Assembly (NCBI GenBank): GCA_030037435.1
Contig: JASHRI010000483.1
Span: 1-38,289 of the forward strand
Origin: Candidatus Acidiferrales bacterium
GTDB taxonomy: Bacteria > Acidobacteriota > Terriglobia > Acidiferrales > UBA7541
DNA: 38,289 nucleotides
Reading direction: 5' to 3'
Shown here in pieces: positions 1 to 38,289 of the stretch. How positions within the stretch are numbered: position 1 is the stretch's first letter; each line of letters opens with the position of its first letter. The position numbers and the translations under genes were made by a program. A model generated the notes under the pieces. It did no database searches. It had not been told where the DNA came from and saw only the letters and a program-made list of their open reading frames with translations.

Positions 1-1647
1 CCAATCTGCATGGTCGGTGATTTCATTTTGCGATTCGAAGCGCAAGCCATAGCTGAACATGATGTTGGGGCGGATGCGCCAGTCGTCTTCCACATACGGG
101 GCGACGTCAATCTGCGCGACGCGGGCAAAAGGATTACCAGCGGAAGTGGCTGTGGCGCCGGCAGTGAGCGTGAATTGGCTCGCGGTTTGTGCTCCCGATG
201 CCAGCGCGGCTTGGTACGCCTCGATGGAAGGGAATTGATATTCGCCATTGAAGCCGGTGGTGGAGGTGTTGGAATCGGTAAGACCGCGGAGCCGCGCGCC
301 AAATTTGATGAAGTGGTTTCCGTGCTGAATCGACGTGTAATTCTGCAGTTCGTAACGATTGGTACTGTCGATGACTGTGCCATCGTTGCTGCCGCCACCC
401 TCGAAGGCGCCGGGTACGAGGACGGTGACGGCGGTGCTGAGCGGAAGCTGATTACTTCCCTGGCGCAGGTATTGGAAGTTCGTCTCGTTCACTATGTTCG
501 AGCCGATGGTCTGGGTGTCGCTCAGTTGAAGAGTCTGCTCTGTAGTGAGCAGATTGTAGCCCGTCGACGGCAACGAGAAGCCGCCGATTCCGTCGTTATC
601 CTGTTCGTCGCGATAATACTGGTAGCGAACGGATAGCGTGTTCGTCTTCGTGAGCTGGAAGTCCACACGAGGTCCGATGTTGTAGCGCGTTCGCGGAGCG
701 GACACCGCCGCGCTGAAGGGAACGATCGGGAATCCGGGCAGAGTGGTGTTCACGACCTGCGCGTTCACGATCGAAAGATTGTTGATGTCACGAATGTCGG
801 TGGTAAAGAAGAAAGAAGCGTTCTTGCTGAGTGGCCCACCGATGTTTCCGCTGTATTGAACGGAATAGTAGCTGGGATACTCGGTGTCGGCGGTGCCGCG
901 ATCGAAGAACGGGTTCTTGGAGTTCAATGCGGAGTCGTTGGCATTGACCGAAATCTGCCCGTGCCACTTGTCGGTGCCGGGTTTGGTGAAGATCTCGATG
1001 CGGCCGTATCCCACCTTGTCGTATTCCGCGGAAAACGGATTTTGATTGATGCGGATTTCGCGAATTGCGGATTTCGGAGGCAATTGTCCTGCGGTGAAGC
1101 CATCGATATAGAACTGGCCTCCATTAGGTCCCGCCGAGGGCCCCGCCAGCGCGCTCAGGTCGCTTTGCAATTCGTCCGGATCGTCGGGCAGAGCCTCAAG
1201 CTCTTTGCCGGAAATTACGATTGCGCCGGCATTGGCGGTGGGATTGACGTCGAGCGACGTTCCCTGGCCCGTTACTTCCACTTTTACCTGTTGCTGCTCG
1301 ATTTCGAGCGAGATTTTGAGCTGCTTCACCTGGTCCGTGCCGATTTCGATGTCGTCATCTTCGTACGTGGTGAACCCTTTCGCTGTTACCTGAACGGCGT
1401 ACTTTCCAGGGGCGAGATCCTTTAGCTCGAAGATGCCCTGCGCATTTGTGGTGGCGTGGAGCTTATTGCCCTGGGGCGTGGCGACGACAACCGAAGCGTC
1501 TATGACCACACTGCCGGAAGGATCCACCACCTCGCCGCGGAGGGTTCGCGTTTGCGTCTGTGCGCGCAGGCCGGAGGGGTTCGCTAGCGCCAGCAATACG
1601 AAGCTTGCAATCCAAAACAAAAGTCGCCCTTGCTGACGAAATCTCAT
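1..1647 (-). CDS. TonB-dependent receptor / Oar-like outer membrane protein with N-terminal carboxypeptidase-regulatory-like domain (partial, 3' end outside window)
   Basis: Minus-strand reading from ATG at 1647: MRFRQQGRLLFWIASFVLLALANPSGLRAQTQTRTLRGEVVDPSGSVVIDASVVVATPQGNKLHATTNAQGIFELKDLAPGKYAVQVTAKG..., then plug/barrel-like sequence (SAIREIRINQNPFSAEYDKVGYGRIEIFTKPGTDKWHG). Open to the left edge, so it is missing from the ORF track. Confidence 0.9.
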   Translation of the reverse strand, partial: MRFRQQGRLLFWIASFVLLALANPSGLRAQTQTRTLRGEVVDPSGSVVIDASVVVATPQGNKLHATTNAQGIFELKDLAPGKYAVQVTAKGFTTYEDDDIEIGTDQVKQLKISLEIEQQQVKVEVTGQGTSLDVNPTANAGAIVISGKELEALPDDPDELQSDLSALAGPSAGPNGGQFYIDGFTAGQLPPKSAIREIRINQNPFSAEYDKVGYGRIEIFTKPGTDKWHGQISVNANDSALNSKNPFFDRGTADTEYPSYYSVQYSGNIGGPLSKNASFFFTTDIRDINNLSIVNAQVVNTTLPGFPIVPFSAAVSAPRTRYNIGPRVDFQLTKTNTLSVRYQYYRDEQDNDGIGGFSLPSTGYNLLTTEQTLQLSDTQTIGSNIVNETNFQYLRQGSNQLPLSTAVTVLVPGAFEGGGSNDGTVIDSTNRYELQNYTSIQHGNHFIKFGARLRGLTDSNTSTTGFNGEYQFPSIEAYQAALASGAQTASQFTLTAGATATSAGNPFARVAQIDVAPYVEDDWRIRPNIMFSYGLRFESQNEITDHADW

Positions 1648-1693
1648 GAAATCCCCTAGGTAAAGTTGAAATTCGAAATGGCAGTTTTTTGGA

Positions 1694-2929
1694 CTACTGC
1701 GCATCGTCACCCGCCATTGCCGGCGTGCCGCCGAGACTCCAGGGCGAAAGCGTCATCGCCTGGCTTGGCGATGGTGCTGCGGTGAGAATCGGGTCGACGC
1801 CGCCGAGCATCGTGATTGCAGTCGCCTCGCCCTCGTTCGAGCCTTCCGTAGCTACGATCATCACCGCGTCGTCCTTTTTGAAATCAGTGAGCGCAGCAGG
1901 AGGAATGTGGCTGACGATTTGCTGGAAGTCGGCTTGTCCGCCGCCAGCACGCCCGCCACCCGCGCCGTCTCGATATTCACCCCCATTGGGCGTCGCGGAC
2001 TGCGAGGGCGGACCGGCTGCGCCTTGGGATGGTGGCGCGGCGTTTCTGGTCCCTTTGAATCGAAACGCGATGCGCTGTGCCATTTCAGGAGGCAGTACAC
2101 GAAGCTGCGATTGGCCGGTGATTTTCACCGAAAAGGGCTTCTTCGTAATCAAGTCCATCACAGAGACCACATTTTCCTTTACGTCGACCGAGCGAATCGT
2201 TCCAGCAATATTGCGGAATGAGCCGGAGACGACCTCTACGGCGGTAAATTCGCCGCCGTCAGCACTGCGCTCGCCGCGCGCGCGAAGTTGATCTCCAGGC
2301 TTGATTTGACCGATCGGCGCCGGTTTTGCGTCGTCGAATTGAATGGAGTCCGGTGCGTAACGGCGGAGGATGGTGCTTGGCGTTGTGTGAATTGTGACGG
2401 TTTTCGCGCCGCCCGTTGCAGCGACGGAAATTGTGATGGTTCCCGTGCCGGAATCAACGGAACTCACAAGGCCTCCAATGCCTCGCTTCTGCCAGTCTTC
2501 GCGGTCGCGCTGCTGTTGCGCTTGTACGTCGGAGCGGCTCATAGAAATAACGCCGACAGCGACGAACGACTTCGCGTCGCTTGAGGGCTGCCCTCGCACC
2601 AAGATGCGATCTCCCACGTGCAGATCGGACAACTGAATGTGCTCCGCGTTTTTCAGGTCGGTCTGCCCGGGTGCGACGCGCACCATGATCGCGTTGCCCG
2701 CCACTTGCACGCTGATGTCTACGCCAGCGTCCGTCGTGAGGGTGATGGCATTTCCGGTGATGCTCTTGATGACGCCCACCTGCCTGGCTACTTGTGCCTG
2801 TGCCGCCTGAGGGGCCGCTCCACCAGGCGCCGCACCGGTGCGCACAGGGGCCATCAGCACGGCTCCCACGATGCCACTTACGGCGCAAACCAAAATCCGC
2901 AAAGTCGACGTGCATTTCGTCATACACAT
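1694..2929 (-). CDS. DUF5666-like secreted protein with repeated small beta domains
   Basis: 411-aa ORF with signal peptide and repeated 'G.I.S.......I.V.....I.......L.VGD.I.V.G' blocks typical of DUF5666. Confidence 0.65.
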   Translation of the reverse strand: MCMTKCTSTLRILVCAVSGIVGAVLMAPVRTGAAPGGAAPQAAQAQVARQVGVIKSITGNAITLTTDAGVDISVQVAGNAIMVRVAPGQTDLKNAEHIQLSDLHVGDRILVRGQPSSDAKSFVAVGVISMSRSDVQAQQQRDREDWQKRGIGGLVSSVDSGTGTITISVAATGGAKTVTIHTTPSTILRRYAPDSIQFDDAKPAPIGQIKPGDQLRARGERSADGGEFTAVEVVSGSFRNIAGTIRSVDVKENVVSVMDLITKKPFSVKITGQSQLRVLPPEMAQRIAFRFKGTRNAAPPSQGAAGPPSQSATPNGGEYRDGAGGGRAGGGQADFQQIVSHIPPAALTDFKKDDAVMIVATEGSNEGEATAITMLGGVDPILTAAPSPSQAMTLSPWSLGGTPAMAGDDAQ

Positions 2930-3127
2930 ACGGTTCTCCTACGTCTTCCCTGGCTGCCAGGTTCCACACCCTTCCTGCCTATCGGAGTTCCTTCCCTTAG
3001 ACGCTTGGCTCGTGGGTCCGCGTTACATAAATGACGCCCGGCGGGAGACTGTATCGAGGATTTAAGTTAAGCAGATGTTGCGGGCCAGATCGCGGCAATC
3101 GGTTGGTTCATCCGACCAAGCGGGTCG

Positions 3128-3430
3128 CTAGCTGATTTCTTTTTCCGGTTCGTTAATCTCAGATAGATACCATGACCAGAGGAAGCGCTCAGCCAGGACA
3201 ACGGCGGCAGCGATCATGATGACAATGCCGATCAGCGGGGAAGTGTGCCGGACATGATTTCCAGCGAGAAAAAGCAGAACAACGACGAAGTCGCGCAACC
3301 ATCCGAATACAATCAAGGCTTTAGCCATCCGGCGGGCTCCTCCAACTACTCTATTGAACGTGTTTCGCGCGAAATTATAGCAAAGGGCAATCTCTTGGGT
3401 ATCAGAGAGTTGTAGGTTGCCACAGCGCAC
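3128..3430 (-). CDS. small hypothetical membrane protein (true start probably internal, MAKALIVFGWLRDF...)
   Basis: Two hydrophobic segments, then a charged C-terminus. Confidence 0.4.
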   Translation of the reverse strand: MRCGNLQLSDTQEIALCYNFARNTFNRVVGGARRMAKALIVFGWLRDFVVVLLFLAGNHVRHTSPLIGIVIMIAAAVVLAERFLWSWYLSEINEPEKEIS

Positions 3431-3516
3431 ATAGGACGAACGACGACCCAGGACGGGCGAAAAGGAACAAACCCGGAGCGGTCAGGCGGGCATCCGAGGG
3501 AACAGAAACACTCAGA

Positions 3517-3554
3517 TCCGGCCTGAAAGTGAGATGTGGCACTTCCGGGCCGGA
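3517..3554. terminator. imperfect 15-bp stem-loop downstream of the OmpA-DUF937 gene
   Basis: TCCGGCCTGAAAGTG-agatgtgg-CACTTCCGGGCCGGA (2 G-U type mismatches). No clear T-run. Confidence 0.35.
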
Positions 3555-3575
3555 CGAGTGCAGCTGGAGGCCGAA

Positions 3576-4565
3576 CTACTTTAAGACGGTGAACTCGATG
3601 CGACGATTGCGAAACTTGCCTTCATCAGTATCGTTGGAGGTGACAGGTTTCGTATCGCCGTATCCGCGGGCCGTGAGCATATTCGGGTCGACGCCCTGCT
3701 TCACCAAGTAATCCCGCACTGCGTCAGCTCGCTGCTGCGAGAGTTGCATATTCGCCGCGGCGTCACCGGTCGCGTCCGTATGGCCGCCGACTTCAATGAC
3801 CGTGCCCGCCGGCGCGAGTTTCATCGCGGCAGCGGCCTTTCCCAAGAAGTCATAGCTGGATTGAGGAATCTCGGCGCTCGACGGGGCGAAGTTGATGACG
3901 TCGAGGTTAAGAGCGTTCGCAAGGTCCTGAGCGCTGAAGCCGGGTTTGAGCGCCGCCAAAGCATCGGTCGCTCTCTGCGTTGCGAAGCGCACCTGATCTT
4001 CCACGTTGAACGCCACGTGGCGGACGCTGGCGCGATTCCACAACCAGAAGGCGATAATCGCGGCAACGATTAGCCCGATAATAGGCCAGATGTAGCGCGG
4101 GAACTCAGTACGCTCAGCCGCAGTCCGCGCAGCATACGCTGCTTGCCGCGCGCCGGAAGCGACTGCCGCTGTTGGCCCAGAAAGATACGAAGTGAATTCC
4201 GCAGGCAGATGCGTGGGCACGACGCCTCCGGGCGCCAGCCTTGTGACGACCTTCGGCAGCATGAAGGCCAGCGCCGAAGCCGTGGTTGCGGCAGACAGAC
4301 CAGCGCGGGAAGCGACGGTGCTGATGGCGTTACCGCCCATTACATTTTCCAAACTCTCTACGCTGATCGGTTTCGCGTTCCCGCTGAGCCACGAGGACAC
4401 TGAATCGCCCGAACCCGCCTGTCGGAATCGGTCCAGCAGACCCCTGAGCCCGCTTCCCTGTTCGTTGATGTAGCCGAGTAGACTGGAAAGCAGAGACGAG
4501 GCGTTCCCGCTTGATATTCCAAACCTGTTTTCGACTTCGTTTATTACCAGATCCATCGCTCCCAT
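3576..4565 (-). CDS. YidB/DUF937-like domain fused to OmpA C-terminal peptidoglycan-binding domain
   Basis: N-term 'VENRFGISSGNASSLLSSLLGYINEQGSGLRGLLDRFRQAGSGDSVSSWLSGNAKPIS' (DUF937), a TM segment, C-term 'IEVGGHTDATGDAAANMQLSQQRADAVRDYLVKQGVDPNMLTARGYGDTKPVTSNDTDEGKFRNRRIEFTVLK' (OmpA). Confidence 0.9.
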   Translation of the reverse strand: MGAMDLVINEVENRFGISSGNASSLLSSLLGYINEQGSGLRGLLDRFRQAGSGDSVSSWLSGNAKPISVESLENVMGGNAISTVASRAGLSAATTASALAFMLPKVVTRLAPGGVVPTHLPAEFTSYLSGPTAAVASGARQAAYAARTAAERTEFPRYIWPIIGLIVAAIIAFWLWNRASVRHVAFNVEDQVRFATQRATDALAALKPGFSAQDLANALNLDVINFAPSSAEIPQSSYDFLGKAAAAMKLAPAGTVIEVGGHTDATGDAAANMQLSQQRADAVRDYLVKQGVDPNMLTARGYGDTKPVTSNDTDEGKFRNRRIEFTVLK

Positions 4566-4740
4566 GATTGGCTCCTTATCTCGTCGGCAATTGAGAGTGG
4601 CACATCCGTGTTGTCATGGGCGCGAAGGCCGATGCTCCGCCTGAATCGATCCGGGCAAAAGTAGCGCCCGAGACAGATGGTTGTGCATTGCACCAGGGCT
4701 GGCACGCGCTGACGTTACGCAGCGCATCCACCAACGTAAA

Positions 4741-4756
4741 CTGACAATCCTGACAG
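4741..4756 (-). promoter_or_regulatory. CTGTCA-N4-TGACAG operator (1 mismatch), reading toward OmpA-DUF937
   Basis: CTGACA-ATCC-TGACAG. On the minus strand TAACGT lies at offset 24-29 (4712-4717). Confidence 0.65.
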
Positions 4757-4900
4757 TTCTTGTCACTCCCACGGCGGTGCCGAAACGGCCTCGGACTAGA
4801 TTCCCAGGCACAACATTAGAACCAATCCGCGCGGCTTGATCCTTCCTCCGACATGGAGAATTCCGAGCCGCGGGTATCGGGCGCGATCGACCGGCAAACA

Positions 4901-4916
4901 CTGTTAAGTCTGACAG
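4901..4916 (+). promoter_or_regulatory. CTGTCA-N4-TGACAG operator (1 mismatch), reading toward the 5079 beta-barrel gene
   Basis: CTGTTA-AGTC-TGACAG. -10-like GATGCT at offset 24-29. Confidence 0.6.
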
Positions 4917-5078
4917 TGTCAACTCCGCGTCGTCTGCCCGATGCTAGGGTGCCAACGCCGGCACGCTCAGCGCCGATCGCCCCCGCGGAGGAAAAGCAAA
5001 ATGTTGTCGAATCCCTCAAGTTGTCAGCGAAATCGCACGGCTTTCCCCAACCAACGAAGTGAAGACATAGGCTCTTTC

Positions 5079-5693
5079 ATGAATAGCGGCCCTCTAACTG
5101 AGGTCAAACGACGGTTACAGAAGCTAGTATTAGCGACCCTCGTAGTATTCGCCACTATTGCCCTTTTCCCGAGCGTGGTGTCGGCGCAAGGACTGGAAGT
5201 ATCCGGGGGATGGGAACACATCAGCGGTAACGGCGGCACCGACGGTTTCAACGTTGGCGGCTACTGGTGGTTTACGGATCGAATAACCCTCGGTGCGCAA
5301 TACGACGATACGTGGGACACCTCGCAGTTGGGCACGTTTGCGCTGACGAGCATCGGAACGATCGTGGTCAGGAATCACCTCCAGAATTTTCTCGCTGGAC
5401 CAAGGATCTTCTTCCCTTACAAAGCTATGAAGAAGTACAAGCTCGACCCGTTCGGTGAAGCGCAGTTTGGTTTTTCCCATCTCAATTCGTCCATCCAGCA
5501 GCCCCCCGCGCCATCCGTTTCTGCGTCGGGCACGGCCTTCTCCTGGATGCTCGGTGGTGGCGTGGATTATCACTTTACGGACCACTGGTCCGCGCGCACG
5601 AACCTCGACTTGTTGCGTACGCATCTGGCTGCGTCGGCGCAAAGCCACATCCGATTCGGTGTGTTGATCACCTACGTTTTTGGAGGTAGATAA
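5079..5693 (+). CDS. outer membrane beta-barrel protein
   Basis: Start MNSGPLTEVKRRLQKLVLATLVVFATIALFPSVVSAQGLEVSGGWEHISGN (signal peptide), alternating barrel-like strands, C-term aromatic/GGR. The longer 4941 start would precede the TSS predicted from the 4901 site. Confidence 0.7.
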   Translation: MNSGPLTEVKRRLQKLVLATLVVFATIALFPSVVSAQGLEVSGGWEHISGNGGTDGFNVGGYWWFTDRITLGAQYDDTWDTSQLGTFALTSIGTIVVRNHLQNFLAGPRIFFPYKAMKKYKLDPFGEAQFGFSHLNSSIQQPPAPSVSASGTAFSWMLGGGVDYHFTDHWSARTNLDLLRTHLAASAQSHIRFGVLITYVFGGR

Positions 5694-5791
5694 CTTCGCC
5701 GGTGCTGCGGAGAGCGGCCAGTGACCATGCTTACAGATCGTTGACAGATTGGAGACTTTGGATCTTGGACAGCATTAGCAAGGAGACGTAA

Positions 5792-6421
5792 ATGAGCCAC
5801 GAAGTACTCGTAATTCCATCGGGCGGAAACCGCGCTGCAGGCGCTGCGAGGCGGCTGTGCGGCCCGGCGCATAATTTGGCCAAGCCGCTGGTCAGTTTGC
5901 AGTCGTTGTCGGGCCACATACCCGAAATACTCTTCCAGACCGCGCTCGAATGCGAGGCGAATGAGGTGACATTGCCCGCGGCGATCGACAACTATCGCGA
6001 GGCGATCGAACTCGCGCCCGACTGGGTGGAAGCGCATTTAAATCTCGGCGTCGTGTTCTACCGACTGGGACGTTTCGAAGAGGCGCGCGCCGAGTTCGCC
6101 CGGGCGACAGGGCTCGACCCGCAAAATGGAATCTGCCGGTACAACCTTGGATGCGTGCTGGAAGATCAGGGAAAATTCGGCGAAGCGATCATCCATCTTC
6201 GCCATGCTGCTCGGGCCATGCCGGGCGACGCCGATGTACACTTCAATCTTGCGCTGGCGTATGAGAAGAGAGGGCAGCGCCGTCTGGCGCGCGGAGAGTG
6301 GATACTGTGCTTGCGCTGTGCTCCCAATGGTCCCTGGGCTTCCCAAGCGCGTGCGCACCTGGAACGATGCGGCGCGCGACTTCCAGCCGCTTCCCCGATA
6401 TTCTTCCGTTGTAGACCCTGA
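5792..6421 (+). CDS. TPR repeat protein
   Basis: 'NYREAIELAPDWVEAHLNLGVVFYRLGRFEEARAEFARATGLDPQNGICRYNLGCVLEDQGKFGEAIIHLRHAARAMPGDADVHFNLALAYEKRGQ' = tandem TPRs. Confidence 0.8.
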   Translation: MSHEVLVIPSGGNRAAGAARRLCGPAHNLAKPLVSLQSLSGHIPEILFQTALECEANEVTLPAAIDNYREAIELAPDWVEAHLNLGVVFYRLGRFEEARAEFARATGLDPQNGICRYNLGCVLEDQGKFGEAIIHLRHAARAMPGDADVHFNLALAYEKRGQRRLARGEWILCLRCAPNGPWASQARAHLERCGARLPAASPIFFRCRP

Positions 6422-6532
6422 GCAGCGGGGACGCCTCGAGGTGAAACAATCGCAGTCGATGCAGCCAATGTGGCGAGCGAGGTTGGCAGTCGATCAGCTC
6501 GAGCAGTACAAAAGCCATATGAAATCAGAGGT

Positions 6533-7528
6533 TCAGGTTCGAGAGGGAACGACCATGTTATGCGCGGCGCACAAATGGAGCAGAAGCTCGCGATCACACT
6601 TCCGGCCGAAGCACTGTAATGGGTAGCTGCAGAAAATCGAAGCACAGTTAGTAGCGACCCAATTACTCGCGAGTTGCTCGATCCACAGAGCAGTCTCGGG
6701 GTTGCCGCGAAGCCAGATCGACGGTGCTACCTCAGCAGCGAACACAACTCGGCGGTCATCGTTCTGCGTCGAAACACGAGCCTGCCTGACTGCTTCGTCG
6801 AGCACTTGTGTGAGTAGATTTGCATCTAGTTCTCCGCCGACCATTGCCGACGACAGGATATGGTCCGCATCCAGCTCGAGATATCGGCCGGACTCGACCG
6901 CGGCAGGCAGGTTCAAGCCGCGTGCATTCAATCGCCGTTCTAGTTGCTCTCTGTGAGCGGCCGTGCCGACAACAACGGCGGTGGCATTCGCTTCGATGGC
7001 GGTGCCAAGAAACTCAGCCCATCCAGCGACGAGCTGGTCGTCGTCAGAATGGAAACGAACGAAATGCCCCGGCCGCGTGTGATCGAGCCAGCGTTTAGGC
7101 CGACTTCCGCCGTTATTCGCCCCATCGAGATTGGCAAATGCATGGGGTGAGATGAATCTGTAGCCGGCCAACGCCAGGTCCAATGCTGCCGTCAAATCCG
7201 AAGACAGTCGAGACTTGAAAACATAGCCCAAAGCACCGGCGGCGAGTGCCGCTGAAATATAATCGTCGTCCTGATGCATGGTCAGGAAAACGATCGCAGC
7301 GCGCGATCCAACCTGTCTCAATTGTTTGGCTGTGCGAATGCCATCGAGTTGGGGCATTGAGATGTCGAGCAGGACAATATCCGGGTCGAGCTTGGCGGCC
7401 GCGTCCAGCGCCATTACTCCATCTCCGACTGCGGCGACGACTTCGAAGCGCGAGCGGAGCAGCGCGGAAACAGTTCTTGCGAAGGGGGCATGATCGTCCG
7501 CGATGAGCACCGTGGGTTTGCGCCTCAA
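6533..7528 (-). CDS. response regulator receiver fused to MEDS (DcmR-like sensory) domain, no HTH
   Basis: Receiver 'VLIADDHAPFARTVSALL...PDIVLLDISMPQLDG...VFLTMHQ...GYVFKSR', then 'HFVRFHSDDDQLVAGWAEFLGTAIEANATAVVVGTAAHREQLERRL' (MEDS). Confidence 0.8.
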   Translation of the reverse strand: MRRKPTVLIADDHAPFARTVSALLRSRFEVVAAVGDGVMALDAAAKLDPDIVLLDISMPQLDGIRTAKQLRQVGSRAAIVFLTMHQDDDYISAALAAGALGYVFKSRLSSDLTAALDLALAGYRFISPHAFANLDGANNGGSRPKRWLDHTRPGHFVRFHSDDDQLVAGWAEFLGTAIEANATAVVVGTAAHREQLERRLNARGLNLPAAVESGRYLELDADHILSSAMVGGELDANLLTQVLDEAVRQARVSTQNDDRRVVFAAEVAPSIWLRGNPETALWIEQLASNWVATNCASIFCSYPLQCFGRKCDRELLLHLCAAHNMVVPSRT

Positions 7529-10500
7529 CGGGACCTCACAGGAGAATCCAAGCGGTCTCCGACTGGTTGCCAGCTGGCCGCACCGATGGGCTTCTCCTCG
7601 CGAGCGATTGGGACGATCGCGTCAATGGTTGTGCCACAGCGTGGTTTCGATGTCACGAGCAGCGTGCCCTGCACAAGACGAACGCGCTCGCGCATGCTTA
7701 CCAAACCCAATCCCTGTTGGTTCGCGGCAGCATCAGGATCAAAGCCGACTCCCTTGTCAGATACTTCGAGGCCAATCGCATCGGCCCGCCCATGGAGTCG
7801 CACTTCGAAGTGCCGCACGCCGCTGTGCTTCACGGCGTTATGCAGTGCCTCCTGCAAGATGCGGAATAGGCACAGAGAGACTTCAGGCGGAGCCGCCGGA
7901 AGCGCACCGTCCTGTGAAAAGCGAACCTCGACCTTTTGCTGTGAAGAAAATTCCTCGCAGAAACTTCTGGCAGCGGCGACGATTCCGAGGTGTTCGAGTT
8001 TCGAGGAGTGCAGCTGGTGCGAGATCGCCTGGGTATCGGCGACAATCTCGTCGGTCTGACCAGAAATCGCGGCGAGTCGTTCGCGAAGGTCGCCGGGCAG
8101 GTTCAGATCGGATTGCATGATTTGTTCAATTTGCATCGCCAATAAAGCAAGACGCTGATTTATGTCGTCGTGCAACTCCCTGGCGATACGAGCACGCTCC
8201 TGCTCTTGGGCTTCAATCAACCTCTGATTCACGGTCGAGAGTGCCTCTTCCGCCTGCTTCCGCTTCGTAATATCCAAAACTTCGCCAACGAAATACCGCG
8301 GTTCGCCGCGCGGCCCCAGAATGAGCGAAATGCTGCTCTGCGTGAATACAACGCGTCCACCCTTGTGGAGGCAGCGCTTCTCGACTCCCTGGAAACTGGC
8401 GCCGGTCGAAAGCGCTTGGTTTAGCTTGCTCGAGAAGGCGGCCCAGTCTTCCGCTAAGGTGATCGACTGCACGGTCTTCTGGAGCAATTCCTGTTCCGTG
8501 TATCCAAGGTAATCGCAAAAGGTGGCGTTCGCGGCCACAAAACGACCGGCCAGGGATACAACGATCATGCCTACCCCCGCATTCCGAAAGACGCTGCGAA
8601 ACTTCTCTTCACTTTCTCTCAGAACCTCTTCCGCTCTCTTGCGCTCCGTAATGTCCATCGCCATGCCAATCACCCGCAGAAGCTTGCCCTGTGCGTCGAA
8701 GAAACCGCGTCCGGCCCGTTCCAGCCAGGCCACGCGCCCGTCAGGACGGATCAAGCGAACGGCGGTTCGAAAAGTAGGATTCTGCGGCGTGAGGCTCGCC
8801 ACCATGGCCTGGAAGGGCAAATGGTCATCGGGGTGGACAGCGGCGAGCAGCTCCTTGCCGGTGGCATGCGTCACGTCACCGGTCAATCCTAAAATTTCCG
8901 CGCAATCTTGGGACCGAACGATTGCATCGGTTACGGCGTTCCACTCATACGCGAACATCCGCCCTGCCTGGGCAGCAAACCGCAACCGTTCTTCGCTCTC
9001 CCGCAATGCTTGTTCGGCTCGCTTCCTTTCGGTGATATCTTGCGTGGTGCCGCGCAGCCGGATGACATTTCCCGTAGAATCGCGCAGCACTTCACCTCGC
9101 GTGCGAATCCACTTAGTGGCCCCGTCTGGTTGCACCAGCTCCAGATCGAGTTCGTATGGCGTTCCGCTTCGCAATGCCTCTTGGACTGCACTCTGCAGCC
9201 TTTCCCAACTCTGCGGCGCGTAAAGCTGTCGCTGTTCTTCGAACTTGATGGGGGGCAGGGCCGTATCTCGATTGGCAATACGGTAGCTTTCCTCGGACCA
9301 GCTAATGTTGTCGGTTTCAGGGTCCCATTGCCAGCTTCCGACTTGCGCGAGTCGCTGCGCTTCCAGGAGTTCTCTTTCGCTTTCGCGTAGCGCTTGGTCC
9401 GCTTGCTTCCGCTCAGAGATGTCGCTGATCATCGCCAGGGAGCCGTCGAACTGGCCATTCTGTTTGAAGATTGGATTTGCCGTAATCTGAACCCACAATT
9501 CAGAACCATCTTTCCGCCTTAGGCGTTCTTCAGATTGCTCGTGCACGCCGTTCCGACGACGCTGCAAGGCTTGCTTCTTCTGTTCGAGATTTTCTGGAAA
9601 CTGAAGGCTCAACACGTCGCGACCGAGCAATTCCTCCGGCCGGTAGCCAGTCATCTCCGCCATCCGCTTGTTTACAAAGGAGACCCGGAAATTGGAATCC
9701 AGGACCGTGATTCCTTCGTTCGTTGTTTCGACGATGCGGCGATACTGCTCTTCGCTTTTTCTTACGGCTTCTTCGGCGTGTTTGCGATCCGTAATGTCGG
9801 TCGCCATGCCAAGCATGCGTTCAGCGGCCCCATTTGCGGAATAGTGAAATTTGCCGATGGCCCTCACCCACCTTACCGTCCCGTCCGGCCATACGACTCG
9901 GTATTCTGCTGTGTAGGGCTTCCGGTTGTCCCTGGCGTCGGCAACCGCTCTTCTCACAGCATAAAGATCTTCAGGGTGTACGCGCCGCTCGAAGTCTTCC
10001 AGATATCCGGCGTCCGCATCGTCGTCAATTCCAAATACCGACCTCAGATCGCCGAACCGGTAGTCGCGCCCGCTTTTGATGTCGGACTCCCATCCAGCCG
10101 TCCGGCTTGATTCCAAGGCTAGGCGAAGCCGCTCGTTCGCGAGCGCGATCATGGCGGCTTCCCAGCGCTCTTTCGCTTCTGCCATGCGCCGGTCGCTGGT
10201 GTCGCGAATGGTACTGACGATAAGAACTTCAGATTCGGTGTGAAGCGGACTGAGCCCTATTTCTACTGGAATTTCGGCTCCATCGGCACGCAAAACAAAG
10301 AACTCTCGGCCGCCTCCCATCGATCGAACGCGAGGGTTGGCGAAGAAATTCTCGCGCTCCCGGCGACAAGCGTCGCGAACCCTTGGAGGAACCAGTCTTT
10401 CGACTGTCTCGTCCATCAATTGTTCGCGCGTGAGTCCAAAAAGCTTCGCTGCCTGCCCATTGGCAAAGAAAACCCTGCCGGCGCGATTGGTCACCAGCAA

Positions 10501-10593
10501 GGCATCGGGCATAGCTTCAAGAAGTGAACTGAAATTAGTGTCAGTCCAACGAACGGAACCGGTGCTACCTCGACTAGGAGGGTTACAGCCCAT
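7525..10593 (-). CDS. multi-PAS sensor histidine kinase, NarL/HisKA_3 class
   Basis: Several PAS/PAC repeats ('DISERKQADQALRESE', 'DITERKRAEQALRESE'), 'ERARIARELHDDINQRLALLAMQIEQ' phospho-acceptor box, HATPase 'EALHNAVKHSG...DKGVGFD...GLGLVSMRERV'. ATGA overlap with the receiver-MEDS gene. Confidence 0.93.
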   Translation of the reverse strand: MGCNPPSRGSTGSVRWTDTNFSSLLEAMPDALLVTNRAGRVFFANGQAAKLFGLTREQLMDETVERLVPPRVRDACRRERENFFANPRVRSMGGGREFFVLRADGAEIPVEIGLSPLHTESEVLIVSTIRDTSDRRMAEAKERWEAAMIALANERLRLALESSRTAGWESDIKSGRDYRFGDLRSVFGIDDDADAGYLEDFERRVHPEDLYAVRRAVADARDNRKPYTAEYRVVWPDGTVRWVRAIGKFHYSANGAAERMLGMATDITDRKHAEEAVRKSEEQYRRIVETTNEGITVLDSNFRVSFVNKRMAEMTGYRPEELLGRDVLSLQFPENLEQKKQALQRRRNGVHEQSEERLRRKDGSELWVQITANPIFKQNGQFDGSLAMISDISERKQADQALRESERELLEAQRLAQVGSWQWDPETDNISWSEESYRIANRDTALPPIKFEEQRQLYAPQSWERLQSAVQEALRSGTPYELDLELVQPDGATKWIRTRGEVLRDSTGNVIRLRGTTQDITERKRAEQALRESEERLRFAAQAGRMFAYEWNAVTDAIVRSQDCAEILGLTGDVTHATGKELLAAVHPDDHLPFQAMVASLTPQNPTFRTAVRLIRPDGRVAWLERAGRGFFDAQGKLLRVIGMAMDITERKRAEEVLRESEEKFRSVFRNAGVGMIVVSLAGRFVAANATFCDYLGYTEQELLQKTVQSITLAEDWAAFSSKLNQALSTGASFQGVEKRCLHKGGRVVFTQSSISLILGPRGEPRYFVGEVLDITKRKQAEEALSTVNQRLIEAQEQERARIARELHDDINQRLALLAMQIEQIMQSDLNLPGDLRERLAAISGQTDEIVADTQAISHQLHSSKLEHLGIVAAARSFCEEFSSQQKVEVRFSQDGALPAAPPEVSLCLFRILQEALHNAVKHSGVRHFEVRLHGRADAIGLEVSDKGVGFDPDAAANQQGLGLVSMRERVRLVQGTLLVTSKPRCGTTIDAIVPIAREEKPIGAASWQPVGDRLDSPVRSR

Positions 10594-10874
10594 ACGCCCT
10601 CAGCGAATGTTGGCGAGATTCTAGCACGTTCGAAGTTCGGGTAAACCAAAAAGCGCTGGACAGAAACACGAGAGTCCGGACCTTGCCAACAGCCGCCACC
10701 AATTTGCCTGCACCGAATATCCAGTCGTAGAGATCGCGCACGAGCCGAATGAAGCCGCACGCGGGAGACGGCTTCATCATTAGAATGTTTGGCTTCCTGG
10801 AGATTTCTTTAGCTCTATCTGGGCATGTCGCCCAATCCAGCCTTCCGACGGCACAAGGAGCCATTCTTCGGACG

Positions 10875-11882
10875 CTACTTAAGCATGTGGAGATGCACAC
10901 ACGGTTCTGGATCGCGAGCCGGCCTGACAATCAGCCGAAAACCGATGTGGCAAGCCGCCGAGTCGATTGGCTGGCCCATGCGCGCAGCCGGACGATAACG
11001 GCGGCAGTAGTTAGGAGCGCAAAGGAAAGAACCGCCTTTGATAACCCGACGCGGTATACGTATCTCAGGCAAAGTCGGGTCGTAGCTTTGTTCCCGGTTT
11101 CCACCTTTGGGATCCATACTTCCGCAACAAGATTTCGTTACGGGATGACGCGCGGCATACCAGTCGCTTGTGAGCTCCCAGACGTTGCCGATCATGTCAA
11201 ATAGCCCGTAGCCATTTGGCGGGTATTGGCCCACCGGCGCCGTTCCCTCGTACCCATCGCTCAGTAGATTCTGCCAAGGAAATTCGCCCTGCCACGTGTT
11301 GGCCATGTATCTTCCGCCGGGCGTGAACGTTTCTCCCCAGGCGTAGATCGCCTGATCAAATCCACCACGAGCGGCGAACTCCCATTCCGCCTCGGTCGGC
11401 AGCTCTTTGCCGACCCACTTGGCGTATGCTTCCGCATCTCCATAAGCGATGTGGACCACCGGGTGTTGAGCGCGATCTTCAATCGAACTGGCGGGACCTT
11501 CCGGGTGTCGCCAGTCCGCGCCGGGGATGTAGGTCCACCAGTTGAAATGATTGCCCAGATCGACCGGATGAGCCGGCTTCCGAAAGACGACCGACGCGGG
11601 CTGCAGCAATTCAGGCTTTGCTCCCGGGTAGTCCTCGGCTTTGGCTGGACGCTCGGCCAGGGTTACGTACCTGGTGGCGTTCACGAAGCGTGCGAACTCC
11701 TCATTCGTTATCGTGTACTTGTCAATCCAAAACCCACCGACGGTCACAGCGTGCGCTGGACGCTCTTCGGGATAGTGACGGTCGCATCCCATTTGAAAGG
11801 TTCCCCCGGCAATCCAAGTCATACCGCGGATTGATTGCTCGATCCTGCATTCGGTCGTGCGCTGGCTGTCGGTTGTCTGCAT
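10875..11882 (-). CDS. formylglycine-generating enzyme (SUMF1/FGE-sulfatase) family protein
   Basis: 'MTWIAGGTFQMGCDRHYPEERPAHAVTVGGFWIDKYTITNEEFARFVNAT...PTEAEWEFAARGG...GYGLFDMIGNVWELTSDWY...RRVIKGGSFLCAPNYCRRYRPAARMGQPIDSAACHIGFRLIVR'. C-x4-C as in catalytic FGE. The ORF extends to 11927. Confidence 0.9.
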   Translation of the reverse strand: MQTTDSQRTTECRIEQSIRGMTWIAGGTFQMGCDRHYPEERPAHAVTVGGFWIDKYTITNEEFARFVNATRYVTLAERPAKAEDYPGAKPELLQPASVVFRKPAHPVDLGNHFNWWTYIPGADWRHPEGPASSIEDRAQHPVVHIAYGDAEAYAKWVGKELPTEAEWEFAARGGFDQAIYAWGETFTPGGRYMANTWQGEFPWQNLLSDGYEGTAPVGQYPPNGYGLFDMIGNVWELTSDWYAARHPVTKSCCGSMDPKGGNREQSYDPTLPEIRIPRRVIKGGSFLCAPNYCRRYRPAARMGQPIDSAACHIGFRLIVRPARDPEPCVHLHMLK

Positions 11883-12045
11883 ATTTGAAGTCCTTCCGTA
11901 GAGTCTGGCAGCGCAGGCAGGGGGCAAGCAGGGAAGCCGTCATGCTCGCGCGGTCCCCTTGAGCTTGCCTTGCTCGCTGCCGCTTACCCGGGATACTCCC
12001 ACTGCTCGTCGCTGTCGATGTCGACGATTAGAATCAACATTCCTC

Positions 12046-12486
12046 TCACAATGAACTGTCAGAACTGACAGGGTGGGCCATATTCGGCGTATACGAAGCT
12101 GGTCGATCCGCTACGCTGCGCGTATGACGCCTGCGGCGAAAAAGATCAGTGAAAGTTGCGCGCGCGTCGCACTCTTCCAGAACCGTCGGTGGCGTAAATT
12201 TGCGGATAATCTTCATTCCGAAATAGATCACCGTGAGGTCATCTAACTGGCCGATAACTGGAATGAATGTGGGGATCAGCTGGACGGGGCTGACTACGTA
12301 TGCCGCCGCACAACCGGCCACGGCCTTGGCGCGCCACGGTACCCGCGGATGGCTCAAAAGCGCAGGCAAGACACGAGCTTCACATAGCACGGAAACGAAG
12401 CCCCTTTTCCAATTCGCAAGTCGCGCGCGAAAACAACTCTTTTCAACGGCCGCTGCGGTTACCGGGACGACGGGTTGATTTGCCAT
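12046..12486 (-). CDS. YkvA-like DUF1232 protein
   Basis: 'RVPWRAKAVAGCAAAYVVSPVQLIPTFIPVIGQLDDLTVIYFGMKIIRKFTPPTVLEECDARA' = DUF1232 core. Start MANQPVVPV at 12486 (ORF open to 12588). Confidence 0.8.
   Translation of the reverse strand: MANQPVVPVTAAAVEKSCFRARLANWKRGFVSVLCEARVLPALLSHPRVPWRAKAVAGCAAAYVVSPVQLIPTFIPVIGQLDDLTVIYFGMKIIRKFTPPTVLEECDARATFTDLFRRRRHTRSVADRPASYTPNMAHPVSSDSSL
12056..12071 (-). promoter_or_regulatory. perfect CTGTCA-N4-TGACAG operator, reading toward the FGE gene
   Basis: AACTGTCA-GAAC-TGACAGGG. Minus-strand TCTAAT at offset 24-29 (12027-12032). Lies in the last codons of the YkvA gene. Confidence 0.75.
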
Positions 12487-12562
12487 CAAGCACCTGTGCC
12501 GAGGCCCGGCACACCTAGATTCCGGCGAGGTCGCTAAAATTTCCCTCAAAAACTGAAAGCTT

Positions 12563-14413
12563 ATGTCCAAAGACAAGACTCTATCCAAGGCGGTCCATCG
12601 TAGAAACTGTCAAAACTCGCAGGTCCGCATCGTGCACGGGCGCGAAACAATCCGGTTTATGCGTGGTGAAGCGAAGGATGCTGACAAAGCGTCCAGCGTT
12701 CGCCGATGTATTGGCGAACGTTGCGGGTGGATTGTTGTACTGCTAGCATTCGCCGCGGCAACATTCGGTCAGACCATTGGTCACGCGAACCCGCAGCCAG
12801 CGACTCCTCCTCCCCCACAACAGATTGAGGATCCTCTGGGTCGTACCACTCCAAGAGGCACGATCACTGGTTTCATCAAGGCGGTCCACCGCGAGGATTA
12901 CGACTCGGCGGCCTGGTATATGCAGGTCACGGCGAAGCAAAAGCCCCGCATTGCAACCTTGGCTCGCGACCTAAAGGCACTGATGGACCGCTATTTCAAC
13001 GAACCGTTAGAGGCAATCAGCGACTCGCCTCTGGGGACACTGGATGGTGTCGCGCCTGACCGCGAGCGCATCGGCCCGCTCACAATTGGCGGCGAGAAAA
13101 TTGACATCCTTTTGGTTCGCGTCGACGATCCGGAGCACGGCCCAATCTGGCTGATATCTTCCGATACATTGGCGCGAGTTCCGGCTCTCTACGATGTCAT
13201 GGAAGAAACGTGGCTTGAACGGATGATGCCGCAACCGTTGCTGGATCACAGTGTGCTTGGAATTTCGCTGGCGCAATGGGTCTCGTGGGCGGCCTCCATT
13301 GCAATCCCTCTGCTGTTGTTGTGGCTCGCTTCCAAGGCATTCATCATTTTGTTCCTTACAAGAATCGATCAGGCTTCTGCAAAACGCCGGCTTGTCGCGT
13401 CGTGGTATTCCCGAATACGCTGGCCAGCGACAGTTGTATTGGTGTTGGGAATTCACGCGGCGGCGATTTCGCTCCTTGGATTCTCCCTGGAGTCTCGGAT
13501 CATCTACCTTCGCGTCGTATTTATAGCGCTAGTGCTGGCACTCGCTTGGCTGGCGCGACGAGTATTAACAATCGCGTTCGAGCGCGCTCGCCTTTCGATG
13601 CAACGCAGAGGAGAAACTGGCACCGAATCCTTGATGCTCCTGAGTGAGCGGATTCTAAAGGTGCTTGTTATCTTGGTGGCGATCTTCGCGGCTCTCGCAG
13701 CCTTGGGCGTGGATACGAAGACGGCGCTAGCCGGCGTTGGAATTGGCGGCGTTGCGATCGCTTTGGGTGCGCAAAAAACTGTCGAGAATCTTCTTGGCGG
13801 AGTTTTTCTTTTGACGGACAAGGCGATCGCAGTCGGCGATGTTTGTCGCATTTCGGACCGCGTGGGGACGGTGGAAGACATTACACTCAGGTCGATTCGG
13901 CTTCGAACTCTCGAACAAACTTTGCTGTCCGTACCCGCCGGTACATTGTCCCAGGAGACCATCGAAAACTTTACGACTCGGACCAAGATTCTTGTGCAAT
14001 CGAATTTGCAGCTGCGGTACGGGACGACCGCCGAGCAGCTCAAATCGATCCTCGAACGGATTCACGGACTGCTGAACGAGGTGCCAGAAGTCGAGGCTCA
14101 GACTGCTCGAGTTCGATTGACTGGCTTCGGAGTCCGCGCTATTGAACTTGAAGTCTTTGCGTATGTGCTGACGTCCGATAATGCAAAGTTTCTATCTGTA
14201 CGGGAAATTCTGCTGTTGCAGATTGCGACGATTGTTGAATCTTCGGGGAGTGGTTTCGCTAGCCCCACACAATTCGTCTATCTCGATCGGAGAGTGGACT
14301 CGGATGAGCAGGTTCACGAATTGGACAGTCCGAAACCACTTGGGCTACAGGAAGGACGCGAGGATATTCGTTCCCAAAAACAAGCGGTGGGCAAGCGATT
14401 CAGCCAGGCTTGA
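12563..14413 (+). CDS. mechanosensitive ion channel, MscS family
   Basis: TM segments, then 'TALAGVGIGGVAIALGAQKTVENLLGGVFLLTDKAIAVGDVCRISDRVGTVEDITLRSIRLRTLEQTLLSVPAGTLSQETIENFTTR' (MscS pore/beta domain). The start may be ATG 12659. Confidence 0.92.
   Translation: MSKDKTLSKAVHRRNCQNSQVRIVHGRETIRFMRGEAKDADKASSVRRCIGERCGWIVVLLAFAAATFGQTIGHANPQPATPPPPQQIEDPLGRTTPRGTITGFIKAVHREDYDSAAWYMQVTAKQKPRIATLARDLKALMDRYFNEPLEAISDSPLGTLDGVAPDRERIGPLTIGGEKIDILLVRVDDPEHGPIWLISSDTLARVPALYDVMEETWLERMMPQPLLDHSVLGISLAQWVSWAASIAIPLLLLWLASKAFIILFLTRIDQASAKRRLVASWYSRIRWPATVVLVLGIHAAAISLLGFSLESRIIYLRVVFIALVLALAWLARRVLTIAFERARLSMQRRGETGTESLMLLSERILKVLVILVAIFAALAALGVDTKTALAGVGIGGVAIALGAQKTVENLLGGVFLLTDKAIAVGDVCRISDRVGTVEDITLRSIRLRTLEQTLLSVPAGTLSQETIENFTTRTKILVQSNLQLRYGTTAEQLKSILERIHGLLNEVPEVEAQTARVRLTGFGVRAIELEVFAYVLTSDNAKFLSVREILLLQIATIVESSGSGFASPTQFVYLDRRVDSDEQVHELDSPKPLGLQEGREDIRSQKQAVGKRFSQA
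12607..12622. promoter_or_regulatory. CTGTCA-N4-TGACAG-like operator (2 mismatches) between divergent YkvA and MscS genes
   Basis: AAACTGTCA-AAAC-TCGCAG. Minus strand: TAGAGT at offset 24-29 (12578-12583). Plus strand: AACAAT at 12646-12651. Confidence 0.5.
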
Positions 14414-14467
14414 ATGTGCTCTCAAGAGTTTCGAAAGCTCGCCTCTAACCCACGTTTCCCGAGAATC

Positions 14468-17221
14468 TCAATCGCTCGCTCTTGCTCGAGAAGCGACCAT
14501 GTCCGCAACCAGCGTCGGCCTCTGATCAGCTTGCAGCAACCGCTTCGGATCAATATTCACGGAAAGTTGAATCAGACGCGCCACAAGTCCAGTCCAGCCA
14601 GTCTGATGACTAGCTCCTAGGCCAGCCCCGTTATCTCCATGAAAGTATTCGTAGAACAGAAGATAATCGTGCCATTGTGGGTCGCGCTGAAACTTTTCGG
14701 CACCGCCAAACACTGGCCGGCGGCCGCCCTGCTGTTCGTCACGGAGGAAAATGGAGCATAGGCGGCGCGAAATCTCCCGAGCGACTTCGAAGAGTGTCAT
14801 CAAATGGCCCGAACCCGTCGGGCACTCAACTTTGAAGTCGTCGCCGTAATATAGGTAATAGACCAATAGGCCGCGCAGTAGGACCATATTCATCGGGAAC
14901 CAGATAGGTCCGCGCCAGTTCGAATTTCCACCGAACATTCCCGAGTTCGACTCCGCAGGTTCGTAGTTGACACGGAACTCCTGCCCACCGAACTGAAACT
15001 CGTAAGGGTGCTCCAGGTGATAACGCGACAGTGAGCGAATGCCGTAGTCGCTGAGAAATTCTTTCTCGTCGAGCATATACCGAAGGAGTCGGCGCAGCTT
15101 GTCTTCATTCAAAATTGCCAACAGATGCCGACCTGCGTAGCCCTTCTTGGCCGGCGGAGCGATGTTGATCGTTAGATGAGAATTCCTGTCAAGGAACTCG
15201 CGTATATTGCGCACAAATTCCGGAAGGGCGGTGGGCGCTTGGGGATAAATGATGGTCGCGGCACCGAGAGACAACAATCCAACCATCGACCGGACACGCA
15301 AGCGGCAGCTATGTCCATCGGGAAGCTTCAGAACGTCATAGAAGAAGCCATCCTCTTCGTCCCATAGACTATCCCCGTCATCACCGAGGTGATCCATGGC
15401 GCTCGCGATCCACATAAAATGTTCGCAGAATTTAGTCGCCACCACTTGATAGGTTGGATCGTGTCGAGAGAGCTCCAGGGCGATCTCGAGCATGTTCTGG
15501 CAGAAAAATGCCATCCAAGCTGTACCGTCGGCTTGCTCCAAGTACCCGCCCGCAGGCAATTTGGCGCTGCGGTCGAAGACGCCTATGTTGTCGAGGCCAA
15601 GGAATCCGCCTTCAAAGACGTTCCGGCCGCTGGGATCCTTCCGATTCACCCACCAGGAGAAATTGAACATCAGGCGATCGAAAGAACGTTTCAAGAACGC
15701 TGCATCGCCTTTTCCGGTGCTCTCTTTTTCCAGGTTGTAAAGATACAGAGCCGCCCACGCGTGGACCGGAGGATTCACGTCGCCGAAGTCCCACTCATAG
15801 GCCGGAATCTGCCCGCTAGGATGTAGGTAGAGGGTTTCAAACATGATCTCCAGCTGATGTTTGGCGAAATCCATGTCCACTAGCGCCAGAGAAACTGTGT
15901 GAAAAGCTAAGTCCCACGCGGCATACCAAGGATATTCCCACTTGTCTGGCATCGAAATGACGTCGTCGTTAAGCATGTGGAACCATTGCCAGTTGCGTCC
16001 CTTGCCGCCGCGAATGGTGTGGTGCTCGCGCAACCAAAGCTGCAGATCGAAAAAGTAGTGCTGCTTTGTCCAGAGCATCCCGGCCAATGCCTGCCGCATT
16101 ACCAGCCGTTGATCGTCAGTCAATCCGCCCGGGGTGATTGAATTGAAGAATGCGCTGGCCTCGTCCCGGCGAGTTTGCAGCACAGATGAAAATTCGCGAG
16201 CGAAAAACGCTTCCGGGGACTGTGCGTCGTCACTATGGGTCGCGGCACGGCACAGCCGCATCCGAATTACAGCGCTCTGCTTTGCAGGAATTTCGAGCTC
16301 GTAATGGGCAGCGCACTTGGTGCCCGTGCGCTCCGGGTTCACTGCGTCCGTGCGGCCCTGCACGACGAAATCGTTAATCCCGTCCTTCACATAGCGAGTC
16401 GAATTGGGTGTGTGGAAAAGGCGTTCATTGTTGGTCTCATTCTCCGCGAAGAGAAGGGGCACCTTGCGGTCCGCATACCATGAATACTCACCGAGCTGCT
16501 CGTGGTGCACGCTCACGGCGGAGAATCCAGTATTGTCGGGTTGTGCCTCAAGTAGCGGCTTCTTATCGCTTTTCCACCACGACCATGTATTACGGAACCA
16601 GAGTGTCGGCAGCAAGTGCAGGGTGGCGGATTCCGGGCCGCGGTTCCAAACCGTAACTTGGATGAGGATGTCGTCCGGATTTCCTTTTGCGTACTCGACA
16701 AAAACGTCGAAGTAGCGATCCTCGTCGAACACTCCGGTATCGATCAGTTCATATTCCAGGTCGAAGCGGCCCCGTTGGCGGTTCTTCTGGATCAACTCGT
16801 TGTAGGGGTATGCACGCTGCGGGTACTTGTAGAGGTACTTCATGTATGAGTGCGTTGGCGTATTGTCCAGGTAGAAGTAATACTCCTTCACGTCCTCCCC
16901 GTGGTTTCCCTCACTGTTCGTCAAACCGAACAGGCGCTCCTTGAGGATCGGGTCCGCTCCATTCCACAAGGCCAAGGCAAAGCACAGACGCTGTTTATCG
17001 TCGCAAATGCCGGCCAGCCCATCTTCTCCCCAATGATAGACGCGCGAGCGCGCTTGATCGTGGGTGAAGTAGTCCCAGGCGTTCCCGTCGGTGCTATAGT
17101 CCTCGCGGACCGTGCCCCACTGCCGCTCGCTTAGGTAAGGTCCCCACTTGCGCCAGGGAGTCTCGAACGTGCGCGCTTCGTCAAGCCGTCCTTGCTCAGC
17201 AGATCTAGATGCATTCGCCAT
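14468..17221 (-). CDS. MGH1-like / GH63-related glycoside hydrolase
   Basis: 917 aa; 'ERQWGTVREDYSTDGNAWDYFTHDQARSRVYHWGEDGLAGICDDKQRLCFALALWNGADPILKERLFGLTNSEGNHGEDVKEYYFYLD...' and 'NSNWRGPIWFPMNMVLLRGLLVYY...HQTGWTGLVARLI'. Confidence 0.8.
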   Translation of the reverse strand: MANASRSAEQGRLDEARTFETPWRKWGPYLSERQWGTVREDYSTDGNAWDYFTHDQARSRVYHWGEDGLAGICDDKQRLCFALALWNGADPILKERLFGLTNSEGNHGEDVKEYYFYLDNTPTHSYMKYLYKYPQRAYPYNELIQKNRQRGRFDLEYELIDTGVFDEDRYFDVFVEYAKGNPDDILIQVTVWNRGPESATLHLLPTLWFRNTWSWWKSDKKPLLEAQPDNTGFSAVSVHHEQLGEYSWYADRKVPLLFAENETNNERLFHTPNSTRYVKDGINDFVVQGRTDAVNPERTGTKCAAHYELEIPAKQSAVIRMRLCRAATHSDDAQSPEAFFAREFSSVLQTRRDEASAFFNSITPGGLTDDQRLVMRQALAGMLWTKQHYFFDLQLWLREHHTIRGGKGRNWQWFHMLNDDVISMPDKWEYPWYAAWDLAFHTVSLALVDMDFAKHQLEIMFETLYLHPSGQIPAYEWDFGDVNPPVHAWAALYLYNLEKESTGKGDAAFLKRSFDRLMFNFSWWVNRKDPSGRNVFEGGFLGLDNIGVFDRSAKLPAGGYLEQADGTAWMAFFCQNMLEIALELSRHDPTYQVVATKFCEHFMWIASAMDHLGDDGDSLWDEEDGFFYDVLKLPDGHSCRLRVRSMVGLLSLGAATIIYPQAPTALPEFVRNIREFLDRNSHLTINIAPPAKKGYAGRHLLAILNEDKLRRLLRYMLDEKEFLSDYGIRSLSRYHLEHPYEFQFGGQEFRVNYEPAESNSGMFGGNSNWRGPIWFPMNMVLLRGLLVYYLYYGDDFKVECPTGSGHLMTLFEVAREISRRLCSIFLRDEQQGGRRPVFGGAEKFQRDPQWHDYLLFYEYFHGDNGAGLGASHQTGWTGLVARLIQLSVNIDPKRLLQADQRPTLVADMVASRARASD

Positions 17222-17366
17222 GGATCTCCTTACTCTTTCCTTCCATCACGATAAGAAAGACCTCTAGTCTTCCCTTCGTTTCAGCTCGTCGCGTTCATCA
17301 GGCAGAGGCGGAATGAAGGCGCGCCTCACCTTGCGTCCCTGATTTGGTGTTTCCTTTGTTGCAAGC

Positions 17367-18152
17367 CTACGTCGGCCAAGATCGGGAAAGTGCGCGCAAC
17401 CCGAGCGCCGTTCCCAAGAAGACCAACCCCAGGAGACCGAACAATGGCATGGGGCTGCCAGTCTTGGGCAGTTCGCGTGCGACTTCTGGTTGTGGTTGCG
17501 TTTCGGCGGGTGCGGGTCTGCTGACCGGTATCGCGATCAGTATGGCAGTCTGCGCGGGTGCAGGCGGAGTCGCAGGAGGCGGAGGCATCGTTCCGGTAAC
17601 AGCGGTGCTGCTGCTCTGTACGACAACTGGGGACTCGGTGACGACGGTGGCTGTAATCAACGTTCCCTTTCTGAGAGCAAAGATGTCGTGCGTTCCCCCG
17701 TCGTAAGTGAACGTCTGTCCAGGAGGAACTTCATACTGCTTGTTGGTACCATCCGGCAAAGTCAGAATCACCGTTTTCGGCGGATTCACATGCCAAACCC
17801 TGCCCTTGATTGTTCTCACCGTTGTGACCGTTTTGGGAGTCGACGTGGTGGTGATCGTGCGCGTCAGCCGCATGCCGGGCTGCAGTTGATGAACATTGAG
17901 TTGCTGGCCGTTTACTTCGACCGTCGTGCTGTCTGGAACCGTAAAGTCCTTCACTTGGCCGTCGTCCATTTTGACGACGAGGTAATTCCCGGAAACGTAG
18001 ACCACGACCGCGCTCTGTACGTCGGTGGTGACCGTCGGCTGCCCATACTGGTGGCTGGTCGTCGTCGTGTCCTGAGCCCGCGCAGCTGGCGAGGCAAGCG
18101 CGCAAGCCAGGCAGACTCCCAACAAGATTTGCATTCTGAGTAGTCCACTCAT
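17367..18152 (-). CDS. secreted protein with C-terminal LPKTG sorting signal
   Basis: Signal peptide (MSGLLRMQILLGVCLACALASPAARAQD) and C-term 'ARELPKTGSPMPLFGLLGLVFLGTALGLRALSRSWPT': LPXTG, hydrophobic helix, basic tail. SD AAGGAG before ATG 18152 (ORF open to 18233). Confidence 0.8.
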   Translation of the reverse strand: MSGLLRMQILLGVCLACALASPAARAQDTTTTSHQYGQPTVTTDVQSAVVVYVSGNYLVVKMDDGQVKDFTVPDSTTVEVNGQQLNVHQLQPGMRLTRTITTTSTPKTVTTVRTIKGRVWHVNPPKTVILTLPDGTNKQYEVPPGQTFTYDGGTHDIFALRKGTLITATVVTESPVVVQSSSTAVTGTMPPPPATPPAPAQTAILIAIPVSRPAPAETQPQPEVARELPKTGSPMPLFGLLGLVFLGTALGLRALSRSWPT

Positions 18153-18297
18153 TCTCGTTTCTCCTTTGCTGGTGCCCTTGCGGCGCTCGCCGCGGGCGTT
18201 GACGAGAGCTAAAATCACGACCATTTCAGTCATGCGAACAGAGAGAATCTGTCGCCGAACTTTCGCACAGCCTAGGGCGCAACAAATGGCTGTGTAA

Positions 18298-18313
18298 CTG
18301 TCAACTCTTACAG
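18298..18313 (-). promoter_or_regulatory. CTGTCA-N4-TGACAG operator (1 mismatch), reading toward the LPKTG gene
   Basis: AACTGTCA-ACTC-TTACAG. Minus-strand TAGGCT at offset 24-29 (18269-18274). Confidence 0.7.
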
Positions 18314-18440
18314 CCGACGGCTTACAAATTCTTCAATTGCGTTTTACAGGAGCCGCAGCCTCGGTGACCGCAACTCAGGTGCAGGTTTTGACCTCTCCGC
18401 ACTCCTGTTCGATCTGGAGACGCGTCGCAAGCGCCTAATT

Positions 18441-18456
18441 CTGTCAGTTCTGCCAG
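18441..18456 (+). promoter_or_regulatory. CTGTCA-N4-TGACAG operator (1 mismatch) upstream of the DUF4136 gene
   Basis: CTGTCA-GTTC-TGCCAGTT. AATCAT at offset 24-29 (18480-18485). Confidence 0.55.
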
Positions 18457-18716
18457 TTTTCACATTCCTTTCAGCACCCAATCATCGCAGCGCAGTGTCA
18501 CACTTCTTTACGAGTGCCGGGAGGGAAGGTCCGATCCAGCGCGGCATGCTGCAAGAGTTCTGCCTCGGCGTCCCAGCGCAGGCCCATCCGCAACGCTTTC
18601 AGAGTCTCGAATGAGGTGGCGGCGTGCGCTTCAGCGCGTATCGCGGCGACCGGTTAAACGAAAGTCGGAACCCCTGTGGTGCTTCGGTGCCAGGACAAGG
18701 TCGAAAGGAGAGCACG

Positions 18717-19238
18717 ATGAAAACGACGCGAGCCTTGGTTGGCCTCAGTCTTCTTCTAATGGTATGCGGAATCGTCTGGGCCGACGTCAACGTCGACTGG
18801 GATAGGACAGCCAATTTTGCAAACTACAAGACGTACGCCTGGCAAACGGGAACCCCGGCTAAAAATCAGCTATGGGATCAACGGATCACGGATGGCGTGG
18901 ATAAGCAGCTCGCCGCGAAGGGCTTTCAGAAGGTCGATATCGGCAACAATCCAGACTTGATCGTCCTATATCACGCAGCTTCAGGAGCGGACACGCAGTT
19001 AAACACCACGAATATGGGCGGCTGGGGCTGGCGCTGGGGCGGCACTTCCACCACGACCGTGAATACGATTCCTACAGGGCAGCTCAGCGTCGACATTGGA
19101 GACGCGAAGACGAAAAAATTGCTCTGGATGGGTTCGTCCAGCGATACGCTCAGCGGCAACCCAGATAAGAATCAGAAAAAACTAGACAGCGCGCTGGACA
19201 AAATGTTCAAGAAATTCCCTCCGCCTGAGAAGAAGTAG
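18717..19238 (+). CDS. DUF4136 domain protein
   Basis: 'MKTTRALVGLSLLLMVCGIVWADVNVDWDRTANFANYKTYAWQTG...WDQRITDGVDKQLAAKGFQKV...DLIVLYHA...GQLSVDIGDAKTKKLLWMGSSSDTL'. SD AGGAGA. Confidence 0.88.
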   Translation: MKTTRALVGLSLLLMVCGIVWADVNVDWDRTANFANYKTYAWQTGTPAKNQLWDQRITDGVDKQLAAKGFQKVDIGNNPDLIVLYHAASGADTQLNTTNMGGWGWRWGGTSTTTVNTIPTGQLSVDIGDAKTKKLLWMGSSSDTLSGNPDKNQKKLDSALDKMFKKFPPPEKK

Positions 19239-19455
19239 TGGCCGGTCGCTGCTATAAACAGGACAACAGTTGGATCGGGCTCATGCGTCGCAGGGCTGCG
19301 GTCGGAGTTGAATCAACCGTCGCCATGGCGGCCACAACGGGGCCCTCCAGGACGACCGCCGTGACTGCTCCGCTGCCGGAAGCGTCGTCACCCCAAGAGT
19401 TCGCTAACTATATGGCGCTTCGGGCTTGGACATAAGGAAGCTGTCGAGGACAGGT

Positions 19456-20094
19456 TTAGCGCGGCGAAATCACATGTTCGCGGATTGCAAACTTAACCAG
19501 ATCCGAGTTCGTTTTCAGGTGAAACTCTTCCATGATGCGATACTTATGAAATGCAATCGTTCGGGAGGTAACGTGCAGGAAGTTGGCCGCCTCTTTCATC
19601 GTGCAGCCCTCAGCAAGCAACTGCAGCACCTGGCGCTGACGCGGGGTTAGTTCCTTCTGGCTGCTGGCATGAGGGTCCCGGACAAACTGGTCTGCCAATT
19701 TCTGTGCCACCAGAGGAGTTACGTACGTCTTGCCTTTCAATGCTTCCTTGATCGCCTTTATCAGCTCGGCGCCAGCCGACTTTTTGAGCAGATAGCCGGA
19801 AGCCCAGGATCGAAGCGCCTCGGCAGCAACTTCGGTGTCTTCGCTCATCGTAAGGGCGATCAACTTGGTCTTTGGCAGCAGCCGTTTCAGTTCTCGCCCA
19901 GCATCCATGCCGTTCAAAAGCGGCATGCCGATGTCGATTACAATGGCATCAGGCTTGAGTTCTGGTGCGACCCGCAGCAGGCTGTGGCCGTCCGCCACTG
20001 TTCCCACAACGTCGAATTCGGATTCCAAAAGCTTGCCAATCACTTCGACGACCATCGTATGGTCGTCGGCCAGTAACACTCGGGGCCGTATCAT
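19456..20094 (-). CDS. NarL/LuxR-type response regulator
   Basis: 'RVLLADDHTMVVEVIGKLL...PDAIVIDIGMPLLNG...IALTMSED...GYLLKKS' plus HTH 'LTPRQRQVLQLLAEGCTMKEAANFLHVTSRTIAFHKYRIM'. ORF open to 20139. Confidence 0.93.
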   Translation of the reverse strand: MIRPRVLLADDHTMVVEVIGKLLESEFDVVGTVADGHSLLRVAPELKPDAIVIDIGMPLLNGMDAGRELKRLLPKTKLIALTMSEDTEVAAEALRSWASGYLLKKSAGAELIKAIKEALKGKTYVTPLVAQKLADQFVRDPHASSQKELTPRQRQVLQLLAEGCTMKEAANFLHVTSRTIAFHKYRIMEEFHLKTNSDLVKFAIREHVISPR

Positions 20095-20434
20095 GATCGT
20101 CGCCTTCCGGGCGGCCACGTGCTCAGGGTCCGCGATCAAGTTGGCGTCAGTGCCGTCGGAAATTGTCGTTTAGGGGCGGTGATACAGGTCGTAACTATAT
20201 TCCTCCAAGGCCTATTACGTCTAGTTCTAGCCCATCCCAATGGGGGCGGGGTTCCTCTCAAAAAGTCCTCAAAGCAGTCGCTTGACTAGATCATGAATGA
20301 CCACGTGAAACGGCAGTGCAAAGAAGACGGGGTGCCAGTTGCACCAGCACACCCATGGCCAGCCGCGTCAAGCTTTTCGCCCCCAGACGATGCCGGCACC
20401 GCGCGATTGTGGAGAGCCCCTCAGCGCTGCAAAA

Positions 20435-20450
20435 CTGTCAAAAATAGCAG
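20435..20450. promoter_or_regulatory. CTGTCA-N4-TGACAG-like operator (2 mismatches) between two divergent response-regulator genes
   Basis: AAACTGTCA-AAAA-TAGCAG. Minus-strand CACAAT at offset 24-29 (20406-20411). Direction uncertain. Confidence 0.4.
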
Positions 20451-20606
20451 GCGACCGGCGCTAATATGGCGAAAACTGGTATTAGTTACAGTAGGCTCGG
20501 CCGGTCGAGGACACATAGTATTCCGCGCGCCGGGAAAACCCAGACCCTACTCCGGTACTAATCTGAGTTCCAAATATTCGTGCCGCATGTCTGCGAGGAG
20601 GTCCAC

Positions 20607-21251
20607 ATGTCAATCGCGAGCAGGGCCAGAGTGATGATTGCCGACGATCACAAGTTAGTAGCGGAGGCCTTGAGAAGGTTCTTGGTAGTCGATTTCGATG
20701 TGATCACGACCGTCAACGACGGGCGGAGCCTCGTGCAAGCAGCAGAGGCCTTAAGGCCCGACGTGATTGTGGTAGACATCGGATTGCCGCTGCTCAATGG
20801 GCTGGACGCAGGCGAGCGAATTAAGCGGGTTCTTCCCGGCGTCAGGCTGATTTTTATGACGATCACACGAGAACCCGAAATCATCGCGGAGGCATTTCGG
20901 CGCGGCGCCTCCGGCTACGTCGCAAAGACGTCGGCCGTCACCGAGCTGGTCGCGGCAATCCACGCGGCGTTGGAAGGGAACACCTACCTGTCGCCCTCCC
21001 TTTCGTCGCCGGACTCTGCTGGTTCGCAGCCATCGACCGACAATCCAACGAACGAAAAACTTACGGAAAGGCAGCTCGAGGTGCTGCAGTTGTTAGCCGA
21101 AGGTCGTTCGATGAAGGAAACGGGGGCGATGCTCAATCTCACAGCTCGCACCGTTGCCTTCCACAAGTACCGGATTATGCGTTGCCTCCGCCTGCATAAC
21201 GATGCGGCGATCGTAAGGTATGCGGTACGCAGGCACATCGTATGTGCATGA
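20607..21251 (+). CDS. NarL/LuxR-type response regulator
   Basis: 'RVMIADDHKLVAEALRRFL...PDVIVVDIGLPLLNG...IFMTITRE...GYVAKTS' plus HTH 'LTERQLEVLQLLAEGRSMKETGAMLNLTARTVAFHKYRIM'. Confidence 0.92.
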   Translation: MSIASRARVMIADDHKLVAEALRRFLVVDFDVITTVNDGRSLVQAAEALRPDVIVVDIGLPLLNGLDAGERIKRVLPGVRLIFMTITREPEIIAEAFRRGASGYVAKTSAVTELVAAIHAALEGNTYLSPSLSSPDSAGSQPSTDNPTNEKLTERQLEVLQLLAEGRSMKETGAMLNLTARTVAFHKYRIMRCLRLHNDAAIVRYAVRRHIVCA

Positions 21252-21300
21252 GTTTTGGTCCGCTGCGAAGCACATGGACGCTCTGAGTCGCGCCTGAGGG

Positions 21301-21330
21301 GAGATCACCGAATTTGGGATCTCGTTTTTT
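21301..21330 (+). terminator. intrinsic terminator after response regulator 20607-21251
   Basis: GAGATC-(a)CC-gaattt-GG-GATCTC followed by GTTTTTT. Confidence 0.75.
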
Positions 21331-21358
21331 GCCCTAGCCCTGGTACCTGCGCTTTAAC

Positions 21359-22738
21359 TCACGCAGCCTTCCCAGTAGTTGCAGCTGCCGTTTGCTCAAT
21401 GTCGGGCAGGCGCCATGTTTTATCGAAGAGAGCTTTTTCGGGGCCATAGAAGCGGAAGAGCACTTCGAATTTTCCGCCAGCACTGGTAGGGATCCAATTC
21501 GACTCTTTGCTCGACGGAGCTTTTGGACCGAGGTAAATGTCTACCGAGCCGTCGATTTTCCTTCGAATCCCCGGAGTTTGCGAAGAGCGGCTCGACCAAG
21601 GCAAATTTCGGATCAGGGCATGGGTCGCGCGGTCGTAAACCGTCGCAGACCAGTACTGTCTCACGGGCGCGTTTGACGGAACCGTGAGGCGGTAGCTGCT
21701 AGCACCATCAAACGGGCGGCCTTCTCTGTCCTTGATGGTCATCAGGTAGAACTGACCTGTTCCCAAATGCTTCGCGCAGAAAAAGGCGACGCTGTACAGT
21801 GCCCCGCGCCCGTCTATCGGGTAGCTATCAGGCGTCGCGAAAAAGCTCTCGAGCCCCTCGATGACTTCTTGCGACGCGGGGACAGCCCATTGGCTGCGCT
21901 GATAGTACGGCGCCGAAAAAAAACTTTCATATCGAACGTCCAGCCATGCCCGAGCCTCGTGGGCACTCTCTTTGAGTAACTCTTGCGCCGCAGCGTCGGG
22001 ATTGAAGGGCTTACCTTTTTCGATGCCGATCGATTTGAGTTGATCAATCATCGCCTTGTCCCTTTCCAGCCAAGGTTCGGCTTGCACAATGTGGTCCAGC
22101 GAATGGAAGAAACGCAAATCGTAAGGAATCGTAGAATCGAACACCGTGTTGATCGCATCAACGAACACCGTCGCAGAAGGATTCGCCGCCTTCGAGAGCG
22201 CATAGAGCTTGATCCGTTTGCCATAGGCCACTGCCTTCGCGATATCGACTTCGCCTCCGCTTTCCAAGATGGAGCGCAGGAGTGCGTAGCCCAGATAGTT
22301 CTCCGAAGGTAGCGTGATGTAACCGTCCGGCACCCTTTGCTTATAGTGGGGCGGCAAGATCAGATACTTGCCACCCTTTCCCTTATCCACTCCCGCCGGA
22401 CCGACATCCTCCAGCGGCGTCTGCCAACAGTCCATGATGCTCCCGTTTATCAAACCGTCGTCAGCGGGTGGAATCTCGAGCACTACCGGCCCAACGTCCT
22501 TCGTGTTGATGAAGGGCATCAGGTAAATCGAATCCGGATTGGGGGTCAGAGTCTGATTTTTCCAGTCCGGCAGGCGCGACCAGTAGACGATTTGATTGAA
22601 GGAGCCTCCAGCTTGCGTCATCGCCTGATACATTAAGTCGTAATTCACAGCCGGCATACCCCAGATGACGGCTTGGATTCCACGGCGCTGTATTGTTCGC
22701 TGAACAAGCTCGGATGATGTGAATGTCGTTGGCGCCAT
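21359..22738 (-). CDS. DUF1254/DUF1214 domain protein
   Basis: 'AVIWGMPAVNYDLMYQAMTQAGGSFNQIVYWSRLPDWKNQTLTPNPDSIYLMPFINTKDVGPVVLEIPPA' and C-term 'YWSATVYDRATHALIRNLPWSSRSSQTPGIRRKIDGSVDIYLGPKAP'. Start MAPTTFTSS at 22738. Confidence 0.88.
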   Translation of the reverse strand: MAPTTFTSSELVQRTIQRRGIQAVIWGMPAVNYDLMYQAMTQAGGSFNQIVYWSRLPDWKNQTLTPNPDSIYLMPFINTKDVGPVVLEIPPADDGLINGSIMDCWQTPLEDVGPAGVDKGKGGKYLILPPHYKQRVPDGYITLPSENYLGYALLRSILESGGEVDIAKAVAYGKRIKLYALSKAANPSATVFVDAINTVFDSTIPYDLRFFHSLDHIVQAEPWLERDKAMIDQLKSIGIEKGKPFNPDAAAQELLKESAHEARAWLDVRYESFFSAPYYQRSQWAVPASQEVIEGLESFFATPDSYPIDGRGALYSVAFFCAKHLGTGQFYLMTIKDREGRPFDGASSYRLTVPSNAPVRQYWSATVYDRATHALIRNLPWSSRSSQTPGIRRKIDGSVDIYLGPKAPSSKESNWIPTSAGGKFEVLFRFYGPEKALFDKTWRLPDIEQTAAATTGKAA

Positions 22739-22793
22739 GCACGTGTCTCCTTTCGCCGACTTGGCCTTTGCTTTGGAATTCGAGGATTTTTCT

Positions 22794-24170
22794 TCAGCTG
22801 ATCCGCCGTACGGGAGGCGGCGTCCAGGTGCCGTCGAGCACTTCGTCCCTTGGCGAATAGAGGCGCATGAGCAATCTGAATGGAGCCGTTGCCACCGGAA
22901 GCCAGTTTGATTCCTTATCGCCGCCGGGTGAATCGGCCTGGATGTAGATGTCGAGGGAACCATCGCCGTTAAAGTGCAGAGTGTCTCGATCGCCGAGTGC
23001 CTGTCGCCTTACCCGATTTGGAATAAAATAACCATCGGTGTCATACGCAGTGACCGACCAAAAGGCGTCGACCGGCGGAATTCGGCTCTTCTCAAAGTGC
23101 AATATGTAGCTCTTATTGCCGTCGAGTGGATGTCCTTCCGTGTCTGCGGATGTGGCTGGGTAGACAGCATCCTCCGGCAAATTCTCACCGAGCGCGCTGT
23201 ATGCGGTGGCTGCCCGCTGGCGATAGTTCACGCCGAAGGCCCCGCCGGTTCTGCTGTAGACCCAGCCCTTCCCACCTTTGCCCGAAGCCTTGTTGCCCAA
23301 CTCCACGACGAGCGATTTTCCATCGGCGGTTGCGCGTTCGAGGGCTTGCTTGATTTCAGCCGGAACCGAATTGACGTCGAAACCTTGGCCCACTTTGAGA
23401 CCGACGCGTTCTAGGCGGTGGATCATTGGGTAGTCGAGAGGACCCGGTGGATTGTCTTTAAGGAGTTCCGCGAACAGAGCGAAAAACTTCGACGCGTCCA
23501 TCCTATCGACCTGCGCGGGCGGAGGTGTTTTCATATCGACGTTCGGGTCAACCACACCTTGTGGCGGCTTGTAGTCGCCGTTACCCCAGGCCGACAGGGG
23601 CATAATCTTGTAGCCTTCCTGAATTTTGTGGACGTTCTCATAGTCCGCCACACCATTGGTTTGAGTGCGCCCAGCGATAAGTACGTAACGAGTCGGACTC
23701 TTAATTGTCGCAAGCGCCGATTGAGGTTGTTTCGAGGAGCCGGGACCCACGATCAGGAAGTCCCGAGCCTTATTGCGGCCTGTGGTTCGCGTGCCAGGCG
23801 CCGCAAACACGTCCGTCCACAAGCTCAGCATCTGCAACACGAAGAATCGATCGACTGGCGGAACTGATAACACCACCGGCTCCGCGAAGAGATCCAGACT
23901 GGCGACGGAATAGAGCGTATCGACGTTTGCGCAAACGACCATCTTGAAGTCAGAGGGTGGAAACGCAGGTGAATGGCTGAATCGATTGAAGGGACCCTGG
24001 CCGGGAATTCCCGTCGGTTCGGCAAAGTTGGTCATCTGTCTCAAAGTGATGGCTTGCAAGATCAACGGATAAGCGTAAACATACGCATCTTTGGCAATTT
24101 CGTATGCCTCTTGCGCGGTGATTTCTTTCGGCAACTTCGATTCGAACAGCGGCACCCGCTGTGTTGCCAT
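22794..24170 (-). CDS. DUF1254/DUF1214 domain protein, upstream partner of the previous gene
   Basis: 'AYEIAKDAYVYAYPLILQAITLRQMTNF...VVCANVDTLYSVASLDLFAEPVVLSVPPV...FWSVTAYDTDGYFIPNRVRRQALGDRDTLHFNGDGSLDIYIQADSPGGDKESNWLPV'. Start MATQRVP at 24170 with SD GAGGAGG. Confidence 0.9.
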   Translation of the reverse strand: MATQRVPLFESKLPKEITAQEAYEIAKDAYVYAYPLILQAITLRQMTNFAEPTGIPGQGPFNRFSHSPAFPPSDFKMVVCANVDTLYSVASLDLFAEPVVLSVPPVDRFFVLQMLSLWTDVFAAPGTRTTGRNKARDFLIVGPGSSKQPQSALATIKSPTRYVLIAGRTQTNGVADYENVHKIQEGYKIMPLSAWGNGDYKPPQGVVDPNVDMKTPPPAQVDRMDASKFFALFAELLKDNPPGPLDYPMIHRLERVGLKVGQGFDVNSVPAEIKQALERATADGKSLVVELGNKASGKGGKGWVYSRTGGAFGVNYRQRAATAYSALGENLPEDAVYPATSADTEGHPLDGNKSYILHFEKSRIPPVDAFWSVTAYDTDGYFIPNRVRRQALGDRDTLHFNGDGSLDIYIQADSPGGDKESNWLPVATAPFRLLMRLYSPRDEVLDGTWTPPPVRRIS

Positions 24171-24266
24171 GTCGTCCTCCTCGTTAAATTTGGCGGTCCC
24201 CAGGTACCAGTGACGCGAATAATTGCTGAGGCAGAGATATTGCTTCAGCGGCAAGGCGCCGTTGAA

Positions 24267-24282
24267 CTGTCACAACTCACAG
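24267..24282 (-). promoter_or_regulatory. CTGTCA-N4-TGACAG operator (1 mismatch), reading toward the DUF1254 pair
   Basis: AACTGTCA-CAAC-TCACAG. Minus-strand CAATAT at offset 25-30 (24237-24242). Confidence 0.65.
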
Positions 24283-24411
24283 CGCGCCGTCTCTTTCGAA
24301 TTTGTAGCTCTTCACGCGCAATAGAGAGAGCGGAGCGCACTTCTACGTTTCCGGTCTGACGCCTGCGACGACGCATCACCAGGTCCTTTGCATAGAGTGC
24401 AAAGAAAACGC

Positions 24412-24427
24412 CTGTCAGTCTTAACAG
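24412..24427 (+). promoter_or_regulatory. CTGTCA-N4-TGACAG operator (1 mismatch) upstream of the 24507 gene
   Basis: CTGTCA-GTCT-TAACAGTT. GCTAAT at offset 24-29 (24451-24456). Confidence 0.65.
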
Positions 24428-24506
24428 TTCCTACTTGCCACATCTTCGGCGCTAATGGCGGTAGGGACTTTGAGTGTGTCGGGCAAGATTGCGCTGAGGA
24501 CGCGGG

Positions 24507-25358
24507 ATGCGAACTCACAGGCGGGGCAGATCGGGCGCACAGATTGTCAGGTTCTTTCTTGGAGTGGTCTTCTTCAGTGTTCTCGCAGCGGTCCCTCCAC
24601 TCCACGCCGCCGACGGCGATGACTTTGATTCTTACAAGATCAAAGTCTCTGGCCTGTGGTTTTATTCCATGCCTAGCGGCAATTTTGAAGACCCCCAGAA
24701 CACGACGAGGATCGACCTACGGAGCGATCTCAAGTTCAGTAATTACTCGACATTTAGCGCCAAATTCGATTGGAAGATTTCGCATAAAAATCACCTATAT
24801 GTAGTCGTCAGTCCGATGACTCAGTCGCATCAGCTAGCCCTCATTCGCACGATCACGTTCCAGGGCCAGACCTTTGCCGCAGGCCTCACCACTAGCGCCA
24901 AATTGAAGGCTAACCTTTTTGCGCCGGGCTACCAGTACGACATCATTCGCCGAAAGAGAGGCCATTTGGGAATCGGGGTGCAAATCGACATCTTCGATAC
25001 GCGCGCTTCCCTTAGAGCGATGGCTCAAGTCGTGAATGGCTCCCAGAGCGCAGCTGTTTCAGCCTCAGGCTCGTTGCTGGCACCGCTTCCCGTAGCCGGC
25101 CCAGACTTCCGCTTTTATTTGACCAATTCACCTCGGCTCTACATCGAAGGAAACGTTTATGGAATGTATTTTTTCGGATATGGAAATTTCGTTTCGACGT
25201 CCGATGCACTGGGCATCCATCTGGCTAAGCACGTCGACGTGCACGTCGGGTTTCAAATCGGGTCGCGACTTCGGGTGAACAACAACAGTTCGACGGATCG
25301 TATCGGCCTTCGCTTAACCCAGCAGGGCGTCATTGTCGGCCTGGAGTTTCCCTTCTGA
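24507..25358 (+). CDS. hypothetical outer membrane beta-barrel protein
   Basis: Signal peptide (FFLGVVFFSVLAAVPPLHAAD), amphipathic beta strands, C-term 'VGLEFPF'. Confidence 0.6.
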   Translation: MRTHRRGRSGAQIVRFFLGVVFFSVLAAVPPLHAADGDDFDSYKIKVSGLWFYSMPSGNFEDPQNTTRIDLRSDLKFSNYSTFSAKFDWKISHKNHLYVVVSPMTQSHQLALIRTITFQGQTFAAGLTTSAKLKANLFAPGYQYDIIRRKRGHLGIGVQIDIFDTRASLRAMAQVVNGSQSAAVSASGSLLAPLPVAGPDFRFYLTNSPRLYIEGNVYGMYFFGYGNFVSTSDALGIHLAKHVDVHVGFQIGSRLRVNNNSSTDRIGLRLTQQGVIVGLEFPF

Positions 25359-25423
25359 TTTGGACTTCCTACCGGACAGTAGCATTTGGCCCACCGGTGG
25401 CCTCGTGGGCGACAACTGAAGCA

Positions 25424-25439
25424 CTGGCAGAGTTCACAG
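25424..25439 (+). promoter_or_regulatory. CTGTCA-N4-TGACAG-like operator (2 mismatches) upstream of SYLF
   Basis: CTGGCA-GAGT-TCACAGTT with TAGATT at offset 24-29 (25463-25468). Confidence 0.6.
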
Positions 25440-25525
25440 TTCTCGATTCAGATACCGAGAAGTAGATTTTCAGGCTGCAGACGAAAAGCCGCAAGGCTGC
25501 GAATGATCCGTGAAAGGAAGCTCCC

Positions 25526-26266
25526 ATGTGCCGACACGAGAACACTAATCAATCCCGAAACACAATCTGGATAGCGGGTCTTGCCGCCCTTCTGTGCCTC
25601 TTGATCCCGGTGCTAGCACCGGCGGCGGACAACGACACCGAGATGAACAGGATTAAAGACTCGGGTAACGTCCTCAAAGATTTGCTCAACGGGCCGAACG
25701 GAGTTCCCCTGGGCCTTTTGAACAAGGCGGAATGCGTTATCGTCCTTCCGTCAGTGAAGAAGGCTGGATTCATCGTCGGCGGACAGTATGGGCGTGGAGT
25801 GATGAGTTGCCGAAGCGGCGACAACTTCGACGGCCGTTGGAGCGCGCCGATCATGATGCAATCAAGCGGTGGCAGCTTTGGGTTACAAGCAGGCGGACAG
25901 GCCACCGACTTCGTGATTCTGGTGATGAACGACAAAGGCGCACGCGCAGTGATGAAGGGAAGGGCCAAGCTGGGTGCAGACGCCAGCATCGCCGCAGGTC
26001 CGGTAGGTCGGGATGCAGAGGCGTCCACGACCGCAACGATGAGCGCACAGATGCTCTCCTACTCGCGCACGCAAGGCGTGTTTGCCGGCGTCTCACTCGC
26101 CGGAACTTCGCTGGGGCCCGACTCCGACGCCAATAAGAAGGTCTATGGGGACGATACAGCTCCCGATCAGATCTTTGCCGGCAACGTGCAACCACCCGAC
26201 TCAGCACAAGTGCTGCTTTCGACGTTGGAAGAAAAGTCACCCCAGAACACGTCGCGCGGGAAATAA
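25526..26266 (+). CDS. SYLF/YSC84-type lipid-binding domain protein
   Basis: 'LLNKAECVIVLPSVKKAGFIVGGQYGRGVMSCRSGDNFDGRWSAPIMMQSSGGSFGLQAGGQATDFVILVMNDKGARAVMKGRAKLGADASIAAGPVGRDAEA'. Confidence 0.92.
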   Translation: MCRHENTNQSRNTIWIAGLAALLCLLIPVLAPAADNDTEMNRIKDSGNVLKDLLNGPNGVPLGLLNKAECVIVLPSVKKAGFIVGGQYGRGVMSCRSGDNFDGRWSAPIMMQSSGGSFGLQAGGQATDFVILVMNDKGARAVMKGRAKLGADASIAAGPVGRDAEASTTATMSAQMLSYSRTQGVFAGVSLAGTSLGPDSDANKKVYGDDTAPDQIFAGNVQPPDSAQVLLSTLEEKSPQNTSRGK

Positions 26267-26326
26267 CATTTCTGCACATGGCTTCTTGCTTGCTGCGAAC
26301 CTAGGCGGAGCTTCCAGGTTTGGGTG

Positions 26327-27052
26327 CTAAGACGGGTTCCGGCGAAAATACATATACAGCGTGACGCCGATTCCGTTCACGTGAGGGGGAGAGCCATGCG
26401 TAGCATTCTCGCGTTCGTAGTAGCCCTGCAACTCAAAGCGCTTCTTCACAGGAAACGTCGCTCCGAACGAGTAGGTATTTTCATCCCAAGAGTCATGCCG
26501 GCTGTCGTAGTAAATCTCTCCGCGTGCGAAAGGCGCAAATGAGTATGATTTGATGGAGAAGCTTCTCTGAACCGTGACTCGATTGCGATAGCGCCACGAA
26601 AACTGCCCTTTGATAACCCGAAGGTCGGACCGATTTCGTTCTTCCATTTCCAACGACCACGGTAAGTGAAAGCGCGAGGTCAGTTGCAGCACGACCCGGT
26701 TTTCGTTCGGTTTACCCACGTTGTTGAGATAACGGTAGCCGACGCGGAAAGTGAGTAACTTCATTTTCTCCGAATCGTTCGTGCGGAGTTTCCTGAGAAG
26801 AATCGGACGAAGGTTGACGTCGAAGTTAGGACCAAACTGAGCAGAATTCACGGTGTCCCCATCACGCGTGCGGGACACCATGAACATCAAGCGATATCTG
26901 TCCGTGAGGCCAACATACGTCTCAATTTCCGGAAATTCCTGAGTCTGGGCCTCTTGCGCGGACAGTCCTGGGCACAAAATGGCCAAGAGAAGCAAGCACG
27001 CGACCAGAACGAAACAGTGAGAGACTTTGAAACGGTTCAGAGAGGCGGCCAT
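26327..27052 (-). CDS. DUF2490 domain protein
   Basis: Signal peptide, 'FHLPWSLEMEERNRSDLRVIKGQFSWRYRNRVTVQRSFSIKSYSFAPFARGEIYYDSRHDSWDENTYSFGATFPVKKRFELQGYYERENATHG'. Confidence 0.75.
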   Translation of the reverse strand: MAASLNRFKVSHCFVLVACLLLLAILCPGLSAQEAQTQEFPEIETYVGLTDRYRLMFMVSRTRDGDTVNSAQFGPNFDVNLRPILLRKLRTNDSEKMKLLTFRVGYRYLNNVGKPNENRVVLQLTSRFHLPWSLEMEERNRSDLRVIKGQFSWRYRNRVTVQRSFSIKSYSFAPFARGEIYYDSRHDSWDENTYSFGATFPVKKRFELQGYYERENATHGSPPHVNGIGVTLYMYFRRNPS

Positions 27053-27317
27053 CTTTGCACCGACAGTGGCGCCGAACGCCTACGACGTGCTAAGGCCCAG
27101 TGAAGGCACCCGCAGCAGAATGGCTCCCAGTGGCACTAGAGTCCGGATTCGCACTCGTTTTCCTCCCGCCCGCTGGTAATTACCGAATTGCAAATCGAAA
27201 GAAGCTTGCACCGGAGCGAGCCGTCGATACATGGAGGAGTGTGCGGACGGTCAGGTGCGGTCGGAACTAGCACAAGTGACAGCCTTCGCGAGTCGGAACC
27301 GGAAGATCGCAGCGAGT

Positions 27318-27333
27318 CTGGCAGATGTGACAG
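27318..27333 (+). promoter_or_regulatory. CTGTCA-N4-TGACAG operator (1 mismatch) upstream of the 27409 gene
   Basis: CTGGCA-GATG-TGACAG with TAGCCT at offset 24-29 (27357-27362). A weaker copy CTAGCA-CAAG-TGACAG lies at 27267-27282. Confidence 0.7.
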
Positions 27334-27408
27334 ATGATCGAGACGTGCGATTCGATTAGCCTTATCGCCAGACAATTGGCAGCAGGCGGGCTGCGGGGAG
27401 GAAAACAT

Positions 27409-28128
27409 ATGTCAATTCGCATATTGAAACTCTTCGTTACGCTCATCTTGGCTGTTTGTGCTGGTTTCGCAGCGCAAGATTTACGCGCGGGCCAGAGCCA
27501 AGCTCTCCAAGAGCGCATTGCGGAACTGAAGCAATCGGTGGCTGCAAATCGCGCGCGATTGGAAAAGTATCAGTGGATTGAGACCACTATGGTCAACGTC
27601 AAGGGAGAGACGAAAAAGACGGAACAGAATCTCTGCCGATACGGGCCGGATGGCACAGTGCAGAAGACACCGATCGGTCCTGCACCGGAGCCGGCAAAAG
27701 AGCCGGGCGGGCTGAGAGGAAAGATCAAGGAAAAGAAAGTCGGAGAGTTTAAGGACTACATGGAGAGGCTCAAAAGTCTCGCGGCAGAATATGTGCCTCC
27801 CAACCGCGATCGGATCCAAAACGTCTTTCAGGCGGGGAACGCCAACCTGAACGCATCCTCGGGCGGCACTGTGTCGGTGATCCTAACCAACTATCTCAAG
27901 CAAGGCGACAAGGTGACCTTTGCGTTCGACTCAGGAACGAGAAAAATCCAGAGCTTTACCGTGAATACCTATCTGGATGATCCGAAGACCGACATCGTGA
28001 ATCTATCAGCGGAATTCTCGATCCTTCCTGACGGCACAAGCCACGTTTCTCAGTCGGACCTCCAGTCCCTGAGCAAGCAGACCGAAATCAAGACGACCAA
28101 TTCGCAATACCAGAAGTTGAGTGAATAG
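27409..28128 (+). CDS. hypothetical secreted protein
   Basis: MSIRILKLFVTLILAVCAGFAAQDLRAGQSQ signal peptide. SD GGGGAGG. The upstream 27334 start precedes the TSS predicted from the 27318 site. Confidence 0.7.
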   Translation: MSIRILKLFVTLILAVCAGFAAQDLRAGQSQALQERIAELKQSVAANRARLEKYQWIETTMVNVKGETKKTEQNLCRYGPDGTVQKTPIGPAPEPAKEPGGLRGKIKEKKVGEFKDYMERLKSLAAEYVPPNRDRIQNVFQAGNANLNASSGGTVSVILTNYLKQGDKVTFAFDSGTRKIQSFTVNTYLDDPKTDIVNLSAEFSILPDGTSHVSQSDLQSLSKQTEIKTTNSQYQKLSE

Positions 28129-28990
28129 CCAGCGGATTTGCGCGGACGCCGCCAGTACTCCGACCTCTGGCGGGCTGAGATTCGACTTGAGACGAGTGCT
28201 GTGCGAAGTGCCGGTGGATATGGCAATCGGCAGGTACATCCGCGGGGACACACGTCCCAGCAAGTGGCGCAGTTGCATTTCGAACTCGGCTAGAGACACG
28301 ACTGCGGCGGCGCTACGAGTATTGATTGGCGTATTACTTTTCGTTTCGTGCTGCGCTGGTCAGCAAGTGCCTGGTGACGCGGCACAGCAGCCCCAGAACA
28401 ATTCCAATGCGATCCGTGTGAACTGGCTCTATGGCGCGTACCTGCCTCGCGACGTAGAAATCGAGCCACTAAGCAGGCACCAGCGGATGCAGTTGTACGT
28501 GAAACAGACCTATACCACGTGGGGCATCTACGCTAAGACGGCCATGTTTGCGCTCGGCGATCAGGCTAACAACTCGCCTCGCGAATGGGACGGGGGAATA
28601 GGCGATTTTGGAGAGCGATTCGCCTCGCGCTACGGTCAGTTTGCGATCCAAAATACATTTTCTGCAGCCGGCAATTATGCTCTCGGCTACGAACCCCGCT
28701 ACGATCGCTGCCGCTGCTCCGGCGTGTGGCGCAGGACAAGACATGCTCTGGTGCGCAACTTTGTCACCTACAATTCCACGGAGAGCGAAGAACGGCCTCA
28801 GATTGCGTTTTATGCCGGAGCGATGGCCGCAGGAGCCATCGCCTCCATATGGAAGCCCGGCCCCGTCAATCCCTGGAGAAGCGGCTACCAATCAGTGCTG
28901 ACACAAGTTGCTTTCGGAGGCTTAGCGAGTGTGGTCGGCGAGTTTGCCCCGGAGATTGCGCGACTATTAAAGAGAGGGAAGAACACTTGA
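28121..28990 (+). CDS. hypothetical exported protein, translationally overlapping the previous gene
   Basis: Hydrophobic segment ALRVLIGVLLFVSCCAGQQ, then a 200-aa conserved-looking domain. GTG start overlapping the 27409 gene stop, or a later ATG. Confidence 0.55.
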   Translation: MNSQRICADAASTPTSGGLRFDLRRVLCEVPVDMAIGRYIRGDTRPSKWRSCISNSARDTTAAALRVLIGVLLFVSCCAGQQVPGDAAQQPQNNSNAIRVNWLYGAYLPRDVEIEPLSRHQRMQLYVKQTYTTWGIYAKTAMFALGDQANNSPREWDGGIGDFGERFASRYGQFAIQNTFSAAGNYALGYEPRYDRCRCSGVWRRTRHALVRNFVTYNSTESEERPQIAFYAGAMAAGAIASIWKPGPVNPWRSGYQSVLTQVAFGGLASVVGEFAPEIARLLKRGKNT

Positions 28991-29087
28991 ACCAGGCGAT
29001 TTCGCTCTTCAGGATCGGCCCGCGTAACTTTGGATTAAAGCTCGCGACTGCTCTTTACACACGCTACATCGTGACGTGACTTTTTCT

Positions 29088-29206
29088 GGATGAGGAAGCC
29101 CCGGGGAGTCGGCTCCCCGGGCAAGAGGGTTGTTGAAGGTGCAGCTAGGTGAGCAAAGTGAGAACTCTACCTAGCTGCACGTCGGGGGGGATGGCGTGCC
29201 TGGAGG
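29088..29206 (-). ncRNA. candidate small RNA expressed from the perfect operator at 29242
   Basis: No credible ORF. On the minus strand the operator is followed by TAGCCT at offset 24-29. The predicted RNA is CCUCCAGGCACGCCAUCCCCCCCGAC-[GUGCAGCUAGGU...ACCUAGCUGCAC]-CUUCAACAACCCUCUUG-[CCCGGGGAG-CCGA-CUCCCCGGG]-GCUUCCUCAUCC. Confidence 0.5.
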
Positions 29207-29241
29207 GTCCCGAGGCTACAGTCGAGGACCCTAGGGTGCTA

Positions 29242-29257
29242 CTGTCAAAATTGACAG
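29242..29257 (-). promoter_or_regulatory. perfect CTGTCA-N4-TGACAG operator in an ORF-free region
   Basis: CTGTCA-AAAT-TGACAG. Minus-strand TAGCCT at 29213-29218. No -10-like match at that offset on the plus strand. Confidence 0.7.
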
Positions 29258-29671
29258 GGGGCCTCCTCGTGGGACCGACCTCAGAAGACGTGACGGGCTG
29301 CCTCGCCCGCGTCTGTCGACTCGTCGGCTGACATATTTGCTAGTTGTGCCGCTCACCTATCGCAACCAAACTCGGCGCGTACGGAACAGGTGAATCACAC
29401 TCAGCGGGTCGGTACAACGTCCGATCTACGATGACTGCATCCGGGATACGCGTCGACCATGCCTCGAAAATCTATAGTTCATGGCTGCTTTGGCGTGTTT
29501 GTGGCGCACAGATCGTTTCTGATGGTCCTGTCGAGTTTCTGCCAATCGCCCTGCGGCTCCCAATCGGATCCGACGCTCTCGTGGGACGGTAACCCTTCCT
29601 GGCGCCATTACAGAACGCACGATCTCCTTCACGCCCCCTCGCGGTACACCCGCATCGCTTCCCTCCACTGT

Positions 29672-29705
29672 TCCCGGAAGCAGGTCATCGTCACTGCTTC
29701 CGGGA
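29672..29705 (+). terminator. 12-bp perfect stem-loop, terminator-like
   Basis: TCCCGGAAGCAG-gtcatcgtca-CTGCTTCCGGGA followed by ccTTCCTTTCTCGCGTTTTT. Confidence 0.45.
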
Positions 29706-29902
29706 CCTTCCTTTCTCGCGTTTTTGCCGTTCGCAGAAGGGTAACGAATTCTTTTGGCGCGAGACTTATACCCACGAGTCGCCACGTGCTCCCATGGCGC
29801 GTGGTTCCGTATTGAAAGCGACCTGCAAGGGTACGACCGTGCAACCCAGCAATACGCGACACGCGTCGGCCGCGCGAACTCTCGCGGATCGCTTGAGGTG
29901 GC

Positions 29903-30835
29903 TTATTCCCAGTCGATCTGCCGCTTTTCCTGCCTTTTCGAGCGCCTTCGCACTGCTTCTTCAGCTGTGGAGAAGATTATTTCTGCGGCGAAACCGCTCG
30001 CAAAAGCAAAGACGTAAAGCGCAGCGGGAGCGAAGGGCGCCGAGGCGGCGGTGCTAGTGTGCAAGTACGGAAAATCTATCACCCGCAGACGGAGAAACAA
30101 GATCACGACGACTCCTAGTATGGCTCCGAACGTCGCACGGAATAGCAGTACCATTGGTTCGATCCGAAGGTCTTCCACGTCCATTCGACTCTGGCGCAAC
30201 TGGAGCGTGGCGTGCAGCAGAGCGCCGCTCGCCCCAAGGCAAGCAATCACTGCTACCTGCCAGGCAGACTCGGGTCCTATTCGCTTCATCTGCAGGAACC
30301 ACAGCCCTGCAATCACAAGGGCCGAAAGGGCCGCGTTGAACAGAAGGGCGGTCCGCATGACTCTCGACTTCAGGTCGGCCTTTCTGACGAAGCGAAAACC
30401 AGCCTCGTAAATGGCTCGTGCGAGCGAGGCAATTTCTTCACGCACTGTGCCGTTTGCGTTTCCGCTCCTTACATCCTGCTCGATCCTATCGAGCTTCTGG
30501 TTTGACCATATCTCGCGAGTCGGCGCATCGAGGATGCTGGCGCAGGATCGCAGACTCAGCACCACGCCCAGTAGGTCGTCAAGGCTCCCCGCCGAGATGA
30601 ATCCCTCGTAGGCAAGCTCGTAGTGGCTCCACTGGCCCATCAGATTGGCCTCCTGCGAAATTGCATTCAGATGGCTTTCAATATGGTGCAGCGTTTCCTG
30701 GGGAGTCTTTGTGGATTGCCTCAGCAGTTTGATCTTGTCTCGCAGCAACTGCGATTTCGCCGTCAGGCTGAGCCGGCTGAACTTTTGGTCCACGTCGCCA
30801 AAGCTCAGAACTGGAATGACTTCGGTATACGCCAT
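29903..30835 (-). CDS. hypothetical membrane protein, C-terminal TM helices
   Basis: Start MAYTEVIPVLSFGDVDQKFSRLSL. Helical soluble domain, then four hydrophobic segments. Confidence 0.65.
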   Translation of the reverse strand: MAYTEVIPVLSFGDVDQKFSRLSLTAKSQLLRDKIKLLRQSTKTPQETLHHIESHLNAISQEANLMGQWSHYELAYEGFISAGSLDDLLGVVLSLRSCASILDAPTREIWSNQKLDRIEQDVRSGNANGTVREEIASLARAIYEAGFRFVRKADLKSRVMRTALLFNAALSALVIAGLWFLQMKRIGPESAWQVAVIACLGASGALLHATLQLRQSRMDVEDLRIEPMVLLFRATFGAILGVVVILFLRLRVIDFPYLHTSTAASAPFAPAALYVFAFASGFAAEIIFSTAEEAVRRRSKRQEKRQIDWE

Positions 30836-30915
30836 CCGCTGCCTCCTTATGCTGCCGTTTACAAATGCACTCATCGCGACCCACCGAGGATAATCGGCGA
30901 AATGCGTGGCATGAT

Positions 30916-30931
30916 CTGTCAGATTTGCCAG
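30916..30931 (-). promoter_or_regulatory. CTGTCA-N4-TGACAG operator (1 mismatch) upstream of the 30835 gene
   Basis: CTGTCA-GATT-TGCCAGTT. Minus-strand TATCCT at offset 24-29 (30887-30892). Confidence 0.7.
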
Positions 30932-31165
30932 TTCTTTTTTGGCACGGCGCTTCGGTACAGTCTTATGGGAACCAATGAAAAGCTGCCTTTCCACTCCTAT
31001 GCAACGCGCCGGCGCGTGGGCACCGACCATGCGTTTTCTTCCGGAAACTCGTCATCTACATCAAGGCGATTAGCGAGCGAGATGACGTCGCACTTTTGGA
31101 GCAGGTCGGCGATCATCAAACGCCAATCCATTGAGTAATAGAGGCTTATCTCTCAACTCTTCGAC

Positions 31166-31199
31166 AAAAAATCCCGCTCATCGCTTTCTTCATAGCGGG
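31166..31199 (-). terminator. intrinsic terminator on the minus strand
   Basis: Minus strand: CCCGCT-atgaagaaagcgatg-AGCGGG-ATTTTTTG. Confidence 0.55.
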
Positions 31200-31246
31200 T
31201 GCAATCGAATTCGGGCCAGGTAATTAGGGCATCGTGGTCATCGAGA

Positions 31247-31276
31247 TTGACAGTCGCGGTCCTTCAGGTGTAGGAA
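31247..31276 (+). promoter_or_regulatory. possible sigma-70-type promoter of the 31308 kinase
   Basis: TTGACA (31247-31252), 18-bp spacer, TAGGAA (31271-31276). Confidence 0.35.
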
Positions 31277-31307
31277 ATCCTAAAGAACAATAATAAGGTG
31301 ACGCGGC

Positions 31308-33974
31308 ATGTCACCGATGAGAGTTATGCGCTTCAAACTCCCCATCATCTGTTGTTTCGTCGGAGTATTTTCGCTGCGGGGGCAGCTTAACCTCGCGGAA
31401 GTCATACGATCCGGCTTTGGCGCACGCGTCAACAGGCCATTACATGAGCTATTCGGTCTTCAAGCATTACTCCTACGCCCGGTGTTCAATACTGACTATG
31501 CGGCGGCAATCCCGACCCGTGCCGCCGCCCTGTTCGTGATTCTAGCGATCCTGCTGACGGTCGTGATCGTGTTCCAAAAGCGACAGAACTGGCGGATGCA
31601 CCAGCTTTTGGTGAGTCAAGCTGCGAGAAGGAGTCGAATCTTCGAATTCTGGGAGCATCTGGTCAGCAGTCCGCCGGAACGGCTCGCGCAGACGATCACG
31701 ACGGGTTTCGAGAACGTTCTCGATTTCGGCATTGCAGATCGAATGTGCTGGTATGAACTGAATGAGGTCACAGGAAGCGTCGTCCCGGTATATAGCGCTT
31801 GCGCCCGGGGGGTATCCATTCCAGCCGAGCCGGTCGAACCGGGACAGACGCCATCCATTTCGGAACGTCTGTCCCGTCACGACATCGTTTCCATCGAAGA
31901 CGTGGAAGGTCTGGCCGCAGGAGCGGAAACCGACAAACAATTCCTCAGTGCGCATGGCGTGAAGTCTTTGCTTCTCATACCGTCGACTTATAGCACAAGA
32001 AGAAAGGGCGTATTGGGACTGGCGTCGCTCACGAGGTGCCGGAAGTGGCCACCCGACCTTACAAGCCAGCTCGCATTTCTTGGGAACATTATAGGAGCCA
32101 CGTTGGAGCGCAGAGACGCCGAAGAAGCGAGCCGAGAAAGCGAAGAACGCTTTCGATATCTTTTTCAGCAGGCCACATTCGGAATCGCGCTCGAAACGCT
32201 CGATGGACGGATTCTGAACGTCAACCCAGCGCTGTGCGGAATGATGGGTTATTCCGAAGAAGAATTTTTGGAAATCAGTTGCGCGGACATCACCCATCCG
32301 GACGATGCTGCTGCCGAGGAAGCGCTCTTCAGTGAGCTCAAGCAAGGGCTAAGATTGTGGTATCGAATCGAAAAGCGGTTCTTATGCAAGGACGGCTCCG
32401 AAATTTGGGGAGAGGTCCACGTCTCGCTCCTGGAGGGAACGAACCGGGGTCCGCTCGTGGTTGGCATTGTCAGGGATATTACTTTGCAAAAGGCCGCGGA
32501 GGAGGGACTACGCGCTTCCGAGGCACGGCTTCACTCCACCCTCGATGTTCTCTCCTCGCGAATCGCGATCCTGGATGAGACAGGGGCAGTGCTTGCGGCC
32601 AATGCAAACTGGCGCCGGGTGAGTGGAGAAAATGTGCCCGGATGTCTCTTCGTGCCAGTGGGAACCAATTTTCTGAAAGCCTGCGCTGCCACGAACGGTC
32701 AGAGTGGCGAAACGGCCAACGAGGTAGCAAGGAGGGCCCGGTCGCTGATGAACGGTGAGGCGCAAGGTGAACCAATCCTGCAGAAATGGGCGGGCGCCAC
32801 TGGCGAGGACGGATGGTTTCGGGTCATGATGACCAGGTTCCAGGAGATGGGAAAGCCACGTGTTGTTGTTTCGTACCAGGACATTACGGAACTCATGCGG
32901 ACGCGCAACGCACTGGAGAAGAATCAGGAGCACCTTTCGCTTGCTCTGGAGGCTTCGCATACGGGCACCTGGGAGTGGAGCTGCGAATCAAATCAAGTCC
33001 GCTGGAAGGATAACCAGGGCCTGATTTTCGGACCCGAGGAAGGCGAATACGTCGGCGACTACCGCCGCCTGTTTGACTATGTGCATCCGGACGATCGCCA
33101 AACTGTCAGGGATCTCGCAGAGCAGACCCTTGGGAGTGGCAGTTCTTTCTCGTCTCAGTTCAGGGTCGTGGACCGCCAACGAACGACTCATTGGATCCTG
33201 GCGAAGGGGAAAATAGCTCGCGACCAAACGGGGCGCGCTGTGCGGATGGTCGGGGTCAATGTCGATATCAGCGAACTAAAGCGGAGAGACAACGAGCTTC
33301 AAAAACTCGCGAGGCGTCTAATCGAAGCGCAAGAAGAGGAGCGGCATCGCATCAGCCGCGAGTTGCACGACGACATCGGTCAACGAGTATTCCTAGTCGC
33401 GTGCGAGCTTGAGATGCGGCGCCAAGCTCTTGTGGCTCTCAAGCAAGATCGCGAAAGCAATCAATTGAAAAAGGTTCAGCGAGAACTGGATCAACTTTCA
33501 ACCGACATCCACGAACTCTCTCATCAGCTCCATTCCTCTAAATTGCAGCACTGCGGACTTGCAGTGGCCTTGAAAGAGCTGTGCGAAAAGCATTCGAAGA
33601 ATAACGGGCCGGTGATCGAGCTATCGGCGCGCGGTGTGGACTCGGATGTGCCGCCTGATGTGGCACTTTGCTTGTTTCGCGTGGCGCAAGAGGCGCTCTC
33701 GAATGCCGTCAAACACAGCCTTGCAAGAAAGATATTAGTCCAGGTGGATCAGCACCTTGGAAGGGTGTGCCTGACTATCAAAGACGAAGGGAAGGGATTT
33801 GATCCCACGATCCAGTCCGAGGGGATTGGTTTGACGAGTATGAGAGAACGGCTTCGTATAATTGGAGGCGAACTGCTGGTGAAGTCCTCTCCGAACGAAG
33901 GAACAGAGGTTTCCGCGGCAGTCAACGTCCCAGAAGCCGCTATGCAGAAAGCCGCCGCGGCCAAGGGGGACTAA
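31308..33974 (+). CDS. GAF/PAS sensor histidine kinase, NarL/HisKA_3 class
   Basis: GAF-like N-region, PAS repeats ('RFRYLFQQATFGIALETLDGRILNVNPALCGMMGYSEEEFLE'), 'EERHRISRELHDDIGQRVFLVACELEMRRQ', 'EALSNAVKHS...DEGKGFDPT...GIGLTSMRERLRIIGGEL'. Confidence 0.93.
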   Translation: MSPMRVMRFKLPIICCFVGVFSLRGQLNLAEVIRSGFGARVNRPLHELFGLQALLLRPVFNTDYAAAIPTRAAALFVILAILLTVVIVFQKRQNWRMHQLLVSQAARRSRIFEFWEHLVSSPPERLAQTITTGFENVLDFGIADRMCWYELNEVTGSVVPVYSACARGVSIPAEPVEPGQTPSISERLSRHDIVSIEDVEGLAAGAETDKQFLSAHGVKSLLLIPSTYSTRRKGVLGLASLTRCRKWPPDLTSQLAFLGNIIGATLERRDAEEASRESEERFRYLFQQATFGIALETLDGRILNVNPALCGMMGYSEEEFLEISCADITHPDDAAAEEALFSELKQGLRLWYRIEKRFLCKDGSEIWGEVHVSLLEGTNRGPLVVGIVRDITLQKAAEEGLRASEARLHSTLDVLSSRIAILDETGAVLAANANWRRVSGENVPGCLFVPVGTNFLKACAATNGQSGETANEVARRARSLMNGEAQGEPILQKWAGATGEDGWFRVMMTRFQEMGKPRVVVSYQDITELMRTRNALEKNQEHLSLALEASHTGTWEWSCESNQVRWKDNQGLIFGPEEGEYVGDYRRLFDYVHPDDRQTVRDLAEQTLGSGSSFSSQFRVVDRQRTTHWILAKGKIARDQTGRAVRMVGVNVDISELKRRDNELQKLARRLIEAQEEERHRISRELHDDIGQRVFLVACELEMRRQALVALKQDRESNQLKKVQRELDQLSTDIHELSHQLHSSKLQHCGLAVALKELCEKHSKNNGPVIELSARGVDSDVPPDVALCLFRVAQEALSNAVKHSLARKILVQVDQHLGRVCLTIKDEGKGFDPTIQSEGIGLTSMRERLRIIGGELLVKSSPNEGTEVSAAVNVPEAAMQKAAAAKGD

Positions 33975-34002
33975 ATCTGAACTGAAACCACAGATCAAGT
34001 CT

Positions 34003-34027
34003 CGCTCGCGATTCTACAAAGCGAGCG
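34003..34027. terminator. short hairpin between convergent genes
   Basis: CGCTCGC-gattctacaaa-GCGAGCG. No T-run. Confidence 0.3.
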
Positions 34028-34876
34028 TCATTCCCTTGGATGTACGGTGATTGAGTTTTGCAGCTCGAAGGTCAACGCGGTTTCTGAGGGCAGATTGATA
34101 TCTCGGTTTCCTGTAAACGCTGCCCCCGCCGCACCCGCCCCAACGCCCGCAAGCGCGCCAATCGCCGCCCCTTTGCCTCCGCCAGCCAAGCCGCCGATCA
34201 ACGCTCCGCCGGCTCCGCCTCCGCCAACCATCCCAGCGGATCGCTTACCTTTGCCCTTCGATTCGGCGGTCACCAGCTCCGTTTGGATCGTGCGGGGCTC
34301 CCCTTGAATTGCCAGCGAGGTTAGGACCAGATTCAGCGTTGCCCCTCCCTTAAACCTGCCGGCCGCGTGCGCCTCGGTGACCTGGCCTGATGCTGGAGCG
34401 CCCTTTGCCACGATAGCCTTGCCACCGACGACGATTGATTCCGCAAGCGAAGCGTCGAATGGCTGGCCCGTTTGGCTTGTTTTTGAACCAACCGGTGTGA
34501 CCAGGGACACATGAATCACCGTGCCGGCCGGAATCACGATAGGTGGCGGCGGTGGCGGAGCGGGAGGCACTTCGGGAGCAGGCGCCGACACCGGTGAGGG
34601 AGGTGGGGGAGCGGGCGAAGTGGGCAGTTGTGCGGAGGTTGGTGTGGTAGTCGCAGGAGCAGGTACAGCAGGCTGTGCTGCAGGTGTAGACGTCGGAGGA
34701 CCGGATGACGTGGACGGTGGTGCCGATGTCGGCGCCGGTGCCGGAGATTCGGCTCCGGTCTGTTGTTGAGAGGGCTTAGCAGCGGACCCGCCGCGGAATG
34801 ATGCCTTGCCGTGGCAACTAAAGAGGATGAGCGAAGACGCGGCGACCGCAATCAAGAGCCTCTTCGGCGTATTCAT
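34028..34876 (-). CDS. Pro/Ala-rich lipoprotein-like protein with C-terminal glycine-zipper segment
   Basis: Start MNTPKRLLIAVAASSLILFSCHGKAS (lipobox-like LFSC), Pro-rich linker, 'GMVGGGGAGGALIGGLAGGGKGAAIGALAGVGAGAAGAAF'. Confidence 0.75.
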   Translation of the reverse strand: MNTPKRLLIAVAASSLILFSCHGKASFRGGSAAKPSQQQTGAESPAPAPTSAPPSTSSGPPTSTPAAQPAVPAPATTTPTSAQLPTSPAPPPPSPVSAPAPEVPPAPPPPPPIVIPAGTVIHVSLVTPVGSKTSQTGQPFDASLAESIVVGGKAIVAKGAPASGQVTEAHAAGRFKGGATLNLVLTSLAIQGEPRTIQTELVTAESKGKGKRSAGMVGGGGAGGALIGGLAGGGKGAAIGALAGVGAGAAGAAFTGNRDINLPSETALTFELQNSITVHPRE

Positions 34877-34926
34877 AGGGACCTCCTCTCTGGAAGGGTA
34901 ATAGCCCCGATCCTTTTGGCTGCGTA

Positions 34927-34943
34927 CTGTCAAAGTTTGCTAG
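34927..34943 (-). promoter_or_regulatory. operator-like site (perfect proximal half, degenerate distal half, 5-nt spacer)
   Basis: CTGTCA-AAGTT-TGCTAG. Minus-strand TATTAC at offset 24-29 (34898-34903). SD GGAGG and ATG follow. Confidence 0.45.
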
Positions 34944-35021
34944 TGGAACCGGTCCCCCGAATCCTCCGAATCGTCGCGCGGGATCTGAAAGAAAGCTTGG
35001 CGCTTCTGTCAGGGGCAAGTG

Positions 35022-35037
35022 CTAGCAATCCTGACAG
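35022..35037 (+). promoter_or_regulatory. CTGTCA-N4-TGACAG-like operator (2 mismatches) upstream of the degenerate response regulator
   Basis: CTAGCA-ATCC-TGACAGTTT with TAGATT at offset 24-29 (35061-35066). Extra CTGTCA half-site at 35006. Confidence 0.6.
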
Positions 35038-35077
35038 TTTAAATGCGCGAGCCGCGGCATTAGATTCCTGACCGACA

Positions 35078-35764
35078 ATGCAAGGTGTAAGAAACGTCCG
35101 CCTTCACCTTCCCGAATCCAAAGCGATTGGAAAGGTCAGGGTCCTCGTGGCTGACGATCACGGCCTGATCGCTGAGGGATTCACGAAACTGCTAGACCCC
35201 CGATTTGAGATCGTTGACACGGTAGCCGACGGTGCCGCCCTGCTTGAACTGGCACCCGAATCGAATCCCGACGTGGTGCTGTTGGCGCTGACCACGTCGT
35301 TGATCAATGGGACGGAAGTTGGCGAGCGTCTCAAGAGGCTCCTACCTCGCACAAAAATCATCGTCTTCGCGATAACGGAGGATCCGGATATTGCCGCCGA
35401 GGTGCTTCGGAGTTGGGCATCTGGTCTTTTGCTCAAGAAATCGAGTGCCCTGGAGGCGTCGAAAGCGATCCGGGAGGTTCTACGCGGCAAAAAGTACGTG
35501 ACTCCACGAATGCGAGCGAAGCTGCTCGACGCATTCGTTCGGGGTCGATGGCGCAACCGTGGACGTACCCTGACGCCGCGCCAAAAAGAGGTTTTGCAGC
35601 TCCTCACCGAAGGGCACACCATGAGAGAGGTAGCCGATATCCTTCATGTGGCGCCAAGAACGGTAGCCTTCCATAAGTACAGACTCATGGCATCCCTCGG
35701 CTTGAAAACGAACTCGGACTTACTGCGCTTTGCGATCAGGGAACACCTCGTACCCCTAACCTAG
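35078..35764 (+). CDS. NarL/LuxR-type response regulator with degenerate receiver (no phospho-acceptor Asp)
   Basis: 'VRVLVADDHGLIAEGFTKLL...NPDVVLLALTTSLING...IIVFAITEDPD...SGLLLKKS' plus HTH 'LTPRQKEVLQLLTEGHTMREVADILHVAPRTVAFHKYRLM'. Confidence 0.9.
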   Translation: MQGVRNVRLHLPESKAIGKVRVLVADDHGLIAEGFTKLLDPRFEIVDTVADGAALLELAPESNPDVVLLALTTSLINGTEVGERLKRLLPRTKIIVFAITEDPDIAAEVLRSWASGLLLKKSSALEASKAIREVLRGKKYVTPRMRAKLLDAFVRGRWRNRGRTLTPRQKEVLQLLTEGHTMREVADILHVAPRTVAFHKYRLMASLGLKTNSDLLRFAIREHLVPLT

Positions 35765-35796
35765 GCTACGATCACAAGGTCAGGAGACGCTTCGGT

Positions 35797-36525
35797 TTAG
35801 GGCCTGCCGGCCAGGAGTTCGCGCCGCTCTTCCGTCCCTTGTACGATGTATCTCTTGGGCGCGCTGCCCACGTAGTAGAACGGATAACATGTGACGAGGG
35901 TGATTGTGGATGTGGGCTGAGGTCTGAGTACGCTGACATCGGCCGGCGTAACGATCGAGATCTGGTCCACGAAGTAAGAGTCAATTTCTGTCCGCGTCTG
36001 CAGCTCGATTCGGTCACCGGCAGCCAGATCCTTCAGACCTCGGAAAAAGCCATCGCGGTGCCCTGCAATCGCCACGTTTCCATCTTTGCCAGGCCGCGCC
36101 GTACCTTCAATCCAGCCTGCTCCGCGATTCAGGACCAGATCGCTGGTGCCGTCAAACACGGGCACGCGCAGATGGATTTTGTCGATATCCAGCACAGCTA
36201 TGGGTGTTTCCTTTTCAATACCCAGGCTTTGCTCGTAGGACTTGATGCGACCCGCGGACCACAGATTGAAAAAAACTGGATAGGGGCTTAGGGAGCTTGC
36301 TTGGCGCTGGATAGCAAGGTTGCCGGTCATGTCTTGTGGCTGTTCAAATGCTCTGAGGTCTCGCCGGGATTGCCAAAAGGCAGAGACTTCATAGGCCACA
36401 AATGCAGCTAGAAAAAACGTGCCGGTACACAGGAACCCATACTCGATCACGCGAACCAATTTCCGCGATTCCATCCATGCGTGTCCCGGCCTTCCAATCG
36501 TCGAAATAAATGAGGAAAAATGCAT
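35797..36525 (-). CDS. sortase family transpeptidase (class D/E-like)
   Basis: N-terminal TM, 'IAVLDIDKIHLRVPVFDGTSDLVLNRGAGWIEGTARPGKDGNVAIAGHRDGFFRGLKDLAAGDRIELQT...TLVTCYPFYYVGSAPKRYIVQG' with catalytic His, Cys and Arg. Confidence 0.92.
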   Translation of the reverse strand: MHFSSFISTIGRPGHAWMESRKLVRVIEYGFLCTGTFFLAAFVAYEVSAFWQSRRDLRAFEQPQDMTGNLAIQRQASSLSPYPVFFNLWSAGRIKSYEQSLGIEKETPIAVLDIDKIHLRVPVFDGTSDLVLNRGAGWIEGTARPGKDGNVAIAGHRDGFFRGLKDLAAGDRIELQTRTEIDSYFVDQISIVTPADVSVLRPQPTSTITLVTCYPFYYVGSAPKRYIVQGTEERRELLAGRP

Positions 36526-36579
36526 CGAGCTGACTCCGCGACGCCTGCAAAGCTAGGTTCGTCGTCCCACGGTCGCCAA

Positions 36580-36595
36580 CTGGCAATATTCACAG
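36580..36595 (-). promoter_or_regulatory. CTGTCA-N4-TGACAG-like operator (2 mismatches) upstream of the sortase
   Basis: AACTGGCA-ATAT-TCACAGTT. Minus-strand TAGCTT at offset 25-30 (36550-36555). Confidence 0.6.
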
Positions 36596-36665
36596 TTGGG
36601 TTATAGCGAGACCGTCGGAAGAGAATGCAAAGTGGGTAATTGGCAGACGGAAGCCGCGTTCTTGT

Positions 36666-37388
36666 TCACTGGGTGCGGTCTGTAACGCTGGTTCTTACTT
36701 CGAACAGCGCGCGATAGATGCTGCCCCCGAGAATTCCGCCGACGATCGGAGCGAGCCAGAAGAGCCATAATTGTCGTACCGCCCATCCGCCGACAAACAC
36801 GGCAGGGCCTGTGCTTCGAGCCGGGTTGACAGACGCGTTGGTTACCGGAATGCCTATCAGGTTTGCTAACGCCAGCGCTAGGCCTATCGCGACCGGAGCC
36901 AAGCTCTGAGGAGCCCGCTTGTCAGTCGCTCCAAGAATAATCAGCAGAAAAAAAGTGGTGAGGACGATCTCTGTCAGCAGGCATGCCGCCAAAGTATAGC
37001 CGCCAGGCGAATGCGTCCCATAACCATTGGAAGCGAATCCGGCGCTCACGTCAAAACCTTGCCTGCCACTGGCGATCACATACAGTACGCCAGCGCCTGC
37101 ACACCCTCCGATCACCTGAGCGGCAACGTAGGGAAGAAATTCGGAAACGGGGAATCGTCCGCCGGCAATCAGTCCAGCGGAGACTGCCGGATTCAGATGA
37201 CACCCTGAGATGTGCCCGATGGCATAGGCCATCGTCAATAAAGTCAATCCAAATGCCAAGGCAACTCCGGCAAAGCCGATTCCAAAAGAAGGGAACGCCG
37301 CCGCCAACACAGCGGCGCCACATCCGCCGAATACTAGCCAGAAGGTCCCGAGAAACTCCGCCGCCATCCGCCTGCTGAGCGTCGTCAT
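36666..37388 (-). CDS. aqpZ: aquaporin / MIP family channel
   Basis: '[22 protein letters not shown]...[16 protein letters not shown]...[44 protein letters not shown]': two NPA motifs. Confidence 0.93.
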
Positions 37389-37594
37389 GATCTGCTCCCA
37401 TCGTGCAACGTCGTTTGATTAGTCTTTAGGTGGTCTGCCTTCATCGGGCTGGTGTTGGCCCGCTCCATGCCTTGGGTGACCCCAAAGCTGGGGCGCGCAT
37501 CGTTTCAGGTCCCAGTCGGATGCGCGCGGCGTTTTGCCAAGGAGGCGCATCGGTGAAGCCGAATGAAAATGCCAACCGCGAGCAGTGAAGGAAA

Positions 37595-37610
37595 CTGTCA
37601 ACTGTGACAG
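37595..37610 (+). promoter_or_regulatory. perfect CTGTCA-N4-TGACAG operator upstream of the Crp/Fnr gene
   Basis: AAACTGTCA-ACTG-TGACAG. CATAAT at offset 25-30 (37635-37640). The minus strand has CATTTT at offset 24-29 toward the aquaporin. Confidence 0.8.
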
Positions 37611-37678
37611 CTGCAGGAAAGACTTTGGGGTTCACATAATGCTGAGAGAGAGCGGCTTTTGCGATTGGAGTTATTACT

Positions 37679-38289
37679 ATGTACACCGTAAGCGCAGGCC
37701 CGCACAGCGTTATGAAGTCGAAGATATTGGCTAACATGGATGGGAAGGCTGTTAATGAGATTCTGGCCGAAGCGAAGGTCAAACGTGCAGCCGTGGGGCG
37801 GACTATCGTCACGGGCGGTGAAAGAGCCGTTAATTTGTTTTTGTTGCGAACGGGTCGTATTCGCTATTACCACCTAACTAAGTCCGGACAGGAAGTCTTG
37901 ATTGCTTTGCTCCATCCGGGCAACGTATTCGGTTTAGGCACACTGCTGAGGCAACCCACCGCTTACATTGGCACAGCCCAGCCGCTTCGTGATTGCGAAC
38001 TATTCACTTGGAGCCACGAGCGGCTCCGGAAGCTGGCAAGCAAATATCCGCAAATTGCCGAAAACGCGCTGCGCATTGTTCTCCATCACGTCAACGCGTG
38101 CGTTTCCCGGCATGTGGGCTTGGTGACGAAAACTGCGGAAGAACGACTCGCCGATACCTTGGTTCACGTCGGAGACGAGACTGGCCGAGTAAATTCGAAG
38201 GGCGTGGAGATCGAAGCGACAAACGCACACCTGAGCGCGCTGGCCGACATCAGCCGGTTCACCACAAGCCGTCTCCTCAATAAATGGAA
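37679..38289 (+). CDS. Crp/Fnr family transcriptional regulator (partial, runs off window)
   Basis: Own translation: MYTVSAGPHSVMKSKILANMDGKAVNEILAEAKVKRAAVGRTIVTGGERAVNLFLLRTGRIRYYHLTKSGQEVLIALLHPGNVFGLGTLLRQPTAYIG...TKTAEERLADTLVHVGDETGRVNSKGVEIEATNAHLSALADISRFTTSRLLNKW. Confidence 0.9.
   Translation, partial: MYTVSAGPHSVMKSKILANMDGKAVNEILAEAKVKRAAVGRTIVTGGERAVNLFLLRTGRIRYYHLTKSGQEVLIALLHPGNVFGLGTLLRQPTAYIGTAQPLRDCELFTWSHERLRKLASKYPQIAENALRIVLHHVNACVSRHVGLVTKTAEERLADTLVHVGDETGRVNSKGVEIEATNAHLSALADISRFTTSRLLNKW

Follow-up and report, generated by a model that had tools for sequence, protein, structure and literature searches.

A candidate small RNA behind an operator of a probable NarL/LuxR-type two-component regulon in an Acidiferrales bacterium

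Statistics of the sequence suggest that the operator at 29242 of the window (the whole stretch of DNA analysed, 38,289 nucleotides from a Candidatus Acidiferrales bacterium) marks a promoter, part of a two-component regulon, that probably gives rise to a small RNA instead of a protein, and this RNA is likely to have a function of its own. The small RNA reading is favored by a -10 box that lies at the regulon spacing and on the minus strand only, by the lack of a gene behind this site when 16 of the 17 such modules in the window face one, by a fold that is an outlier among 60 leaders and a hairpin strength unique in the window to the gene-free stretch, by the co-occurrence of operator and regulator, and by the absence of coding potential and of any gene relic. 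Counted against it are the lack of a homologue in the genomes searched, of an intrinsic terminator and of pairing above that of shuffled segments. In the literature searched, we found no such sRNA described for the lineage and no description of the regulon as defined by its operator, 23-nt -10 spacing, NarL-type regulator and patchy spread in the family. We tentatively propose that the DNA carries an undescribed NarL-type two-component regulon island, with an operator before nearly every gene and with its own fast-evolving post-transcriptional small RNA.

The operator reads CTGTCAAAATTGACAG at 29242-29257 (CTGTCAATTTTGACAG on the minus strand) and is laid out as CTGTCA-N4-TGACAG, a palindrome with a 4-nt centre that abuts the promoter. 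The genome holds 9 perfect copies of CTGTCANNNNTGACAG, 3 of them inside the window, versus 0 copies of a reversed control. The first operator search imposed no condition on the outer C and G, which are common to 9/9 of these copies; lux-type boxes have the same outer CTGT-N8-ACAG frame. The first-pass annotation of this DNA had reported a perfect operator at 29242 with no credible gene adjoining; both are seen, and the operator is also no one-off. Its distribution in the family is patchy, with 5-15 copies in 8 genomes, 1-3 in 6 and none in 75 (n=89).

TANNNT was counted at every distance from the operator over 77 distinct sites (154 flanks). At a distance of exactly 23 nt, the motif is present in 29/154 flanks, where 0.9 were expected (P 4e-34), and on this spacing the operator is a promoter element. 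The commonest -10 boxes of the regulon set are TAGCCT (the top type), TAGCTT, TAGCAT and TAAGTT. At 29242, the top type is present:

29213-29218, minus strand: -10 box TAGCCT, exactly 23 nt from the operator at 29242-29257

The plus strand of the site has no -10 at the regulon spacing, and a plus-strand promoter was dropped because no suitable -10 box is found there. The usual spacing would put the transcript start near 29206, with the operator centre near -43.5. A minus-strand TAGCCT and a start near 29206 had both been proposed earlier; the box is present at the regulon-wide spacing, and its position supports the predicted start. Since the -10 lies only on the minus strand, transcription from ~29206 would enter 215 nt without coding potential. 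On these sequence grounds, a minus-strand transcript from 29242 appears well supported and is very likely.

The whole window looks like one regulon island. Allowing up to 2 operator mismatches and a -10 at 22-24 nt, our analysis uncovered 17 operator-promoter sites in 38 kb (window 4741-37610), with 0 or 1 in mononucleotide shuffles. All except 29242 (16/17) face an ORF start within ~340 nt on the strand carrying the -10. The regulon contains envelope and stress-type proteins (OmpA/YidB, DUF4136, Ysc84, DUF2490 and an FGE-sulfatase-domain protein). At 6533-7528, a response regulator with a MEDS (DcmR sensory) output domain lies beside a large PAS kinase, which is an uncommon combination. The site that lies convergent to 29242 is the following:

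27318-27333, plus strand: operator with one mismatch and a TAGCCT -10 box, predicted promoter of the convergent operon 27334-28990

Neither strand of the stretch 28991-29902 shows coding potential, its frames scoring -0.06 to -0.01 bits per codon against 0.07-0.30 for annotated genes in the same test, and six-frame comparison revealed no relic of a gene in it. Reading on from 29242 along the minus strand, one next meets the convergent genes 28121-28990 and 27334-28128. Behind the minus-strand operator site at 30916, a 375-aa frame with gene-like codon use is found at 29903-31030. This frame matched nothing in Pfam, and neither 40 related genomes nor genome_contigs contained a relative; when this orphan gene was used as an anchor for RNA homologues, no relative was found.

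The predicted transcript and its structures are as follows:

29088-29206, minus strand: candidate small RNA of ~119 nt, both ends predicted, non-coding, fold z -5.1
29139-29180, minus strand: hairpin 1, 12-bp perfect stem (29139-29150/29169-29180) with an 18-nt loop
29100-29121, minus strand: hairpin 2, 9-bp GC-rich stem (29100-29108/29113-29121) with a 4-nt loop

The 12-bp and 9-bp hairpins described in the first-pass annotation are both in place and above chance, and the CCUCC, the C7 tract and the linker CAACAACCCUCUUG that it listed are all present in the minus-strand RNA. Folding of this RNA gave z values of -4.5 to -6. When 130-nt segments directly downstream of 60 regulon promoters were folded, the candidate was an outlier at z -6.0 (-4.9 in a repeat with other shuffles), the next leader being at -2.4. 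Within the 38 kb window, there are two perfect stems of at least 12 bp with loops of up to 20 nt, each in the gene-free stretch, and 0/10 local shuffles held a perfect stem of at least 12 bp. The candidate RNA is predicted to be a structured non-coding transcript, as looked for in a response-regulator-activated sRNA. Its hairpins can fold on both strands, and no U-rich intrinsic terminator is found behind hairpin 2. A third strong hairpin, with a 12-bp perfect stem, is located in the same gene-free stretch at 29672-29705, ~200 nt beyond the stop codon of 29903-31030, a minus-strand gene.

No Rfam family matches the RNA, three sub-threshold matches to eukaryotic families being chance, which agrees with the earlier remark that it is not a recognisable one. 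DNA searches of 60 relatives and 399 genomes of the class gave no homologue, with matches of 18-46 nt. None of the 19 matches fetched (0/19) has an intact operator nearby, and the best was rejected as a homologue because it sits within a 635-aa reading frame. An exact 20-mer had 4 matches in genome_contigs, all in unrelated gut or rumen-type bacteria of unrelated phyla and slightly above the ~0.5 that we estimate to be expected by chance; a 23-mer had no match in viral contigs. A repeat element was rejected as the identity of the stretch, which is single copy in the genome. The anti-Shine-Dalgarno-style pairing suggested earlier was not borne out within the window, where pairing of the RNA with 24 start regions was no better than that of shuffled segments (17-60% of which paired equally well), leaving the suggestion one of base composition only.

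The window encodes three NarL/LuxR-type response regulators and a candidate partner kinase:

19456-20139, minus strand: NarL/LuxR-type response regulator (receiver plus GerE), probable activator from Pfam and co-occurrence
20580-21251, plus strand: second response regulator, NarL/LuxR-type (Pfam)
35078-35764, plus strand: third response regulator, NarL/LuxR-type (Pfam)
31308-33974, plus strand: PAS-HisKA_3-HATPase sensor kinase (Pfam) with a same-strand operator module at 30916, candidate partner

Relatives of 19456-20139 with 51-61% identity were found by tblastn of the window proteins in the fetched site clusters of 7 genomes, sometimes directly behind an operator (L056 11503, L057 12300). 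A profile seeded from operator-bearing genomes gave orthologues at >290 bits in 15 of the 89 family genomes, with a clear gap to the rest. Operator and orthologue are both present in 12 genomes and both absent in 72, with the regulator only in 3 and operators only in 2 (Fisher P 1.6e-10; 4e-5 after leaving out the seed genomes). The 3 genomes with the regulator but no perfect operator count against the link, as does G103, where 9 perfect operators are present and no regulator orthologue was found; this genome may be incomplete or may use a different activator. The correlation, within one family of genomes, makes a NarL/LuxR-type response regulator the probable activator. Among proteins of known structure, its best-matching relatives are VraR, NarL, DesR, RcsB and DevR. 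In a genome with 11 operators, the orthologous response regulator (G030:C24:26933-27568) has one TGA stop codon within its reading frame. For relatives of the response regulator on Rhizobium, Cupriavidus and Caballeronia plasmids, no operator of this kind accompanied by a -10 lies in the vicinity, so the regulator link is one drawn within the family genomes. On a Rhizobium leguminosarum plasmid (L118 4841-13162), an ATP-binding protein, a response regulator and a second regulator follow one another in the same order near a mechanosensitive channel gene, without the operator.

The first-pass annotation had instead assigned the site to FNR-family control. A CRP/FNR-family protein acting on the same small RNA would suit the palindrome with its 4-nt centre and class-II-like position, and the genome has 9 HTH_Crp_2 matches. 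Such matches are found, however, in 89/89 family genomes, whereas the operator is present in 14; in addition, it is the NarL-type regulator that is encoded in the site clusters, often with an operator before it, and lux-type boxes share the outer frame of the operator. Control by CRP/FNR is thus very improbable, and since HTH_Crp_2 is everywhere and the operator tracks the GerE-type regulator, we replace the FNR attribution by a NarL/LuxR-type response regulator. Coding of a small protein by the transcript is hardly conceivable: the only frame within it, a 29-aa minus-strand frame at 29124-29035, opens with a TTG that no Shine-Dalgarno precedes, overlaps the GC-rich hairpin and has no homologue.

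A product acting locally, through its overlap with the 3' UTR of the convergent operon 27334-28990, would interfere with transcription of that operon or alter the stability of its mRNA. The operon does have its own operator at 27318 with the same -10 box, relatives of its second gene lie directly behind operators elsewhere (L065, L067), and plus-strand read-through, if any, would be fully complementary to the RNA. Such cis action nevertheless seems unlikely, as defined hairpins are present in the 215 nt that precede the stop codon of this operon and a plus-strand mRNA extending to 29088 is without support. The operator could also be idle or left from a lost gene, the hairpins being 3'-end structures of 28121-28990 (plus strand) and 29903-31030 (minus strand). 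The further hairpin past the stop of the latter gene, the folding on both strands and the missing RNA homologue would fit; yet the operator and its -10 are intact, no gene relic is left in six frames, and perfect stems of at least 12 bp are absent elsewhere in the window despite other convergent gene pairs, making this explanation clearly unlikely.

For a regulon promoter with a small RNA product, we propose the following model. The NarL/LuxR-type response regulator, presumably phosphorylated by a PAS kinase, would bind CTGTCANNNNTGACAG, which overlaps the -35 region, and once bound would activate minus-strand transcription from TAGCCT. From ~29206, the RNA would consist of a C-rich 5' single strand, the 12-bp hairpin, a pyrimidine-rich linker and the 9-bp GC-rich hairpin, and its 3' end near 29088 would be either the end of transcription or a site where a longer RNA is processed. 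While the regulon is active, this RNA would act at the post-transcriptional level, most likely through base pairing between its C/U-rich single strands and mRNAs. This trans-pairing mechanism is a guess from precedent and is rather doubtful.

FnrS of Escherichia coli is an sRNA made from a promoter of a global activator regulon, and the candidate promoter would likewise belong to an activator regulon. The regulator family differs, however, and Rfam gave no match to FnrS; judged by regulator tracking and Rfam match, the two features examined, the candidate is not of the FnrS type. DrrS (MTS1338) of Mycobacterium tuberculosis is a DosR-regulated sRNA of ~109 nt that is processed from a longer RNA, has a stem-loop at its 5' end and carries a 3' hairpin followed by a short CU tail instead of a U tract (PMC5360333). 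The candidate resembles DrrS in its predicted control by a NarL/LuxR-type response regulator, in a last hairpin with a short CU tail and no U tract, and in its predicted length, but its 5' end is a C-rich single strand, its operator differs, and no Rfam-level sequence relation is seen. UvrY is a GerE-type response regulator that binds a palindrome upstream of sRNA genes, its box TGTAAG-N6-CTTACA lying far upstream of csrB/C at -222 to -142 (PMC4682653). The candidate shares with the UvrY/GacA (BarA-UvrY) systems that control CsrB/CsrC or RsmY/RsmZ a GerE-type regulator with a palindrome before an sRNA, whereas its operator adjoins the promoter. On our reading of the sequence, the RNA has no row of GGA loops, and a CsrA sponge was therefore rejected. 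The candidate would be a further case of the response-regulator-activated sRNAs; its novelty is less firmly grounded than that of the surrounding regulon.

In uncultured bacteria, sRNA candidates mostly come from folding evidence alone. At 29242, strong statistics link the promoter with a defined regulon and with a probable regulator, which yields predictions of start, strand and activator that can be tested directly. The regulon architecture also provides a rule for finding further targets. In another genome of the set (G069), a possible second noncoding RNA of the regulon was noticed on the minus strand at L057 19240-19400, where a weak operator (2 mismatches) has no evident gene-like frame behind it and a hairpin followed by a T run lies convergent to the end of gene 18514-19218.
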